A program made the translations under genes and the position numbers. From assembly GCA_001516045.1 (NCBI GenBank), contig LOEW01000020.1:1-64000 (forward strand): a DNA stretch of 64,000 nucleotides. Direction: 5' to 3'. This DNA is from Desulfosporosinus sp. BRH_c37 (GTDB lineage: Bacteria; Bacillota; Desulfitobacteriia; Desulfitobacteriales; Desulfitobacteriaceae). Of this stretch, positions 1 through 64,000 are shown piece after piece (within the stretch, counting starts at the first letter, position 1; each line of letters opens with the position of its first letter). The notes under the pieces were generated by a model. It was given only the letters and a program-made list of their open reading frames with translations. It did not search any database and was not told the DNA's origin.

Positions 1-558
1 CCGATGCATGCCAATATTACGATTAAATTAATTGCCGAACAAGAGAATGGGCGCTTGCTGGGTGCCCAAGTTTGTGGTTTAGGAGAGAGTGTAAAAAGAC
101 TCGACGTCTTGGCGACAGCCCTTAAATTTGGCGCCAAGGTAGAAGATCTTATTGACTTGGATTTAGCATATGCACCACCCTTTGCTACAGCGATTGATGT
201 ACTTATCCATGCTGCTACAACGTTAGAAAACATGCGTCTAGGGGTTGCGCAGGGAATTACAGCAGAGGCTGTAGTAAGTCGCTTACAGGCCGGGGAAAAG
301 CTATGTCTGCTTGATGTACGTGAACCGGATGAGGTGGCTTCCTATCCATTACCCATCAAGGGAACCATGGTCATTAGATTGGGAGAACTACGGGATCGTT
401 GGCAAGAGGTCCCAAGGGATTCGTTAGTTGTTACTGTATGTGGATTAGGGATCAGGGGCTATGAAGCAGCTTGTATTCTTAAAGGAAAAGGCATGAGTCA
501 AGTCGTTTTTCTGCAAGGAGGAATCTCAGTAAGTAATGCCTACTTCTTCCCAGGGTAG
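1..558 (+). CDS. FAD/NAD(P) disulfide reductase with C-terminal rhodanese domain (5' end outside window)
   Basis: The reading frame is open back to the first base, so the true start lies upstream and only the C-terminal part is visible. Counting from the first visible ATG, residues 1-80 resemble the dimerisation domain of CoA-disulfide reductase-type pyridine nucleotide-disulfide oxidoreductases (GRLLGAQVCG, LDLAYAPPFATAIDVL). Residues 85-184 form a rhodanese domain, with the LLDVREPDE motif and a likely catalytic Cys146 in VCGLGIRGYEA. Reductase-rhodanese fusions of this kind handle persulfide or polysulfide sulfur. The position just upstream of the sulfite reductase cluster suits sulfur metabolism, but about 175 bp of intergenic DNA separates them, so co-transcription is not implied. 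The exact substrate cannot be read from this fragment. Confidence 0.8.
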   Translation, partial: PMHANITIKLIAEQENGRLLGAQVCGLGESVKRLDVLATALKFGAKVEDLIDLDLAYAPPFATAIDVLIHAATTLENMRLGVAQGITAEAVVSRLQAGEKLCLLDVREPDEVASYPLPIKGTMVIRLGELRDRWQEVPRDSLVVTVCGLGIRGYEAACILKGKGMSQVVFLQGGISVSNAYFFPG

Positions 559-608
559 CATCAAATTTTTGCCCTATGGTTTTCATATAGTGCGATCAGG
601 ATTATATA

Positions 609-666
609 TTGTACGTTTAGTACACAAAATGTTAAATTAAGAACATGATCTAGTGTTAATTTACAC
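609..666. promoter_or_regulatory. dsr leader with two short palindromes (candidate operators)
   Basis: The gap before the ferredoxin and dsr genes is AT-rich. It contains TGTAC-N5-GTACA at 610-624 and the near-palindrome GTGTTAATTTACAC at 653-666. The second, read on the minus strand as TTGTGTAAATTAACAC, loosely resembles redox-regulator sites of the Rex or CRP/FNR (HcpR) kind. This is pattern resemblance only; no regulator gene lies next to it. Confidence 0.3.
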
Positions 667-735
667 AAGAAAGATTTTCACAAAGTTTTCCATCAAAACA
701 TTCATTTTTCTCTTTAAGGTTAAGGAGGTGTTATT

Positions 736-924
736 TTGTTTATTGTAACAATTGACGAAGATCAGTGTTCTGGATGCAGCGAATGTACTGAAAGTTGTCC
801 TGCTCACCTGCTTAGCTTCGTTGAGGACAAAGCCCAAGTAACTGGTGATGAATCAGAGTGCTTGGGTTGCGAAAGCTGTATTACAGTTTGCCCATCTGGT
901 GCCATCAGCATTGCTGAGATGTAA
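736..924 (+). CDS. 2[4Fe-4S] ferredoxin upstream of dsrAB
   Basis: This is a 62-residue bacterial-type ferredoxin with two four-cysteine motifs: Cys11/14/17 plus Cys21-Pro, and Cys42/45/48 plus Cys52-Pro. That is enough for two [4Fe-4S] clusters. The start is TTG, seven bases after a near-perfect AAGGAGG ribosome binding site. It lies 33 bp upstream of dsrA in the same direction, so it is probably co-transcribed and may donate electrons to the sulfite reductase; that role is inferred from position. Low-potential ferredoxins of this size serve many partners, including the CO dehydrogenase encoded later in the window. Confidence 0.9.
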   Translation: MFIVTIDEDQCSGCSECTESCPAHLLSFVEDKAQVTGDESECLGCESCITVCPSGAISIAEM

Positions 925-957
925 GAAACCTATAAACTTGAAGACGGAGGGTGTGCC

Positions 958-2166
958 ATGACAGAAAAGAAAACGCCACTACTGGACGAATTAGAAAAAG
1001 GTAAATGGCCAAGTTTTGTATCTGAAATTAAACGGGCCGCAGTGAGAACCGAAGCTGCAGCCGAATTGCTCCAAGTCTTGGAAAGATCCTATGTTGAGCG
1101 TAGAGGACACTGGAAACACGGTGGAATCGTTGGAGTTAGAGGATACGGCGGCGGTGTAATTGGCCGTTATGTAGATGAACCACAAACTTACCCAGCTCTT
1201 GCGGAGTTCCATACTATCCGTATTAATCAACCATCTGGTTTTTTCTACAATACGAAAACACTTCGTACAATTTGTGATCTTTGGGAGAAGCACGGTAGTG
1301 GCATGACGAACATGCACGGTTCCACAGGCGACATAATTTTGCTAGGGTGCAAAACAGAGCATATTCAACCTATCTTTGACGATTATAGCGATGCTGGCTT
1401 TGACTTAGGTGGATCTGGGTCCTGCTTAAGGACGACTAACACCTGTGTAGGTCCAGGTCGGTGTGAATTCGCCTGTTATGATACACTGGAAGCATGTTAC
1501 AATATCACTAATGAATTCATGGATGAGCTTCATCGTCCAATGTGGCCTTATAAGAGCAAAATTAAGTTCTCTGGTTGCTCCAATGATTGTACGGGCTCGA
1601 TTGCGCGTGCCGATTGTTCAGTAATTGGAACTTGGCGCGATACTTTAAGAATTGATCAAGCAGCTGTGAAAGAATATGCAGCAGAAGGCTTTGATATTCA
1701 GGGTCTCGTCTGTGCTAAATGTCCAACCAAATGTCTAACATTTGATAGTGCGACCCAAGAACTTTCAGTAGTTGGTGAAGATTGCACGCGTTGTATGCAT
1801 TGTATTAATAAGATGCCGAAAGCTATTCAAGCAGGCAAAGAAAAAGGTGCTACAATTCTTATCGGTGGTAAATCCACCATTGTTCAGTCTGCATTCATGT
1901 CATGGGTAATTGTTCCTTTCATGAAAATGGATCCGGAAGATGATTTTGCAGAATTTAAAGATTTCATGCGTCGTATTTGGGAGTGGTGGGATGAAAATGG
2001 TAAAACCCGTGAACGTATTGGGGAAACAATTTACCGCGTAGGAATGGGCAAATTCCTCCGTGAAACAGAAATCGCACCTGTTCCGCAAATGGTCTTCCGT
2101 CCGCGTGCTAACCCATATGTCTTCTGGAACCAAGATGACCTTGACACATCCAGTGTTGAACTTTAA
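958..2166 (+). CDS. dsrA: Dissimilatory sulfite reductase alpha subunit
   Basis: DsrA is the alpha chain of the cytoplasmic alpha2beta2 sirohaem enzyme that reduces sulfite, the core step of sulfate respiration. The cofactor-binding pattern is visible: C163-x5-C169 (CVGPGRC) and C207-x3-C211 (CSNDC). An inserted ferredoxin domain has Cys252/255/259 and Cys276/279/282. The 402 residues are close to the family size, with a fairly compact N-terminus. A GGAGGG ribosome binding site precedes the ATG. It is followed by dsrB 55 bp downstream. No dsrC, dsrMKJOP, sat or apr genes are in the window, so the electron-transfer partners are encoded elsewhere. Confidence 0.97.
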   Translation: MTEKKTPLLDELEKGKWPSFVSEIKRAAVRTEAAAELLQVLERSYVERRGHWKHGGIVGVRGYGGGVIGRYVDEPQTYPALAEFHTIRINQPSGFFYNTKTLRTICDLWEKHGSGMTNMHGSTGDIILLGCKTEHIQPIFDDYSDAGFDLGGSGSCLRTTNTCVGPGRCEFACYDTLEACYNITNEFMDELHRPMWPYKSKIKFSGCSNDCTGSIARADCSVIGTWRDTLRIDQAAVKEYAAEGFDIQGLVCAKCPTKCLTFDSATQELSVVGEDCTRCMHCINKMPKAIQAGKEKGATILIGGKSTIVQSAFMSWVIVPFMKMDPEDDFAEFKDFMRRIWEWWDENGKTRERIGETIYRVGMGKFLRETEIAPVPQMVFRPRANPYVFWNQDDLDTSSVEL

Positions 2167-2221
2167 TTAATCAGCTTTATTTAGTAAGCAAAATTAAGTA
2201 GCTAACGAGAGGTGGATAATA

Positions 2222-3280
2222 ATGGCAAAATTAGACCAAGGACCTCCTAATTATAAAGAGATGCTTCCTCCAATTATTAAGGAAAACTATGGAAAATGGA
2301 AATACCACGAGATTCCTAGATCGGGCGTGCTTAAACATGTTTCAGAAAGTGGCGCAGCTCTTTACAGTGTCAGGGTGGGTACTCCTCGTTTGGTCAGCAT
2401 CGATTTTATTCGCGACGTTTGCGAACTGGCTGACAAACATACCGATGGATTCTTACGCTGGACAACCCGTAATAACATTGAATTTTTAGTATCTGAAGAG
2501 GCTAAAGTTCAACCGTTAATTGATGAATTAGATGCTAAAGGATATGCTGTTGGTGGAACGGGCGCAGCAATTAGCAATATCATTCACACTCAAGGGTGGG
2601 TACACTGTCACACTCCAGCGACTGATGCTTCGGGTGTAGTTAAGGCAGTTATGGATGACCTTTATGAGTATTTTAATAGCATGAAGCTCCCTGCCAAATT
2701 AAAAATGGGTTTGGCGTGCTGCTTAAACATGTGTGGATCAACTCACTGTAGTGATATTGGGATTGTCGGTGTTCACCGGACCCCTCCTAGAATTGACCAT
2801 GAAAAGATTCGTAAGGGCACAGAGATTCCAAGTCTTGTAGCTAGTTGCCCGACTGGTGCTATTCGTCCCGATCCCAAGAACAAGAGCGTTATCGTTAACA
2901 ATGATAAATGTATGTATTGTGGTAACTGCTATACAATGTCTCCAGCTATGGAAATTTATGATGCTAAAAACGACGGTATTGCAATTCTCATTGGCGGTAA
3001 AGTATCTAATGCTCGTTCGGCACCTAGTTTTTCCCGTATGGTGATCCCGTTCCTGCCTAATAATGCTCCACGTTGGCCTGAAACGACTGAAGCAATCCGT
3101 AAAATTATAGAACTTTGGATTGCTAATGCTCAAAAGGGAGAACGGATTGGAGAATGGGTTGAGCGGATCGGCTGGGAAAAATTCTTCACAATGGCTGAAC
3201 TACCGTTCTCAGATATGTTGATCGACGATTATATATTCTCCAGAGAAACCTTCCGTACGTCTGCAGCATTCAAGTACTAA
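2222..3280 (+). CDS. dsrB: Dissimilatory sulfite reductase beta subunit
   Basis: DsrB pairs with DsrA to form the catalytic sirohaem site. The beta-type cluster ligands are present as Cys129, Cys166, Cys167 and Cys171 (GLACCLNMC). The 37-residue spacing between the first two matches the classical Desulfovibrio DsrB arrangement, as I recall it. A ferredoxin domain follows, with Cys209 and Cys230/233/236. The 352-residue length fits the family. A GAGAGGTGG ribosome binding site lies before the ATG. dsrD starts about 35 bp downstream, giving the conserved dsrABD order. Confidence 0.97.
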
Positions 3281-3314
3281 TCTGAGGGAAAAATTTAGAA
3301 AGTTGGTATTTAAA

Positions 3315-3536
3315 ATGGCAAGAGGACCAGCAGATCCCGAAGTCAAAGCCAAGGTTCTAGAATACCTTGCGAAAGTCCAAAAAGCTAAGAGCAGAGACGT
3401 TGCAGTAGCTATTGGTGCGACAAAAAGTGATGTGGATAACGCAGTAAAGGAACTTACAGCAGAAGATCTTGTTGAATATCTTTACATTACAACCACATTT
3501 ATTTGCTTAAAAGGTAAGGTACAAACTCCAGATTAA
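3315..3536 (+). CDS. dsrD: DsrD, small winged-helix activator of sulfite reductase
   Basis: This 73-residue basic protein with a winged-helix-like pattern sits immediately after dsrB, the invariant position of DsrD in sulfate reducers. Family knowledge: DsrD binds DsrAB and stimulates sulfite reduction. The ATG at 3315 (MARGPADPEVK) is preferred; a TTG at 3303 would add four residues and also lies near a GAGGG motif. The core (KAKVLEYLAKV, then VDNAVKELTAEDLVEYLYI) shows the alternating helix and strand pattern. Assignment rests on size, fold pattern and context. Confidence 0.85.
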   Translation: MARGPADPEVKAKVLEYLAKVQKAKSRDVAVAIGATKSDVDNAVKELTAEDLVEYLYITTTFICLKGKVQTPD

Positions 3537-3591
3537 TCATCAAGAGATTTTGTAATTATTAATCAATAAAATTCTTGCTTTATATCCTGAT

Positions 3592-3670
3592 TGACCATCC
3601 AAATGTCCTATACCCCTGTTTCTGCTGATTCATAAAATCTAGCATGTTAGGGATGGGCTTAGGATGGTCA
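3592..3670 (+). terminator. Long imperfect stem-loop after dsrD
   Basis: TGACCATCC (3592-3600) pairs with GGATGGTCA (3662-3670). CCTA and CCC blocks inside also find partners, and the sequence continues as TTTTAA. It could end or attenuate the ferredoxin-dsrABD transcript before dsrN. The loop is long, so confidence is modest. Confidence 0.4.
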
Positions 3671-3796
3671 TTTTAACTGCATACATTGGGGAACAATTTG
3701 TGGTTTGTAGCAAATATAATTGATCTCTAAATATAACTATAAGTTCGCTTATTCCTCCTGAATTCGACTCCAAGAAAGGTGTAGGTGTAATTTGCC

Positions 3797-5254
3797 ATGG
3801 ACAGCAAGAATGAACAAAGTATAAATAATATCCCTCGCTTAGTAATCGGAGCACCTCAGGGGCGAAGTGGGAAGACAACATTTACCTTGGGATTACTAAG
3901 AGCTTTTGCCAGGCAAGGAATTGCAGTTCAGCCTTTTAAAAAGGGACCGGACTATATTGACGCGAGTTGGCATACGGCCGCAGCTGGGTGTACCAGCCGA
4001 AACTTGGATTCCTTTTTTATGGGAAAACAAGAGATATGTACTTCTGTGTCTCATCAATCCTCGGGCAAAGCGATAACAATTATTGAAGGTGCGATGGGAT
4101 TATATGATGGCCTAGACTTGCGGGGCAGCAGTTCTACGGCTGAAATCGCCAAAGTAACCCGTACGCCTGTGCTTTTAGTGGTAGATACAACTCGTATAAC
4201 TCGAAGTATTGCTGCCATCGTGATGGGCTATCAACATTTTGATGCAGAGGTTCAGATTGTCGGGGTAGTACTTAATAAAGTAGCACAAGCCCGTCATGAG
4301 AAAATGGCTCGAGAAGCTATAGAAGCGTTTTGCAAAATTCCGATAGTAGGGGCAATTCCCAAGGATGTTAATTTAGCTATCCCTGATCGACACCTCGGGC
4401 TAGTTACCAATGGAGAAATGCATCAAACTGAAAGTTTACTAGAGTATCTCGCGGATGTCATTTGTGAACATGTCGACTTAAATATGGTGCTAACTTTAGC
4501 TCAAAGCGCACCTGAGTTACCTCAATATGAGGGTGCTTTTGGGCCTGACCTTTCCATACATTCCAAAAATCATAGAAGTATTACACCAAAAATTGGCTTT
4601 ATTCAGGATGCAGCCTTCAGTTTTTATTATCCAGAAAACTTAGAAGCCCTCAAAAATAAGGGGGCTGATGTAGTTCCTATTAACGCTCTTATAGATAGCC
4701 AACTCCCCGAAGATCTAGACGGGCTATATATTGGAGGGGGTTTCCCAGAGGTCTTCGCTGCTGAGCTTGAAGAAAATAGAACCTTACGAAGAGAAATTAA
4801 ACGGGCTGGAGAAATGGGCCTTCCAATTTACGCCGAGTGTGGAGGGCTTATGTATCTAGGTCGCTCAATTATGACTCCATCTCATAATTTTGAGATGGTT
4901 GGTTTGCTTCCACTTGATACTCAAATGGAGAGCAAGCCCCAAGGACATGGTTATACGATTATGGAAGCGAATCCAGACCAGAATTGGTTCGTGGAAAAGA
5001 CGGAGATTAAAGGTCATGAATTTCATAATTCTCGAGTGATTAACTTGGCTTCAAATGTGAAGTTTGGATTGAGTGTTAAGCGAGGGTCTGGAATCGATGG
5101 ACAACACGACGGGATTTGTTACAATAACGTATTTGCCTGCTACAACCATATTCATGCGCTGGGATGTCCCGAATGGGCAGAACGCATGGTCAGATTGGCA
5201 ACCATTTATAACCAGGGTAAGTGGGCCCATATTGAGAAAGTAGCTGGACAATAA
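3797..5254 (+). CDS. dsrN: DsrN: CobB/CbiA-type a,c-diamide synthase (predicted sirohaem amidase)
   Basis: This 485-residue enzyme is homologous to cobyrinate a,c-diamide synthase. The N-terminal dethiobiotin synthetase-like ATPase has a P-loop (GAPQGRSGKTTF) near residue 18. The C-terminal class I glutamine amidotransferase domain has GGGFPEVFA and the nucleophile Cys in IYAECGGLMYLG. In sulfate reducers the copy next to dsrABD is called DsrN and is thought to amidate sirohaem to the sirohaem amide found in DsrAB. The position 260 bp after dsrD supports that reading over cobalamin synthesis, though a role as CbiA cannot be excluded because no other cobalamin genes are visible here. Confidence 0.85.
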   Translation: MDSKNEQSINNIPRLVIGAPQGRSGKTTFTLGLLRAFARQGIAVQPFKKGPDYIDASWHTAAAGCTSRNLDSFFMGKQEICTSVSHQSSGKAITIIEGAMGLYDGLDLRGSSSTAEIAKVTRTPVLLVVDTTRITRSIAAIVMGYQHFDAEVQIVGVVLNKVAQARHEKMAREAIEAFCKIPIVGAIPKDVNLAIPDRHLGLVTNGEMHQTESLLEYLADVICEHVDLNMVLTLAQSAPELPQYEGAFGPDLSIHSKNHRSITPKIGFIQDAAFSFYYPENLEALKNKGADVVPINALIDSQLPEDLDGLYIGGGFPEVFAAELEENRTLRREIKRAGEMGLPIYAECGGLMYLGRSIMTPSHNFEMVGLLPLDTQMESKPQGHGYTIMEANPDQNWFVEKTEIKGHEFHNSRVINLASNVKFGLSVKRGSGIDGQHDGICYNNVFACYNHIHALGCPEWAERMVRLATIYNQGKWAHIEKVAGQ

Positions 5255-5662
5255 ACTACTGTTTTCCATTAGGGCAGAAATGGATGGCCTGGCATTCGAC
5301 CAACCGCAGGTGGTTCCTTCTCGCCATCTTTGGCTACAAGGATACTCAGCCATCACGGCGCCTTGCCATCCATGGCGATGCTCTAATCTTGAACACGATA
5401 GTCACCGAAAGCGTACAACCCTTAAAGAATATTTATTTTTTTATCAAGCTTGTCTAGCTAAATCCTTATACTGATGGTATTATAAAGATATACAATACCA
5501 AACATAATATTTGGATATGTTAAAGATATTATTTATTTGGATTAAATGATTCAAGACATTATTACTTTTTCTTGTGTAATTTTTCTTAAAGTCTTTTTAC
5601 ATGATCTGATAGAGTGGCAATTATCATGGATATAGGTGATCTAGGAAGGATGATAATTCATC
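5255..5662. repeat. Intergenic DNA with a degenerate palindromic repeat
   Basis: No gene is supported here. From about 5312 to 5377 the sequence matches blocks of the 20126-20222 region: both share a GGT(T/C)CCTTCTCGCC start and a GGCTACA-GGA-ACTC-GC-ATCACGG core, followed by TGCCATCC-TGGCG. The 20.1-kb copy carries an extra hairpin segment. After 5420 the DNA becomes AT-rich and presumably carries the promoter of the next gene. Confidence 0.5.
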
Positions 5663-6604
5663 ATGGAACAACACCTACTAGTATTCAAAGATGTAGCAGA
5701 AACAAAAAACATTACGTTATCTGCTAAGAAACTACATATGAGTCAACCCAGCATCAGTTTGCAGATTCAGAATTTGGAAAACCAGTATGGTGCTCGGTTT
5801 TTTGACCGTACTAATAAAGGGGTAACACTGACTAAAGAAGGCGAAATTTTCTATGCACATGTTCGAAGTGTTTTGGACATTCTTTCGAGTGCCAAAGAGC
5901 AGATTAGTGCTTTAGCCAAAGGTCAGAGGGGACTAATCTATCTGGGAGCCACATTAACTATTGGAGAATATATTCTTCCAAATATTCTTGCCTATCTGTA
6001 TAAGACTCACCCTGATGTTGATTTCAAAGTAAAGATCGCGAATACCGAGTCGATTTCGCAAGATGTTTTAGAGAAAAAACTTCATATTGGTTTGATTGAG
6101 GGGCCAGTTCCCCGTCATAAGGATCTTAATGTGGAAAAGTTTTGGGAAGATGAGTTAGTAGTTGTTCTTCCCTATTTTCACACCTGGGCGTCAAGAAAAA
6201 GCATTACTTTAGCAGAACTCCCACATGAGCGTTTGGTGACAAGAGAGAACGGTTCAGGAACTCGTAAAGTGATGGAGATGGCCATAAGGGATCGAGGGCT
6301 TGATCCTGAACATTTGAATATCACTATGGAACTTGGAAGTACTCATGCAATCAAACAAGTGGTCTCGGCTGGACTTGGAATAACTATTATCTCAGCGTTG
6401 ACAGTCAGTAGGGAAGGGGACCAAAAACTATTTAAGACTTTAAAAATCCAAGACGCTCCTATTTATCGGCCTCTCAGTATTCTCACCAATGCTCAAACTA
6501 ACCAGACCAAAGACGAGCGTCTTTTGATCAACCTCCTCCATGATCACAGATTACTATCGAAAATTTTAAGTAAGGATTTTAGCGATTTAGAAGACCTTGA
6601 ATAA
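5663..6604 (+). CDS. LysR-family transcriptional regulator
   Basis: A 313-residue LTTR with the usual layout. The winged helix-turn-helix spans residues 1-60 (LSAKKLHMSQPSISLQIQNLE region), followed by a linker helix and a LysR substrate-binding domain from about residue 90 with the GxGI motif (SAGLGITII). The general architecture resembles CysL/CbbR-type regulators, which respond to small metabolites. An AGGAAGG ribosome binding site lies 12 bases before the ATG. The next gene, a nitrilase-family enzyme, starts 57 bp downstream and may be co-transcribed. The effector and target genes are unknown; neighbouring sulfur genes are a possibility but not evidence. Confidence 0.9.
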   Translation: MEQHLLVFKDVAETKNITLSAKKLHMSQPSISLQIQNLENQYGARFFDRTNKGVTLTKEGEIFYAHVRSVLDILSSAKEQISALAKGQRGLIYLGATLTIGEYILPNILAYLYKTHPDVDFKVKIANTESISQDVLEKKLHIGLIEGPVPRHKDLNVEKFWEDELVVVLPYFHTWASRKSITLAELPHERLVTRENGSGTRKVMEMAIRDRGLDPEHLNITMELGSTHAIKQVVSAGLGITIISALTVSREGDQKLFKTLKIQDAPIYRPLSILTNAQTNQTKDERLLINLLHDHRLLSKILSKDFSDLEDLE

Positions 6605-6660
6605 GCTACTTTGTATTCACTGACTTCAGAGAGCGGTAGGGAAGGACGAGGACAAGAAAA

Positions 6661-7530
6661 TTGAAAACTGACTGCCGGATTGGACTCGTTCAGATGGAAT
6701 CCATAGTTGGAGAGACTGAACGGAATTTCAAAAAAATAACTCATATGGCTGAGGCTGCTCGAAAACAGCAAATATCTCTATTGTGCTTTCCAGAATGCGC
6801 CCTAAATGGATATTCCCCGCAAGACGCATCAGAACTGGGAGATTCACTTCAGAGTTCATGGATTAGCCGGTTAAGCGAGTGCTCGCAAGACTTAGGGATC
6901 ACTCTGTTAGTGGGTTTGGTTGAACGTAACAAAGATCTGCCGAAACCCTTCATATCCCATGTTATTTTATCTCCAGGAGAGGAGACCTCGGTTTATCGTA
7001 AAGTGCATTTGGGTCGGAGTGAATTAGACTATTTTACTCCGGGTGCCTGTTTTCCAATTTTTTCAGCACACGGAACTACTTTTGCCGTGGGAATCTGTTG
7101 GGACTGGCATTTCCCTGAGATGGCTGCGATATATTCTCTTAAAGGGGCTGAGGTATTATTTGCACCCCATGCATCTCCGATGATAGCTGGGGATCGAAAA
7201 GAGATTTGGTTGCGTTATCTTGGAGCAAGAGCCTATGATAATTCTGTATATCTTGGAGCATGTAATTTGGTAGGAAGTAATGGGAAAACTAAGGAATTTA
7301 GTGGCGGATCCTTAGTCATTGGCCCAAAAGGGGACATTTGTAGTCAATCTAACTTGGCGGAAGAAGGAATCCTACCAGCTACCCTTGCAGCGGATAGAAT
7401 TAATCTTATTCGGAGTCCAGACCGTATTTCGATGCGAGATAGTTTTTTCCTGGCGGATCGACGCAAGGAACTTTATCATGAACTAATAGAACTAGACATT
7501 TCGTCGAGAACGAAGAAGTTAAAGAAGTAA
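6661..7530 (+). CDS. Carbon-nitrogen hydrolase (nitrilase superfamily)
   Basis: This is a 289-residue member of the nitrilase/omega-amidase superfamily. The catalytic Glu-Lys-Cys triad is visible: Glu in CFPECALNGY, Lys in YRKVHLG and Cys in GICWDWHFPE. Such enzymes hydrolyse non-peptide C-N bonds in amides, nitriles or N-carbamoyl compounds in the cytoplasm. The predicted start is TTG with an ACGAGG-like ribosome binding site about ten bases upstream. It follows the LysR gene and is closed by a strong terminator. The substrate cannot be chosen from sequence alone. Confidence 0.88.
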   Translation: MKTDCRIGLVQMESIVGETERNFKKITHMAEAARKQQISLLCFPECALNGYSPQDASELGDSLQSSWISRLSECSQDLGITLLVGLVERNKDLPKPFISHVILSPGEETSVYRKVHLGRSELDYFTPGACFPIFSAHGTTFAVGICWDWHFPEMAAIYSLKGAEVLFAPHASPMIAGDRKEIWLRYLGARAYDNSVYLGACNLVGSNGKTKEFSGGSLVIGPKGDICSQSNLAEEGILPATLAADRINLIRSPDRISMRDSFFLADRRKELYHELIELDISSRTKKLKK

Positions 7531-7555
7531 TACCCTCGTGAAATTATCAATCACT

Positions 7556-7588
7556 CACCCCCTTCCAGATGGAGTGGGGGATTTTTTG
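7556..7588 (+). terminator. Rho-independent terminator after the nitrilase gene
   Basis: CCCCCTTCC pairs with GGAGTGGGGG around a four-base loop and is followed by ATTTTTT. It ends the LysR-nitrilase transcript. Confidence 0.8.
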
Positions 7589-7641
7589 TCGCGTCAGCAT
7601 GGTCAGATAATTTAGTACGTGAAAATTGATCTTAATAAAGG

Positions 7642-7678
7642 AAAAACCCTCCCAGGCATTTAAGCAAGGGAAGGTTTT
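7642..7678 (-). terminator. Terminator after the zinc-ribbon gene
   Basis: CCCTCCC and GGGAAGG form a hairpin (one mismatch) flanked by A/T runs on both sides, so it can act in either direction. On the minus strand it follows the zinc-ribbon stop codon by about 15 bases. Confidence 0.6.
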
Positions 7679-7691
7679 AACTATGATAATT

Positions 7692-8003
7692 TTACCAATT
7701 ATTACGTGAGCGAGGTTGATAGCAATCACGACAATACACAGGTTTATCACCGGAAGGTTGGAAGGGTACGGTGGTTTCCTTTCCACAAGTAGCACAAATG
7801 GCAGGGAACATTTCGCGTGGTTGACGAGAATATCCACCACCACCACCGCTATTTCTGTTTTGTTCTTTTCTGGCAGCACGGCATTCTGGGCAACGTCCAG
7901 GCTCATTGGTAAACCCTTTTTCAGCATAGAACTCTTGTTCAGATGCAGTAAATTCAAACTCTCGACCGCAATCCTTACAACTTAAAACTTTGTCGTTAAA
8001 CAT
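7692..8003 (-). CDS. Small zinc-ribbon protein (CxxC repeats)
   Basis: A 103-residue protein with four CxxC-type pairs: CKDCG near the N-terminus, CPEC, CATC and CRDC near the C-terminus. These give two probable zinc ribbons separated by a Gly/Ser/Arg-rich linker (NSGGGGGYSRQ). This matches the widespread probable zinc-ribbon protein family of Firmicutes, whose function is unknown; nucleic-acid binding is likely. A GGAGG ribosome binding site precedes the start. It is a single-gene unit, with its own promoter and a ~110-nt leader carrying a hairpin. Confidence 0.88.
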   Translation of the reverse strand: MFNDKVLSCKDCGREFEFTASEQEFYAEKGFTNEPGRCPECRAARKEQNRNSGGGGGYSRQPREMFPAICATCGKETTVPFQPSGDKPVYCRDCYQPRSRNNW

Positions 8004-8033
8004 AAAAAAACCTCCGCAATTTTATTACCCGCT

Positions 8034-8148
8034 ACATGGGAAGTTCAGAAAAATCTTCCCATAGCCTTAGGCAATCGAGAAGGTCTGTGCAAATCCGCAA
8101 GTACTAACGAGTTTACTTTAGTATAACTAACAAACCAATATAAGTCAA
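8034..8148 (-). promoter_or_regulatory. Sigma-A promoter and structured leader of the zinc-ribbon gene
   Basis: Read on the minus strand, TTGACT (8143-8148) and TATACT (8120-8125) are separated by exactly 17 bases. The transcript would then have a leader of about 110 nt containing ATGGGAAG...CTTCCCAT, an eight-base-pair stem. Whether the leader regulates translation is unknown. Confidence 0.65.
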
Positions 8149-8382
8149 ATGTCAACAGCAAATTTTAGTTAAAATATTCCATTATGTATACCATTAATTA
8201 GGTAATTATCAAAATTATTATCCTCATTAGTCAGTAAAAAAACAGTATATGGTTTGGCTTCTTATGGCGGATGATAAATAAACTAAAGCTATATTGCATA
8301 ATAATAAGCCGATAGACTTTTACTGATTTAGGAAGATGGGGGATGAGCAAATATTAAGACGCAACCAGATCGTATCCTGGGT

Positions 8383-8571
8383 ATGCAGAAACTCGAGACA
8401 TTATTCAACCAGAGGGGTTATTTAATTTGTCAGTCTTCCGGAGAAAGGATATATGATTTTAATATGATCGTGGCGATTTTTATACCACTTAGTCCAGAGC
8501 GTGATCAAGTCATGGCAGTACATAGTAACTATGCCAAAGCATTTATTCAGAGTTGTCTTTTAACACTGTAA
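8383..8571 (+). CDS. Doubtful small ORF
   Basis: A 62-codon frame lies between the zinc-ribbon gene and the Flp pilin. It has no clear ribosome binding site and no recognised motif. It could be a small protein, a remnant, or chance. The surrounding ~550 bp otherwise hold only AT-rich DNA and a hairpin. Confidence 0.2.
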   Translation: MQKLETLFNQRGYLICQSSGERIYDFNMIVAIFIPLSPERDQVMAVHSNYAKAFIQSCLLTL

Positions 8572-8625
8572 AGTATCAATATAGGAAAGTAGGTAAAGAG
8601 AAAAGATAGGAAACAGCATTTCAAC

Positions 8626-8665
8626 AAAACTAAAGTAGAGCCATTCTTGGCTCTACTTTGGTTTT
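8626..8665 (+). terminator. 17-bp hairpin upstream of flp
   Basis: AAAACTAAAGTAGAGCC pairs with GGCTCTACTTTGGTTTT around a six-base loop; one pair is G-T. It has terminator form and separates the upstream DNA from the flp leader. Confidence 0.65.
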
Positions 8666-8904
8666 GTTCTACTAAGTCAGACCCTTATGCCGTCACGTGT
8701 AACTATAAACCAAAAAGGTTAAAGCCGCCCTCGGTAACAAAGGGCAAAAATCCTTGCTTTTCAAAAGATATAAAGATAGGACTAATGACTAGGACTGTTT
8801 CGCCTTCGATTGTGACTATTGACGTATATTCGATTGCCAATTACGGGTCTATAATGAAATCAATAAAACAGTTGTTCATAAGAGAGTACAAGGGGGGTTA
8901 AAAA
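8666..8904 (+). promoter_or_regulatory. Leader region of the Flp pilin gene
   Basis: About 240 bp between the hairpin and flp. The first part (8677-8699) is a copy of a short repeat also found at 63104-63125 just after another terminator. I looked for the cores of known riboswitch classes and did not see a convincing one. The region must carry the flp promoter. A GGGGGG-type ribosome binding site lies just before the start. Confidence 0.4.
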
Positions 8905-9075
8905 ATGAAAGAAAAGTTAATGAGACTACTTAAGGATGAAGCGGGCCAGGGAATGACCGAGTATGCACTTATTATAGCACTAGTAGCTATCGCAGTTATT
9001 GTATCTCTCGGATTGATGAAAGACGAAATCGTAACAGTATTTACTGATATTACAACAGGTCTAAGTACTAGATGA
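8905..9075 (+). CDS. flp: Flp/Fap-type pilin subunit
   Basis: A 56-residue prepilin. A short charged leader (MKEKLMRLLKDEAGQG) is followed by MTEYALIIALVAIAVIVSL, the signature of Flp pilins, with the prepilin-peptidase cleavage expected after a glycine just before TEYAL and the conserved Glu at position 5 region of the mature protein. The hydrophobic helix builds the pilus core. A G-rich ribosome binding site precedes the ATG. It is separated by a terminator from the assembly genes, which lets the major pilin be made in excess. The neighbours (prepilin peptidase, TadE, CpaB, CpaF, TadBC) confirm a Tad pilus. Confidence 0.93.
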   Translation: MKEKLMRLLKDEAGQGMTEYALIIALVAIAVIVSLGLMKDEIVTVFTDITTGLSTR

Positions 9076-9160
9076 ATAACCTTATATCTAACCAATAAAT
9101 TTATCGAAACTAAAGCTTTATCGTAATAGAAAATCATTCTTATAATTTACAACACAACTT

Positions 9161-9193
9161 AGAACCCTACTGACCGCAGTAGGGTTCTTTACT
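9161..9193 (+). terminator. Terminator between flp and the tad assembly genes
   Basis: A perfect 11-bp stem, AGAACCCTACT/AGTAGGGTTCT with a six-base loop, followed by TTTACT. Partial readthrough would give more pilin than assembly proteins. Confidence 0.8.
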
Positions 9194-9210
9194 AAAAAAA
9201 GGGGCGCACT

Positions 9211-9732
9211 ATGGGGTTGAATGAAGTTACTCTTGGATTGACATTAGGCATTGCAGTCTTCACCGACTTGCGTGAACATAAGATCTATAACAAATTGCTT
9301 GTCCCCGCCTTTTTCCTTGCGCTCCTGCTCCATACGTTTCAGGGGGGCATTTCGGGATTGACTAACAGTCTATTGGGAACAGCTATTGGTTTTGTTTTAT
9401 TACTTCTACCGTATTTCATGGGGGGAATGGGTGCGGGGGATGTGAAATTGCTTGCCGTGATCGGGGCTTTTGGCGGCGCCACTTTTGTCCTCACAAGTTT
9501 TCTATATGGAGCCGTCATCGGCGGTCTTATCTCAGTCTTTTTGCTTGTTCGCCGTAAAGTCTTGGGAAATACTCTTAAGCACTTCCTGCTCTTTCTCCCC
9601 ATTCTTCAAAAACCGCAGCATTTTATCGAAACTGTGAACAACGCGCGACAAGAAAAATTTCCTTACGGAATTGCGATTGCCCTTGGGACACTGATTGCTT
9701 TGATTTTGCCCTTGGGAGGGAGAGGGGCATGA
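9211..9732 (+). CDS. tadV: Prepilin peptidase (A24 family, TadV/CpaA)
   Basis: A 173-residue integral membrane aspartyl protease of the short TadV/CpaA type without the N-methylase domain. The two catalytic aspartates sit in FTDLREHKI (near residue 20) and MGAGDVKLLA (GxGD motif, near residue 75). Five to six hydrophobic segments are visible. It would cleave the Flp prepilin and possibly the TadE-like pseudopilins. The stop codon overlaps the tadE start (ATGA), indicating translational coupling. Confidence 0.93.
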   Translation: MGLNEVTLGLTLGIAVFTDLREHKIYNKLLVPAFFLALLLHTFQGGISGLTNSLLGTAIGFVLLLLPYFMGGMGAGDVKLLAVIGAFGGATFVLTSFLYGAVIGGLISVFLLVRRKVLGNTLKHFLLFLPILQKPQHFIETVNNARQEKFPYGIAIALGTLIALILPLGGRGA

Positions 9733-10124
9733 TTCGAAGACTCAGAAAAGGAGAACATGGCCAAGCTTTAGTTGAGATGGCACTTGTCTTGCCTCTATTT
9801 TTCCTGTTACTGTTTGGCGTGATTGAGATGGGACGCATTGGCTATTCGTATATTGCAGTAAGCAATGCCGCTCGGGCGGGCGGGCGGATCGCAACCATCG
9901 GAGGATCAGACGCGGATATTACAAATTCCATCAATAATGCAGCAGTTTCTCTTGATTCCGCGAGCCTAACGATCACAATCACCCCGTTGCAAGCTCATCG
10001 TCAATCTGGCCAAGCGGTAACGGTTCAGGTCACTTATCCCGTTCAATTAATCATTCCAATCATCAGTAACGTGATACCCAATCCTGTCGTTGTGAGTTCT
10101 AGCATCATTATGCGCCTTGAATAG
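9729..10124 (+). CDS. tadE: TadE-like pseudopilin
   Basis: A 131-residue protein beginning RRLRKGEHGQALVEMALVLP, the TadE/TadG N-terminal signature: a short basic leader, a GQALVE-like processing site and one transmembrane helix to about residue 35. The rest is predicted extracytoplasmic beta-rich sequence. It overlaps the peptidase gene by four bases. TadE proteins are minor pseudopilins of the type IVc pilus. Confidence 0.9.
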   Translation: MIRRLRKGEHGQALVEMALVLPLFFLLLFGVIEMGRIGYSYIAVSNAARAGGRIATIGGSDADITNSINNAAVSLDSASLTITITPLQAHRQSGQAVTVQVTYPVQLIIPIISNVIPNPVVVSSSIIMRLE

Positions 10125-10167
10125 GAAAATCAAGTAGTGCCCATTTCTGTAAAACGGAGGAGTGGTC

Positions 10168-11277
10168 ATGGTTCAAATAATATCTCGATTCCAATGGAAA
10201 TCTCAGTTACAATGGTTTAAACAACTATTTCGTCAATGGTTTAGTGTTACAGAAGTTCACCAGCATGAACGCGGGAGCGTTGTCGTGCTGGTTACCCTAG
10301 CGTTAACCGTCTTGCTCGGTCTCTGTGCCATTGTAACAGATGTCGGCTTAATGTATGCCGAAAAGGCCCATCTTCAAAATTCGGTTGATGCAGCGGCCCT
10401 CGCTGGCGTGCAGGAACTTCCGAACGATCCAAATAAAGCAGAACAAAAAGCAAGAGATTATGCCAGTCAAAATGGGGTTTCTACAGTTACTGTGACCTTC
10501 GAGGCGGACAATATCAAAATCTGTGTTCAAGCTACTCAGCAAGTTCCTACCTACTTTGCCCGAATCTGGGGGATTACTGAAGAACAGATTTCCGTCTCCG
10601 CCAAGGCGATGATGGTTCCACCGACAGAACTATCCGGAGCTGTTCCTCTCAGCATTCAGGAACAAGACTTTGTCTATGGGCAGAAGTATGTCCTCAAATC
10701 TGGAGGAGGGTCAGGAACCTCCAGTTGGTACCTTGATGACAGCGAGAATAATGTCGTTATAAAATTTGGAGAAGAGTCGGGAACCCCCGGCTGGTACGGT
10801 GCTTTAGAACTGAGTGGCACAGGGGCAAACACATATCAAACGGATTTGGCCAACGGGTATGCTGGAACTTTGCGTGTGGGACAAATTGTGGATGTCAAAC
10901 ACGGAAATATGAGTGGGCCAACGGCAGACGGGATTAACACTAGGTTAAGTCGTGACACAACTGTTCCGCGTAATACATTTGTCGACTATAACAGGGATGC
11001 CCCGGAAATTATCTATATCCCTATTGTTCGGATTATTACCGAAAGTGGGAACTCCATTCAAGAAGTGCAAATCGTTGGTTTTGCTGCTTTCTTTCTCGAA
11101 GGGGTTGCTGGGAACGGAAATGATTCCATCGTAACTGGTTGGTTTCTAAAAACACTTGCGTCGAATGACCATACTACGGCCAGCCTGACTGACCTGTTAC
11201 AGACAGAACAGGACATGGAACATGGGGTAGCGAGTACGGATTTCGGTTTATACACACCGAAGCTTGTCGATAATTAA
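10168..11277 (+). CDS. TadG-like pilus protein (Flp-pilus-associated)
   Basis: About 369 residues. After an extended basic N-terminus comes HERGSVVVLVTLALTVLLGL, a TadE/TadG-type single helix that normally anchors a large extracytoplasmic domain. This is followed by DVGLMYAEKAHLQNSVDAAALAG, the motif of the TadG-like (pilus-assembly, Tad-domain) family. The ATG at 10168 is preferred because GGAGG lies seven bases upstream; a GTG six bases earlier is possible. The remainder is Gly/Ser/Thr-rich and secreted-like. It lies between tadE and cpaB. Confidence 0.85.
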   Translation: MVQIISRFQWKSQLQWFKQLFRQWFSVTEVHQHERGSVVVLVTLALTVLLGLCAIVTDVGLMYAEKAHLQNSVDAAALAGVQELPNDPNKAEQKARDYASQNGVSTVTVTFEADNIKICVQATQQVPTYFARIWGITEEQISVSAKAMMVPPTELSGAVPLSIQEQDFVYGQKYVLKSGGGSGTSSWYLDDSENNVVIKFGEESGTPGWYGALELSGTGANTYQTDLANGYAGTLRVGQIVDVKHGNMSGPTADGINTRLSRDTTVPRNTFVDYNRDAPEIIYIPIVRIITESGNSIQEVQIVGFAAFFLEGVAGNGNDSIVTGWFLKTLASNDHTTASLTDLLQTEQDMEHGVASTDFGLYTPKLVDN

Positions 11278-11355
11278 CCCTTCTCTTGAACAGCCTCAAA
11301 CGTAATAGAATTAGTCAGAATAAATTTAAAGTAACCTTAATGAGGGGTGACAAAC

Positions 11356-12105
11356 ATGCAACGTAAAGGTTTTTTCCTTTTAGCACTGATTTGTGGGCTG
11401 ATCGCAGCGGGCTCAATGTATGTCTTTTTGAACGGAGCGACGCGAAATCCACACTCCACGCTCAAACCTTTGGTGGTCGTAAAGACGAATATTCCGGCCC
11501 GTTCTGTCATTGAGGCCAGCCAGTTGGTGGTTATGGATGTTCCGACGCAAGGATATCCCAAAGGCGGTTTTTCAACCATTCAAAATGTCGTGGGTTCCGT
11601 GGCCCTATTAAATCTCTCAGCTGGAGATTTGCTCCTCAGTCCGATGCTAGAACGTCTAAATTCTCAAAATTCAGGAAATGGGAACTCCGCAGGAAGCATA
11701 ACGGCTCTTACCGTTCCAGACGGAAAAAGGGCGGTGGCGATTCCAATTGGTTTAGTCAGTGGGGTCGGTTATACTGTAAAACCGGGAGATCACGTCGATA
11801 TCCTCGTGACGATAGACATTAAAGACTCCTCCACAAATTCACAGGCCGTAACAGAAACCAGTCTAGCTGCTCAAGACGTTTTAGTATTAAGCGTGGGGGA
11901 GAGCACAAGTGGGGATAAAAAGATTGAAACCAAATCTTACACTTTAGCGTTAAGCGTACCACAAGCGATGGCGGTCACGCTCGGTAGTGAAAAAGGAAGT
12001 CTTCGTTTGTTATTACGCAACCCTGTTAATACGGAAATTAGGCAAGATGCTCCGGTTACCGGAAATGTGTTTTTGGATCCCAACTATTTTAATCACTATA
12101 AATAA
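11356..12105 (+). CDS. cpaB: CpaB/RcpC Flp pilus assembly protein
   Basis: About 249 residues: one N-terminal transmembrane helix (FFLLALICGLIAAGSMYVFL), then a SAF domain (VKTNIPARSVIEASQLVVMDVP) and the RcpC/CpaB domain (PDGKRAVAIPIGLVSGVGYTV, PGDHVDILV). In Gram-negatives it works with the secretin. In Firmicutes, with no outer membrane, its job is less clear, possibly guiding the pilus through the wall. The ATG at 11356 follows a GAGGGG site by about eight bases. tadZ starts 12 bp downstream. Confidence 0.92.
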   Translation: MQRKGFFLLALICGLIAAGSMYVFLNGATRNPHSTLKPLVVVKTNIPARSVIEASQLVVMDVPTQGYPKGGFSTIQNVVGSVALLNLSAGDLLLSPMLERLNSQNSGNGNSAGSITALTVPDGKRAVAIPIGLVSGVGYTVKPGDHVDILVTIDIKDSSTNSQAVTETSLAAQDVLVLSVGESTSGDKKIETKSYTLALSVPQAMAVTLGSEKGSLRLLLRNPVNTEIRQDAPVTGNVFLDPNYFNHYK

Positions 12106-12117
12106 GGGGGGCCTAAC

Positions 12118-13359
12118 ATGAAACGCATTAGTGTATTAATTGTAGACGATATCAGCGATACTAGGGACAGCATCCGGCGACTTCTCCAATTCGAAGACGA
12201 TATTGAGGTGCTGGGTGAAGCAGGGTCAGGTTCCGAAGCGATACTGATTGCTGAGGAGAAACGGCCGGACATTATTTTGATGGATATAAATATGCCCGAA
12301 ATGGATGGAATACGGACAACTGAGCTTATGACTCTTCGCGTACCAGAAAGTTCAGTGATTATCATGTCGGTTCAAGAGGAGCATGCTTATTTGCGTCGGG
12401 CCATGATGGCAGGAGCCCGAGAATATATTGTCAAGCCTTTTGCCGGAGACGAACTGGCTAGCGTCATCGCCAAGGTTTATGAAATGGATCAACAAAGAAA
12501 AGAAGCTCTGGGAGAACAGTCTAAGGTGTGCAACGACTCTAAGAAGCGAAATGGTGAAATCATTTCATTTTTCAGTACCAAGGGTGGCGTCGGGAAAACG
12601 ACGATAGCTACCAATCTGGCGGTTCAATTGGCAAGTTCGGGTAAATGGAAAGTTCTTCTTATTGACCTTAACCTCCAATTCGGAGATGTAGCGGTCTTTT
12701 TAAACCTAGTGCCCAAACGAACGATGGCCGACTTAACAGAATCCGGACCGATCAAATATTCCGAGATCCAATCTAACTTTCTGACTCATTCATCCGGTCT
12801 TCAAGTATTGGCTGCTCCAACCCGCCCAGAATATGCCGAACTAGTCACAGCTGAGCATGTTGAACAAATTCTTAGCGAGGTTAAAACAAGGTTTGATTAT
12901 ATAATTTGTGATAACGTCAGCCGGTTTGAAGAAGTTAGTCTCTTAACTTTTGATATGGCAACTCAAATTTGGCTTGTGGTAGCCATGGATGTGCCGACTC
13001 TTAAAAATGCAAAACTTAGTCTTGAAGTTATCGAGGGGCTTCATCATACACCTAAAGTGCAGGTTGTTCTTAACCGCACTAGTAAAGAAATGGGAATGGA
13101 TCCTCGAGATGTGGAGAAGAGTTTAAATTTTAAAATTAGCTATAAGATTCCGAGCGACGGGCGAGCCTTGGTAGCTTCGCTCAATCAAGGCGTGCCTTTT
13201 GTAACGTCATACCCACAAAGTAAGGCTTCCGAGGCGATTCGAAGCATGGTGGAAAAACTTACTCCATCAGAAGACGTCGACCCAAACCTTGAGCTTAAGG
13301 AGCAGAGGCGACAAAATCTAAGTCCCATTAAAGGGCTTCGTAGGGTGTTCGGATTTTAG
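12118..13359 (+). CDS. tadZ: Receiver-domain/TadZ (CpaE) ATPase fusion
   Basis: A 413-residue protein. Residues 1-125 form a CheY-like receiver (VLIVDD acidic pocket, phospho-acceptor Asp in IILMDINMPEMDG, conserved Lys in YIVKPF). From about 150 on is a MinD/ParA-type ATPase with a deviant Walker A motif ([18 protein letters not shown]). TadZ proteins localise the pilus machine at a cell site. The receiver looks intact, whereas CpaE receivers are often degenerate, so phosphorylation control is possible. The gene's stop codon directly touches the palindromic element that follows. Confidence 0.92.
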   Translation: MKRISVLIVDDISDTRDSIRRLLQFEDDIEVLGEAGSGSEAILIAEEKRPDIILMDINMPEMDGIRTTELMTLRVPESSVIIMSVQEEHAYLRRAMMAGAREYIVKPFAGDELASVIAKVYEMDQQRKEALGEQSKVCNDSKKRNGEIISFFSTKGGVGKTTIATNLAVQLASSGKWKVLLIDLNLQFGDVAVFLNLVPKRTMADLTESGPIKYSEIQSNFLTHSSGLQVLAAPTRPEYAELVTAEHVEQILSEVKTRFDYIICDNVSRFEEVSLLTFDMATQIWLVVAMDVPTLKNAKLSLEVIEGLHHTPKVQVVLNRTSKEMGMDPRDVEKSLNFKISYKIPSDGRALVASLNQGVPFVTSYPQSKASEAIRSMVEKLTPSEDVDPNLELKEQRRQNLSPIKGLRRVFGF

Positions 13360-13507
13360 GCATATGAAAGAAAATAACACGTCAAAGATGCCATGGATAT
13401 TTTGCGTCAGACAAGGAGGTATGTTTACCTCATAGCGGGCTATTAGGTGAACATGCTGACGCAGTATGACACAAAATAGACTGGCATACTGACTGGTTAT
13501 TTTCTTG
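13357..13507 (+). mobile_element. Palindromic MITE-like element, copy 1 (inside the tad operon)
   Basis: About 145 bp, nearly identical in inverted orientation to 47873-48018. Its ends are imperfect inverted repeats (AAGAAAATAAC and GTTATTTTCTT). Inside are nested inverted pairs: ATGCCA/TGGCAT, ATTTTG/CAAAAT, TGCGTCAG/CTGACGCA and a central GAGGT/ACCTC hairpin. It has no coding capacity. It begins at the stop codon of tadZ and fills the gap before cpaF, so it is transcribed within the operon and can fold into a long hairpin. It could be a non-autonomous transposon or a structured RNA element. Confidence 0.75.
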
Positions 13508-13530
13508 AATGTGCCTTAGGAGGGATGAAA

Positions 13531-14880
13531 ATGTCTTTGCTTAAACGCTTAGAAAAAGTGAAAATTCATCAGTCTGAGGAGCCCACGAACGAGTCTCGGA
13601 TGGTTCGTCCCACTCCACAAATTGACCCTTGGCGTGAGTTCAAAAGTACTGTGCATCATGAAGTTATCCAGGCTTTAGATAAGACTAACACCCAAGACCT
13701 CACTTCCGAGTCACTGCACCCGCTCGTTGAGCACACGCTTGACGCGCGGGCCGATGCTTTGGGGTTAACCCCTCCTCGGATGGAACGCCAGCGCCTAGTG
13801 CAAGAGGTTATGGATGAAATCTTAGGGTTTGGTCCGATTGAATCGTTGCTTCAAGACCCTAGTGTAAATGAAATCATGGTTAACGGACCTCATCAAGTAT
13901 ATGTCGAACGGAAAGGCAAACTTGAGCTGGCTGAGGTCACGTTTTACGATGATGCACACGTCTTACATATTATTGAAAAAATTGTTGCCCCATTAGGTCG
14001 GCGCATTGATGAGAGCCAGCCCATGGTCGATGCCCGTTTACCTGATGGTTCTAGGGTTAACGCGATAATTCCTCCACTATCATTAAATGGGCCGATTCTT
14101 ACGATTAGGAAGTTTTCTAAAGTTCCCTTTGGAATGGAGAATCTTGTAGGCTTTGGGACATTGACGGCGGAGATGGCGGAATTCATAAATGCTTGCGTCA
14201 AAGCTCGTTTAAATATTGTTGTCTCTGGGGGTACGGGCTCAGGGAAAACAACAACTTTAGGTGTAATCTCCGCGTTTATTCCAGAGGATGAACGTATTAT
14301 TACTATCGAAGATGCGGCTGAACTTCAACTCCGTCAAACCCATGTCGTCACTCTGGAAACTCGCCCAGCAAATATTGAGGGTAAAGGGGCGGTTATGATT
14401 CGGGATCTGGTGCGCAACGCTTTACGGATGAGACCAGAACGCATCATTGTGGGCGAAGTCCGCAGCGGAGAAGCGCTGGATATGTTACAGGCCATGAATA
14501 CTGGTCACGATGGTTCCCTGACCACCGGACACGCTAATACTCCGCGAGATATGCTTTCTCGCTTAGAAACAATGGTATTAATGGCCGGGATGGATCTACC
14601 AGTTAGGGCAATTCGCGAACAAATTTCCAGTGCCCTAGATGTCATTGTCCAGCAGAGTCGATTGCGGGACGGGAGCCGTAAAATTACTCATATTACTGAA
14701 GTTCTTGGGATGGAGGGGGATGTGATCGTGCTTCAAGACATTTTCCGTTTCGAGCAGACAGGGATTGACAAACAAGGTAAGGTCCAAGGGCATTTCCGAG
14801 CGACCGGAATTCGACCACATTTTATTGAAAAACTGATTTCTGCTGGGCAAATTCTTCCGGACGATATATTTTCAAATTAA
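13531..14880 (+). CDS. cpaF: CpaF/TadA pilus assembly ATPase
   Basis: About 449 residues, type II/IV secretion ATPase of the CpaF/TadA branch. Visible motifs: Walker [13 protein letters not shown], an Asp/Glu-rich Walker B region ([12 protein letters not shown]), the arginine-rich [11 protein letters not shown] motif and the His box ([13 protein letters not shown]). The N-terminal domain precedes the CpaF-specific VNEIMVNGP region. The ATG at 13531 is chosen because AGGAGGG lies six bases upstream; the earlier ATG at 13525 abuts the ribosome binding site. This hexameric motor powers pilus assembly at the membrane. Confidence 0.96.
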
Positions 14881-14918
14881 TAGTTCTTTATATGATGACC
14901 GATGTAAGGAGGTCGAGT

Positions 14919-15878
14919 ATGGTTAATGGGATGGCTAACACTATCATACTCATTTCGGTAGCCGCAACATTTTTAGCGGTCTACCTCGGAATCCTTGCCC
15001 TTGCACGCCGTGAAGAGACACTTGAAGCCAAACTTCGACGGTTTACGGCGTTGCGTGCTCCGTCAAATCCAGGGACAAGTAAAAGAGACATTAAACACCT
15101 GCTCACCCTCTTAGGGCGTTTCGCTCCACGTCATTGGAGCGAAGGGATGGATCTCGAACTAATCCGTGGAAATATTCCACTCAAAGGCGGGGAATTTTTG
15201 GTTCTCCAATCTTTTTTAACAGTTCTCTTTTTCCTCATTGGCCTTATGCTCACGCAAAAAATTTACGGAGGGATTCTTTTTGCCATCAGCGGGGGGGGAC
15301 TTCCCCGGTTATGGTTAAAATCTGCCCAGAAAAAGAAACGTTGCCAATTTAACAATCAACTGGCTGACGCATTGCTGGTTTTGGCCAATTCTCTGCGGGC
15401 GGGTTTTAGCCTCTTACAAGCCATGGAAATGGTCAGTCAGGAAATGCCTAACCCTATCTCAGGGGAATTCCAGCTTGCTTTGCGAGAAATGACGTACGGA
15501 ACCGCCACGGAAACAGCTTTGATCCATTTATCCGAACGGGTTGGTAGTGATGTCTTAGACCTGCTCGTAACTGCTATGCTGATTCAGCGCCAAGCTGGAG
15601 GGAATTTGGCCGAAGTACTACTGAATATTCATGCAACGATCCAGGATCGTCTTACCATTCAGCAAGAAATTAAAACGCTCACCGCTCAAGGGCGGATGTC
15701 TGGATATATTATAGCTGCCCTACCATTTGGTATAGCAGCTGCATTGAGTGTAATCAATCCGAACTATCTTTCCGTTCTGTTCAGCAATCCGATCGGCTGG
15801 GCAATGCTTGCCGGAGGCCTGACCTCCCAGTTTATCGGCTTTTTAATTATCCGAAAGATCATTACAATCGAGGTCTAA
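14919..15878 (+). CDS. tadB: TadB, inner-membrane platform protein
   Basis: About 319 residues with two N-terminal and two C-terminal hydrophobic segments around a GspF/T2SSF cytoplasmic domain (LADALLVLANSLRAGFSLLQAM). The ATG at 14919 is preferred because AAGGAGG sits six bases before it; upstream ATGs at 14892 and 14895 have no good site. TadB and TadC form the membrane platform on which CpaF acts. It is followed by tadC 60 bp downstream. Confidence 0.94.
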   Translation: MVNGMANTIILISVAATFLAVYLGILALARREETLEAKLRRFTALRAPSNPGTSKRDIKHLLTLLGRFAPRHWSEGMDLELIRGNIPLKGGEFLVLQSFLTVLFFLIGLMLTQKIYGGILFAISGGGLPRLWLKSAQKKKRCQFNNQLADALLVLANSLRAGFSLLQAMEMVSQEMPNPISGEFQLALREMTYGTATETALIHLSERVGSDVLDLLVTAMLIQRQAGGNLAEVLLNIHATIQDRLTIQQEIKTLTAQGRMSGYIIAALPFGIAAALSVINPNYLSVLFSNPIGWAMLAGGLTSQFIGFLIIRKIITIEV

Positions 15879-15938
15879 GACGCAAAAACATCATCTTACC
15901 TCAAGCTGGGCGAACTACGGACAAAGGAGTGAGCCATC

Positions 15939-16850
15939 ATGCCATTAGCCATTATTCTATTTAGTGTATTTGGTGTCGTCTGTTTTACTCTGATCGGAAT
16001 CTTTTCCAGTAAGCAAGAAAGTAAACCACAAGAACTAATTTCACGGGCTTTGGGACAGGGAGAAATGGCTGTTGAAGAAGATATCCGCCCGCTAAGCGAG
16101 AGGATGTTTCGTCCGATGCTCCATCAATTTGCACATCTTTTAACACGGTGGGCTCCAAAAGGAAAACGAGAACAGACGATAGCGAAGCTTAGCGCTGCCG
16201 GATTATCAGCCCAATGGGAAGATTCGGAATGGAATGGGTTAAAATACGCGCTGAGCGTGCTACTTTCACTTCTTTTGTTTGGGATATTTTCATTTATGGA
16301 CACCGGACTTCTAATTCGATTGGAAATGGGGATCATCGGTTTCCTGATTGGCTATCTGTTTCCCAATTCCTGGTTGAAGGCGAAAGCTAAACAGCGCCAA
16401 AAGGAAATCCAGCATAAGTTGCCTGATGTTCTCGATCTCCTAACCGTCAGTGTAGAAGCAGGGCTCGGGTTTGATGCTGCATTGCTCAAAGTTGTGGAGA
16501 AACAAAAAGGCGTCCTGGCGGAAGAATTTCTGAGGGTGTTACAGGAAATTAAGATGGGTCGTCCGCGTCGGGAAGCATTACGAGACTTAGCGAGGCGCAA
16601 CAAGCCTGCTGAAGACCTCAGCAATGTTGTTGCTTCTCTCGTGCAAGCCGACCAACTGGGGATATCTATTGGTGGCGTTTTACGCAATCAAGCCTTACAG
16701 ATCAGGCAGAAACAACGGCAACGCGCTGAGGAAAAGGCCCAAAAGGCCCCAATCAAAATGATGATTCCTTTGGTTTTTTTCGTCTTTCCCAGCATATTCA
16801 TTATTGTTCTTGGGCCAGCAGTTATCCAAATTATTGATATGTTAAGGTAA
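15939..16850 (+). CDS. tadC: TadC, inner-membrane platform protein
   Basis: 303 residues, paralogous to TadB, with the T2SSF-type domain (KLPDVLDLLTVSVEAGLGFDAAL) and C-terminal membrane segments (PLVFFVFPSIFIIVLGPAVIQI). It starts after an AAGGAGTGAG-type site. It completes the tad platform and is followed about 90 bp later by a DUF192 gene. Confidence 0.94.
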   Translation: MPLAIILFSVFGVVCFTLIGIFSSKQESKPQELISRALGQGEMAVEEDIRPLSERMFRPMLHQFAHLLTRWAPKGKREQTIAKLSAAGLSAQWEDSEWNGLKYALSVLLSLLLFGIFSFMDTGLLIRLEMGIIGFLIGYLFPNSWLKAKAKQRQKEIQHKLPDVLDLLTVSVEAGLGFDAALLKVVEKQKGVLAEEFLRVLQEIKMGRPRREALRDLARRNKPAEDLSNVVASLVQADQLGISIGGVLRNQALQIRQKQRQRAEEKAQKAPIKMMIPLVFFVFPSIFIIVLGPAVIQIIDMLR

Positions 16851-16938
16851 AACTATTAATATTGCTATCTATAATCCTATCGTAGACTGTTCATATAAAC
16901 TATTAGAGCCGAGCATCTTGGAAAGGACGAAACAAGCG

Positions 16939-17307
16939 ATGAAATCTGGAAAATTACATAATCGGCGGACGGGGCAGGTTGTAGGGAAGTGGGTATGGAA
17001 AGCGGACTCGTTTTGGGCTCGTTTCCGAGGACTTTTAGGTCGGAGTAGCTTAGCACCAGGAGAGGGTCTTTGGCTAAAACCTTGCCAGCAAATTCATATG
17101 CTGGGTATGAAGTTTACGCTTTCAGTTTGGTTTATAGATCAATCGGGTCAGGTGTGTGGGCTTATTGATGATTTACAACCTTGGAAAATTTCACCTCGTA
17201 TTCGTAATGCCGTAAGTATCATAGAGTTTCCAGCGGGATGGGGAAAAACAACGGATACTCAACTTGGAGATGAATTGGAGTGGGAAGAACATATAGCTAA
17301 GATGTAA
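16939..17307 (+). CDS. DUF192-family protein at the end of the tad locus
   Basis: About 122 residues with the DUF192 pattern: FWARFRGLLGR, then GLWLKPCQQIHMLGMKFTLSVWFID with the conserved HMxGM-like motif, then PAGWGKTTDTQLGDEL. Function is unknown. Genes of this family often accompany Tad clusters in Firmicutes, which suggests a link to pilus assembly or the cell envelope. The ATG at 16939 follows AAAGGACGA; an upstream TTG would add seven residues. It is convergent with the M18 peptidase gene, with three bases between the two stops. Confidence 0.85.
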   Translation: MKSGKLHNRRTGQVVGKWVWKADSFWARFRGLLGRSSLAPGEGLWLKPCQQIHMLGMKFTLSVWFIDQSGQVCGLIDDLQPWKISPRIRNAVSIIEFPAGWGKTTDTQLGDELEWEEHIAKM

Positions 17308-17310
17308 TCC

Positions 17311-18633
17311 TTATCGGGTTTTATAAAACTCAGAAAAGACGTTTGCGATGGCCAAGTGGTCTTTAACTCCCCCGAGTTCTCGTACAGAATGCATAGCTAA
17401 GATGGGGTTCCCAATATCTACGGAACGAATATCCAGATGAGTACTGGAGATCGGGCCTATGGTTGACCCCCCTCGTTCATCTGAACGATTAACAAATTTC
17501 TGGAATTGAACCCCGGCGCGCTGACAGAGGGCCGCGAATACAGCCGAAGATTCTGCATCGGTCGTGTAACTTTGATTAGCACTTATTTTTATCACTGGTC
17601 CCCCATTGAGAATCGGGCGATTAACCGGATCATGCTTTTCTCCGGCGTTGGGGTGCAGTGCATGGGCCATATCTGCTGAAATAAAAAACGAATGCGCCAA
17701 GGCCTGAAAATATGCTTCTCGGTCTTTATTTTGTGCTAAGAGGATTCGTTCTAAAACATGGGCGAGAAATGGAGAAGCTGCTCCTTGTTTGGAGGTGCTG
17801 CCGCATTCTTCATGATCAAAGCAGGCCAGAACCTGCGTCATTAAAGCGGGCTTTGCCTTAGCAAGGGCCCAAGTACCAGCATGGATCATCGCCAAATCAT
17901 CAAGCCGTCCGCTTGAGATAAACTCTTGTTGAAGTCCGACCAAACAACCTTTCTCATATTCATAGAGGAAAAGGTCAAAGTCTAAAATATCTTCTGGTGG
18001 ACAGTTCAGGATCTCGGCAAGATGATGAAGTAGAATACCTTCTTTTCGTAAATCCTCCGTAATTTGTGCCAATAACGGTAGCATGTCTTTTTGTTTGTTT
18101 AATTCAACTCCTTCATTAACCTTCCGATTCATATGGATCGCAAGATTGGGTATCACCAGTAACGGACGGTCACTGCGGAAAAGTTTGATATGAGGTGCGA
18201 AAGGGGATTCTCCACGCAGAACAATCCGACCAGCTAAAGATAGTGGGCGGTCCAACCATGTATTGAGAATAGGGCCTCCGTATGTCTCCACATTTAATTT
18301 CAGATAATGTCCTTCTATGGGTATTTCAGATAAAGGCTTGACTCTGAAACTGGGGCTGTCCGTATGTGCGCCAATAAGGTGAAATCCATTCAAATCTGGC
18401 TCTCCTTGGCCGACAATGAAGGCAATTAAGGCTGAACTATTTCGAATTACAAAATATTTTCCTCCTTGACTCAATGACCATTTCTCTTCAAGAGGCAACT
18501 CTCTGAACCCTTCCAGATCCAATATCCTTTTTACACTTTCTACAGCATGAAAGGAAGATGGACTTTGATTAATAAAATCAAGCAGTTCTAAGGCAAACTG
18601 CAGTTCCTCAGTTGTTATGACAGACTTTCTCAT
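17311..18633 (-). CDS. M18-family aminopeptidase
   Basis: A 440-residue zinc aminopeptidase of the aspartyl-aminopeptidase (M18) family. It has GAHTDSPSFRVKP with a metal-binding His/Asp, the catalytic Glu pair in CFDHEECGS, and HALHPNAGEKHDP near the C-terminal metal site. The usual DHEEVGS motif has Cys instead of Val here. These cytosolic enzymes form tetrahedral dodecamers and release N-terminal residues from peptides. It is a single gene on the minus strand, with stop codons nearly touching the DUF192 gene. Confidence 0.93.
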   Translation of the reverse strand: MRKSVITTEELQFALELLDFINQSPSSFHAVESVKRILDLEGFRELPLEEKWSLSQGGKYFVIRNSSALIAFIVGQGEPDLNGFHLIGAHTDSPSFRVKPLSEIPIEGHYLKLNVETYGGPILNTWLDRPLSLAGRIVLRGESPFAPHIKLFRSDRPLLVIPNLAIHMNRKVNEGVELNKQKDMLPLLAQITEDLRKEGILLHHLAEILNCPPEDILDFDLFLYEYEKGCLVGLQQEFISSGRLDDLAMIHAGTWALAKAKPALMTQVLACFDHEECGSTSKQGAASPFLAHVLERILLAQNKDREAYFQALAHSFFISADMAHALHPNAGEKHDPVNRPILNGGPVIKISANQSYTTDAESSAVFAALCQRAGVQFQKFVNRSDERGGSTIGPISSTHLDIRSVDIGNPILAMHSVRELGGVKDHLAIANVFSEFYKTR

Positions 18634-18719
18634 ACTTTACCCGCTTTCTATAGATTAAGTTTGCTTTTTCCTCGATATTATGCGAAAGTTATATATTCGC
18701 CTTTATTAAACCCCATTCC

Positions 18720-18741
18720 TTTATTGAACGAGTTCACTTTT
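18720..18741 (-). repeat. Short CTCGTTCAA-type repeat, copy in inverted orientation
   Basis: The minus-strand reading matches the AAGTGAACTCGTTCAA-TAAA core of the longer copies at 23688 and 33157. It sits between the divergent peptidase and acetyltransferase genes. Only about 22 bp are shared, so it is a partial or decayed copy. Confidence 0.45.
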
Positions 18742-18810
18742 GGTAATCCTTGGAATGGGTGCAAGGAATAATGGTATTAAACATTGAAGAAAATGAAGTG
18801 AAGTTTAATC

Positions 18811-19623
18811 GTGAAAAATATTCGAATAGCCGCGCTGATAAATATCAATTTGAATGAAATGACGAAGATTTGGAACCGCTGTTGGCAAGGGTATTACTAC
18901 GATATGTCATATACACCTGAGCATATGAGGGGTTGGCTTGACCTAAGCCAAGTTTCTTTGCAACATTCTATGGCTATCTTTGTGGAAGGTCAGATTGCCG
19001 GGTTTGCTTTGCTGTCATTAGACGGGACCGATGGTTGGATTGCTGGGGCCTGCATTGATCCAGACTATCGTCGCAAAGGCCTTTTCACAGCATTAATGCG
19101 TGTAGAACTTGAAGTAGCTAGACGAATTGGTTTAAAACGCATTTACCTTGAGGTTTTGGAACAAAACCATGCACGTAAAGTCTATCAGTCTGTCGGTTTC
19201 AAGAAGTTGCGACTGCTCAATATTTATCGTGTACAAAATATGATTGATTATAATAGGATTTTTGTGCCACTTCCATTTGAAGTTACTCCCCTTGAAAAGT
19301 ATTTTGATAAGCGCCAAGCTATATTTAAGCCGGCATGGCAGCGAAGAGAGGGGTATCTTAGACGTCATGTTAGTATATCAGCGGTGATGAATTCGACTGG
19401 ATCTGCTGGTGCCATGTTTGCAGGGGATAAAGCCACTCTCTTAATAGATGCCTGGAGTACTACTGCAGCCGGAGCAGAAGATGTGATTTCCACTATTATC
19501 CGGAGAAAAGGCACTTCATGGTCATTGACAAATCAACCCGAAGACCAGATTACTGATTATCTCAAAACTTGGGGAATTAACCCAAGTGCAAAACAATATG
19601 AAATGTGTATTGAACTGACATAA
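18811..19623 (+). CDS. GNAT-family N-acetyltransferase with C-terminal extension
   Basis: 270 residues. Residues 1-145 form a GNAT fold with the acetyl-CoA loop in IDPDYRRKGLFTALM and the strand pair RIYLEVLEQNHARKVYQSVGFKK. Residues 150-270 are an extra domain without an obvious catalytic motif (possibly a degenerate second acetyltransferase lobe). The start is GTG. The substrate is unknown; the RxxGxG-type loop is the basis for the family call. Confidence 0.85.
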   Translation: MKNIRIAALININLNEMTKIWNRCWQGYYYDMSYTPEHMRGWLDLSQVSLQHSMAIFVEGQIAGFALLSLDGTDGWIAGACIDPDYRRKGLFTALMRVELEVARRIGLKRIYLEVLEQNHARKVYQSVGFKKLRLLNIYRVQNMIDYNRIFVPLPFEVTPLEKYFDKRQAIFKPAWQRREGYLRRHVSISAVMNSTGSAGAMFAGDKATLLIDAWSTTAAGAEDVISTIIRRKGTSWSLTNQPEDQITDYLKTWGINPSAKQYEMCIELT

Positions 19624-19684
19624 ACTTGCTTCCATATGCATAGATAATTAAGGCCCGGTGTTTTAATGAAAATATGGGTCGGTT

Positions 19685-19730
19685 CTCGTCAAAACATTCG
19701 ATACAGGGTCCCTTCACGCCATCCTTGGCC
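19685..19730. repeat. Fragment of the GGTCCCTTC-type dispersed repeat
   Basis: GGGTCCCTTCACGCCATCCTTGGC here resembles parts of the repeat at 20126-20222 and 5312-5377. It stands alone after the acetyltransferase gene and is probably a remnant. Confidence 0.35.
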
Positions 19731-19777
19731 AGCGCCTGAAGTCTTACTTCTAAATAGTAACTTTAATAAACCGAACC

Positions 19778-19806
19778 TTGTAATTACTGCGAATATAGTG
19801 TATAAT
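19778..19806 (+). promoter_or_regulatory. Sigma-A promoter of the 34-codon gene
   Basis: TTGTAA and TATAAT are separated by exactly 17 bases. The start codon lies about 32 bases after the -10 box. Confidence 0.75.
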
Positions 19807-19838
19807 AAAGTTCTATACAATTGGAAGGAGGAGTTTCT

Positions 19839-19943
19839 ATGACACAAAAAGAGCAATTAATGATTAATGCCATTTTAGAGTCTGTTGGACTAGAATCTAT
19901 TCAGCCCACACAGATTCAAAGACTAGTTCATGAAGAAGGATAA
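19839..19943 (+). CDS. 34-residue hypothetical protein with its own promoter
   Basis: A complete small gene: a strong promoter, a near-perfect GGAAGGAGG ribosome binding site eight bases before ATG, 34 codons and a stop. A terminator hairpin follows about 90 bases later. The peptide is helical and polar (MTQKEQLMINAIL, then EEG at the end) with no cysteines or membrane segment. The family is not recognised. The complete transcription and translation signals make it far more credible than an average short frame. Confidence 0.65.
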   Translation: MTQKEQLMINAILESVGLESIQPTQIQRLVHEEG

Positions 19944-20036
19944 GTAGTTACAGAAAGGGAGCGGTATTTTGACCCAGATCCTAATCCTAAATTGTAACCT
20001 GATTTGCTTTGATCCATTCATTAAGAGTCAAATATG

Positions 20037-20075
20037 AAAGCGAGTTTCTTTATAGAATAAGAAGCTCGCTTTTAT
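20037..20075 (+). terminator. Terminator after the 34-codon gene
   Basis: AAAGCGAG-TTTCTT pairs with AAGAA-GCTCGCTTT around a short loop and is followed by TATAC. It closes a one-gene transcription unit. Confidence 0.7.
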
Positions 20076-20091
20076 ACTTGAACTAGTCAGG

Positions 20092-20230
20092 AAGTATAAA
20101 CTCACGTATATATACTTTCTGGAAGGTCCCTTCTCGCCCTCCTGCAAGAAGGTTAATACGTGCGAAGACAGTGTCTTCGGGCTACAGGGACACTCGGCTA
20201 TCACGGATCATGCCATCCTTGGCGCAAGCC
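20092..20230. repeat. Composite palindromic repeat (20.1-kb copy)
   Basis: Two repeat families meet here. CGTGCGAAGACAGTGTCTTCG at 20159-20179 is a hairpin also present at 63202-63222 and, inverted with one change, at 39198-39218. The flanking GGTCCCTTCTCGCC and GGCTACAGGGACACTCGGC blocks match 5312-5377. At 63 kb the similarity extends leftwards over GCAAGAA-G-TAAT-CGTGCG. The region has no gene. Confidence 0.6.
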
Positions 20231-20279
20231 AAGTTTTCTTTAACAATAATATTCTACATAGGATGGAGTTGACGAACTT

Positions 20280-20861
20280 ATGACATTATCGGTACTTGGT
20301 ATAGCCTGTAGCCCACGACGCAATGGCAACACAACTCGTTTACTTTTAGAAGCGATGAAAACTGTCCAGGCAGAGGGTCATATGACTGAGTTGGTGTATC
20401 TTTCTGACCTCAACATTAATCCCTGCCAAGGATGTAATGCTTGTTCAGCTAAAGGGATATGCATAATTAAAGACGATGTCCCTAAGCTCCAAGAAAAGCT
20501 GATCCAAGCTGATCGCCTTATCATAGCCGCCCCTATCTTTTTTATGGGGGTAAATGCCCAAGCGAAAATCATGATTGATCGGATGCAACCGTTTTGGGCA
20601 CGCAAATACCTCCATCATCAATCCCTGATTAAACCTTCTGGTCCTGAGCGCATCGGTCTTTTTCTCTCTGTCGCTGGTACAGAAAAAGTGGATGTGTTTA
20701 AATGTGCGGAACGTTCTATTCAAACTTTTTTTCATATGTTAGATATTCATTACGCCCAACCCTGTCTCTATCGTGGGGTTGATCAAGCTGGGAAGATTAT
20801 TGAACATCCGACTGCCTTAGGCGACGTACGCCGAGCCACACAGGCTTTGACGTTATCCTGA
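20280..20861 (+). CDS. Flavodoxin-fold NAD(P)H-dependent FMN reductase
   Basis: 193 residues. The FMN phosphate loop is SPRRNGNTTRLLLEA at the N-terminus, followed by the two-cysteine CQGCNACSAKGIC segment typical of iron-sulfur-flavoprotein-like or YwqN-type NADPH-dependent FMN reductases, then IAAPIFFMGVNAQAKIMIDR. The cysteine motif could hold a [4Fe-4S] cluster as in archaeal Isf, or simply be redox-active. It starts after an AGGATGGAG-like site. It is a single gene ahead of degV; the electron acceptor is unknown. Confidence 0.87.
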   Translation: MTLSVLGIACSPRRNGNTTRLLLEAMKTVQAEGHMTELVYLSDLNINPCQGCNACSAKGICIIKDDVPKLQEKLIQADRLIIAAPIFFMGVNAQAKIMIDRMQPFWARKYLHHQSLIKPSGPERIGLFLSVAGTEKVDVFKCAERSIQTFFHMLDIHYAQPCLYRGVDQAGKIIEHPTALGDVRRATQALTLS

Positions 20862-20951
20862 AATCGCAAAACTTGCTTGTTCAAACTGTTAAATATTATG
20901 GTATACTTATATTATTCTGTAATATTGCACGATGGAAAGGAACTGTGTCTC

Positions 20952-21836
20952 ATGCTACAAACTTCAAAGCCGATAAGTGTCCCTAAAATTGCGATTGTAA
21001 CAGACAGTACGAGTGATTTAGCTCCGGAAATGATTAAGGATTTTGGGATCGAGATCATTCCTTTGCACGTTGTGTACAAAGATCGAGAATATCTTGATGG
21101 GGTTAATATTAGTCCGGATGAAGTTTATAAAAATATGGATATTGAGGTGCCTACAACATCTTTACCTTCTCCGTCTGAAATTTCGAATCTGTTTAAGCGG
21201 TTAAAGGATTCTAATGTCACACACGTTCTCTCTATGCATATTTCTAGTGGTTTAAGTGGGACCTTTGAGACGGTATGTCAGGTAGCCCAAGAGTATAAAG
21301 AGATGGTTATCGAAGTTGTGGATTCAAAAGCGCTTTCCATGGGGTTGGGTTTTCCGGTTCTGGAAGCAGCTCGCAAGCTTCGCAACTCAACGGATTTTCA
21401 GGGCGTGATTAATGTTGCTAAGACCGTTTCACAACGTATAAAAATCTATTTTGTACTTTCTACACTAGAATATCTTAAACGCGGTGGACGTATTGGGTAC
21501 GTTTCTGGCACCATCGGTGAGCTTTTAAATATCAAGCCGATCATTTCCGTGAATTCTGAAGGAAAATACATAACGTCTTCAAAAGTCCGCGGCAGAGATC
21601 AATCTCTTAAAAAGTTATATGATATTTTGACAGAAAGCACTCAGGGAGGACGCTATAACGTTGCAATTGTTCATGGCGGAGCGGAGCAGGAAGCTCGGAA
21701 TTTGTGGCAGAAAGCACGCGAAATCCCCAACATTAATGAATTATTATTTAATCAGATTAGCCCAGTTATGGGAGTTCATACAGGCCCGGGACTTGTCGGG
21801 ATCATAATTTCTCCAGCCTTATCACCTCAGTATTAG
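20952..21836 (+). CDS. DegV-family fatty-acid-binding protein (copy 1)
   Basis: About 294 residues with the DegV signature: IVTDSTSDL at the start, TSLPSPSEI, the HISSGLSGT motif, and KRGGRIGYV. DegV proteins bind a fatty acid and, as FakB, hand it to FakA kinase for phosphorylation. No fakA is in the window. The ATG at 20952 is chosen for its AAAGGA site and because it gives the family length; upstream in-frame ATGs fall in the probable promoter. A paralogue lies at 50729. The stop codon sits in the loop of its terminator. Confidence 0.93.
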   Translation: MLQTSKPISVPKIAIVTDSTSDLAPEMIKDFGIEIIPLHVVYKDREYLDGVNISPDEVYKNMDIEVPTTSLPSPSEISNLFKRLKDSNVTHVLSMHISSGLSGTFETVCQVAQEYKEMVIEVVDSKALSMGLGFPVLEAARKLRNSTDFQGVINVAKTVSQRIKIYFVLSTLEYLKRGGRIGYVSGTIGELLNIKPIISVNSEGKYITSSKVRGRDQSLKKLYDILTESTQGGRYNVAIVHGGAEQEARNLWQKAREIPNINELLFNQISPVMGVHTGPGLVGIIISPALSPQY

Positions 21837-21849
21837 ACTGAGGTTTTTA
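21824..21849 (+). terminator. Terminator overlapping the degV stop codon
   Basis: ACCTCAG/CTGAGGT form a stem with a seven-base loop and then TTTTT. The TAG stop of degV is inside the loop. Confidence 0.75.
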
Positions 21850-21850
21850 T

Positions 21851-21880
21851 TTGTTCTTACCAGTTGGAGTATGCTATACT
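21851..21880 (+). promoter_or_regulatory. Candidate promoter of the phosphoglucomutase gene
   Basis: TTGTTC and TATACT are separated by 18 bases, directly after the degV terminator and about 60 bases before the chosen start. Confidence 0.5.
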
Positions 21881-21940
21881 CACGTAAATAGTAAAGATTA
21901 TCCAATGTCTGTTTTACAAAAGATGAAGGAGGTTAATCAG

Positions 21941-23683
21941 GTGAACTTTCAAGAACGCTATCATTTATGGTCGGAAGACCTCTACTTTGATGAAGAAACA
22001 CGGCAAGAACTTGGTCAAATGACCGATCTGAAAGAAATTGAGGACCGCTTTTATGCAGATTTGGAATTTGGTACGGGAGGATTAAGGGGAGTTATTGGAG
22101 CAGGAACTAATCGTATGAACAAATATGTCATACGGAAAGTAACTCAGGGGTTGGCCGAATGTGTTTGCGATCATGGAGCGGAGGGTATGAAACGTGGGGT
22201 AGTCATTGCCTATGACTCTCGGAAATATTCACCGGAATTCGCCCTCGAAGCTGCCTTGGTTCTCGCTCGGAACGGAGTGAAGGCGTATCTTTTTGATGCG
22301 CTTCGTCCAACTCCGGAGCTTTCTTTTGCCGTGCGGCAATTGCAGGCAATAGCAGGAATTGTGGTAACGGCTAGTCATAACCCTAAAGCCTATAATGGCT
22401 ATAAAGTATACTGGGAGGACGGTGGACAGGTTCCTCCAGTGAAAGCAGACCAAATTCTTGCTCGTATCGAAGCAAGGGAAAATTGGCTTGACATAGAACC
22501 TATGCCGATAGAGATGGCCAAGAACAGCGGTTTACTGGAAATCATCGGCGAGGAAATAGATCAGCCTTACCTAGCTCGTGTTCATAAACTTGCCCTGCAT
22601 CCAGATCTTGACTTGAAAAAAGGGAGAGAACTTCGTATCATATATACGCCTCTGCACGGAGCTGGAAACATACTTGTCCGAAGGGCTTTGGCAGAACTTG
22701 GTTTCAGTTCGGTTACCGTGGTACCTGAACAGGAGCTCCCTGACCCAGAATTTTCGACTGTCCCTTACCCAAATCCAGAAATTCCAGCGACGTTCGAACT
22801 CGCTCGGAAATACGGGAACCAAATGCAAGCCGATCTTCTCTTAGCGACTGATCCGGATGCTGATCGCTTAGGAGTGGTCTTACGTGATTCTCAAGGGGAC
22901 TTTACACAGCTCACAGGAAATCAAATTGGGGTATTGCTAACCTACTATATCCTATCTCAAAAAAAGGCCTTAGGAACCCTGCCAGATAATGCAACGATCG
23001 TAAAAACAGTTGCCTCAACCGATTTGGCGGATGAGGTTGCAAGGTGTTTTAAGGTACGTGTAGAGAACGTACTGACTGGATTTAAATTCATTGCAGAAAA
23101 GGAAAAAGAGATGGAAGAAGGAGGATGGGGAACTTTCCAATTTGGTTTCGAAGAGAGTTACGGGTATCTTGCTGGACAGTTTGTCCGAGATAAAGACGCA
23201 ATTATTGCTTCTGTCCTCTTGGCAGAAGCGGCATTATATTATCAACAGGTTGAAAGCCGCAGCCTCTTTGATGTCCTGGAGAGTATTTATAAACAATTTG
23301 GGTTTTACTTGGATGACCAAGTGTCCCTCGTTCTGGAGGGCATTCAGGGTAAAAAAGAAATAGCAAAAATAATGGACGCTCTTCGTCAGGAAGAAATCCA
23401 TGAATTGGGTGGCACCAAGATAGAAAAATTCGATGATTATGAACAACGGATCGGTAAAGATAATTCGACAGGGCTAGCATATCCACTCACACTACCACGT
23501 TCGAATGTCTTACGATTTTCCTTTAATGGTGGGGGATTTGTCATGGTACGCCCCTCTGGTACTGAACCCAAAATAAAATTTTACTTTTCAATAAAATCAG
23601 ACACCTTCACAGAGGCAGAAGATAATCTTCACAAGATTAAAGCTGAGGTTATGCACCGTATAGCCCGAATACGATCTGTCTGA
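21941..23683 (+). CDS. Phosphoglucomutase/phosphomannomutase
   Basis: About 580 residues, alpha-D-phosphohexomutase superfamily. All four active-site loops are visible: the phosphoserine loop VTASHNPKAYNGYK, the metal loop ATDPDADRLG, the sugar-binding loop GFEESYGYL, and the phosphate loop RPSGTEPKIKFYF. It interconverts glucose-1-phosphate and glucose-6-phosphate (or the mannose equivalents). The GTG at 21941 is selected: AAGGAGG lies eight bases upstream and the length then fits PgcA-type enzymes. A longer frame from 21851 runs into the preceding promoter. Confidence 0.94.
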   Translation: MNFQERYHLWSEDLYFDEETRQELGQMTDLKEIEDRFYADLEFGTGGLRGVIGAGTNRMNKYVIRKVTQGLAECVCDHGAEGMKRGVVIAYDSRKYSPEFALEAALVLARNGVKAYLFDALRPTPELSFAVRQLQAIAGIVVTASHNPKAYNGYKVYWEDGGQVPPVKADQILARIEARENWLDIEPMPIEMAKNSGLLEIIGEEIDQPYLARVHKLALHPDLDLKKGRELRIIYTPLHGAGNILVRRALAELGFSSVTVVPEQELPDPEFSTVPYPNPEIPATFELARKYGNQMQADLLLATDPDADRLGVVLRDSQGDFTQLTGNQIGVLLTYYILSQKKALGTLPDNATIVKTVASTDLADEVARCFKVRVENVLTGFKFIAEKEKEMEEGGWGTFQFGFEESYGYLAGQFVRDKDAIIASVLLAEAALYYQQVESRSLFDVLESIYKQFGFYLDDQVSLVLEGIQGKKEIAKIMDALRQEEIHELGGTKIEKFDDYEQRIGKDNSTGLAYPLTLPRSNVLRFSFNGGGFVMVRPSGTEPKIKFYFSIKSDTFTEAEDNLHKIKAEVMHRIARIRSV

Positions 23684-23687
23684 TGAG

Positions 23688-23815
23688 AAGTGAACTCGTT
23701 CAACTAAACTTGAACATCGAGACTTCGGTGGGGGAGTCTACCCCCACCGAAGCAGAGTGCAGGGTCCCACTCCCACTTGTAGAAGTGGGAGTCTCACGAT
23801 TGGATCAAGCCTGTT
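23688..23815. repeat. CTCGTTCAA-type repeat with two strong hairpins
   Basis: AAGTGAACTCGTTCAA-TAAA-TTGAACATCGAG (23688-23722) matches 33157-33192. Right after it comes a perfect 12-bp stem (CTTCGGTGGGGG/CCCCCACCGAAG, 23723-23752) and a second 10-bp stem (ACTCCCACTT/AAGTGGGAGT, 23769-23792). The tail CACGATTGGATCAAG again resembles the 33.2-kb copy. So this copy has a ~65-bp hairpin insert. It follows the phosphoglucomutase stop and could also act as a transcriptional barrier. Confidence 0.6.
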
Positions 23816-23835
23816 GAAAAGGGAGAGTTTTCTCA

Positions 23836-24765
23836 ATGTTAAAAAACGAGCGCTGGTTTGCCGTCGTTAACCCGCAATCCGCCAATGGTAGCACGAGGAA
23901 ACGGTGGCCAGAGTATTTAAGGCGACTACGAGAAGACGGATATCAAATTGATTTTGCATATACGACCGAGCCTGGAGATGCTATACGGATTACGCGAAGG
24001 ACCTTGAAAGAGGGCTATACGCATATTATAGCCGTTGGGGGAGACGGGACCATGAATGAGGTCGTAAATGGTTTTTTCTCAAACGGTCAACAGATTAATT
24101 GTGAGGCTGAGCTTGCCCTCTTTTCCCATGGTACTGGAGGGGACTTAATTCGCACACTACAGATTGCTAGAGGGATTGAGGGCTTTTTGGAGATCTTAGG
24201 ACGGGGCCAGAAACGCTTAATCGATGTGGGAGAAGTTCTCTTTCAAGACGAACACAGACAGCAAACTCATCGATATTTCCTTAATGTTGCGGACGTCGGC
24301 CTAGGAGGAGAGACCGTCGCTCGTGTCAATCAGCAAAGCAAACTGTTGGGGGGAAAACTGTCCTTCCTAATTGGTTCGGTTCTGAGTATTCTTCGTTATC
24401 GCAATAAAATTATGCACTGCGAAATCGATGGAAATCTTATCTTTGCAGGACGCTTAAACAGCATCATGGTGGCCAACGGTCGTTATATCGGCGGAGGAAT
24501 GATGATTGCGCCTCATGCAAAAATTGATGATGGGTTATTTGATGTGGTCTGCTTGGGTGATTTTTCAACACTAATGCTTCTGCGACATTTACCCAAGATT
24601 TATAAGGGGACGCACCTCGAAATCCCTGGTGTCACAGTGTATCGTGGACGATTAGTTGTTATCACGACTGTCGAAACGGCTCTGCTTGATATCGACGGCG
24701 AACAACCAGGACAAGCACCTCTCACGTTTAGCATACATCCCAAGGCCTTGTGTTTATGGGTATAA
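23836..24765 (+). CDS. Diacylglycerol kinase/lipid kinase (YegS/DagK family)
   Basis: 309 residues. The nucleotide-binding motif AVGGDGTMNEVVNG and the C-terminal lipid-kinase domain (FLNVADVGLGGETV, ANGRYIGGGMMIAPHAKIDDGLFDVV) identify a soluble diacylglycerol kinase that recycles diacylglycerol to phosphatidate. The gene is intact. Its last ~170 bp are repeated almost exactly at 30799-30969, and a 36-bp inner segment also recurs there. The reading frame downstream of the stop runs directly into an FtsX fragment, marking a recombination junction. Confidence 0.92.
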   Translation: MLKNERWFAVVNPQSANGSTRKRWPEYLRRLREDGYQIDFAYTTEPGDAIRITRRTLKEGYTHIIAVGGDGTMNEVVNGFFSNGQQINCEAELALFSHGTGGDLIRTLQIARGIEGFLEILGRGQKRLIDVGEVLFQDEHRQQTHRYFLNVADVGLGGETVARVNQQSKLLGGKLSFLIGSVLSILRYRNKIMHCEIDGNLIFAGRLNSIMVANGRYIGGGMMIAPHAKIDDGLFDVVCLGDFSTLMLLRHLPKIYKGTHLEIPGVTVYRGRLVVITTVETALLDIDGEQPGQAPLTFSIHPKALCLWV

Positions 24766-25161
24766 TGTGTTGATAGAAGCCTGCTTGGCTATGTTGGACA
24801 GCATATTGGCCCTTTAGATAAACTTGCCTGGCCGGGTGCTATGCTAGTCATTGTGCTAAGTGTGCTTTTTGTCCACCGTAGCCTGGCTGCCATCATATGG
24901 GAAAGAATTGGGGAATTCGGCACCATGAAAGCTCTGGGTTGGTCTCGGCGTGATATCCATCGGGCCTTAATTCTGGAACTGTTCTCTCAGGTGCTGATTG
25001 GGGCTTTATTGGGTCTCGGTATAGCAGCTCTTGGTAGTTTACTGGCTGGCTATTGGCATATTAATGTGTCTCCTCTAGGCAGCGTCCCGCCTTTACCTGG
25101 AATGGCTCCATTAGCAAATACTATCAAGATAAACATTAAAAGAGGGGAAATGCATAAATGA
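24766..25161 (+). pseudogene. FtsX-type ABC permease, C-terminal fragment
   Basis: The frame immediately after the dagK stop encodes a piece of a MacB/FtsX-like permease: a helix (AMLVIVLSVLFVHRSLAAI), the coupling segment ERIGEFGTMKALGWSRRDIHRAL, and another helix (LIGALLGLGIAALGSLLAGY). The N-terminal half and the start codon are missing, and the similarity stops around 25110, where sequence belonging to the next gene begins. No partner ATPase is present. It is a truncated relic within the accessory island. Confidence 0.8.
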
Positions 25162-26792
25162 AGAAAAAATTGATATCCGTATTTCTTACCACATTATTCA
25201 CATTCTCATCTGTACAACCAACATTAGCTACAATTAGCTCAACAACCATTTCTCCAATAATTAATAGAATTTCAGGTCAAAATCGCTATGACACATCATC
25301 TGCAATCGCTAAACAAGGTTGGCCTAATGGTTCATCAAACTGCATTTTAACATATGGAGGTAATTATTCCGATAGCCTCACAGCAACACCATTAGCAAAG
25401 AAATATGATGCTCCAATATTACTTACTGAGAGTACATCACTTACACCTATTACCAGACAAGCATTAATTGATTTAAAAAACAGAAATGTCACAATTATAG
25501 GTGGTACAGAAGTAATTTCATCATCAGTAGATACAGAATTGCAATCTATGGGAATAACTACAAATAGAATATTTGGAAATGATAAATATGAAACCGCAAT
25601 TGCAGTAGCTAAACAAGTCACTTCAACACCTTCAATAATATTTGTTTGTATATCTGATGATTTCACGGATGCACTTTCAATTTCTCCGATTGCCTCGATA
25701 AAACGAGATCCAATCATTCTAGTACCCAATAATAATATCCCTGACTCTATTAAGGATTATATATCTTCTAATAAAAGTATCGTAAAGTCCTATGTTATAG
25801 GTAATTCAGATGAAATTAATGATAATATTGCTAATCAATTTCCAAATTATGAAAGGATTTCAGGAAACGATCGATACAGCAGAAATATTGCTGTTAACAA
25901 GGAATTTGAGAGTGTTTTTAATCTAAATAATACAATCGTAACTTCAGGTGAGCAATTTCCAGATGCTTTAAGTGGAAGTGCTCTAGCTTCAAAAATATCT
26001 GCTCCTATTATTTTAGTGAATGATGCTTCACCTAATGATACAAAAAGTTATTATAAGCAAAGATTAGTAAACGCTAGTAATAATGGTAGTAGTAATTATA
26101 ATCCTAGTGTTTATGTATTTGGAGGAACTGCTGTTGTTCCTGATAGTGTGATACAAGAGTTGGGACAAGGACAGGTTATTACTGTAAGCCACGTAAGTGC
26201 TGTTAATGTAACTACTACAGCAGGAACTGCTCCGGTGTTACCTTCTACAGTAACTGCTACAATGAGTGATGGGACATCTAAAATGGTTAATGTCAATTGG
26301 GCGGGCAGGGCATTAAGTCAACCAACAAGTGCAGGAAATTATATTGTTATTGGTACAATTGCTGAATCAAATATAATTAATGTAATAGCTACAGCTACAG
26401 TTACAGTCGCAGACGTGAATCCAGCAGCTATTTTGACAATTCAACAAGTGCAACAGGAAATTTTAGGTATATGGAAGACTTCTGATGGAAAACATACTTT
26501 GGAATTTCATGATGATGGTACATTAGAAGAAACTGAAGTACTCACTGGATATACTAATATTTATAAAAAAAAATATTCATTCAGTAATCCCACAAGGATA
26601 AGAATCGTGAATTCCAGTTGGGCTGAAGATGACAATTTTGTATTAAATGGAAATCGTTTAGAAATTTCTAATTTGGGTATTTCTCGTATTTGTGGAAATT
26701 CCAATGATTTTAGTAATACTGATAGTTTTATTCATCCCAGTTTCAGTCAATCCGGTATTTCCAGTAATTATGTATTCATAAAGGTTAATTAA
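25158..26792 (+). CDS. Secreted cell-wall-binding protein (CWB2 repeats, Ig-like domain)
   Basis: 544 residues with a Sec signal peptide (MKKKLISVFLTTLFTFSSV..., cleavage after the LATI region). Three cell-wall-binding type 2 repeats follow between about residues 35 and 350, each with an RISGQNRYDTS or RISGNDRY-like start and an ILVPN or PIILV core. Next is a bacterial Ig-like segment (VNVTTTAGTAPVLPSTVTATMSDG) near residues 355-425, then a C-terminal lipocalin-like beta domain (GIWKTSDGKHTLEFHDDGT). CWB2 modules attach S-layer proteins to wall polymers. The DNA is clearly AT-rich compared with neighbours, suggesting transfer. Confidence 0.85.
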   Translation: MKKKLISVFLTTLFTFSSVQPTLATISSTTISPIINRISGQNRYDTSSAIAKQGWPNGSSNCILTYGGNYSDSLTATPLAKKYDAPILLTESTSLTPITRQALIDLKNRNVTIIGGTEVISSSVDTELQSMGITTNRIFGNDKYETAIAVAKQVTSTPSIIFVCISDDFTDALSISPIASIKRDPIILVPNNNIPDSIKDYISSNKSIVKSYVIGNSDEINDNIANQFPNYERISGNDRYSRNIAVNKEFESVFNLNNTIVTSGEQFPDALSGSALASKISAPIILVNDASPNDTKSYYKQRLVNASNNGSSNYNPSVYVFGGTAVVPDSVIQELGQGQVITVSHVSAVNVTTTAGTAPVLPSTVTATMSDGTSKMVNVNWAGRALSQPTSAGNYIVIGTIAESNIINVIATATVTVADVNPAAILTIQQVQQEILGIWKTSDGKHTLEFHDDGTLEETEVLTGYTNIYKKKYSFSNPTRIRIVNSSWAEDDNFVLNGNRLEISNLGISRICGNSNDFSNTDSFIHPSFSQSGISSNYVFIKVN

Positions 26793-26840
26793 ATCTGATA
26801 CACATTCGCGTCGAATATGGGGTCACGGGAAACACATCAC

Positions 26841-26996
26841 TTAAAACCAGAGGGCGTAACGAAACTGAAGTTTCGCCGGTTTCTCTGCTGGCATATCAAT
26901 GGAGGCGTCGTTTTGTGACCTCGTAGAACAACCGGATATTAGTAATGTTAACATAAGCAGCAGAGATAATAGCCATTGAGATGTAATATTGCGCAT
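26841..26996 (-). pseudogene. Truncated lipoprotein (51 codons)
   Basis: The frame begins with a lipoprotein signal peptide (MRNITSQWLLSLLLMLTLLI) and lipobox LISGC, then a short polar linker. After about residue 41 it enters a hairpin (GAAACTTCAGTTTC) and ends at a stop, so the body of the protein is missing. A GAGGAAATAAG site overlaps the stop of the upstream MauE-like fragment, so these two were once an operon. The lost domain cannot be identified. Confidence 0.6.
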
Positions 26997-26997
26997 C

Positions 26998-27317
26998 TTA
27001 TTTCCTCCTCGGGATCTCTTTTGGCTGGGAGAAGATCCGCTGGGGTGTCAATTTGATACGATCAAGGACCAGTAGGAACAGAGCCCCAGCTAACATGACG
27101 GTATCTTCTGTAATTGCCTGCCAACCAACTGTTCGTTCCACCCCACTAAAACAACCACATTCCACGTCCAGTTCCCGGATCGCACTAATGGCAATAAGGC
27201 TAATGAACAACACCAGTAAACCGGAGATTGCCATTGCTCCTCCTTTCACTTTAACCCCCAGGACAAGAGCAGCTCCGGGAAGGGTTTCAAACCAGGGTAA
27301 AATAACAGCCACTGATT
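26998..27317 (-). pseudogene. MauE-like membrane protein, 5'-truncated
   Basis: The readable part encodes helices typical of MauE/DoxX-type proteins: LPWFETLPGAALVLGVKV, MAISGLLVLFISLIAISAIR, then the CGCF motif (DVECGCFSG) and a last helix (MLAGALFLLVLDRI). The N-terminal helices are absent: upstream of about 27317 the frame is out of place because the opposite strand there encodes a SHOCT fragment. Family members assist thiol-disulfide or quinone-linked redox of secreted partners. Here the gene is broken. Confidence 0.65.
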
Positions 27318-27319
27318 CT

Positions 27320-27463
27320 CGTGAATATGTTGAAAGAAGAGAAGAACTGAAAGGAAGAAGAAATAAATCTGCTTTGGATGTTCTTAAAGAGAGGTATGCC
27401 AAAGGTGAAATTTCTTCAGAAGAGTTTCAACAGATGAAAAAAGAACATTCAGTAAATTGCTAA
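27320..27463 (+). pseudogene. SHOCT-domain fragment
   Basis: The last ~47 codons encode a SHOCT motif (ALDVLKERYAKGEISSEEFQQMKKE). SHOCT domains normally end small membrane proteins; no N-terminal part or start codon is found, since the sequence upstream is the MauE relic on the other strand. It is a recombination scar. Confidence 0.65.
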
Positions 27464-27555
27464 GTTGTTCCATTCTGAGGTGCAAAATCCAAAAACCCGA
27501 AGAAAAACACACCGTGAATCTCACAGGCTTTCAAATCGCATAATCAGTTAAAATT

Positions 27556-27615
27556 GCAGAAGACAACAGCCATTAGTCTCATATCCGTCAGAGATCAGTG
27601 GCTGTTGTCTTCTGC
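27556..27615. repeat. Perfect 17-bp inverted repeat
   Basis: GCAGAAGACAACAGCCA and its exact complement are separated by a 26-base loop. It lies between the scar region and the oxyanion cluster. It might be a relic of a transposon end pair or a terminator without a T-run. The remaining sequence between 26793 and 27713 apart from the fragments shows nothing I can name. Confidence 0.5.
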
Positions 27616-27713
27616 GCACTCAGAAAATCTGGTGGGTCGCGCCGGACCGGGGTAATTGGTCTTCACTGGGAAATGATCCATGAATAAGAGTCCGGGTGCC
27701 CGAGCTCAAAGAT

Positions 27714-28535
27714 TTAGTAAGGGATCAGTCCACAGTCCTCTAAAATTTGCTGACCTTTTTTACTCAACATCAAATCTAGGAACTCCTTTGCCAGTGCCGG
27801 ATTTTCAGCATTTTTCGGGATGGCGATGGCAAATTCAATGGGTGCACCAGGAATGGTAATCATCTCTCCAGAATTTTTACCCTGCAAACTCACGGTGGAC
27901 TGGCGGTAATAGTCCGCATGGGCGGGGTTGGAGAGGTTTATCTTTTCCGGCAGAGTTAGATATCTTAGGCCAAACTGATTGACCACGCAGAGATATTCAA
28001 AAGCATAGTCTAGTTTTCCTACAAGTACATCAGAAGCCAAATCATAAGATTTGGGATAAATCAAATCCCCCCTGCACCTCTGGTCTAGTTGTCCAAAAAG
28101 ACCCGGCCGTCCGTAATATTGCTCCGCCAACTGCCAGACTATCAGAGTACGATAGCCGCAGGGGTCTAAATGTTGGTTAGACCTTCCAAAGGTTACTTCT
28201 TCACGAAGCAAGATATCAAACCAATTCTTAGCGTCAATTTCCCCACCGCCCTTGGAAAATTCGTCATAGGTCAGTACAATTTGGTCGTTGGCAAAAATGT
28301 AGTATTTGTCTACATACTCGGGTCCAAGCAGCTCATCAAAGAGCATAGGGTCTGCCAGAGCAAGAACATCCACCACCTTGCCCTCACGCACCTGTCTTGC
28401 ACAGGCTCGTGAACCACAGGATTCTAGTTGAATGTCTAGTCCTGGACGCGCTTCATGTAATAACTTGGCACATTCCACGACCGGTTTACGCAATGCCCCA
28501 GCGTGTAATATTTTTAAGGTTTGCGGATTACTCAT
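27714..28535 (-). CDS. Tungstate/molybdate-type substrate-binding protein without signal peptide
   Basis: 273 residues of a periplasmic-binding-protein fold close to WtpA/ModA-like oxyanion binders: KILHAGALRKPV at the N-terminus, LESCGSRACARQV, VDVLALADPMLF, then FAIAIPKNAENPALAKEFLDLMLSKKGQQIL near the C-terminus. Transported versions start with a signal or lipoprotein peptide; this one starts directly with MSNPQTLKILHAG, so it is predicted to stay in the cytoplasm. No permease or ATPase lies beside it. The start overlaps the padR stop (ATGA), which points to joint function with the regulator, perhaps as an oxyanion sensor or buffer. That role is inference. Confidence 0.8.
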   Translation of the reverse strand: MSNPQTLKILHAGALRKPVVECAKLLHEARPGLDIQLESCGSRACARQVREGKVVDVLALADPMLFDELLGPEYVDKYYIFANDQIVLTYDEFSKGGGEIDAKNWFDILLREEVTFGRSNQHLDPCGYRTLIVWQLAEQYYGRPGLFGQLDQRCRGDLIYPKSYDLASDVLVGKLDYAFEYLCVVNQFGLRYLTLPEKINLSNPAHADYYRQSTVSLQGKNSGEMITIPGAPIEFAIAIPKNAENPALAKEFLDLMLSKKGQQILEDCGLIPY

Positions 28536-28909
28536 TTCTCTTTCACCTCCCGTTGGTACTGTTCTAGAAATACTTGCATTTTAATTACCTTGTCGGTAAT
28601 TAACTGCACACAGTAATCTAAAGCTTGGTGACCTTCAGGGCTTAACTGGTAGGCACGTCGGGCGGGACCAGTGTTCTCAGTTTCCCACTGAGAAATGACT
28701 AACCCGTCTTCTTCCATTCGACGCAGGTTGCGGTAAATTGTGGCAGGGTCCGCTTCGATTTCCGAGAAGCCTGATTCGTTAACCATTTGAATTAAACCGT
28801 ACCCGTGAGCGGGCTTATTAGCCAGAAAGTAAAGCAGAGTTGGTACCAACATTTTATCAATACGACCAGCGATATACGCAAAGGCAGGGTTTTGCGCTTC
28901 TTCTTTCAC
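28532..28909 (-). CDS. PadR-family transcriptional regulator
   Basis: About 125 residues: winged helix with KPAHGYGLIQMVNESGFSEIEADPATIYRNLRRMEEDGLV, the PadR signature, then a short dimerisation helix (LSPEGHQALDYCVQLITDKVIKM). The GTG at 28909 is preferred since GAGGTG lies six bases before; a GTG three codons earlier is within the ribosome binding site. It overlaps the binding-protein gene by four bases and follows a 74-residue gene by about 30 bases. It likely controls its own cluster. Confidence 0.9.
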   Translation of the reverse strand: MKEEAQNPAFAYIAGRIDKMLVPTLLYFLANKPAHGYGLIQMVNESGFSEIEADPATIYRNLRRMEEDGLVISQWETENTGPARRAYQLSPEGHQALDYCVQLITDKVIKMQVFLEQYQREVKEK

Positions 28910-28936
28910 AGTTTTCACCTCGAATTCCTTCTACAT

Positions 28937-29161
28937 CTAACTTTCTTCCTCAATCGCATAAAACCTGCTGATGTGGTAACTGGCCTGCAGAACTGTTTCT
29001 AAAATCCGATCATAGGATATCTTTTGGGAGTCATAAAGAATAGTAGCTTCCCTGTGCAGGATCAGGTATTGTAAAATACCTGCTAACTGTCTTAGTATTT
29101 GTTGCAGACCTTTTTTGTCCTCTTCAACAATAACCAAAGTTATTTTACCGGTAACCATCAT
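28937..29161 (-). CDS. Small hypothetical protein in the oxyanion cluster
   Basis: A 74-residue frame in the same direction as its neighbours. It shows an alternating strand/helix pattern (TGKITLVIVEEDKKGLQQILRQLAGIL, then ILYDSQKISYDRILETVLQAS) that could be a small ferredoxin-like/ACT-like fold, but I do not recognise the family. The ribosome binding site (AGGGTG) is modest. It is supported mainly by its placement between tauE and padR and by the protein-like composition. Confidence 0.55.
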   Translation of the reverse strand: MMVTGKITLVIVEEDKKGLQQILRQLAGILQYLILHREATILYDSQKISYDRILETVLQASYHISRFYAIEEES

Positions 29162-29250
29162 ATCACACCCTGACTATTTAGTAATACCCCATAGTAAGGG
29201 AATTCCTCCCATCAGGTTACCCCAACGGTTGGGATGAGGCAACAGCATAT

Positions 29251-30219
29251 TTAGAAGAAATATTGTCCAATGTAGCTAACGGCCAGGAACAAAACTAGAC
29301 AAGTTAGGACAATTTTAATAATTCTATCTGGGAGGAACTTCTGGATACGGGCACCCACATACGTACCCAGCAGACCACCGATACCAAAGAGTACACCTAG
29401 CATCCAGTCCGGAGCCACTATGGCACCACCCGCTATGTCGCTTGCAGCTAGAATGTGGTAGAAGGTAACCCCAGCAATGGAGGTGATGAAGGTACCTGCC
29501 AAAGCAGCACCGGCCACTGTATAAACGGGTAGACCCAGCACAGCCACACAGAAGGGGGAAATGATGGCCCCCCCGCCAATGCCATAGATACCGCCAATTA
29601 AACCCACTACCAGAGAGAGGCTCAAAATGGTTATTCCACTAAAGGAATAGGTTTCACCCCAGAATTCATACTCAATCTTCTTCCAAGAAACGATCTTAGT
29701 TTTGACCACTGCCTCCGTCGGCAGACCAGAGGCCATGCGGCCGGAATTTTCTGCCTTCATCTTAGCCACTTGTTCGGCAAACTTGTTCTGCATGATTTTA
29801 CTTTGCTCTTTAACTTTCTTATTCCAGCCCATCACTTCGGACAAAAGCCGGTAGCCTAGGTATAATAACACTACGCCCACAAAGAGCTTAAAGACTTTGG
29901 GGTCTGGCAAGTAGAGGATACGTACCCAAGCTCCAACGAATACGCCTGGCAGTGTACCAATAACCACAGCCCAAGTTAGCGGCCAGGCCATGCGGCCCTC
30001 TTTGATGTAGCGGTAGAGACCGCCGGGGATGGCCACTATATTGTAAATCATGTTAGTAGGACTCACTGAGGGACTAGTATAATGCAGGACACTCATTTGG
30101 AACGGTAGTAACAGAAAAGCACCAGACACCCCAGCAGAAGCCGTCAAAGTCGATACCAGAAATGCTACCAACGGGGGGATAAAGGGTAATACATCGACGC
30201 CGGAAACCGGAAAATGCAT
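29251..30219 (-). CDS. TauE/SafE-family sulfite/anion exporter
   Basis: About 322 residues with eight or so hydrophobic segments in two homologous halves; the second contains GLIGGIYGIGGGAIISPFCV and the first VSTLTASAGVSGAFLLLPFQ, the TauE/SafE hallmark. A ~60-residue cytoplasmic loop (about residues 130-195) joins the halves. Members export sulfite, sulfonates or related anions, plausible in a sulfite reducer. The ATG at 30219 follows AAAGGAGG; a longer start would lie inside that site. It is the first gene of the minus-strand cluster tauE, small protein, padR, binding protein. Confidence 0.88.
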   Translation of the reverse strand: MHFPVSGVDVLPFIPPLVAFLVSTLTASAGVSGAFLLLPFQMSVLHYTSPSVSPTNMIYNIVAIPGGLYRYIKEGRMAWPLTWAVVIGTLPGVFVGAWVRILYLPDPKVFKLFVGVVLLYLGYRLLSEVMGWNKKVKEQSKIMQNKFAEQVAKMKAENSGRMASGLPTEAVVKTKIVSWKKIEYEFWGETYSFSGITILSLSLVVGLIGGIYGIGGGAIISPFCVAVLGLPVYTVAGAALAGTFITSIAGVTFYHILAASDIAGGAIVAPDWMLGVLFGIGGLLGTYVGARIQKFLPDRIIKIVLTCLVLFLAVSYIGQYFF

Positions 30220-30591
30220 ACTATTTCCTCCTTTCAAATTACCATGTAAAATTAAATTCGTTAGCTAATGTGTCACCCATCTTCTAAGTGCAACATGCAT
30301 ATATAATTACTTTAATAATATACATTGTAAAAAATATGTCAATGAATAGTTTAAATGTTTTATGGTGAACTGAACCCAGAAAGTTACCACGAATTCCATA
30401 CCTTTAAAGACTCTTCTCCTTGTTGTGTCAATTAATAAACGCCTATCTGGCCTGACTCACCGGATAACGGTTGCTGCGTCTGATTTTACGCTCTAAAACT
30501 CAGCTTCATTAAGGCGTTGAAATATGAGTCTCTCGCTCTAATTATAATAGTTAAAGGGTGTACTGGTTTGCCATGGAGCTCGCTTTACCTA

Positions 30592-30642
30592 ATAAAATAC
30601 TGATTCCTACTGAATTGTCTTCAGTAGGAATCAGTATTTTAT
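30592..30642. terminator. Perfect 23-bp stem-loop
   Basis: ATAAAATACTGATTCCTAC... pairs without mismatch with its complement around a five-base loop. It has A-rich and T-rich ends and could terminate transcription from either side. It sits in the gene-free 30.24-31.24-kb stretch, near the inner edge of the duplicated dagK fragment. No gene start or stop adjoins it. Confidence 0.55.
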
Positions 30643-30763
30643 ACAGAGGAGTTGTTTGATTGAGTTACGTTTGAGTGTTGTTCACCCAATCGGGACGTTA
30701 ACCTATTGAATACGCTGGTGCTTTTACCAAAGTGTACCAAATTCGGAGTTTTACAAAGCTTTT

Positions 30764-30969
30764 ATCGATGGAAATCTTATGTTTGCAGGACGCTTAACAA
30801 GATTTATAAGGGGACGCACCTCGAAATCCCTGGTGTCACAGTGTATCGTGGACGATTAGTTGTTATCACGACTGTCGAAACGGCTTTGCTTGATATCGAC
30901 GGCGAACAACCGGGTCAAGCACCTCTCACATTTAGCATACATCCCCAGGCCTTGTGTTTATGGGGATAA
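30764..30969 (+). pseudogene. Duplicated 3' end of the diacylglycerol kinase gene
   Basis: Bases 30799-30969 repeat 24595-24765 with only a handful of substitutions, and 30764-30798 repeats 24425-24460. The ~138 bp between those two blocks in the intact gene are missing. The fragment keeps the C-terminal frame and stop (LCLWG instead of LCLWV) but has no start. The two direct copies bracket the 24.8-30.8-kb accessory region. Confidence 0.9.
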
Positions 30970-30982
30970 TATACAAATTCAG

Positions 30983-31016
30983 AAGTGGTTTACAGGCGCA
31001 ATGTAAGCCACTTTTT
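30983..31016 (+). terminator. Stem-loop after the dagK fragment
   Basis: AAGTGG-TTTACA pairs with TGTAA-CCACTT, then TTTTC. It has terminator form and could be the original dagK terminator displaced with the repeat; nothing similar follows the intact gene. Confidence 0.55.
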
Positions 31017-31241
31017 CAATGATTGCATCCACGTTGGGTCGAGGGAGTATCCATCACCAGCCAGCAGATCAAAACAGATTTACTGGCTTTAATATTTGTG
31101 AGTCACTAAATGTGATCTACCAATTATTATGATCAAAACAGCATAAAAAATCAAAAAAAAGCAATATATACTTAACAAAAATGCAAAAAAATGATATTCT
31201 TCAGATAGACAAAACTAAAGGACAAAAGGGGTTTTATAATT

Positions 31242-32012
31242 ATGTTTGCAGAGGAACGTCGTGAGCAAATCCTTACCAAGGTAAAATCCTTGGGAAGGGT
31301 ATTGGCAAAAGAACTTGTGGAAGAATTTCAGGTTTCCATTGATACTATTCGTAGAGATCTTACAACGATGGAAGAGGACGGACTTCTAAAAAGAACGCAT
31401 GGTGGGGCCGTGCCTTTATCAAAGGTTAGAAGATTTCCGATGGATGATCAAATTAGATATAGCGAGGGGACTGTGCATCAAAACGCAGTGGCTAGGATTG
31501 CAGCATCTTACATCGAGCAGGGCGACACTTTATTTATTGGTGGGGCCAGTATTCACTATATTTTAGTAAAATATCTCCCAGTTGATCGGGACTATACCGT
31601 AATTACAAATTCGCTCATTATCGCTGAAAAACTTAAACATCATAGTAATATTGAGACGTATATCGTATGTGGAAAAGTTAAAAGTGAGGAAGGGATCGTT
31701 GATCCTTTGGCGACTGAATTTATTAGAACGTTACGCATAGATACTGCCTTTTTGACTGGTGGAGGAATTTCAGCAAAACATGGATTGAGCAGCTCAACAC
31801 CGGAAGGCGCTATTTTCCAAAGAGCTGTCGCGGAAGTTTCCCGTCGCAAAATATGTCTAGCGAATTTTGACAAGGTAGGGGCAGAATTTTTTTCAAAAAC
31901 GATAAATTTGAATGATTTGGATGTTCTTATTACGGATTGGGAAGCACCTGATGAAGAAATTAAGAAAATTCAACAGATGGGTATTAAAGTCTTAGTGGCA
32001 AAAGAAAATTAA
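31242..32012 (+). CDS. DeoR-family transcriptional regulator
   Basis: 256 residues. The N-terminal HTH (RREQILTKVKSLGRVLAKELVEEFQVS) and the DeoR signature (IDTIRRDLTTMEEDGLLKRTHGGAV) are followed by a ribose-phosphate-isomerase-like sensor domain (GDTLFIGGASIHYI, VITNSLIIAEKL). Members respond to phosphosugars. It lies 22 bp upstream of a DegT aminotransferase gene, so it may control sugar-nucleotide genes or simply be co-transcribed with them. Confidence 0.93.
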   Translation: MFAEERREQILTKVKSLGRVLAKELVEEFQVSIDTIRRDLTTMEEDGLLKRTHGGAVPLSKVRRFPMDDQIRYSEGTVHQNAVARIAASYIEQGDTLFIGGASIHYILVKYLPVDRDYTVITNSLIIAEKLKHHSNIETYIVCGKVKSEEGIVDPLATEFIRTLRIDTAFLTGGGISAKHGLSSSTPEGAIFQRAVAEVSRRKICLANFDKVGAEFFSKTINLNDLDVLITDWEAPDEEIKKIQQMGIKVLVAKEN

Positions 32013-32034
32013 AGTTAAGAAGGTTAGATGAATT

Positions 32035-33162
32035 ATGAAAGTAAGTTTTTACACATCACTAAGGGAGTTTCATGAGAAAAAGGATGAGTTTAATTGTGCG
32101 ATTCAGTCTGTTCTAGAAAAGGGGAATTTTATACTGGGCGAGCAAGTCGCTCAGCTTGAGAACGGAATTAAAGAATACTGCCATGCGAAATATGCTATTG
32201 GGGTAGCATCCGGAACGGATGCGCTGACAATAGCGTCAGATATTCTCGGTTTTAAGGACGGAAAAGAGGTAATAACTTCTCCATTTACATTTCTTGCATC
32301 TGCATCATGCATAACAAAGCATAGAGGGCGTCCGGTTTTTGTTGATATAGACGAAGAGACTTTTGCAATTGATGTAAACAAGATTGAAGAAAAGATTAAT
32401 CAAAATACGATAGGAATCCTTCCCATACACTTGTTTGATCAGATGGCAGATATGGATAGGATAATGGATATTGCAGGTAATCATCAACTAAGGGTGCTTG
32501 AAGACGCTGCTGAAGCCTTTGGGATGAGGTGGAAGGGTAATGGCAGAAATTATAAACATTCTGGGACGATCGGTGACTTTGGAGTATTTTCATTTTTCCC
32601 AACTAAAACCCTTGGGGGCTATGGTGACGGTGGAATGATTATTACTAATGACGAAGAACTTGCTCAACAAGCTAAATATTATAGAGTACATGGTGCTTCA
32701 AAGAAATATCATTATGATTATGTCGGTTATAATTCGAGATTGGATACGCTCCAGGCGGCGATATTATTAGTCAAATTGAAGCATATTGATGATGCAATAG
32801 GAAAGAGAGAAAAGATTGCAAGGCAATATATTAAAACATTAAGTGATTGTAAAAATATATTACTCCCTAAAGTTAAAGGAGAGCAGAAGCAAGTTTACTA
32901 TGTGTTTAACATATTGGCTGATAATAGGGATGAATTGGCTGAGTACTTAGCTAAAAATGAAATAGGGTATAGTATTTATTATCCTCGCCCGCTTCATTTA
33001 CAGACGTGTTTTCGGGATCTAGGGTATAAAGAAGGAGATTTTCCTATCGCAGAGAGGGTATCGAATAAAATAATTGCTCTTCCGATCTATCCTGAAATGA
33101 CAACGGATGAAGTTGAGTTTATATGTGAAAATATTAGATCATTTTATAAAAAACTAAAGTGA
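32035..33162 (+). CDS. DegT/DnrJ/EryC1/StrS sugar aminotransferase (copy 1)
   Basis: 375 residues, fold type I PLP enzyme. The active-site lysine sits in FFPTKTLGGYGDGGMI, with ASGTDALTIA near the N-terminus and EDAAEAFGMR binding the cofactor. These features resemble the branch acting on 3-keto or 4-keto sugar nucleotides (FdtB/DesV-like). The product would be an amino sugar for surface polysaccharide or antibiotic-like glycans. No nucleotidyltransferase or dehydratase lies nearby. Its stop codon is inside the CTCGTTCAA-type repeat. Confidence 0.92.
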   Translation: MKVSFYTSLREFHEKKDEFNCAIQSVLEKGNFILGEQVAQLENGIKEYCHAKYAIGVASGTDALTIASDILGFKDGKEVITSPFTFLASASCITKHRGRPVFVDIDEETFAIDVNKIEEKINQNTIGILPIHLFDQMADMDRIMDIAGNHQLRVLEDAAEAFGMRWKGNGRNYKHSGTIGDFGVFSFFPTKTLGGYGDGGMIITNDEELAQQAKYYRVHGASKKYHYDYVGYNSRLDTLQAAILLVKLKHIDDAIGKREKIARQYIKTLSDCKNILLPKVKGEQKQVYYVFNILADNRDELAEYLAKNEIGYSIYYPRPLHLQTCFRDLGYKEGDFPIAERVSNKIIALPIYPEMTTDEVEFICENIRSFYKKLK

Positions 33163-33219
33163 ACTCGTTCAATTAAAGTTGAACATCGAGTCTTTGGTGA
33201 CTTACGATTTGGATCAAGT
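33157..33219. repeat. CTCGTTCAA-type repeat between the two aminotransferases
   Basis: AAGTGAACTCGTTCAA-TAAAG-TTGAACATCGAG followed by CTTTGGTGACTTACGATTTGGATCAAG matches 23688-23722 and 23793-23809. GTTCAA/TTGAAC and CTCG/CGAG can pair as a small hairpin. The first bases provide the TGA stop of the preceding gene. Confidence 0.6.
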
Positions 33220-33257
33220 CAAAACATTGGTTTTTGTACAAGAAGGAAAGGAACTTA

Positions 33258-34436
33258 ATGATGACTATTAGAAAAATATCCTTTTCACCACCTGATATTA
33301 CTGAGGAAGAAATAGATGCAGTTTCAGAAGTATTAAGGTCCGGCTGGATTACAACAGGTCCAAATTCTGCTCGATTCGAGCAAGAATTAGCAAATTACTG
33401 TGGGACTCATTATGCAGTAACCTTGAATAGTGCGACGGCAGGTATGGAGCTTATTTTAAAGGTCTTGGTTATAGGTAGGAACGATGAAGTGATTACGACT
33501 CCTTACACCTATGCAGCTACCTCAAATGTACTTGTTCATAGAGGAATAATGCCAACGTTTGTAGATGTTAAGAAAGATAGCTTTTTAATTGATGAACAAA
33601 AGATTTATGAGGCAATCACTCCGAGAACTAAAGCAATAATGACGGTTGACATTGCGGGAGTGCCTGTTAACTACGATTCGATAAGGGAAGTTTTGAAGGC
33701 AAGAAATCGAGAAGATATTACACTAATTTCTGATTCCGCGCACTCTTTTGGAGCGACGTATAAAGGACGGAAGGTAGGAGGGCAGATGGATTTCCATGTG
33801 TTCTCGTTTCATGCAATAAAGAACCTGACGACGGCGGAAGGCGGAGCAATTACTTATAATGACAACAGTTTTCAAGGAAAAGAGGACTTATATAAGAAAC
33901 TCAAATATACTTCATTACATGGACAAAATAAGGATGCATTCGCAAAAATGCAAGCTGGAGCTTGGAAATATGATATCTTAACCGATGGATTCAAATGTAA
34001 TATGACCGATATTATGGCTGCAATAGGAAGGGTTCAACTTCATCGGTATGAAGATATCTTAAGAAAAAGAGCAGAACTACATAAAGTTTATAGTAATATA
34101 CTTGGCACGAAAGAATGGGCAATCCTTCCCTTTGACAAAAACGACGAGGTAGAAACATCCTATCACTTATATACTTTAAGGTTGCAGGATTTTAGTGAAG
34201 AACAGAGGGATCGTGTCATACAAAGGATGGGCGAAAAAGATATTGCCACAAATGTGCACTTCATGCCACTGCCAATGTTTACGCTTTATAGGAACCTCGG
34301 TTATAGACTTGAAGATTATCCGAATGCGTACGCTCAGTATGCAAATGAAATTTCACTACCGCTTTTTTCGAAGCTGTCAGTCAATGATGCGGAATATGTG
34401 GCAGAAGAGCTTATCGAGTGTATTGAAAGGATTTAG
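33258..34436 (+). CDS. DegT/DnrJ/EryC1/StrS sugar aminotransferase (copy 2, PseC/ArnB-like)
   Basis: About 393 residues. The PLP lysine is in SFHAIKNLTTAEGGA, as in UDP-4-keto sugar aminotransferases (PseC, ArnB, SpsC), and the substrate side has TSNVLVHRGIMPTFVDV. It clearly belongs to another subfamily than the preceding gene. The start at 33258 follows AAGGAAAGGA; a TTG farther upstream would add eight residues. A perfect 20-bp hairpin follows the stop codon. Two aminotransferases of different subfamilies without other sugar genes are an unusual pairing. Confidence 0.92.
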   Translation: MMTIRKISFSPPDITEEEIDAVSEVLRSGWITTGPNSARFEQELANYCGTHYAVTLNSATAGMELILKVLVIGRNDEVITTPYTYAATSNVLVHRGIMPTFVDVKKDSFLIDEQKIYEAITPRTKAIMTVDIAGVPVNYDSIREVLKARNREDITLISDSAHSFGATYKGRKVGGQMDFHVFSFHAIKNLTTAEGGAITYNDNSFQGKEDLYKKLKYTSLHGQNKDAFAKMQAGAWKYDILTDGFKCNMTDIMAAIGRVQLHRYEDILRKRAELHKVYSNILGTKEWAILPFDKNDEVETSYHLYTLRLQDFSEEQRDRVIQRMGEKDIATNVHFMPLPMFTLYRNLGYRLEDYPNAYAQYANEISLPLFSKLSVNDAEYVAEELIECIERI

Positions 34437-34438
34437 AA

Positions 34439-34486
34439 GGACTCAAGAAATGGAGGGCGGGAAGATGCCCTCCATTTCTTGAGTCC
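34439..34486 (+). terminator. Perfect 20-bp hairpin after the second aminotransferase
   Basis: GGACTCAAGAAATGGAGGGC pairs exactly with its complement around an eight-base loop, starting two bases after the stop codon. It lacks a run of T, so it may stabilise the mRNA end or be a repeat rather than a classical terminator. Confidence 0.55.
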
Positions 34487-34960
34487 CTACGTTCCAGGCA
34501 GGAGCTTTGCACAAACAAAAACGAATCTCTCTGATGGAGTGGTCCGCCAAACTCGGCTAAAGCGGTGCATTCATCAGCAGGGCAGCGCACAAGGACACCT
34601 ATCGTTTCCCGTTCCAAGCCCAGGACGAAGTGTCACACAGGCACGACGTCTTTACGTAAGCGGAATAGCAAACTCCGTGAAAGCGACCGACCCCAGACGC
34701 GGGGCAGCGCACAAGGACGTGCGCTGCCGCCATTGCGCCAAGACGATAAGCGGACGAGCTTATCGCCACACTGCAACTCATTACGCATACTCCTGCAGTG
34801 TGGATTGGCGCATTTGGCACGATAGTTTCCTGTGGAGATTATCGCCGTAGGCGGGTTCTTTAAAGGATACTACCGCCGAAGGATGAACCCCGCACTCTTG
34901 CATAAAAACCGCTGGAGCCCTAGTTTGGCCCACGACAGCATGAGGTGAGCGTTGTAACGC
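34487..34960. other. GC-rich, multi-branched structured region, candidate non-coding RNA
   Basis: No believable reading frame. GGGGCAGCGCACAAGGAC occurs twice (near 34580, first base aside, and 34700). Stems visible by eye on one strand: GGCAGCGCAC/GTGCGCTGCC; GATAAGC/GCTTATC; CCACACTGCA/TGCAGTGTGG; these last two are enclosed by a stem pairing GCGCCAA with TTGGCGC and, beyond it, GCCA with TGGC. Further on, GGCGGGTTC can pair with GAACCC. This nested arrangement resembles a folded RNA or a foldable DNA element. No promoter was identified. Confidence 0.45.
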
Positions 34961-34976
34961 AAGTTCAACTAAATTG

Positions 34977-34993
34977 TCTGACCATTATTGACC
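34977..34993 (-). promoter_or_regulatory. CtsR-type operator overlapping the chaperone promoter
   Basis: On the minus strand GGTCAAT-AAT-GGTCAGA matches the CtsR heptad repeat (RGTCAAA-NAN-RGTCAAA) with six of seven positions in each half. It covers the -35 box of the promoter below, so bound CtsR would block it. Confidence 0.7.
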
Positions 34994-35016
34994 TTCGTGA
35001 TAAAAGGGAATATAAT
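34988..35016 (+). promoter_or_regulatory. Promoter of the dnaJ-like/clpB operon
   Basis: TTGACC and TATAAT are 17 bases apart. A 10-bp inverted repeat, CAACTAAATT (34966-34975) and AATTTAGTTG (35014-35023), brackets the promoter and may add a further operator or be coincidence. The leader of about 100 bases leads to the DnaJ-like gene. Confidence 0.75.
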
Positions 35017-35122
35017 TTAGTTGTCAAGGAAAAAATACTCCAATATATCCCAAGCTAAACCTCTAAGTAGTAATTATTTCAATACAACTGGAAACAAGTA
35101 CATGAAGAACTGAGGTGAGAAA

Positions 35123-36136
35123 ATGGATTTTAAAGATTACTATGTCAGTCTAGGTGTTGCACCAGACGCAGATGAAAAAACCATAAAAAAAGCTTTTCAG
35201 AAGCTAGCAAAAAAATATCACCCTGATGTTAATCCGGGTGACAAAGCGGCTGAAGCTAAATTTAAGGATGCTACGGAAGCCTATCAAGCGATCAGCGATC
35301 CTGAGAAACGACGCAAATATGATGAACTACGGCAGGACTATCAACAATGGAAGAGTCGCGGAGGACGTGGAGATTACAATTGGGACCGTTGGCAGTCTAA
35401 TCCTGGTGGAGGGGGTGGAGGGACTCAGACCCATACCATGTCCCCAGAAGATTTTGCAGAAATGTTCGGTGGCTCCGGATTTGGTGGCTTTGGGGGGGAA
35501 GGATACTCTGATTTCTTCTCTACCCTCTTTGGAGGGGGTGGTGGACAAGGCCGCGGACAAGGCCGCGGGTGCAGCGGCGGCTCAACTGTAAGACATGCTC
35601 GCGCTGGTCAGGACCATGAAGTCGAAGTTCAAGTGACCCTCGAAGAAACTTATCATGGAACTACACGGGTCATCCGTACGGGGGAAAAACAAATCGAGGC
35701 TAAAATTCCGAAAGGGGTACGCACCGGTTCTAAGGTGCGGCTTACGGGTCAAGGCGGTCCAGGAATTTCAGGCGGGTCGAGTGGGAATCTCTATTTAAAC
35801 GTCATAGTAAGTCCCCATGCTCTTTTCATCCGCGATGGGGATGATTTGAGGGCCGACCTACCAATTGATTTCTACCGAGCCGTTTTAGGTGGGGAGGTCA
35901 GTATTCACACCTTTGGCGGGGAAGTCCTTCTCAAAATCCCACCACTCTCTCAGAGTGGGAGAAAATTTCGTTTAAGAGGAAAAGGTATGCCTAACTTAGA
36001 ACAGCCTCTTCAACATGGGGATCTCTTTGCAGAATTATCGATCGTTTTGCCAGAAGGAATAAGTGAGCAAGAGATTACGACCCTTCGTGAATTAGCCAAT
36101 CAACGAGGAACAACTGAAGAGCTCAAAGGGCAATAG
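35123..36136 (+). CDS. DnaJ-family co-chaperone, CbpA-like
   Basis: 337 residues. The J-domain covers residues 1-70 with the HPD motif (YHPDVNPGDK), followed by a Gly-rich stretch (about 95-150) and two beta-sandwich client-binding domains (VTLEETYHGTTRVIRTG, then LPIDFYRAVLGGEV). The cysteine zinc-finger of classical DnaJ is absent, so it is a class B/CbpA-type protein. It would stimulate DnaK and feed substrates to ClpB, encoded next, 70 bp downstream. The shared CtsR-controlled promoter supports heat induction. Confidence 0.92.
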   Translation: MDFKDYYVSLGVAPDADEKTIKKAFQKLAKKYHPDVNPGDKAAEAKFKDATEAYQAISDPEKRRKYDELRQDYQQWKSRGGRGDYNWDRWQSNPGGGGGGTQTHTMSPEDFAEMFGGSGFGGFGGEGYSDFFSTLFGGGGGQGRGQGRGCSGGSTVRHARAGQDHEVEVQVTLEETYHGTTRVIRTGEKQIEAKIPKGVRTGSKVRLTGQGGPGISGGSSGNLYLNVIVSPHALFIRDGDDLRADLPIDFYRAVLGGEVSIHTFGGEVLLKIPPLSQSGRKFRLRGKGMPNLEQPLQHGDLFAELSIVLPEGISEQEITTLRELANQRGTTEELKGQ

Positions 36137-36206
36137 AGAGACCTATAAGTGTTTTACTTGTGAACCGCGGCTTGACGTTACCTAGCTTGAAAAGGAGTGA
36201 GCAAAT

Positions 36207-38804
36207 ATGTCTTTTGATACCAATCGTTTTACCCAGAAATCTCAGGAAGCTATCACCAATGCCCAAACTATATCGGAACGAAACGGGAACAGCCTAGTAG
36301 AGCCCGAGCATCTTTTGCTCTCCCTTTTAGAGCAAGGGGATGGCGTCGTTCCCCAAGTACTAACTAAATTGAATATGGCGGTTGGCGCACTCATCCAAAG
36401 CATTCGGCAAGAGATCAACCGCTTTCCCCGCATTAGCGGCGGAAACGTGCAAATAAGCATTTCACCCCGCTTACGGACTGTTTTAGTATCAGCACATGAT
36501 GAGATGATCTCTTTTGGCGATGAGTACGTTAGCACTGAACATTTACTGCTTGCGCTTTTTGAAAAAGCTGGAGGGGCTACTGAACAAATCCTAAAACAAG
36601 CTGGACTTAGCCGAGAAAAATTGCTTCAGGCCCTACGTGAAATCAGGGGAACCCAACGGGTTACAAGCCCTAATCCTGAAGGGACCTATGCGGCCCTGGA
36701 ACAGTTCGGCCTCAACCTAGTGCAGCAAGCGAGGCGAGGACGTCTAGATCCAGTCATTGGCCGTGATGAGGAAATTCGTCGTGTCATCCAGACTTTATCT
36801 CGACGTACAAAAAATAATCCCGTGCTAATCGGGGAGCCTGGGGTTGGTAAAACAGCGATCGTCGAAGGATTAGCTCAACGGATTGTGCGGGGAGATGTTC
36901 CTGAGGCAATTAAGGATAAACAAGTTATTTCTCTTGATATGGGAACCTTAATTGCTGGAGCCAAATACCGAGGAGAGTTTGAGGAACGCCTGAAAGCGGT
37001 GCTCAAAGAAATACAAGGTCGAGACGATGTGATCCTGTTTATTGATGAATTGCATACCGTTGTGGGAGCGGGAGCTGCAGAAGGTGCAATGGATGCTAGC
37101 AATATGTTAAAACCGATGCTGGCCCGCGGAGAACTTAGCATGCTCGGTGCGACCACACTCGCGGAGTATCGCAAGCACATTGAAAAAGATGCTGCACTCG
37201 AACGACGCTTTCAACCGATCATGGTGGAAGCGCCTAGTGTAGAGGATACCATTTCAATCCTACGCGGACTTAAGGAACGTTATGAAACGCACCATGGCGT
37301 AAGAATTACAGACGGAGCCATCATTGCTGCTGCCGTATTATCAGATCGTTATATTAGTGACCGTTTCCTTCCGGATAAAGCGATTGATCTCATCGATGAA
37401 GCTGGAGCCCGAATGCGTATGGAAATCACCAGCGATCCCTATGAATTAGATCAGATTAAACGCCGGATGATGCAACTTGAAATTGAACGGGAGGCCTTAA
37501 AGAAAGAAAAGGATGACGCCAGCAAGGAACGGTTAGCAAAGATTGAAGAAGAGTTAGCCAACCTCAAAGAAGAGCGTTCTGGACTTGATGCCCAATTGCT
37601 AGGGGAACGTGAAATTCTGGCGCGAATTCAGCAACTAAAAGAGGAAGTCGATCGTTCGCGCACACTGATGGAGCAAGCACAGCAACAATTGGATTATAAT
37701 AAGGCCGCCGAATTACAGTATGGCATAATCCCAAATTTAGAAAAGGACCTTAAATCCATAGAACAAACATTACAAACTAAGAAAAATACCTTATTAAAAC
37801 AAGAAGTGGTAGAGCAGGATATCGCCGAAATTGTGGCAACGTGGACCCATGTACCAGTCTCTAAACTAATGGAAAGTGAAATGCAAAAACTCGTCAATAT
37901 GGAAGATCGTATTCATCAACGGGTCATCGGTCAAGAGGATGCTGTTCGAGCCGTCGCCGATGCCGTACGACGGGCACGAGCTGGTCTACAAGACCCCAAT
38001 CGTCCTCTGGGCTCTTTCCTCTTTCTGGGGCCGACCGGTGTCGGAAAGACTGAGTTGGCCAGAGCTTTAGCAGAGTTCCTTTTTGACGATGAACAAGCTA
38101 TGGTCCGTATTGATATGTCTGAGTATATGGAAAAGCACACGGTATCTCGCCTAATAGGAGCACCTCCCGGCTATGTAGGGTATGAAGAAGGCGGACAACT
38201 TACTGAAGCCGTGCGTCGTAAACCGTATAGTGTTATTCTCTTTGACGAAGTAGAAAAAGCTCACAGCGATGTCACGAATGTACTCTTGCAACTCTTAGAC
38301 GATGGTCGATTGACTGATGGACAAGGGCGTATGATAAACTTTAAAAACACGGTTGTCATCTTGACCAGTAATATTGCCAGCCCGTCTATTCAGCAATTAA
38401 CCCAACGCAAAGCCCCCTTAGAAGAAGTCCGCTTTAGCATCAATGAAGAACTAAGGCACCACTTCCGGCCGGAATTTCTTAACCGCCTCGATGAAGTCAT
38501 CATTTTCCATCCTCTAGGGCGCGAGCATATCGGACAAATCGTGGAAATCCAACTTGGACTATTGCGTCAGCGCTTAAGCGAACGCAAACTCACGTTGGAA
38601 TTGTCAGCTAGGGCACGGGAACAAATTGTTAATGAGGGGTATGACCCTGTTTATGGAGCAAGACCTCTCAAACGTGTAATCCAACAACGTCTACAAAATC
38701 CCTTGGCCCTTAAACTCCTGCAAGGAGAATTTAAGGAAGGACAACAGCTTCGTGTGGATGTCGACGCCACCGGGACATATTCGTTTTCATCACAAAAAGA
38801 TTAA
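36207..38804 (+). CDS. clpB: ClpB disaggregase
   Basis: 865 residues, full ClpB layout. The N-terminal Clp repeats (1-145) are followed by AAA-1 with Walker [16 protein letters not shown] (about residue 210), a coiled-coil middle domain (about 400-525, Glu/Lys/Leu-rich), AAA-2 with [15 protein letters not shown] (about residue 610), and a ClpB-type small C-terminal domain. The hexamer extracts polypeptides from aggregates together with DnaK/DnaJ. No ClpP-binding loop of the IGF type is evident to me. It is second in a CtsR-regulated operon with the DnaJ-like gene, and a hairpin follows. Confidence 0.97.
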
Positions 38805-38851
38805 GCGATTCCTAAGGATACTCATTCGTACTCTATCCGATTCAAAAAGAG

Positions 38852-38897
38852 GGTGTTGCAAAACTACTGTAAAGTAGTCAGCAACACCGCCTGTTTT
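38852..38897 (+). terminator. Terminator after clpB
   Basis: GGTGTTGC and GCAACACC pair, with a second ACTACT/AGTAGT stem inside, followed after a few bases by TTTTTG. Confidence 0.65.
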
Positions 38898-39024
38898 TGT
38901 AGAATAATTTATATGCCTACCCTTTTTAGGGTTTTTCTAATCCAAATTTAGGCTGCCAATATTTCCCGAAGACTACCCTCATAAATCCCAAAGGTTCTGC
39001 TTGCACTCCATCAAACCGACCCCA

Positions 39025-39245
39025 GAGGAGCGATTTTCTGCTAAGCGGATGCGTTTGTGGAGCCGCGCTAAGGTGAGCACCGACGGTTCGCGTTCCCGTA
39101 GCGCGCCGCAGGTTCACATGCAGAAATGCCCAGAGGTTCGGACGCGCTCGCGAACCGTCCAGCGAGCCAGCGGCAGAACTCGCAGACGCGTGCAGAACGA
39201 AGACACCGTCTTCGCACGGGTTAACACAGCATAAAATCGCTCCTC
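39025..39245. repeat. Large GC-rich palindromic element
   Basis: GAGGAGCGATTTT (39025-39037) and its exact complement (39233-39245) bound a ~220-bp GC-rich segment. Inside are GACGGTTCGCG/CGCGAACCGTC (39082-39092 and 39149-39159) and the CGAAGACACCGTCTTCG hairpin (39198-39214) shared with 20.1 and 63.2 kb. Open frames exist on both strands but look like chance in GC-rich DNA. The rest of 38.9-39.5 kb has no gene. Confidence 0.55.
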
Positions 39246-39336
39246 CCCAGAACAAATCCCAAGAAAACTTCTTCATATAGAAAAACAATATACCCATCCT
39301 CCGTTTTCCCTAGCTTTCTGTTTATAATTAAAAAAA

Positions 39337-39376
39337 GGTTGTTGCTTACGAACTTTCGGTTCGTTTTGCAACAGCC
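39337..39376. repeat. Hairpin resembling the one after clpB
   Basis: GGTTGTTGC/GCAACAGCC with an inner ACGAAC/GTTCGT stem. Its GTTGC...GCAAC core resembles the clpB terminator at 38852. It may be a duplicated terminator or part of a repeat. Confidence 0.4.
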
Positions 39377-39411
39377 CCTTCCATGTTTGACCATGCTATG
39401 TTTCTTAAAAC

Positions 39412-39441
39412 TTGGCGAATATTCATAACTAATTGTATAAT
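39412..39441 (+). promoter_or_regulatory. Candidate ubiD promoter
   Basis: TTGGCG and TATAAT with an 18-base spacer, about 65 bases before the ubiD start codon. Confidence 0.45.
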
Positions 39442-39507
39442 GTAGACTAACCGATCCATCCTCATAGACTTGTTCAACTTTTACAATATTAATACTGAGG
39501 TGAAACT

Positions 39508-41268
39508 ATGCACACTAACTTACGTCAGTTTATTGAAACTCTCCGCAGGGAGAAGCAAATTGTCGAGATTGAATCAGAGGTTGACCCGTATCTAGAGTTG
39601 GCAGAAATTCACCGTCGTGTCATTGAGGAAGAAGGGCCAGCCCTGTTGTTCAAGCGAGTTAAAGGAAGCGCTTTTCCAGTTGTCACTAATTTGTTTGGAA
39701 CACGTTCGCGCGTTGACCTTGCCATCGGTCCGAAACCGGAGAAAACAGTACAGCGTGCCGTTTCGGCCTTGCATCGTTTGCTTCCACCGAAACCTTCCGT
39801 ACTTTGGCAGGAAAAGGACTGGATGCTTTCCCTGGTTAAAAGTGGGCTTCGTATGGTTAATCAGAAATACGCACCAGTCCTTGAGATTCAAGAACGTTCC
39901 GTGGATCTGACAAAACTTCCGGTCCTTACTAGTTGGCCTGACGATGGTGGCCCCTTTGTTACGTTGCCCTTAATCTACACTGAACATCCCGTTACCGGAG
40001 AACATAATCTTGGCATGTATCGCATCCAAATCTATGGTTCAAAACAGACTGGTATTCACTGGCAGATACATAAGGGTGGGGGATTTCACTATTATGAAGC
40101 GGAGCAATTGGGACAGGCTCTTCCCACGACTCTTTTCTTAGGGGGCCCGCCAGCTCTAATACTTTCTGCTATTGCTCCTCTACCAGAAATGCTACCTGAG
40201 CTTATCTTCTCATCCTTTTTAATGGGAGAAAAACTATCTCGAGTTAAGGTTCCTACCCATCCCCATGCTCTTATCGCCGAGGCTGAGTTTGCCATCTGTG
40301 GAACTGTGCCCCCGAGCGTTCGTAGGCCGGAAGGGCCCTTTGGAGATCATTATGGTTATTATTCCCTAACTCACGATTTCCCGGTCTTTGACATACATAC
40401 AGTCTACCATCGTCGAGATGCGATCTACCCAGCTACAGTTGTAGGGAAACCTCGTCAGGAAGATTATTTTATTGGCGAATATTTGCAGTCCTTGTTGTCC
40501 CCCATGTATCCGGTAGTCATGCCTGGAGTAAAAGCACTCTGGACATATGCGGAAACTGGCTTTCACGCTCTGGCAGCGGCCATTGTACGTGAGAGTTATC
40601 ACCGTGAAGCTTTGGCCCACGCTTTCCGAATCCTTGGCGAAGGGCAACTTACCTTGACAAAGTTTTTAATACTAACCGATGTTTCGCTCGACTTACAAGA
40701 TTTTAAAACCCTCTTGGAGACTGTTCTTGCTCGCTTTCAACCAGAATCTGACCTTCTAATCCTCCCTGAAACATCCATGGATACCCTAGACTATACCGGA
40801 CGGGATCTTAATCACGGAAGCAAGGCCATAATGCTTGGGTTAGGATCCCCCAAACGAGACCTCCCCCGTCAGATAGAAGGGGGATCCCTTCTCGGAATTA
40901 AAGAAATTAAACCTTTCTGTGCAGGGTGTTTGTTATTAAAAGCTCCTTCGTTTAACAATTCACCGGAACTCGCCAATGACGTGTTACCGCATCTTCTGGA
41001 CGAACCGTTCAAGGATTGGCCCCTGACGATTTTAGTCGATGACCTTACTCTTGCCATAGAGCCAACCGGATTTCTCTGGCAAGTATTTACCCGCTTTGAT
41101 CCTGCTCATGATATCTTTGCCGCGACTGAGATGCTTAAGCATCGTCTGGTATATAGAGGCCCAATTCTGATCGATGCTCGGATGAAACCTGGTTATCCTG
41201 GGGAAGTGCTCCCCGACGAGGCGACCGTTAATCTAGTTGATCATCGCTGGAAAGAATATCGGATTTAA
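39508..41268 (+). CDS. UbiD-family (prenylated-FMN) decarboxylase
   Basis: 586 residues. The family landmarks are a long N-terminal domain (MHTNLRQFIETLRREKQIVEIES, LLFKRVKGSAFPVVTNLFG), the catalytic region with PFVTLPLIYTEHPVTGEHNLG..YRIQIYG and the EAEFAICG-VPP-RPEGPFGDHYGYYS stretch containing the acidic active-site residues. UbiD enzymes use prenylated FMN from UbiX to (de)carboxylate aromatic acids; roles in menaquinone synthesis or aromatic degradation are possible. No ubiX lies nearby. Its 3' end overlaps the convergent divIVA gene by 41 bases. Confidence 0.92.
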   Translation: MHTNLRQFIETLRREKQIVEIESEVDPYLELAEIHRRVIEEEGPALLFKRVKGSAFPVVTNLFGTRSRVDLAIGPKPEKTVQRAVSALHRLLPPKPSVLWQEKDWMLSLVKSGLRMVNQKYAPVLEIQERSVDLTKLPVLTSWPDDGGPFVTLPLIYTEHPVTGEHNLGMYRIQIYGSKQTGIHWQIHKGGGFHYYEAEQLGQALPTTLFLGGPPALILSAIAPLPEMLPELIFSSFLMGEKLSRVKVPTHPHALIAEAEFAICGTVPPSVRRPEGPFGDHYGYYSLTHDFPVFDIHTVYHRRDAIYPATVVGKPRQEDYFIGEYLQSLLSPMYPVVMPGVKALWTYAETGFHALAAAIVRESYHREALAHAFRILGEGQLTLTKFLILTDVSLDLQDFKTLLETVLARFQPESDLLILPETSMDTLDYTGRDLNHGSKAIMLGLGSPKRDLPRQIEGGSLLGIKEIKPFCAGCLLLKAPSFNNSPELANDVLPHLLDEPFKDWPLTILVDDLTLAIEPTGFLWQVFTRFDPAHDIFAATEMLKHRLVYRGPILIDARMKPGYPGEVLPDEATVNLVDHRWKEYRI

Positions 41269-41758
41269 ACAATTCCTTGGCCATTTCTAAATAACGGATG
41301 GCCTGATCTACTTGTGCTTGAAGTTCAGTTTTTTGCTCAGCTAATCCTTTAATTTGCTCTTCGATTTGGACGATTTCCGCTCGTTTTTCGATGAGCTTAG
41401 TATCTACTTCGGTTTCCATTGCTTCTGAAATACGCGTTGCTTCATGAAGCAACGTTTCACTTTCATTACGGGCAGATAGTATAAGCTCATCAGCTTTTTT
41501 TGAAGCTTCGTCTTTTACTTGGTTAGCGATTCGCTGGGTACTCAGAAGGGCATCTCGGAGTTCCTTTTCTATCTGCTCATACTGCTTGAGGCGGTTCCCC
41601 CATTCAGAGTTTTGTTCCTTTAAGCTGTTAATTTGTAAGCGCAACTCTTTATGCGCGGCATTAGCTTCAGATAACTGACGGTCCGTTTCTGCCCACGCTT
41701 GGTCGACAGCTTCTGGATCATACCCACGAATAACTCGCTTGAAGTCCGGCGTTTCCAA
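41228..41758 (-). CDS. DivIVA-domain protein
   Basis: 176 residues. It begins with the DivIVA/GpsB-type N-terminus (DFKRVIRGYDPEAVDQAW), then an almost continuous coiled coil (about residues 20-165, rich in Glu, Lys, Gln, Ala, Leu). It is shorter than Bacillus-type DivIVA in the N-terminal domain. DivIVA proteins bind curved membrane and organise poles or septa; this one may have a specialised cell-division or sporulation role. Its last codons overlap ubiD on the other strand. Confidence 0.83.
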   Translation of the reverse strand: METPDFKRVIRGYDPEAVDQAWAETDRQLSEANAAHKELRLQINSLKEQNSEWGNRLKQYEQIEKELRDALLSTQRIANQVKDEASKKADELILSARNESETLLHEATRISEAMETEVDTKLIEKRAEIVQIEEQIKGLAEQKTELQAQVDQAIRYLEMAKELFKSDILSSDDQLD

Positions 41759-41865
41759 ATTCTAAAGCCTCCTTTTTCATATCCTCTGATAATTAATGTA
41801 TCATTTCTTGCCTCTCTCGTGAAGTGCCATTCGACCTAGTGCTGTGATCTATGGGATATAATTTT

Positions 41866-41896
41866 AAAGACCGTGAATAATTTACGGTCTTTTTAC
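41866..41896 (+). terminator. Stem-loop in the cotF leader
   Basis: AAAGACCGT pairs with ACGGTCTTT, then TTTAC. There is no upstream plus-strand gene nearer than ubiD, so this could act as an attenuator for the following spore-coat pair or end a short transcript. Confidence 0.5.
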
Positions 41897-41948
41897 ACAC
41901 CCTGAAAATGTTATTTAGAATAAACTTCAAAAAAAGGAGGGATTTAAG

Positions 41949-42158
41949 ATGCAAGTAAATGATATGGAAATGAAGAAAATCCTAGACCAAGGCATGTTAA
42001 CCAGGAGTATTATTGAAAACGAAACCGCTATGAGAAAATGCCAAATGTACACGGAAATGGCTCAAGACCCTGCTGTGAAAGCATTTTTTAAAGAGCAAGC
42101 TAAAGGCTTAGAAGACGTATTGGGTTATTTCAACAAAGGAATGGCCGAACTACATTAG
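41949..42158 (+). CDS. CotF-like spore coat protein (short)
   Basis: 69 residues, helical: MEMKKILDQGMLTRSIIENETAMRKCQMYTEMAQDPAVKAFFKEQA. The pattern resembles the ferritin-like helices of CotF-family/DUF2383-like spore proteins. An AAAGGAGGG site precedes the ATG. It forms a pair with the next gene 16 bp downstream, both ahead of a strong shared terminator. The spore-coat role is inferred from similarity in length and helix pattern and from the likely sporulating host. Confidence 0.6.
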   Translation: MQVNDMEMKKILDQGMLTRSIIENETAMRKCQMYTEMAQDPAVKAFFKEQAKGLEDVLGYFNKGMAELH

Positions 42159-42174
42159 AAAGGGGGCTTTAGAA

Positions 42175-42372
42175 ATGAGTCAATTTTCAGACTTGGATAT
42201 GCTCTATGATTATGAAAAAGACGCTGTCACCGCCGCGATGGGATACATGACATTAGCCACTCGTGCTCATCATGGTGATCTAAGGAATATCTACTTACGC
42301 TTAGCCAACGAAGCGACCAATGCCCATACTAAGGTCAGCAAGTTGATTAGTCAAAGCGGCGGGGTAGCCTAA
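42175..42372 (+). CDS. CotF-family spore coat protein
   Basis: 65 residues: LDMLYDYEKDAVTAAMGYMTLATRAHHGDLRNIYLRLANEATNAHTKVSKLI. The helix with the HxxL..EA..H pattern is typical of the CotF family (small ferritin-like proteins of the spore coat). A GGGGGC site lies just upstream. Such small CotF proteins often occur in tandem, as with the preceding gene. Confidence 0.65.
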   Translation: MSQFSDLDMLYDYEKDAVTAAMGYMTLATRAHHGDLRNIYLRLANEATNAHTKVSKLISQSGGVA

Positions 42373-42380
42373 AACTGTAC

Positions 42381-42432
42381 GGAAATAAAGAACCGAGAAC
42401 AAATTTTAATTTGTTCTCGGTTCTTTATTTCC
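42381..42432. terminator. Perfect 24-bp bidirectional terminator
   Basis: GGAAATAAAGAACCGAGAAC-type arms of 24 bases pair perfectly around a four-base TTTA loop. It ends the cotF pair on the plus strand and contains the TAA stop codon of the convergent gene, so it serves both. Confidence 0.85.
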
Positions 42433-42955
42433 ACCATCCGGTGGTCATCCCGCTTGCAATTTGGCTAAAAGTATAGATTGAAGCTTCATTAATTCGGAAG
42501 AATTGTCGACCAAAACGAATAATCCCCTTTTCAGGATAGTATTGCAAAGCATAATCTTCTTCTACATGGAAGCGAGAGGCTTCCCGATGTAATGTAAAAT
42601 ACATAATCTTTTGATTCTCCAAGGCGAGTAAGGCTGGTTCTGAGGACGAAAGGGGAGTTGAACGTTCTAGGTTGCGCATCAATTCTTGGATTAATGCTTC
42701 GTTTGTGTAGTATAAAGGAAGGAACGGATCATCAGAATTAATCATTCCTAGCTTGTTAATAGCCCGAGGATGAAGTTCTCGATTGGGAACATTGAGTGTA
42801 CTAAAAGGATCAAGCCAACTTTCTTTAAAGACTGGTGGCCCGAAAAGCAAGATCGCGAATAATAACACAATGCTTAAAATAACAGTAAATTTATGATTTT
42901 TCAAGCTTAACAAGCGCATTCGCCAGGAAAAAACAAGACTAGAAAACGAAAGCAT
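42425..42955 (-). CDS. Hypothetical single-pass membrane protein
   Basis: About 176 residues: a basic N-terminus, one transmembrane helix (FTVILSIVLLFAILLFGPPVF) near residues 24-44, and an extracytoplasmic domain of ~130 residues without recognisable motifs (LYYTNEALIQELMRNLERS, ENQKIMYFTLHREASRF, YYPEKGIIRFGRQFFRI). The ATG at 42955 follows GAGGAGG by six bases. It lies next to a sigma-factor gene on the same strand with about 165 bp between; an anti-sigma role is conceivable but unsupported. Confidence 0.7.
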   Translation of the reverse strand: MLSFSSLVFSWRMRLLSLKNHKFTVILSIVLLFAILLFGPPVFKESWLDPFSTLNVPNRELHPRAINKLGMINSDDPFLPLYYTNEALIQELMRNLERSTPLSSSEPALLALENQKIMYFTLHREASRFHVEEDYALQYYPEKGIIRFGRQFFRINEASIYTFSQIASGMTTGWWK

Positions 42956-43066
42956 CAGCATCCTCCTCAAGTCCGTGAGTTAACTCGCTAGGCTAAAGCT
43001 ACATCGGAACCTCGTTCAGACGAAGTATTAAACACTATTAGAAATATAGCGAATTTAACACACAAA

Positions 43067-43106
43067 ATGTACGATGTTCGAAATTTTTACTACGAACATC
43101 GTACAT
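43067..43106 (-). terminator. Terminator after the sigma-factor gene
   Basis: ATGTACGATGTTCG pairs with CGAACATCGTACAT (14 bp) around a 12-base loop, followed on the minus strand by TTTTG. It lies between the sigma gene and the membrane-protein gene. Confidence 0.7.
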
Positions 43107-43119
43107 CTTTCATCGAGAT

Positions 43120-43740
43120 TTAGCCAGCCAGTTGGCGTGATCGATACTGTAAAGTTTTCCGTTTGATTCGTTGGATTGCGTTGTCTAAAGACTTTGGAGG
43201 TAGTCCCAATCGTTCAGAAACTTCACGTTGTTTAAATCCTTGTATAAAATAATGTTCAAAAACCAGACGCTCAAGATTGGATAAGTCTTTATTTAAGCCG
43301 TGAATCATGGAACGAGCCTCTTCATTGGCGATAACCATTGTAGCAGGATCCTCGGTGTTTGCTAAAAGGGAGATAAAACTTGTTTCCTCTGACTCTGAAA
43401 TCACATTGTTCAGGGAATAAGCGTCATTTAGGTTAATGTGTTTTTGACGAGTATACTTTCGAAGACTATCAATAAGCTTGCGTTTAATGACCATTCTTAA
43501 AAAATGAAGGAAGGGAATATTTAATTTTGTATCATAAGACAAGACAGCTCTATAAATTGCAATGCGCCCTTCTTGTATCAGGTCATCATAATCTGCTCTC
43601 GGTAAAAAGTATTTGCAAGCAATCATACGTACTTCGGGTTCATAGTGTTGAATAATTTGGTTTAATGCCTCTTCATCACCTGAGCGCGCTGCTTCTAGCA
43701 TAGCTCTTTCCTTGTCTAGGGTACTTATGTTGGAAGTCAT
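43120..43740 (-). CDS. Sigma-70-family factor, SigH-like
   Basis: About 206 residues. Region 2 is evident (YFLPRADYDDLIQEGRIAIYRAVLSYD) and region 4 as an HTH (LERLVFEHYFIQGFKQREVSERLGL). Length and region 2 fit the SigH/Spo0H group that controls entry into sporulation and post-exponential genes; another Firmicute alternative factor is possible. The ATG at 43740 lies after AAGGAG; a TTG upstream would add 11 residues. It is a monocistronic gene with a hairpin downstream. Confidence 0.85.
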   Translation of the reverse strand: MTSNISTLDKERAMLEAARSGDEEALNQIIQHYEPEVRMIACKYFLPRADYDDLIQEGRIAIYRAVLSYDTKLNIPFLHFLRMVIKRKLIDSLRKYTRQKHINLNDAYSLNNVISESEETSFISLLANTEDPATMVIANEEARSMIHGLNKDLSNLERLVFEHYFIQGFKQREVSERLGLPPKSLDNAIQRIKRKTLQYRSRQLAG

Positions 43741-43872
43741 AGCACTCAACTCCTTGTCAAAAAATAGACACAATCACCCTTATGAGTCTAATCAAGATTG
43801 TGCCTTTTGACAAGGTTTATTTTGTGGACATTCCTCCAGATATTGTAATACTTACGAGTACGAAATGTCCAT

Positions 43873-44334
43873 TTAGAATGATTTAAGCAAATTTGCGGTT
43901 TCAATTGCAGTCATTGCTGCGTCAAAGCCTTTATTCCCAGCCTTTGTTCCGGCACGTTCAATTGCTTGTTCAATACTATCGGTAGCTAAGACTCCAAAAA
44001 TTATGGGAACCCCAGTTTGTAGGCCCACTTGGGCGATTCCTTTACTAACTTCGTTACTGACTAGATCAAAATGAGGTGTGGCGCCACGAATAACGGCACC
44101 AAGGCAAACAACCGCATCATAGCGCTTTGAGTGTGCCATTTTTTGAGCCACAAGAGGAATTTCAAAGGCTCCCGGGACCCAGGCCAGCTCAATATCGTCT
44201 TCAAGCGCCCCGTGTCTGTGTAAGGCGTCAATTGCACCGCCAACTAATTTGCTCGTTATAAATTCATTAAACCGTGCGGCAATAATTCCAATCTTAAGCC
44301 CTTGAGCCAATAAATTACCTTCATAAGTTTTCAT
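43873..44334 (-). CDS. ribH: 6,7-dimethyl-8-ribityllumazine synthase
   Basis: 153 residues, last gene of the riboflavin operon. It condenses 5-amino-6-ribitylaminouracil with dihydroxybutanone phosphate. Motifs: [46 protein letters not shown] and [17 protein letters not shown]. The enzyme forms 60-mers or pentamers. Located about 60 bp after ribBA, with a GGGAG site. A weak stem (TGGACATT/AATGTCCA) follows the stop. Confidence 0.95.
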
Positions 44335-44393
44335 AGTTTTACTCCCTTTCTACTAGAGTTGATTTATCTATTAGCTATTGATGTAGTGATCCT

Positions 44394-45596
44394 TTAATGA
44401 ACTTCTGTCAAGATATGTCCCATTTTAACTTTCTTTGTACAAAGATAGGCAAGGTTTTCTGGCTTGGATTGTATCTCAATAGGAACACGTTCTACGACTT
44501 TCAAGCCATACCCTTCAAGACCCACGATTTTTCGCGGATTATTGGTCATTAAACGAACTTTAGAAATTCCAAGGTCCGCTAAGATCTGCGCACCCACACC
44601 ATAGTCACGCAAGTCTTCCGCAAAGCCTAAGGCCAAGTTAGCTTCGACAGTGTCTTTGCCTTCTTCCTGAAGTTTATAAGCTCTCAGTTTATTTAACAAC
44701 CCGATTCCACGACCTTCCTGACGCATATAGAGTAATACGCCTCGTCCTTCTTGCTCAATTTCCTCTAATGCCGCAGTGAGTTGGTCTCCGCAGTCACAGC
44801 GCAGAGAATGAAAAACATCTCCAGTTAGACATTCGGAGTGAACTCGGACGAGTACTGGTTTACCATCATCAACTTTTCCTTTGACTAAGGCTAAGTGCTC
44901 CTTTTGATCGAGAATACTGAGATAACCAACGGCTCTTAAATCTCCATATTCCGTGGGAAGATTGACGCTCTCGACTCTTTCAATAAGTTTTTCCGATAGG
45001 CGGCGATACGCGATAAGGTCTTTAAGAGTAATAAGTTTTAGATTATGTTTTTTAACAAAAAGTTGTAAGTCCGGTACCCTGGCCATGGTTCCGTCTTCAT
45101 TCATGATCTCACAGATGACGCCCGCAGGTTGAAACCCTGCGAGTCGCGCTAAATCCACTGAACCTTCAGTGTGCCCGGCACGGACTAAAACTCCACCTTC
45201 TCTGGCTTTCAGAGGGAAGATATGTCCCGGTCGTTGTAAATCAGTCGATTTACTATTAGGGTCAACTAGGACTTTAACCGTTTCAGCACGTTCAAAAGCA
45301 GATATTCCGGTTGTGCTTGTTACAGCATCGACAGTTACTGTAAAGGCTGTCTCACGAGGATCCGTGCTCTTGGGCACCATCGGTTCAAGTTGTAAAGCAT
45401 GAATCCTGTCTCGGGTCATAGGAACGCAGATCAGACCCCGTCCATAGGTTGCCATAAAATTGATCGTTTCCGGGGTTGCCATTTCAGCGGCCATGACCAG
45501 ATCCCCTTCGTTCTCACGATCTTCATCATCAACCATAACTATCATTTTACCTTGGCGAATATCTTCCAAGGCTTCTTCCACTGTGCTAAATGCCAT
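44394..45596 (-). CDS. ribBA: Bifunctional DHBP synthase/GTP cyclohydrolase II
   Basis: About 400 residues. The N-terminal RibB domain ([30 protein letters not shown]) makes 3,4-dihydroxy-2-butanone-4-phosphate from ribulose-5-phosphate. The C-terminal RibA domain has the zinc site ([20 protein letters not shown]) and GTP-binding QEGRGIGL, opening the pathway from GTP. The ATG at 45596 follows AAGGAG; a GTG three codons earlier overlaps that site. It sits between ribE and ribH in the standard operon. Confidence 0.96.
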
Positions 45597-45643
45597 GTCA
45601 TTCACTCCTTTAATATTTATCCATTGGTTTTAAACTAGTAAGC

Positions 45644-46300
45644 TTAGATAAATCCGTTTTCCGCTAAGAAACCTAGAGAAAGATCGTGTTTGTTTTTATT
45701 ACTTGATGTTTCATTTATTCCCATAAACCGTGCAACGTACTTACCAATAAGGTCTGTTTCCAAGTTGACGCTTGCACCAATCCCCTTTGATCCCAGTGTG
45801 GTTTGCTCAAACGTATGGGGAATAAGGGAGACAGTAAAATATTCGGATTCCGCATCAATCACCGTTAGTGAAATTCCGTCAATGGCAATGGATCCCTTGG
45901 GTAACATATAGGATAGAAGGGTAGGAGGTGCGCTGATTTCATACACTTGAGCGATTCCGCGTGAGGTAATCCTGCGAATATTGCCAACACCATCAATATG
46001 TCCACTGACCAAATGTCCACCTAAACGGGTTTGAAGCTGTAACGCACGCTCTAGGTTGACACGACTCCCACTTTTAAGCTCAGCGAGATTTGTTTTTGCT
46101 AAGGTTTCCGCCATCACATCCACAGTAAATTCATGCTCGCTTTGCTTAATCACGGTTAGGCAAACACCGTTGATGGCGATGCTATCTCCGATTTGGGTTC
46201 CATTAAGGACCTTTTTCCCCTCGATAGTTAGCTGCCCGGATTCTGGCAAGAGGCGAAGGGTACGGACGGTGCCCAGTTCTTCTACAATTCCAGTAAACAC
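45644..46300 (-). CDS. ribE: Riboflavin synthase, alpha chain
   Basis: 218 residues made of two lumazine-binding repeats: MFTGIVEELGTV at the start, SIAINGVCLTV in the first and SIAIDGISLTVID in the second half, with GHLVSGHIDGVG between. It dismutates two molecules of dimethylribityllumazine to riboflavin. Start ATG has a GAGGGG site upstream. The gene is sometimes called ribC in Bacillus. It starts 13 bases after ribD ends. Confidence 0.96.
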   Translation of the reverse strand: MFTGIVEELGTVRTLRLLPESGQLTIEGKKVLNGTQIGDSIAINGVCLTVIKQSEHEFTVDVMAETLAKTNLAELKSGSRVNLERALQLQTRLGGHLVSGHIDGVGNIRRITSRGIAQVYEISAPPTLLSYMLPKGSIAIDGISLTVIDAESEYFTVSLIPHTFEQTTLGSKGIGASVNLETDLIGKYVARFMGINETSSNKNKHDLSLGFLAENGFI

Positions 46301-46313
46301 GTATATCCCCTCT

Positions 46314-47444
46314 CTAGTGAATTTCAGTTATAGATTGATCTAGATAACCGGTAACATGAAGATCACCTGAATACATATCAAGGTGGAGCTCTTTTATAGC
46401 TATAGCTTCCGCCATACACTTAATATGTAAACCCGAAAGGGGAGAAGGGCCATCTCCCCCAACAAGTTTGGGTGCAATAAAAAACTCAATTTTGTCAACT
46501 TGTCGCTCTTGAATGAGTGTGCCAGCTAGTCTACCACCACCTTCTAGCAACACACTAGTCCAACCGTGACGAACAAGATCACGTAACAGTTTTTCCAGTG
46601 GGACATACCGAAGTGTGTCATATTGCCACACTTCGACCCTTTCAAGATGGTTTAGACGTTCTATCTTCTCGTGAGAGGCAGCTTGAGTTGTAGCAATAAC
46701 ACAAGGGCTGTGAGCTGAAGAGGAGAGTACCTGAGCATTTTCGGCAATGCGCAATTTCCCATCGATGATGAGTCTTACAGGGTCTTGTCCACTGGGAAGA
46801 CGGCAGGTGAGGGCGGGGTCATCCTGTATGACAGTTTCACTTCCAGCTAATATAACATCGTACCGGTTGCGTAGCTGATGAACATATTGTCGAGAAGCTT
46901 CCGTACTAACCCAGCGTGAATCTCCTGTCTCAGTGGCAATTTTGCCATCTAAGGTCATGGCTGTTTTGTAAACGACAAAAGGTAAGCCAGTCGTTATCAC
47001 TTTAACAAATACCTCATTAATTAGGGAGGCTTCAGTAGACAGTAGGCCTACGTCCACCTGAATTCCGGCCTCGCGCAAGCGAGCAATTCCACGACCAGAA
47101 ACAAGTGGGTTTGGATCTTTCATTGCGACGACAACGCGTTTAATTCCGGCACGGATCAGCGCGTCAGCGCAGGGAGGCGTTCGTCCAAAATGAGAGCATG
47201 GCTCCAAGGTGACATAAGCGGTAGCGTCGCATGCCTGCTCCCCCGCAGCCGCGAGAGCATGAACTTCGGCATGAGGAGTACCTGCCTTAAGGTGATATCC
47301 TTCTCCGATGATCTGTTCATCCCTGACGATTACACAGCCAACCACAGGATTAGGACTGGTTCTCCCTAGTGACTTGACGGCTAAGTCAAGCGCTTTTTTC
47401 ATAAACATTTCATCATTCAAATTAAAAGGATTTGATGCTTGCAT
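46314..47444 (-). CDS. ribD: Riboflavin-specific deaminase/reductase
   Basis: About 376 residues. The N-terminal deaminase has the zinc motifs HAEVHAL and PCSHFGRTPPC; the C-terminal HTP reductase has YKTAMTLDGKIA and LLEGGGRLAG. It converts the pyrimidine intermediate in two steps. The ATG at 47444 follows AAGAAAGGA; a longer start at 47498 lies in repeat-like DNA (CGAGCCTCGA units). First gene of the operon, about 240 bases after the FMN riboswitch. Confidence 0.95.
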   Translation of the reverse strand: MQASNPFNLNDEMFMKKALDLAVKSLGRTSPNPVVGCVIVRDEQIIGEGYHLKAGTPHAEVHALAAAGEQACDATAYVTLEPCSHFGRTPPCADALIRAGIKRVVVAMKDPNPLVSGRGIARLREAGIQVDVGLLSTEASLINEVFVKVITTGLPFVVYKTAMTLDGKIATETGDSRWVSTEASRQYVHQLRNRYDVILAGSETVIQDDPALTCRLPSGQDPVRLIIDGKLRIAENAQVLSSSAHSPCVIATTQAASHEKIERLNHLERVEVWQYDTLRYVPLEKLLRDLVRHGWTSVLLEGGGRLAGTLIQERQVDKIEFFIAPKLVGGDGPSPLSGLHIKCMAEAIAIKELHLDMYSGDLHVTGYLDQSITEIH

Positions 47445-47602
47445 AAAAATTCCTTTCTTAGTGCGAAGCACGACAGTTAAACTTCGAGCCTCGAACATCG
47501 TGCATCGAGCCTCGACATTCTTAGCGTCTCCAAAAACAGTAAAAGCATAAAGGAAATTTAGTAAGTGGGTTAAGCTTTAATTGATATCAATAATCAGGAA
47601 AT

Positions 47603-47633
47603 AAAAAAACACCCAGGTCTTCTCTGGGTGTTT
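47603..47633 (-). terminator. Attenuator terminator following the FMN riboswitch
   Basis: On the minus strand CACCCAG-AGAAGAC-CTGGGTG is followed by TTTTTTT. It lies ~50 bases after the aptamer, as expected for premature termination when FMN is bound. Confidence 0.85.
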
Positions 47634-47683
47634 GGGTCAGAAAGTCACAGCTCAAATAAAGCGCAAATACGCCACATTTTAAC

Positions 47684-47795
47684 TGTTCCTCTTCTCATCC
47701 AGACTTTACTGTCGGCCCCGGAATGTCACCGGGTCTGCCAAAAGGCTCGCGGGCTTTACCGCCGGTAGGGAATTTCACCCAACCCCAGAGGAATA
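47684..47795 (-). ncRNA. FMN riboswitch (RFN element) controlling ribDE-BA-H
   Basis: The minus-strand sequence carries the conserved RFN blocks: GGTGAAATTCCC, TACCGGCGGTAAAGCC, the GGCAGACCCGG and GACATTCCGGGGCC segment, and the closing AGTCTGGATGAGA. The outer helix pairs TTCCTCT near the 5' end with AGAGGAA near the 3' end. Bound FMN should favour the terminator downstream and turn the operon off. Confidence 0.97.
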
Positions 47796-47872
47796 ATTAT
47801 TGTTAATTAAATTTACTTATAGTTTACTCCAGACTTTTGATTTTAGCAACCCTATATGGCACATTCGAAAAA

Positions 47873-48018
47873 ATAACCAGTCAGTATGCCAGTCTATTTT
47901 GTGTCATACTGCGTCAGCATGTTCACCTAATAGCCCCACTATGAGGTGAGCATACCTCCTTGTCTGACGCAAAATATCCATGGCATCTTTGACTTGTTCT
48001 TCTCTTTCATATGCCTAA
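47873..48018 (-). mobile_element. Palindromic MITE-like element, copy 2
   Basis: The reverse complement is nearly identical to 13357-13507 (a few substitutions, mainly in the left terminal repeat and one inserted G). It lies between the riboflavin leader and an acetyltransferase gene, whose last three residues and stop codon lie inside the element. The same internal inverted pairs are kept, so the copy could still fold as a long hairpin. Confidence 0.75.
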
Positions 48019-48555
48019 TTTACCATGTAAGGAGAAGAATTCTTCGCGCAATAAACCCATGAGAATGGCGTCGTGATAATTTCCTAATACAAAACGTGCT
48101 TCACGTTGTCGACCTTCAAGCTTGAAACCGACCTTTTCATAGGCTTTAATCGCCCTGCTATTTCCATCCCAGGTATCCAGTGTGATCCTGTGAAAATTCC
48201 ACTGGGCAAAAAGGAAGCGCATAAAAGTAATTAAGGCATCCGTTCCATAGCCTTTCCCCCAATACGTTTTATTCCCAATCACTACATAGAGGGTGGCCGA
48301 TCGACCAGGAACATTAACTTCTTTAAAGCCTATTGATCCAATGAGCAGGTCGCTTTCATCCAAAATTGCATAGCAGTAGATGTCCGGCGATCCGTCAAGA
48401 AACTTTACTGCAAGTTGATCTTTGCTTTGTAGAGTATTCAATGGCCACGCCCCGCTGGACCATAAATTTACCTCTTGATCATTATACCATTGATACATTG
48501 TATCAATATCATCTTCTTCGATTGGACGTATTGATGTCTTTTGACCTTTTAGCAT
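48007..48555 (-). CDS. GNAT-family acetyltransferase (RimJ/RimL type)
   Basis: 182 residues. IRPIEEDDIDTMYQWYND opens the RimJ/RimL-type fold; acetyl-CoA loop in IGNKTYWGKGYGTDAL and the terminal RAIKAYEKVGFKLEGRQREARF segment. Probable substrates are protein N-termini or aminoglycosides/amino acids. The last codons (Leu-Gly-Ile-stop) come from the adjacent palindromic element, so the original C-terminus may have been altered by insertion. Confidence 0.88.
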   Translation of the reverse strand: MLKGQKTSIRPIEEDDIDTMYQWYNDQEVNLWSSGAWPLNTLQSKDQLAVKFLDGSPDIYCYAILDESDLLIGSIGFKEVNVPGRSATLYVVIGNKTYWGKGYGTDALITFMRFLFAQWNFHRITLDTWDGNSRAIKAYEKVGFKLEGRQREARFVLGNYHDAILMGLLREEFFSLHGKLGI

Positions 48556-48759
48556 TTTGCAGAACCCCTTTAGTAAGTATGAGTAATGATTAGTTATTCT
48601 ATCATTGCTTCTTGAACAAAATCAACTTGAGCAAAACTAAGGTAGTTAAATACTGTTTAGGCATTATTGTCCTGAGAGCGTACTTGTAAAACAATATGTT
48701 TTACCATAATATTATGCTAGTTGCTTAGAATATCTTTGTGGATATAAGGACTTGATATT

Positions 48760-49494
48760 ATGTTAAAACTTAAAATAGGCCCTGAGTTAGTTCCCTATTC
48801 AATTAGAAGAAGCCGTCGGGCTAAGTATGTTAGTTTATCGATTGGGGCAGTTGGGGTAGAAGTCGTGGCACCTTTTACTATGATCGATAGCGAAATTATC
48901 TCGCTTATTGAAAAAGAACAGAAATGGATCATTAATAAGTATGAGAGTTATCGCCAACGGTTTAGGCAGATGCCTGATATGCCTGTAGAACGAGAGTTTG
49001 TTAGCGGTGAAAAGCTCTTATTTATGGGTCAAAACTATCCGCTTAAAGTGTTAGAACATAAGAGCGGCTTAACAAACGTCAATTTAACTGAGGGTCTGTT
49101 TCTTGTGGCAATTAATGTGGACATACCACTCGATAAGAGACGAGAGGAAATTCTGGGAAAACTTAAACAGTGGTACATAAGAAGAGCAAAGGAATTAATC
49201 ACTGAGAGACTAGAGCTTTTCTCGGATAAAATTGGCGTCAAGGTCAACACTGTAAGGTTTAAAAATCAGAAAACAAGATGGGGAAGTTGCTCGCAAAAAG
49301 GAAATCTAAATTTCAATTGGAAACTAATCATGGCACCAATGTGTATTGTTGATTACGTTGTTGTGCATGAACTTTGTCATATTAAACAGATGAATCACTC
49401 TCAGGAATTCTGGCGACTTGTCGAGAACCAGATTTATGATTATAAGGAAATGCGAAAATGGTTAAAGGAAAATGGTAGGCAATTAAATTTGTAG
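48760..49494 (+). CDS. YgjP-like (DUF45) zinc metallopeptidase
   Basis: 244 residues with YSIRRSRRAKYVSLSIG at the start, the conserved RFKNQKTRWGSCSQKGNLNFNW segment and the zinc motif VVHELCHIKQMNHSQEFW (HELCH plus a downstream His). The family (M48-like, formerly DUF45) is found near restriction systems and elsewhere; its substrates are largely unknown. No signal peptide, so cytosolic. The next gene (DUF3846-like) starts about 30 bp later. Confidence 0.88.
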   Translation: MLKLKIGPELVPYSIRRSRRAKYVSLSIGAVGVEVVAPFTMIDSEIISLIEKEQKWIINKYESYRQRFRQMPDMPVEREFVSGEKLLFMGQNYPLKVLEHKSGLTNVNLTEGLFLVAINVDIPLDKRREEILGKLKQWYIRRAKELITERLELFSDKIGVKVNTVRFKNQKTRWGSCSQKGNLNFNWKLIMAPMCIVDYVVVHELCHIKQMNHSQEFWRLVENQIYDYKEMRKWLKENGRQLNL

Positions 49495-49523
49495 TTAAGA
49501 TTTTAAAAAGTGAGGGTTCAACT

Positions 49524-49814
49524 GTGGTCAAATGGGTAAGAGTTCTGTTAGTTGAAGAGGGGAAGGCTCCAGAGGTTTGCGAACTACCAAATAACCTCAA
49601 GGCTTTGGAATTGACAGTACAAGGCTATTTAGAAATGATCGAAATTAACCGGTCTGGATGTGTGGTTATTTACAATGGAATAAATAAGCTTACAGAGAAA
49701 CCAGTAACTAGGGCGGAGATTAAAGGAACGTTTATTATTGCTCGCGTAAAGCCTCCAGAACTTGAATCCCTGAGTATTCAGGATATTGAAATCCTTTCCA
49801 AAGTTTATAGTTAG
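49524..49814 (+). CDS. DUF3846-like small protein
   Basis: 96 residues: VKWVRVLLVEEGKAPEVCELPNN, LKALELTVQGYLEMIEI, then CVVIYNGINKL and IKGTFIIARV. The pattern matches DUF3846, a small domain common in phages and Firmicutes (related to anti-restriction ArdA-like contexts). Start GTG with a GAGGG site. It follows the metallopeptidase gene and might be co-transcribed. Function unknown. Confidence 0.7.
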   Translation: MVKWVRVLLVEEGKAPEVCELPNNLKALELTVQGYLEMIEINRSGCVVIYNGINKLTEKPVTRAEIKGTFIIARVKPPELESLSIQDIEILSKVYS

Positions 49815-49910
49815 AGTTTTAGCCTGATGCTTAAACAAAAAAAAGTCTGAGGCTTTCCACTTTCTTTACGAATCTGTGGATAAGTCCCTCAAACTTTTGA
49901 TCCATCTAGA

Positions 49911-49987
49911 TGGTCGGGGCGACGGGATTCGAACCCACGGCCTCTTGGTCCCGAACCAAGCACGCTACCAAACTGCGCCACGCCCCG
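49911..49987 (-). tRNA. tRNA-Pro (anticodon CGG)
   Basis: The minus strand folds as a 77-base tRNA including an encoded CCA. The acceptor stem CGGGGCG pairs with CGCCCCG; the anticodon stem CTTGG/CCAAG carries loop TTCGGGA, which places CGG at positions 34-36; the T arm contains GGTTCGAATCC. It reads CCG proline codons. It lies between protein genes, with a promoter just upstream. Confidence 0.95.
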
Positions 49988-50007
49988 TATTATTTAGAAC
50001 GAACTTC

Positions 50008-50036
50008 ATTCTAACAAATCACTGTAATCCTGTCAA
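50008..50036 (-). promoter_or_regulatory. Promoter of tRNA-Pro
   Basis: On the minus strand TTGACA (50031-50036) and TAGAAT (50008-50013) are exactly 17 bases apart, about 20 bases before the mature tRNA 5' end. Confidence 0.85.
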
Positions 50037-50202
50037 CCTCTATTTTCCAGACTATGCCGGTTTACTTATATAGGATAAGTTGAATCCAAGGGTTGAGATA
50101 CTTTTAGAATATTAAAATGCATATATTTTTCCAATAAAGATATATGTTTGGCAGGATAATTCTCCCTTTTGTCGAAGTATGAGGTGAAAGGGAGGGATAA
50201 AG

Positions 50203-50364
50203 ATGCATTGCGAACTATCAAATAAGGATGTTCAAATTGAAGTATGGAAAGAATTCAAAGACTCAAAAGATAATATTGCAAAGACAGTATATAAGTGCAG
50301 CGAATGTTACGTCGTAATTAAAGGAACTAGTGGTAGAAAAATGTTTAATTATTGCGATAAATGA
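50203..50364 (+). CDS. 53-residue cysteine-containing hypothetical protein
   Basis: A short but well-marked frame: GGGAGGG site, ATG, 53 codons. The peptide has CSEC in the middle and a later Cys near the C-terminus (MHCELSNK... VYKCSECYVV), compatible with a small zinc ribbon. A hairpin and then a better terminator follow. No family recognised. It sits in an otherwise gene-free stretch between tRNA-Pro and degV2. Confidence 0.55.
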   Translation: MHCELSNKDVQIEVWKEFKDSKDNIAKTVYKCSECYVVIKGTSGRKMFNYCDK

Positions 50365-50439
50365 GCGATTTGAAATGTTTATTAAAACATATGTAACATT
50401 TAAGCCTGTGGGCTTTTCCTTATTCTAGATATAGGCTTG

Positions 50440-50467
50440 AAGCACTCTTTATAAGGGGTGCTTTTTG
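50440..50467 (+). terminator. Terminator after the 53-codon gene
   Basis: AGCAC...GTGCT with inner pairing and then TTTTTG. A weaker AAGCC/GGCTT hairpin lies at 50402-50418. Confidence 0.55.
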
Positions 50468-50619
50468 TTACTTATCAGAAAGTTATAAAAGTGATACAAT
50501 TAAGTGTTCTGAGTGTGATGAGATATAGAGAAAAGACTACTTCTTTTCATAAAATATTGCAGGAAACAAAGTGGTCTTGTATAATCGAATAGGGTTGACT
50601 TCAAACCGCCCACATCACG

Positions 50620-50668
50620 TATTATTGGAACGAACTTTATTCTAAATATATCACTGTTATCCGGTTAT
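50620..50668. repeat. Second copy of the tRNA-Pro upstream region
   Basis: ACGTATTATT-GGAACGAACTT-ATTCTAA-ATCACTGT-ATCC repeats the sequence at 49986-50030. The -10 hexamer (TAGAAT on the minus strand) is kept but the -35 TTGACA is lost, so it is a decayed duplicate and not associated with a tRNA. Confidence 0.55.
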
Positions 50669-50728
50669 ATATCCGTTAGATAACCAACGATATAAGTCGT
50701 TTTTACATTGATGAGGGAGAGAAAATAT

Positions 50729-51592
50729 TTGAGAAAAATTGGTATAGTCATGGATTCTACAGGATATTTATCTAAGGATATTCTGGAACAATTCCAGATT
50801 CGAGTCGTACCCCTTAATGTTAGTATCGGAGATGAAATGTTCTTTGAAACGGAACTCTCCAATGTTTTTTATTTTGAAAAGTTAAGTCATATCTCAGGAT
50901 TATCGACAACCTCTCAACCTTCGGTTGGTGCATTTATGGAAACCTATGAAGCTTTGTTCTCGGAAGGTATCAAGGATATTGTTAGCATTCATATCTCTTC
51001 GGCTATAAGTGGGACATTTCACTCAGCCCAGATGGCAAAAGATTTGGCATCTAGCCCAAATATTCACCTTTTTGATTCCAGGTCCTCTGCACTGGGTCTT
51101 GGTGTTCTAGCTTGGGCGGCAGCGGAATGGGCTGAGCAAGGTCTAAGTGCTTTAGAAATTATGGCACAGCTGCACGGTTTAAGACAACAGACGGAGCTTT
51201 ATTTCATAGTCAATACGCTTGAAAACTTACGTAAAGGCGGACGAATTGGCGGAGCCGCTGCTCTAGTCGGAACTATACTCCAGATAAAACCGATTCTTTA
51301 TTTTAATCAACATGCACAGATTGATGTTTTTGATAAAGTTCGTTCGCGTTCTAAGGCCTGGCAACGTGTGCTCGAAGAATTAAATCGTGCTTTATCTTCT
51401 GGAAAACGTTATCGTATTTGTGTTATGCATGTCAACATACCCGAAGAAGGAGAAACCCTCCTAAACGAACTAAAGGTCCGTTTTCCAGAACATGAAGTCC
51501 GTCTATTTGAGGCCGGAGCAGTTATTGCCACTCATGTCGGGTCTGGAGCTTTTGGTCTTACGTTTCATCCTTGGCCATACCAAATTGCCTGA
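50729..51592 (+). CDS. DegV-family fatty-acid-binding protein (copy 2)
   Basis: About 287 residues: IGIVMDSTGYLSKDI, TTSQPSVGAF, the HISSAISGT motif and NLRKGGRIGG, as in FakB-type lipid binders. It is a paralogue of the protein encoded at 20952, moderately diverged. The TTG at 50729 is preferred with a GAGGGAGAG site; a longer frame starts upstream. It is isolated, followed by a long AT-rich region. Confidence 0.9.
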   Translation: MRKIGIVMDSTGYLSKDILEQFQIRVVPLNVSIGDEMFFETELSNVFYFEKLSHISGLSTTSQPSVGAFMETYEALFSEGIKDIVSIHISSAISGTFHSAQMAKDLASSPNIHLFDSRSSALGLGVLAWAAAEWAEQGLSALEIMAQLHGLRQQTELYFIVNTLENLRKGGRIGGAAALVGTILQIKPILYFNQHAQIDVFDKVRSRSKAWQRVLEELNRALSSGKRYRICVMHVNIPEEGETLLNELKVRFPEHEVRLFEAGAVIATHVGSGAFGLTFHPWPYQIA

Positions 51593-51961
51593 GATAAAAC
51601 TGAATATTTTTGATTATAAAATAAATTTTTCGAACCAATGAAATTATTATAAAGGAAAAATAACTTTTTTGACGAATATAATTTTTAGAGTATTTTTTGT
51701 TACAAAAATTATGTTTATTCATCTTTAATATCGCAAAACACATTAAATATTAAATAGAATATTAAGTATTTTCAGAAAATTGTATTAATATGCATGTTTA
51801 GTTTAAGGATTTTAATATTTTCAAAAAAAACTAAAAATAAAAGAACAATTTTAGAAAGTTTGCAGGATTAATCAAATAAAAAAAGAATATACTCTTAACT
51901 AGAGGAGTTTAGATTACAGGGGAATTTTTGTCAATACACACCCAGAAGGAGTGAAGGCCCG
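51593..51961 (+). promoter_or_regulatory. AT-rich leader of the acs operon
   Basis: About 370 bp of very AT-rich DNA with no gene. It holds a small palindrome, TTTTTGT-T-ACAAAAA near 51695-51710, and must contain the promoter of the Wood-Ljungdahl operon. No confident -35/-10 pair or riboswitch core was identified. Confidence 0.45.
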
Positions 51962-52726
51962 TTGAAAATTGCAATCTCTGGCAAGGGCGGCGTTGGGAAA
52001 ACTACCTTTGCAGCAAATTTAGCCCGTTGGCTAGCGCAAAAAGGGATCACCGTTTTAGCTGTTGACGCGGATCCAGATGCCAGCCTTGGGACAGTCTTGG
52101 GAATCTCCGATGATATACTTGCGAATTTAAAACCGATCGTGGATATGAAAGAACTGATTGAGGAGCGAATGGGGGGCAGTGGAACCTATTACCCACTCAA
52201 TCCCAATGTAGATGACATATTAGATGACTATTGTGTCTCCTTGGGACCACTTCGGTTTTTTCGTATGGGGAACATCAAAGGGGGGGGGACCTCTTGTTAT
52301 TGTAAGGAAAACAGCTTTCTCCAAGCCTTGGTTAATTCATTAATCCTTGGGGAAAAAGATACTGTCATTTTGGATATGGGCGCAGGCATAGAACAACTGA
52401 CCAGGGGTACGGCCCTTGGCGTAGATGTGCTGGTCATAGTTACTGAACCGACAAAAGTCAGCGTTCAAACTGTAAAGGTTATTCAGAAACTCGCTCTGGA
52501 GTTGGGTATTCCACGTGTTGTCGTCGTTGGAAGTAAAGCGCGAAATCTAAAAGAAGAAAATTTTCTTAGAGACCTCTTTTCTACAGAACAGCTGATTGGC
52601 ATAATCCCTTACAGCGAAGAACTGTTGGAAATGTCCATAAATACAGGCAATGAAGAGTTGCCTGGAGGGTCTCTTGGAGTTCAACACAATATAATTTTTC
52701 AAAAGATTATCGGTGAAGGGAGTTGA
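51962..52726 (+). CDS. cooC: CooC-type nickel-insertion ATPase (copy 1)
   Basis: 254 residues, SIMIBI-class ATPase with the deviant Walker [17 protein letters not shown], switch AVDADPDASLG and a CxC metal-binding motif (SCYCKEN) near residue 112. CooC proteins load nickel into carbon monoxide dehydrogenase; related AcsF loads acetyl-CoA synthase. First gene of the operon, 66 bp before acsA. The start is TTG with AAGGAG about ten bases upstream. A second homologue lies farther down, which suggests a division of labour. Confidence 0.93.
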   Translation: MKIAISGKGGVGKTTFAANLARWLAQKGITVLAVDADPDASLGTVLGISDDILANLKPIVDMKELIEERMGGSGTYYPLNPNVDDILDDYCVSLGPLRFFRMGNIKGGGTSCYCKENSFLQALVNSLILGEKDTVILDMGAGIEQLTRGTALGVDVLVIVTEPTKVSVQTVKVIQKLALELGIPRVVVVGSKARNLKEENFLRDLFSTEQLIGIIPYSEELLEMSINTGNEELPGGSLGVQHNIIFQKIIGEGS

Positions 52727-52792
52727 CAGAGGTTTTCGTTAGTAGAGATGTTAGAGTATAAGAAAAGATCTTAAAAAAGAGGAGGTTGTAAC

Positions 52793-54811
52793 ATGCCTAG
52801 ATATCGGGATTTAACCCATACCGCCCGACCATCAGCTGCACCACGAGTCGTTGATCCAAAGAATCCCATTCGTACGACAGACCCCGGTGCCCTACAAGTG
52901 TTAAAAATGGCACAAGATAGCAAAATAGAGACGGTTTTTGACCGATCAGTTGCTCAAAACCCGCAGTGTGCGTTTGGATATAAAGGAATATGTTGTAGAA
53001 TTTGTATCGCAGGTCCTTGCCGTGTTAAAACGGAAGAGGGTGCGGGCAGTCGCGGATTATGCGGAGCATCTGCATATACTATTGTTTCGCGTAATATTGT
53101 ACGACTCATTGCTGGAGGGACTGCTTCCCACTCGGAGCATGCGCGCCATGTTCTGCATACTGCTCATGCTATGATTGAAGGTCATGCTCCGGATTATGAA
53201 ATTAAATCACCTGCTAAACTTCAATATTTAGCTCAGGCTTTAGGAGTTGACACGGTCAATCGAGAGGACATGGAAATCCTTAAAGATGTTGTCGAGATTG
53301 GTTTTGCTGATTTCGGTCGCTATCAAGATCGTCCCCTCGCATTTTTAGATGCTTTTATGACCGAGGGACGTCGCAAGAAATTCCAGGCTACTAACATTAT
53401 GCCGACAGCAATTGACCGCTCAGTCACTGAGATTATAGCTCAAACTGCCATGGGCGTTGATAATGACCCTGTAAACATTATTTTCCACGGCCTTAAAGCT
53501 GCTCTTGCCGACTTAGACGGAGAATATATTGGGACAACCCTAAGTGACGTTTTATTTGGAATTCCTCAACCCATAGTCTCTGAGGCTAATCTAGGAGTAA
53601 TTAACCCGAAAATGGTGAATATTGCAGTCCATGGACACAACCCTGTTTTGAGTGAAATGGTTGTTGCTGCGGCTCGGGCAATGAAAGATGACGCAGTAAA
53701 GGCTGGAGCCGAAGGGGTAAATGTTGTCGGTATTTGCTGTACTGGTAATGAGTTGCTGATGCGTGAAGGTGTCTATTTAGCAACCTCCTCAGCCTCGCAA
53801 GAAATGGCTATTCTGACAGGTGCTTTGGATGCGATGGTCGTTGATATTCAATGTATTTACCCAGCAGTTCAAACTCTTGCAGAATGTTACCATACCAAGG
53901 TCATCACAACTGAAGCTATTATGAAAACCCCCAATGCCCAACACATCGCCTTTAATACTGCCACTGCTATGGCCGATGCCAAGAAACTTGTTGACATTGC
54001 TATTGATGCATATAAGAAGAGAGATCCTAAAAAAATCTTCATTCCAAACGAGCGTCATAAGCTTGTTGCTGGCTTCAGTGTTGAAGCAATTAAGGAAGTT
54101 TTATCCAAGATCAATCCTGACCGTCCGATCTCGGTGCTCACAGACGCTATCCTAAGTGGACAGCTCAAAGGGGTAGTTCTTATGGCCGGATGTAACAATC
54201 TCAGACGGCCCCAAGATGAAGGACACATTGCGGTTGTCAAAGAACTTGTTAAGAATGACGTTTTCGTCATCGCCACTGGTTGCTCTGCTGGAGCAATTGC
54301 TAAATTCGGTATGATGAACTCTGAAGCTGTTGACACTTATGCGGGCGACGGACTCAAATCGTTCATCAAAATGCTCGAAGCAGCCAATCCTCAATTGTCA
54401 ACAGGCCTACCATTAGTCTTCCATGTCGGTTCCTGTGTGGATAACAGCCGTGGAATGGATTTGGCGATGGCAATGGCTAATGAACTTGGTGTAGATGTCC
54501 CTAAAGTTCCATTTGCGGCCTCTGCCCCGGAAGCAATGCATGAAAAAGCGGTTGCTATCGGTTCTTGGGCTGTTACCATGGGACTTCCTACCCATGTTGG
54601 AGCTATGCCTCCTGTTGAGGGTAGTGATCTTGTCTATGGAGTTACGACCCAAATTGCCCATGACGTCTTTGGTGGAAACTTCATCTTAGAAGTAGATCCT
54701 GTCATCGGTGCACAGAAACTCATGAATGCCCTGGAGTATCGGACTTGGAAACTTAACATTCATAAAAAGGCTGCCGAAAAGAATGACACACCACTAGCCC
54801 AAGGTTGGTAA
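52793..54811 (+). CDS. acsA: CO dehydrogenase catalytic subunit (AcsA/CooS)
   Basis: 672 residues, Ni-Fe-S CO dehydrogenase. The N-terminal cluster ligands are in CAFGYKGICCRICIAGPC, and the C-cluster region includes HGHNPVL, CCTGNEL, and MAGCNN plus ATGCSAGAIAKFG and VGSCVDNSR. It reversibly reduces CO2 to CO and works in complex with AcsB encoded next. Length and context fit the bifunctional complex rather than a stand-alone CooS. It overlaps no other gene; acsB starts 16 bases later. Confidence 0.97.
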   Translation: MPRYRDLTHTARPSAAPRVVDPKNPIRTTDPGALQVLKMAQDSKIETVFDRSVAQNPQCAFGYKGICCRICIAGPCRVKTEEGAGSRGLCGASAYTIVSRNIVRLIAGGTASHSEHARHVLHTAHAMIEGHAPDYEIKSPAKLQYLAQALGVDTVNREDMEILKDVVEIGFADFGRYQDRPLAFLDAFMTEGRRKKFQATNIMPTAIDRSVTEIIAQTAMGVDNDPVNIIFHGLKAALADLDGEYIGTTLSDVLFGIPQPIVSEANLGVINPKMVNIAVHGHNPVLSEMVVAAARAMKDDAVKAGAEGVNVVGICCTGNELLMREGVYLATSSASQEMAILTGALDAMVVDIQCIYPAVQTLAECYHTKVITTEAIMKTPNAQHIAFNTATAMADAKKLVDIAIDAYKKRDPKKIFIPNERHKLVAGFSVEAIKEVLSKINPDRPISVLTDAILSGQLKGVVLMAGCNNLRRPQDEGHIAVVKELVKNDVFVIATGCSAGAIAKFGMMNSEAVDTYAGDGLKSFIKMLEAANPQLSTGLPLVFHVGSCVDNSRGMDLAMAMANELGVDVPKVPFAASAPEAMHEKAVAIGSWAVTMGLPTHVGAMPPVEGSDLVYGVTTQIAHDVFGGNFILEVDPVIGAQKLMNALEYRTWKLNIHKKAAEKNDTPLAQGW

Positions 54812-54827
54812 GAAAGGAGGAACGTTT

Positions 54828-57011
54828 ATGTCGATGGAGGAAATTTACGCAGATTCAATTAAAGACCCTAGCAAACAACCTAAAAAACTTCTACGCAAAG
54901 CATATGACGGCACAATTATTGCCATGAGTTATGCAGAAATACTTCTGAATCGTGCAATCAAAGACTTTGGTACCGAACAACAAGTCGGTTTTCCGGATAC
55001 CGCTTACCACCTCCCAGTCATCACTTGTCTTTCAGGCGAAAAGGTGACTAAATTAGGTGAATTGGTGCCTATTCTGAACCGCATGCGTAATCAAGTTCGC
55101 ACAGAACTTACCTTTGACAATGCTAGGCTTTGGGGCGAATCCACCCTTTATGCAGCAGAAGTCATTGAGACGGTTAATTATCTACGTGGTGAGGAACCTA
55201 AAACAAAACCTTGGACTGGATTCTTAGGTGATCCGATCGTGCGGAAACATGGGATTAAGATGGTTGACTGGACTATTCCTGGTGTTGCTGTTATTCTCGG
55301 ACGAGCCAAAGATTCACCGTCCGCTAAGAAAATCGTGGATAATCTCATGGGTAAAGGCTTCATGATCTTTCTTTGTGATGAGATCATTGAGCAATTACTC
55401 GAAGAAAACGTCAAAATTGGGGAAGACTATATTGCTTTCCCATTAGGAAACTTTACTCAGATTATTCATGCTGTGAACTATGCCTTCCGCGCAGGTCTGG
55501 CCTTCGGTGGTATTCCAGCTGGAGAACGGGAAAATCATCGAGATTATCAACGTCGTCGGGTGCGGGCCTTTGTCCTTCAGTTTGGAGAGCGGGATGATGT
55601 TAAGATCGCTGCCTCAATGGGCGCAATCTTTATGGGATTCCCGACCGTGACAGATCAACCACTTAGTGAAGATGATCAAATTCCTGATTGGTATATTTCT
55701 GAGCCTGATTATGAGAAGATTGTTGCGTTGGCAATGGAAGTTCGCGGTATTAAATTAACAAATATTGAAATACCGATTCCAGTAAACTTCGGACCTGCTT
55801 TTGAGGGTGAAAGTATCCGTAAAGGAGATATGTTCGTCGAAATGGGCGGCGGACGTACTACGGCCTATGAACTTGTCCATATGGTCGGAGCGGATGAAAT
55901 CGTTGACGGTCAGGTCACGGTCATCGGTCCTGAACTTGATAGTATTCCAGAGGGATCCAAACTTCCTTTGGGAATCAATATTAATGTTTACGGACGTAAG
56001 ATGCAGTCGGATTTTGAAGGCGTTTTAGAGCGTCGAATTCATTACTTTGCCAACTATGGAGAAGGTGTCTGGCACGTGGCTCAACGGGATCTCTGTTGGG
56101 TTCGGGTTTCCAAAGATGCTAGGGCTAAAGGCTTCCTTATGAAACACTTCGGTGAACTTCTGCTGGCGAAGTTAAAGCAGGAATTCCCGGCCATCATCGA
56201 CCGTGTCGAAGTTACTATTTCTACTGATCAGGCGACTGTTGAGGCAGGTCTCATCAGAGCGCGCGCGCGCTATCAGACTCGTGATGATCGGATGAAGAGC
56301 TTAACGGATGAGTCTGTCGAAGACTTTTACTCCTGTTTGCTTTGCCAATCCTTTGCTCCAAACCACGTTTGCGTTGTCTCCCCTGAACGGGTTGGCTTGT
56401 GCGGTGCCGTGAGTTGGTTAGATGCCAAAGCATCTTTTGAAATCTCACCAAACGGACCGAACCAACCCATTCCCAAAGGAGCGTCGCTTGATGATCTAAA
56501 AGGTATGTGGCAAAGTACGAACGATTTCGTATATAAAGCATCCAATAATACAATTGAAGAGGTTAATCTTTATACGTTAATGGACAAGCCGATGACCTCA
56601 TGCGGATGTTTTGAGGCGATCATGGCTATCGTTCCCGAAGTGAACGGTCTCATGCTTACAACCCGTGAACATTCCGGAATGACTCCTTGTGGTATGACAT
56701 TCTCAGCGCTTGCCGGAACTTGCGGTGGCGGACTGCAAACCCCTGGTTTTATGGGAATCGGCCGAACTTATCTTCTTAGCAAGAAATTTATTCCTGCTGA
56801 TGGTGGAATTGCCCGTATTGTCTGGATGCCTAAAGAATTAAAGGATTTCTTACGCGGCCAAGACTTTGCTCAACGTGCCATCGACGAAGGTTTAGGTGAA
56901 GACTTCCTCGATAAGATTGCCGATGAGTCTGTCGGAACCACGGTAGAAGAAATCACAGCATTCCTTGAGGAAAACGGACATCCTTGTTTTGATCTTGAAC
57001 CATTAATGTAA
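54828..57011 (+). CDS. acsB: Acetyl-CoA synthase (AcsB)
   Basis: 727 residues. The A-cluster cysteines are all present: C-x2-C-x8-C-x9-C (CLLC ... HVC ... GLC) followed farther on by CGC in MTSCGCFEAI. The protein takes CO from AcsA, a methyl group from the corrinoid protein, and CoA to make acetyl-CoA; the reverse direction also occurs in acetate oxidisers. An AGGAGG site precedes ATG. A hairpin separates it from acsC. Confidence 0.98.
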   Translation: MSMEEIYADSIKDPSKQPKKLLRKAYDGTIIAMSYAEILLNRAIKDFGTEQQVGFPDTAYHLPVITCLSGEKVTKLGELVPILNRMRNQVRTELTFDNARLWGESTLYAAEVIETVNYLRGEEPKTKPWTGFLGDPIVRKHGIKMVDWTIPGVAVILGRAKDSPSAKKIVDNLMGKGFMIFLCDEIIEQLLEENVKIGEDYIAFPLGNFTQIIHAVNYAFRAGLAFGGIPAGERENHRDYQRRRVRAFVLQFGERDDVKIAASMGAIFMGFPTVTDQPLSEDDQIPDWYISEPDYEKIVALAMEVRGIKLTNIEIPIPVNFGPAFEGESIRKGDMFVEMGGGRTTAYELVHMVGADEIVDGQVTVIGPELDSIPEGSKLPLGININVYGRKMQSDFEGVLERRIHYFANYGEGVWHVAQRDLCWVRVSKDARAKGFLMKHFGELLLAKLKQEFPAIIDRVEVTISTDQATVEAGLIRARARYQTRDDRMKSLTDESVEDFYSCLLCQSFAPNHVCVVSPERVGLCGAVSWLDAKASFEISPNGPNQPIPKGASLDDLKGMWQSTNDFVYKASNNTIEEVNLYTLMDKPMTSCGCFEAIMAIVPEVNGLMLTTREHSGMTPCGMTFSALAGTCGGGLQTPGFMGIGRTYLLSKKFIPADGGIARIVWMPKELKDFLRGQDFAQRAIDEGLGEDFLDKIADESVGTTVEEITAFLEENGHPCFDLEPLM

Positions 57012-57022
57012 TATAATCAAAG

Positions 57023-57056
57023 CCGTGGTCCCTATATTATTTTATAGGGGCCTCGG
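57023..57056 (+). terminator. Intercistronic hairpin between acsB and acsC
   Basis: CCG-GG-CCCTATA pairs with TATAGGGGCC-CGG. There is no T-run after it, so it probably protects or slows processing of the message rather than ending it. Confidence 0.5.
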
Positions 57057-57101
57057 TAGATACCTACTTAATCTAAGTTAATATTAGAAAGGGGATTCAA
57101 A

Positions 57102-58424
57102 ATGGCTCTAACAGGTTTAGAAATCTATAAACAATTACCAAAGAAAAACTGCGGAGAGTGTGGTGTGCCTACTTGTCTAGCCTTTGCTATGGCATTAGCT
57201 TCAGGTAAAGCGTCCCTCGATACTTGCCCGTATGTAACCGCCGAGGCTCGTGAGGCATTAGATTCAGCCGCTGCCCCTCCAATCAAAGCCATTAAATTTG
57301 GTAAAGACTCTGTTTTGGGAGATGAAACAGTTCTTTTCCGTCATGATAAGACGTTTTACCACCCGACAACCTTACTTATAAATGTGTCGGATACTTTAAG
57401 TGATGACGAATTGAATGCAAAAATTCAAGAGATCAAAGGCTTGGAATTCGAACGTGTAGGACTTCAATACTCCATCGAAGGTGTAGCAGTTGTAAATGAA
57501 TCAGGTGATGCAGCGCGTTTTGCAAAAGTTGCCGCTACAGTAGCAGCGGCCGTTGATAAATCTTTACTCTTGCTTAGTAGTGATCCTGCGGCTTTAAAGG
57601 CTGCCCTTGAACCTTTGGCAGCCCGTAAACCTCTAATCGGTGCAGCAACGGCCGATAACTATGAAGCAATCGTCAACCTAGCCAAAGAAAATTCTGTTCC
57701 AGTAATCCTTAAAGCAGATGGACTAAATGCTCTTGAGGAACTTGTAGTCAAAGCGACAGCTTTGGGTTATAAAGAATTTGTTCTAGATCCCGGCTCAAGA
57801 ACTCCAGTTCAAACTTTAGCAAACTTGACTCATATCCGACGTTTAGCCATTAAGAAGAAATTCCGTCCGTTTGGCTATCCGGTCATTGCTTTTACCAGCA
57901 ACACTGAGCCAATGGAAGAAATCATGGAAGCTACAGTTTATGTGGCAAAATATGCCAGTGCGGTTGTCCTGAAGACCAGTGTTAAAGCTCATGTTTTACC
58001 ATTGATGACCATCAGACAAAACATCTACACCGATCCCCAGAAACCAATTCAAGTGGAGGCAATACTCCATTCTGTAGGGAATGTCAATGAGAATTCCCCC
58101 TTGTACGTTACGACAAACTTCTCATTAACTTACTATAGTGTCGAAGGTGAAGTAGAAACCTCCAAAATCCCTAGCTATATTCTGGCCATCGATACCGACG
58201 GAACCTCGGTTCTTACTGCTTATGCGGCTGGTAAATTTGAACCTGAGAAAATTGCTGCTGCAATGGAAGCCAGCGGTATTGCTGATAAAGTTAAACACCG
58301 TAATGTTATCATTCCAGGTTATGTCGCCGTAATCTCAGGGAAACTTACAGAAGTATCCGGCTGGAAGACTCTTGTTGGCCCACGTGAATCTAGCGGAATT
58401 GTTTCCTTCTCAAAATCCTTATAA
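57102..58424 (+). CDS. acsC: Corrinoid iron-sulfur protein, large subunit
   Basis: 440 residues. N-terminal [4Fe-4S] domain with NCGECGVPTCLAFAMALASGKASLDTC (four cysteines), then a TIM-barrel and a C-terminal corrinoid-binding domain (GPRESSGIVSF near the end). With AcsD it carries the methyl group from methyl-tetrahydrofolate to AcsB. The cobalt must be Co(I); reactivation is the task of the next gene's product. GGGGA site upstream. Confidence 0.96.
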   Translation: MALTGLEIYKQLPKKNCGECGVPTCLAFAMALASGKASLDTCPYVTAEAREALDSAAAPPIKAIKFGKDSVLGDETVLFRHDKTFYHPTTLLINVSDTLSDDELNAKIQEIKGLEFERVGLQYSIEGVAVVNESGDAARFAKVAATVAAAVDKSLLLLSSDPAALKAALEPLAARKPLIGAATADNYEAIVNLAKENSVPVILKADGLNALEELVVKATALGYKEFVLDPGSRTPVQTLANLTHIRRLAIKKKFRPFGYPVIAFTSNTEPMEEIMEATVYVAKYASAVVLKTSVKAHVLPLMTIRQNIYTDPQKPIQVEAILHSVGNVNENSPLYVTTNFSLTYYSVEGEVETSKIPSYILAIDTDGTSVLTAYAAGKFEPEKIAAAMEASGIADKVKHRNVIIPGYVAVISGKLTEVSGWKTLVGPRESSGIVSFSKSL

Positions 58425-58526
58425 AACTAAATTTAAATAGAGTTTATTCATCTTAAAAATGAGTAACCGGAGATCATGTTCCAAAATATTTGAATGGATT
58501 TCTTCGTAGAGTAAGGAAGTGTAACT

Positions 58527-60437
58527 ATGCCCCTATTTCAAATTAAATTCATGCCGGAGAACCGCATTATTGAAGCTGAGAATGGTACTTCCCTGCTTAA
58601 TGCAGCTGCTCAAGCTGAGATTTATATCAAATCTGGGTGCGGAAGTAAGGGAACTTGCGGTGCTTGTAAAGTTGTCGTTTTAAGCGGGGACCCCTTAGTA
58701 ACTGGTACTGGGAACTTAACCCCCGATCAAATTTCCAAAGGGGTTCGGCTGGCCTGCCAAACCTTGATTCAAGGCGATATGATGATTGAGGTGCCTCCTG
58801 AATCTCGGTTACAAGAACATCAGGTGTTAATGGGAGATGTTCATAAGGGGCTCTTACAGGAAAGCGAACATGATTTACTTGAAAAGTTCGGGCATCATGC
58901 TTTAGCAACTAAGCAGAGGATTTCGCTATCGGCGCCGACTTTAACGGAAAATACGAGTGATTTTGCTCGCCTGAACCTTGAACTCCGTCGGGTCCTAAAA
59001 GCCGGTGACAAACCCATTCATATTCCCCTATCCGTTCTAAAGCAGCTTCCTGAGGTAATCCGTAATGCAAACTGGGATGTTTCAGTAACCTTAACAGATA
59101 TTAACTCTGAATTTACTATCACACATGTGGAACCAGGCAACGATAATCCCCCCTATGGGCTGGCCATCGATATCGGAACCACAACAGTTGTAGTTTATCT
59201 AGTTAATCTTTTGACCGGAGAGATGAAGGATCAGCAGGGATCTTACAATAAACAAGCTAAATACGGTGATGATGTTATTTCTCGTATTGTGTATGCAGTT
59301 GAAGATTTGAAAAACTTGCAAGAAATTCAACACGCTGTCGTAGAAACCATTAATGAACTAATTGATAAGATCCTTTCCCGTCAAACCTTGAGCAGGACTG
59401 ATATATCTTGTGCGATGGTTGCAGGGAACACCACAATGACTCAATTGTTTCTGGGTGTGAATCCACGCTATATCCGCTTAGAACCTTATATTCCCACGAT
59501 GACAACTGTTCCCTCTGTTCCTGCACGGGAGGTTGGGTTGCATATTCTTCCCGAGGCACTGATACACTGTTACCCCTCGGTAGCGAGTTATGTCGGTGGG
59601 GATATAGTATCTGGAACCCTAGTCACGGATCTGGCCAATGGGGAAGATATAATTCTATTTATCGATATTGGAACGAACGGTGAAATCGTACTTGGTAATC
59701 AGGATTGGCTTGTGGCTTGTGCTTGTTCCGCTGGACCAAGCTTTGAAGGTGGCGGAATTACCTTTGGAATGCGTGCAATGCCAGGTGCGATAGAGCGGGT
59801 CATTATCGATTCGGAAACCCTAGATGTATCTCTGAAGGTCATTGGCAAGCTGCCACCCGTTGGAATATGCGGATCAGGACTTGTAGATTGCATAGCCAAA
59901 CTACTTGGAGCAGGTATCATTGATCGCGCTGGAAATTTTCAAATGGAGCATCACTCAGCCTCGGAACGGTTGAGAGCAACTCCAGATGACAAAGAGTTTG
60001 TCTTGGCTTGGGCTCATCAATCCGGTGGTAAAAAAGATGTAATCATCACCGAGAATGATGTTAAGAATGTGATTCGTGCCAAAGGTGCGGTTTATGCCGG
60101 TATTCGATCGTTATTAAATATGGTTGCCGTAGATATCGAAATGATTAGCCGGATTATCATAGCCGGAGGTTTTGGTAATTACCTTAATGTTCATGATTCA
60201 ATTCAAATTGGTTTACTTCCAGACCTTGAACCGGAACTTTATGAGTTTATTGGGAATTCTTCGGTTAAAGGAGCTCGTCTGGCCTTACTTTCGCAGAATG
60301 CCTGGCATGAAGCTGAAGAGTTGGGACGGAAAATGACCTACGTCGAGCTTTCTGTTGGAGCGACATTTATGGACGAATATGTATCCGCTTTGTTTTTGCC
60401 CCATACTGATTTATCCCTATTTCCATCTTGTAATTAA
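58527..60437 (+). CDS. acsV: Reductive activator of the corrinoid protein (RACo/AcsV)
   Basis: 636 residues. N-terminal [2Fe-2S] ferredoxin domain with SGCGSKGTCGACKVV and a later Cys (LACQTL), a linker, and then an ASKHA-fold ATPase of the DUF4445 type (LAIDIGTTTVVVYLVNL, IDIGTNGEIVLG, IIAGGFGNYL). RACo uses ATP to reduce inactive Co(II) corrinoid protein. Position between acsC and acsD supports this. Similar proteins activate other corrinoid methyltransferases. Confidence 0.95.
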   Translation: MPLFQIKFMPENRIIEAENGTSLLNAAAQAEIYIKSGCGSKGTCGACKVVVLSGDPLVTGTGNLTPDQISKGVRLACQTLIQGDMMIEVPPESRLQEHQVLMGDVHKGLLQESEHDLLEKFGHHALATKQRISLSAPTLTENTSDFARLNLELRRVLKAGDKPIHIPLSVLKQLPEVIRNANWDVSVTLTDINSEFTITHVEPGNDNPPYGLAIDIGTTTVVVYLVNLLTGEMKDQQGSYNKQAKYGDDVISRIVYAVEDLKNLQEIQHAVVETINELIDKILSRQTLSRTDISCAMVAGNTTMTQLFLGVNPRYIRLEPYIPTMTTVPSVPAREVGLHILPEALIHCYPSVASYVGGDIVSGTLVTDLANGEDIILFIDIGTNGEIVLGNQDWLVACACSAGPSFEGGGITFGMRAMPGAIERVIIDSETLDVSLKVIGKLPPVGICGSGLVDCIAKLLGAGIIDRAGNFQMEHHSASERLRATPDDKEFVLAWAHQSGGKKDVIITENDVKNVIRAKGAVYAGIRSLLNMVAVDIEMISRIIIAGGFGNYLNVHDSIQIGLLPDLEPELYEFIGNSSVKGARLALLSQNAWHEAEELGRKMTYVELSVGATFMDEYVSALFLPHTDLSLFPSCN

Positions 60438-60459
60438 CGTTTAATTGGAGGGCTTCAAC

Positions 60460-61221
60460 ATGGCTAAATATGTTGCTGTTGCTGGTAAAGGTGGAGTAGG
60501 GAAAACCACATTCACCGCTTTATTATTAAGGCAAATGGTTCATCAAAAACGAGGGATATCTATTCTCGCTGTCGATGCCGATCCAAACGCCAACCTTGGT
60601 GAGGCTCTAGGGTTAACTGTTACTTCAACTATTTCCGAATTGCTTGAACAAACCAAAGATCCCAAGGCGATTCCGCCTGGAATGGCAAAAGATATCTTTA
60701 TCGAGTATAAACTAAATCAGTCGTTGGTGGAGTCCAAAGATATCGATCTTCTTGTCATGGGAGGGCCACAAGGGGCTGGATGTTACTGCTATCCGAATGA
60801 CCTTTTGCGCAAGCATCTCGAGAATATAGGAGAAAACTACGATTTTGTGGCTGTGGATTCTGAGGCTGGTTTGGAACATATCAGCCGTCGTACCATACCT
60901 CATATAGACGTTATGTTCGTAATCAGTGATTCTTCCGCACGTGGTATTCGTTCGGCCGGTCGAGTTCACGATCTTATACGTGGACTTAAGTCCGCAGTGA
61001 AAACCATTTATTTGATCGTGACCAAGACCAATGAGGAAAGTATGGATTCTCTGAGTGAAGAAATTGAGAAAACGGGACTCACTGTGATTGGAGACATTCC
61101 GCTAGATCCTAAAGTTGTGGAATATGACTTAGCAGGTAAACCATTATACGATTTGTCTGATGATGCCATCTCGGTCAAGGCAGTTGATAGTATTTTAAAA
61201 CGTGCCGGAATCTTTATCTAG
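60460..61221 (+). CDS. CooC/AcsF-type maturation ATPase (copy 2)
   Basis: About 253 residues: deviant Walker [33 protein letters not shown] and the CxC motif [12 protein letters not shown]. It differs from the first copy in several stretches (for example [21 protein letters not shown], as in CooC). One ATPase probably serves AcsA and the other AcsB. The ATG at 60460 follows TTGGAGGG; the upstream TTG is part of that site. It ends 16 bases before acsD. Confidence 0.93.
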
Positions 61222-61237
61222 GAAAGGAGAGAAGTTC

Positions 61238-62200
61238 ATGTCCGTAACATTAGTTAAAGAAAGATATTCCAGTAAAGTTGGAGAGGTAATACTCGGCGCA
61301 ACTTCTGAACAAGGAGGAACGAGAACCTCGACTGTAACCGTTGGAGGAGATAGTGGCTTACCTTTTCTCCAATTTGAAGGAGAAACGAAAAATCGTCCAG
61401 TTATTGCCATGGAGGTTACAGACGTTGTTCCTACCTGGAATGACATGATCAAAAACCAAATTGGTGATGTTATCAACAACCCTGTGGCTTGGGCTAAAAA
61501 ATGCGTAGATGAGTATGGTGCCGATCTCATTTACTTGAAATTTATTGGAGCAGACCCTGAGGGAGAAAATCGTTCTCCTGAAGATTGTGCCCGGATCGTT
61601 AAAGAAGTCTTGGCTGCTGTTGGAGTTCCTCTCATTGTCGAAGGGTGTGACGATTCTGCCAAAAACAATGAGGTAATAACGGCAATTGCCGAAGCTGCTG
61701 CTGGCGAAAACCTCCTGCTTGGACTTGCTGAACAGGATAACTACAAATCTATAGCAGCTGCTGCGATGGTTCATAAACATACCTTGATTGCGCGCTCACC
61801 CCTAGATATTAACATCTGTAAACAGCTTAATATTCTAATCAACGAAATGGGCTTACCTCTAAACAAAATTGTTATTGATCCAACTGTTGCTGGACTTGGC
61901 TTCGGTATCGAGTATGTTTATTCTATTATGGAACGAGCACGCCTTGGAGCCTTAGCAAATGATAAAATGCTCTCCATGCCCATGATTTGTACTGTTGGGC
62001 ATGAGGCTAATCGGTGTAAGGAAGCTAATGCTTCTGTTGAAGAATTCCCTGGCTGGGGGGATCTTGCTGACCGTGGTGTGCTATGGGAAGCGGTAACTGC
62101 CTCTGGAGTACTCCAAGTTGGAGCCAGTATTCTTGTGATGCGTAATCCTGCCGCTGTAAAATTAGTTCAGAAGAACATTGCGGATATGACAGCCAAATAG
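61238..62200 (+). CDS. acsD: Corrinoid iron-sulfur protein, small subunit
   Basis: 320 residues, TIM-barrel partner of Acs[43 protein letters not shown], then [22 protein letters not shown] and [23 protein letters not shown]. The two subunits form the heterodimer that holds cobamide. The ATG at 61238 follows AAAGGAGAG; a frame from 61202 overlaps the previous gene. acsE starts about 50 bp downstream. Confidence 0.96.
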
Positions 62201-62227
62201 ACCCTGCACCACTAGTTATTAACCTAA

Positions 62228-63046
<819 letters not shown>

Positions 63047-63060
63047 TATCTATCGTTATG

Positions 63061-63100
63061 AAAAGCTCCTCGGAATCTACTATCCGAGGAGCTTTTTTTT
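63061..63100 (+). terminator. Terminator of the acs operon
   Basis: A perfect 14-bp stem, AAAAGCTCCTCGGA/TCCGAGGAGCTTTT, with an eight-base loop and a T-run, 14 bases after the acsE stop. Confidence 0.9.
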
Positions 63101-63103
63101 ATA

Positions 63104-63222
63104 TCAGACCTCATGCCGTTACGTGGCACTACTGATGAATGGAAAATATATTTTCTTGACTGAAAGTATAACTTACGTTACTTACTGCAAGAATGCTAAT
63201 TCGTGCGAAGACAGTGTCTTCG
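63104..63222. repeat. Two short repeats after the acs terminator
   Basis: TCAGACCTCATGCCGTTACG (63104 on) repeats 8677-8699 and lies, as there, just after a terminator. CGTGCGAAGACAGTGTCTTCG (63202-63222) matches 20159-20179 exactly and 39198-39218 inverted. The 250-bp gap up to the next gene has no ORF of note. Confidence 0.6.
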
Positions 63223-63300
63223 TCTGTTGCATAAAATATTCATACCTCCTTGGATACAAGCATAGCTATCAACAGATAAGAAATCTGGAGGTGGATAACC

Positions 63301-64000
63301 ATGGAGGCATATTTTCAAAGTGATTCTCGAATAGAAGAGTGGGTAGATCAAATCACAGAAAAGATATTCGCAGTGTGTCTATTAACTGGGGTTGATTCAG
63401 AGGTAGAGTTTCAAAAGGGTTGTCAAATCGTTAAGGAAGTTACACATTTATTGCAAGGGATTTCGCTATTTCCATCAGAATATTTAGAAGATGGGCTTAA
63501 ACAACTCCTTGAACAACAACTTCCAGACTCACGGGTCATTACTAACTTTCCTTCATTTCAAGATATAATGAACAATATGTTACGTGAAGGGATGAATAGG
63601 GCAATCGCTACCCAAACCAAAGAACACCAAAAAACCCTTGAATCTGCCAAAAAATGTACTAGTATTAAGAATTCAAAAGAAGATACTATAGAAGGTGCTT
63701 TCGAAGATGCTATGGAAGATTCAATCATACTAGGTGATAAGGATACAAGCTGGCCTGTGAATGAAATTTATGATGAGTTCCTTACGGAACGGGCAATTAC
63801 AGCACTTGCCTCAGTCAACAACACGACGTCAACCCTTGGGGAAGTTAAAGTTGAGTTATCTAAACCCTACGGAATTATTCGTAAGACGCAAGTTCCCGAG
63901 CAGGCAGATCGACTTAAATATGTGCTAAGCATCATCTTTCCTAATGTCACTGTTACTTGGAATCTGAGCATAATGGGTCAAACATTTCTGGCACAAGTGG
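63301..64000 (+). CDS. Unrecognised protein, 3' end outside window
   Basis: The frame starts at ATG (GGAGGTGG site six bases before) and is open for 233 codons to the window edge. The N-terminal half is helical and acidic (SDSRIEEWVDQITEKIFAV, then QDIMNNMLREGMNRAI), with a stretch of acidic repeats (EDTIEGAFEDAMEDS). Near the end it has a strand-rich part (GIIRKTQVPEQADRLKYVLSIIFPNVTVTWN). No motif recognised; not obviously part of the acs operon because a strong terminator and repeats intervene. Confidence 0.7.
   Translation, partial: MEAYFQSDSRIEEWVDQITEKIFAVCLLTGVDSEVEFQKGCQIVKEVTHLLQGISLFPSEYLEDGLKQLLEQQLPDSRVITNFPSFQDIMNNMLREGMNRAIATQTKEHQKTLESAKKCTSIKNSKEDTIEGAFEDAMEDSIILGDKDTSWPVNEIYDEFLTERAITALASVNNTTSTLGEVKVELSKPYGIIRKTQVPEQADRLKYVLSIIFPNVTVTWNLSIMGQTFLAQV

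Follow-up and report, generated by a model that had tools for sequence, protein, structure and literature searches.

The window analyzed here, a 64,000-nucleotide stretch of a Desulfosporosinus contig, carries two copies of one short palindromic element whose MITE-type mobility we regard as almost beyond doubt and whose whole length is one hairpin, with pairing kept by compensatory changes between Desulfosporosinus and Clostridium. The evidence that this fold is conserved and specific to one strand is likewise strong. A core within the hairpin recurs between different ends in more distant genomes, and we favor, at roughly even confidence, the reading that this core is kept as RNA. The copies and their neighbors in the window are as follows.

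12118..13359, forward strand: upstream gene, tadZ-like (receiver domain plus ATPase), function named from sequence
13356..13358, unstranded: left target-site duplication TTA (from the sequence and the empty site in a sister genome)
13359..13515, forward strand: element copy 1, 157 bp, sense to the tad operon
13359..13378, forward strand: left terminal inverted repeat, GGCATATGAAAGAAAATAAC
13386..13489, forward strand: conserved hairpin core of copy 1 (model R2, 101 bits)
13496..13515, reverse strand: right terminal inverted repeat, GGCACATTCAAGAAAATAAC
13516..13518, unstranded: right target-site duplication TTA (from the sequence)
13525..14880, forward strand: downstream gene, CpaF/TadA-type ATPase, function named from sequence
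47855..47857, unstranded: left target-site duplication, TAA mutated to TAT (TAA at the empty site in most sister genomes)
47858..48015, reverse strand: element copy 2, 158 bp, sense to the GNAT gene and the FMN riboswitch and rib genes
47884..47988, reverse strand: conserved hairpin core of copy 2 (model R2, 101 bits)
48007..48555, reverse strand: GNAT-type acetyltransferase gene, its TGA stop inside the element
48016..48018, unstranded: right target-site duplication TAA (from the sequence and empty sites)

The inverted repeat of ≈145 bp that the first-pass annotation had noticed in these two regions is real: alignment over 148 bases gives the copies 95% identity, and the second is inverted relative to the first, as claimed. 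The borders given there, 13357-13507, missed its last 8 bp, the true element spanning 13359-13515. The terminal inverted repeats are 20 bp long (GGCAYATKMAAGAAAATAAC) and begin GGC; the right end is the repeat read inward from the other side. The element was also said to lack a coding frame, and indeed none of the window ORFs of at least 150 aa covers it. Copy 1 lies between the tadZ-like gene and the ribosome-binding site of the cpaF-like gene, both of which are undamaged; the first G of the element is the last base of the TAG stop codon of the tadZ-like gene, and the GGAGG ribosome-binding site sits outside the element. Copy 2 follows the GNAT gene, which ends 9 bp inside it with a product two residues longer than the empty-site form, and stands ahead of the FMN riboswitch and rib genes. 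Each copy reads in the sense direction and sits at the stop codon of the gene before it. The riboswitch lies upstream of ribD at window positions 47683-47796 on the reverse strand, ≈60 bp downstream of copy 2, and a separate insertion of a 96-bp relative of the element was observed near the same FMN riboswitch locus in a sister genome (L234:1877).

That the element is a transposed MITE follows from its inverted ends, from duplication of a 3-bp TWA target, and from sister genomes whose corresponding sites are precisely empty; this bears out the MITE half of a first-pass reading that had offered a MITE or a structured RNA. Target-site duplications had been suggested there as a check, and identical 3-bp flanks are found in 136 of 192 distinct copies, whereas 1000 shuffles averaged 74 and never exceeded 91. 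The flanks are TTA/TTA in 82 of the 192 copies and TAA/TAA in 54, and identical flanks of 4 bp occur once. A first set of 17 copies had suggested flanks without duplication, an impression that this larger set reversed. When the flanks were joined and used as queries, sister genomes turned out to lack the element at the sites of both window copies and of two further copies. For the tad site, the empty sequence in one sister genome (L249) is GGATTTTA joined directly to GGGAGG; at the GNAT/riboflavin site, most sisters have TAA where copy 2 has TAT on the left, as in CCCTATAA joined to TTTGCC. The 192 copies fall into 183 independent site clusters, and the insertions are largely independent.

The first-pass annotation had proposed a genome-wide count and had named a total of two copies with no inverted-repeat conservation, or a lack of terminal repeats, as the outcome that would speak against it. 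The host genome (6.23 Mb, 313 contigs) holds ≈17 near-full copies, of which almost every one retains the terminal inverted repeat at each end, together with at least a dozen partial copies. Matches occur in 20 of 61 genomes (the host and 60 relatives), all but one of them in the same genus, and the sole match outside it is single and weak (E 1.3e-4). An end-pattern scan of GTDB genomes recovered the same element in many Clostridium species, including C. uliginosum, C. frigidicarnis, C. carboxidivorans, C. beijerinckii, and C. neonatale, with ≈100 end sequences in the complete genome of Clostridium sp. OS1-26. Plasmid and phage collections gave no element match; a single viral-contig match was a lone 20-mer that looks like chance. 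Copies are dispersed and nearly always intergenic, only 6 of 171 overlapping an ORF of at least 120 aa by simple ORF calls.

A DDE-type transposase that reads the element ends would move such an element in trans, and a search for a related transposase had been suggested at the outset. None with matching ends was found in the genomes searched, four complete genomes included. No autonomous partner was seen in the complete genome of Clostridium sp. OS1-26 or among the matches listed for the complete genome of C. carboxidivorans, and two complete genomes from the same order likewise showed none for a relative with CTAG ends; a partner may exist elsewhere or have been lost. Pairs of ends lying 0.3-3.5 kb apart in the fetched loci were considered as autonomous partners, but none resembled an autonomous element and they looked like the ends of different elements. 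PF13359 is absent from 31 genomes, and PF01609 transposases were set aside as the cognate enzyme, their loci carrying other ends.

The palindrome described in the first-pass annotation is a single hairpin in copy 1, with a predicted RNA folding energy of −73.1 kcal/mol against −32.9 ± 3.6 in shuffles (z −11.2). Across 53 full-length copies from both genera, the 44 pairs that span the full length are formed in 95.2% of cells, a percentage flattered, more than the double-change counts are, by derivation of the structure from the same 53 sequences. Changes on both sides are found at 26 pairs, in 215 cells compared with 61 in shuffles (0 of 500 as high), and a shift of the partner by one to three columns lowers pairing to 30-47%. 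The two strands differ strongly: in a set of 114 copies, the strand bearing AAGGAGG has a consensus fold of −29.3 kcal/mol and its complement one of −7.5, and 111 of the 114 copies fold better as the plus strand. On pairs predicted from both strands, G-T combinations number 88 and A-C combinations 15; in the union of pairs, 26 columns favor G-T and 7 favor A-C. The direction is alike in Desulfosporosinus and Clostridium, and the core-only set shows the same strand preference. The structured-element half of the first-pass reading thus also stands, given the compensatory changes and the marked bias toward one strand.

Long palindromes are prone to template switching and arm-to-arm correction. 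The element could accordingly be an ordinary MITE, a functionless palindrome whose matching arm changes arise by these routes, and the recurrent deletions of its center, some between short repeats, would suit such a history. A cruciform or arm-to-arm correction should prefer no strand, however, whereas RNA or single-stranded DNA of one strand would, and G-T strongly exceeds A-C. Unpaired loop bases are also invariant across genomes in which the ends differ, and we therefore consider a functionless palindrome quite improbable.

A second alternative, and the main rival to RNA, is that the core acts in mobility as a single-stranded DNA fold recognized by a transposition enzyme or helper, as attC sites or REP elements are. 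G-T is also favored over A-C in single-stranded DNA, so that the strand preference does not prove RNA. A strand-specific structure with no orientation bias in most genomes is in keeping with this alternative. So is the failure to find a transposase linked to the copies, of which some complete genomes have dozens; elements served by a separate enzyme gene behave in this way. Three observations weigh on the other side and lead us to rate it as unlikely. True 3-bp target duplications point instead to cut-and-join at double-stranded ends, and ≈40 copies in Clostridium sp. OS1-26 show by eye no bias in replication strand, the origin being assumed at position 1. The third concerns derivatives of 46-110 bp that have lost most of the core, which make up 43 of the 192 copies and carry TWA duplications in 30 cases, forms of only 55-57 bp among them. 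In C. frigidicarnis, several sites bearing TTA or TAA duplications hold a 67-bp derivative that has the same junction throughout, and it therefore appears to have transposed without the core. Because forms lacking the core apparently still move, its conservation probably serves some other purpose, with a role as RNA the likeliest. Some short forms do arise in place by internal deletion; at one insertion site (L018, L075), the element measures 158 bp in the host genome and 57 bp in a sister species.

Were the core kept as RNA, it would form when transcription of the neighboring gene runs through a copy, and a compact hairpin between genes would neither block the operon nor expose a long untranslated stretch, a tolerance that would ease the spread of the element. 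With genus assigned by the GC content of the locus and gene neighbors by simple ORF rules, copies between tandem genes in Desulfosporosinus number 51 sense and 17 antisense (p 4e-5), and the median distance of the sense copies from the stop codon upstream is 3 bp. Clostridium (17 sense versus 31 antisense) and the distant families (8 versus 11) show no such bias, so reading by neighboring transcription is not the whole story, and as a general rule it is weakened. The hairpin might also be taken for a bidirectional terminator or an mRNA-decay element that lowers expression of the downstream cpaF-like and rib genes. Its fold is very stable and lies between operon genes, and effects of bacterial MITEs on mRNA stability and decay have been described (PMC3733652), but the element holds no U-tract terminator, and neither a promoter nor a terminator was seen within it. 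Moreover, 25 of the 51 Desulfosporosinus sense copies sit between tandem genes with less than 50 bp to either neighbor, a position in which termination would carry a cost, and we judge this role very unlikely.

A covariance model of element copies found distant relatives with the same center and differing ends, and a core model built from 25 sequences, R2, matches 27 of 398 genomes of the phylum; matches near threshold are uncertain, as simple palindromes also gain score under the model (21-24 bits on the opposite strand in the window). By eye, ≈24 of the 27 genomes, in ≈16 families, show the motif GNCAAGG, a variable stem-loop, and then ACGCAG or a near variant. The 25 sequences behind R2 all keep a G and CAAGG in the 5′ strand of the loop and likewise an A, a C, and a G in the 3′ strand. 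The distant elements are mostly 155-172 bp in total, and their ends include GGGACTATCAAGGAATAAAC, AGGACCTGTTAAGAAATAAC, CTAGTACTCTGTAAACTCTAAAA, TAGTGCCCTGTCAACC, and AGGGCGTGTCTGAAAACTC. Rfam covariance models match neither element nor core, and no description of the element was found in the literature, searched largely outside subscription journals. We tentatively suggest that the core may be an undescribed structured RNA or folded single-stranded DNA, a functional module that moves from one bacterium to another inside many MITE-like palindromes with differing ends, hitchhiking on different transposases, across ≈16 families of the phylum. If it is functional, it would be either a mobile RNA that alters how operons tolerate insertions or an unknown transposition handle; the core model permits annotation of many unlabeled intergenic repeats.

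Several further arrangements were observed. The same ends enclose another interior (CCAGAGGTCNGA ... TCTGACCTCTG) at L023, L027, L033, L034, L036, and L092, so at least one other center has been joined to these ends. Composite elements have smaller palindromes inserted in the hairpin arms (L020:1940-2212, L097, L104, L163, and L193). One distant genome, G375, holds two neighboring core copies and repeated, decayed 3′ halves (L348:10540-10860), units with no clear terminal repeats that lie beside genes resembling those of heme biosynthesis. A T-box leader scoring below the gathering threshold lies near a distant core copy (L320:940-1266, reverse strand).

PIF/Harbinger-Tourist MITEs and the IS5 family (IS1031 group) make 3-bp TWA or TNA duplications and have GG-initial ends. 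The element shares the 3-bp TWA duplication and the GG-initial ends but differs in that no such transposase with its ends was found when PF13359 and PF01609 were checked. The bcr1 repeat of the Bacillus cereus group, 147-167 bp long (PMC2267715) and often located in untranslated regions or the intergenic regions of operons (PMC3446304), is likewise MITE-like, of similar size, high in copy number, intergenic, and conserved in fold. Its mobility is tied to a TTTAT motif and it is restricted to the B. cereus group (PMC6542083), whereas the element described here has a 3-bp TWA duplication with no TTTAT consensus at its flanks, other ends, and a core found across many families. Efa-1 of Enterococcus, a 163-bp intergenic repeat family with a predicted fold (PMC2267715) that we assume to be the EFAR counted among bacterial MITEs (PMC3733652), is of similar size and setting; compared by description, it is predicted to form two adjacent hairpins, unlike the one full-length hairpin here. 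REP elements are dispersed imperfect palindromes with strand-specific recognition, no transposase inside, and a GTAG tag (PMC3733652). The element resembles REP/RAYT systems as a dispersed, strand-specific palindrome with no transposase of its own but, where those systems have a GTAG tag at one end and no target duplication, it has long inverted ends that begin GGC and a 3-bp duplication. Bacterial MITEs usually have ends in common and variable interiors; in this element it is the interior that is conserved, on one strand, and the ends that change from family to family.
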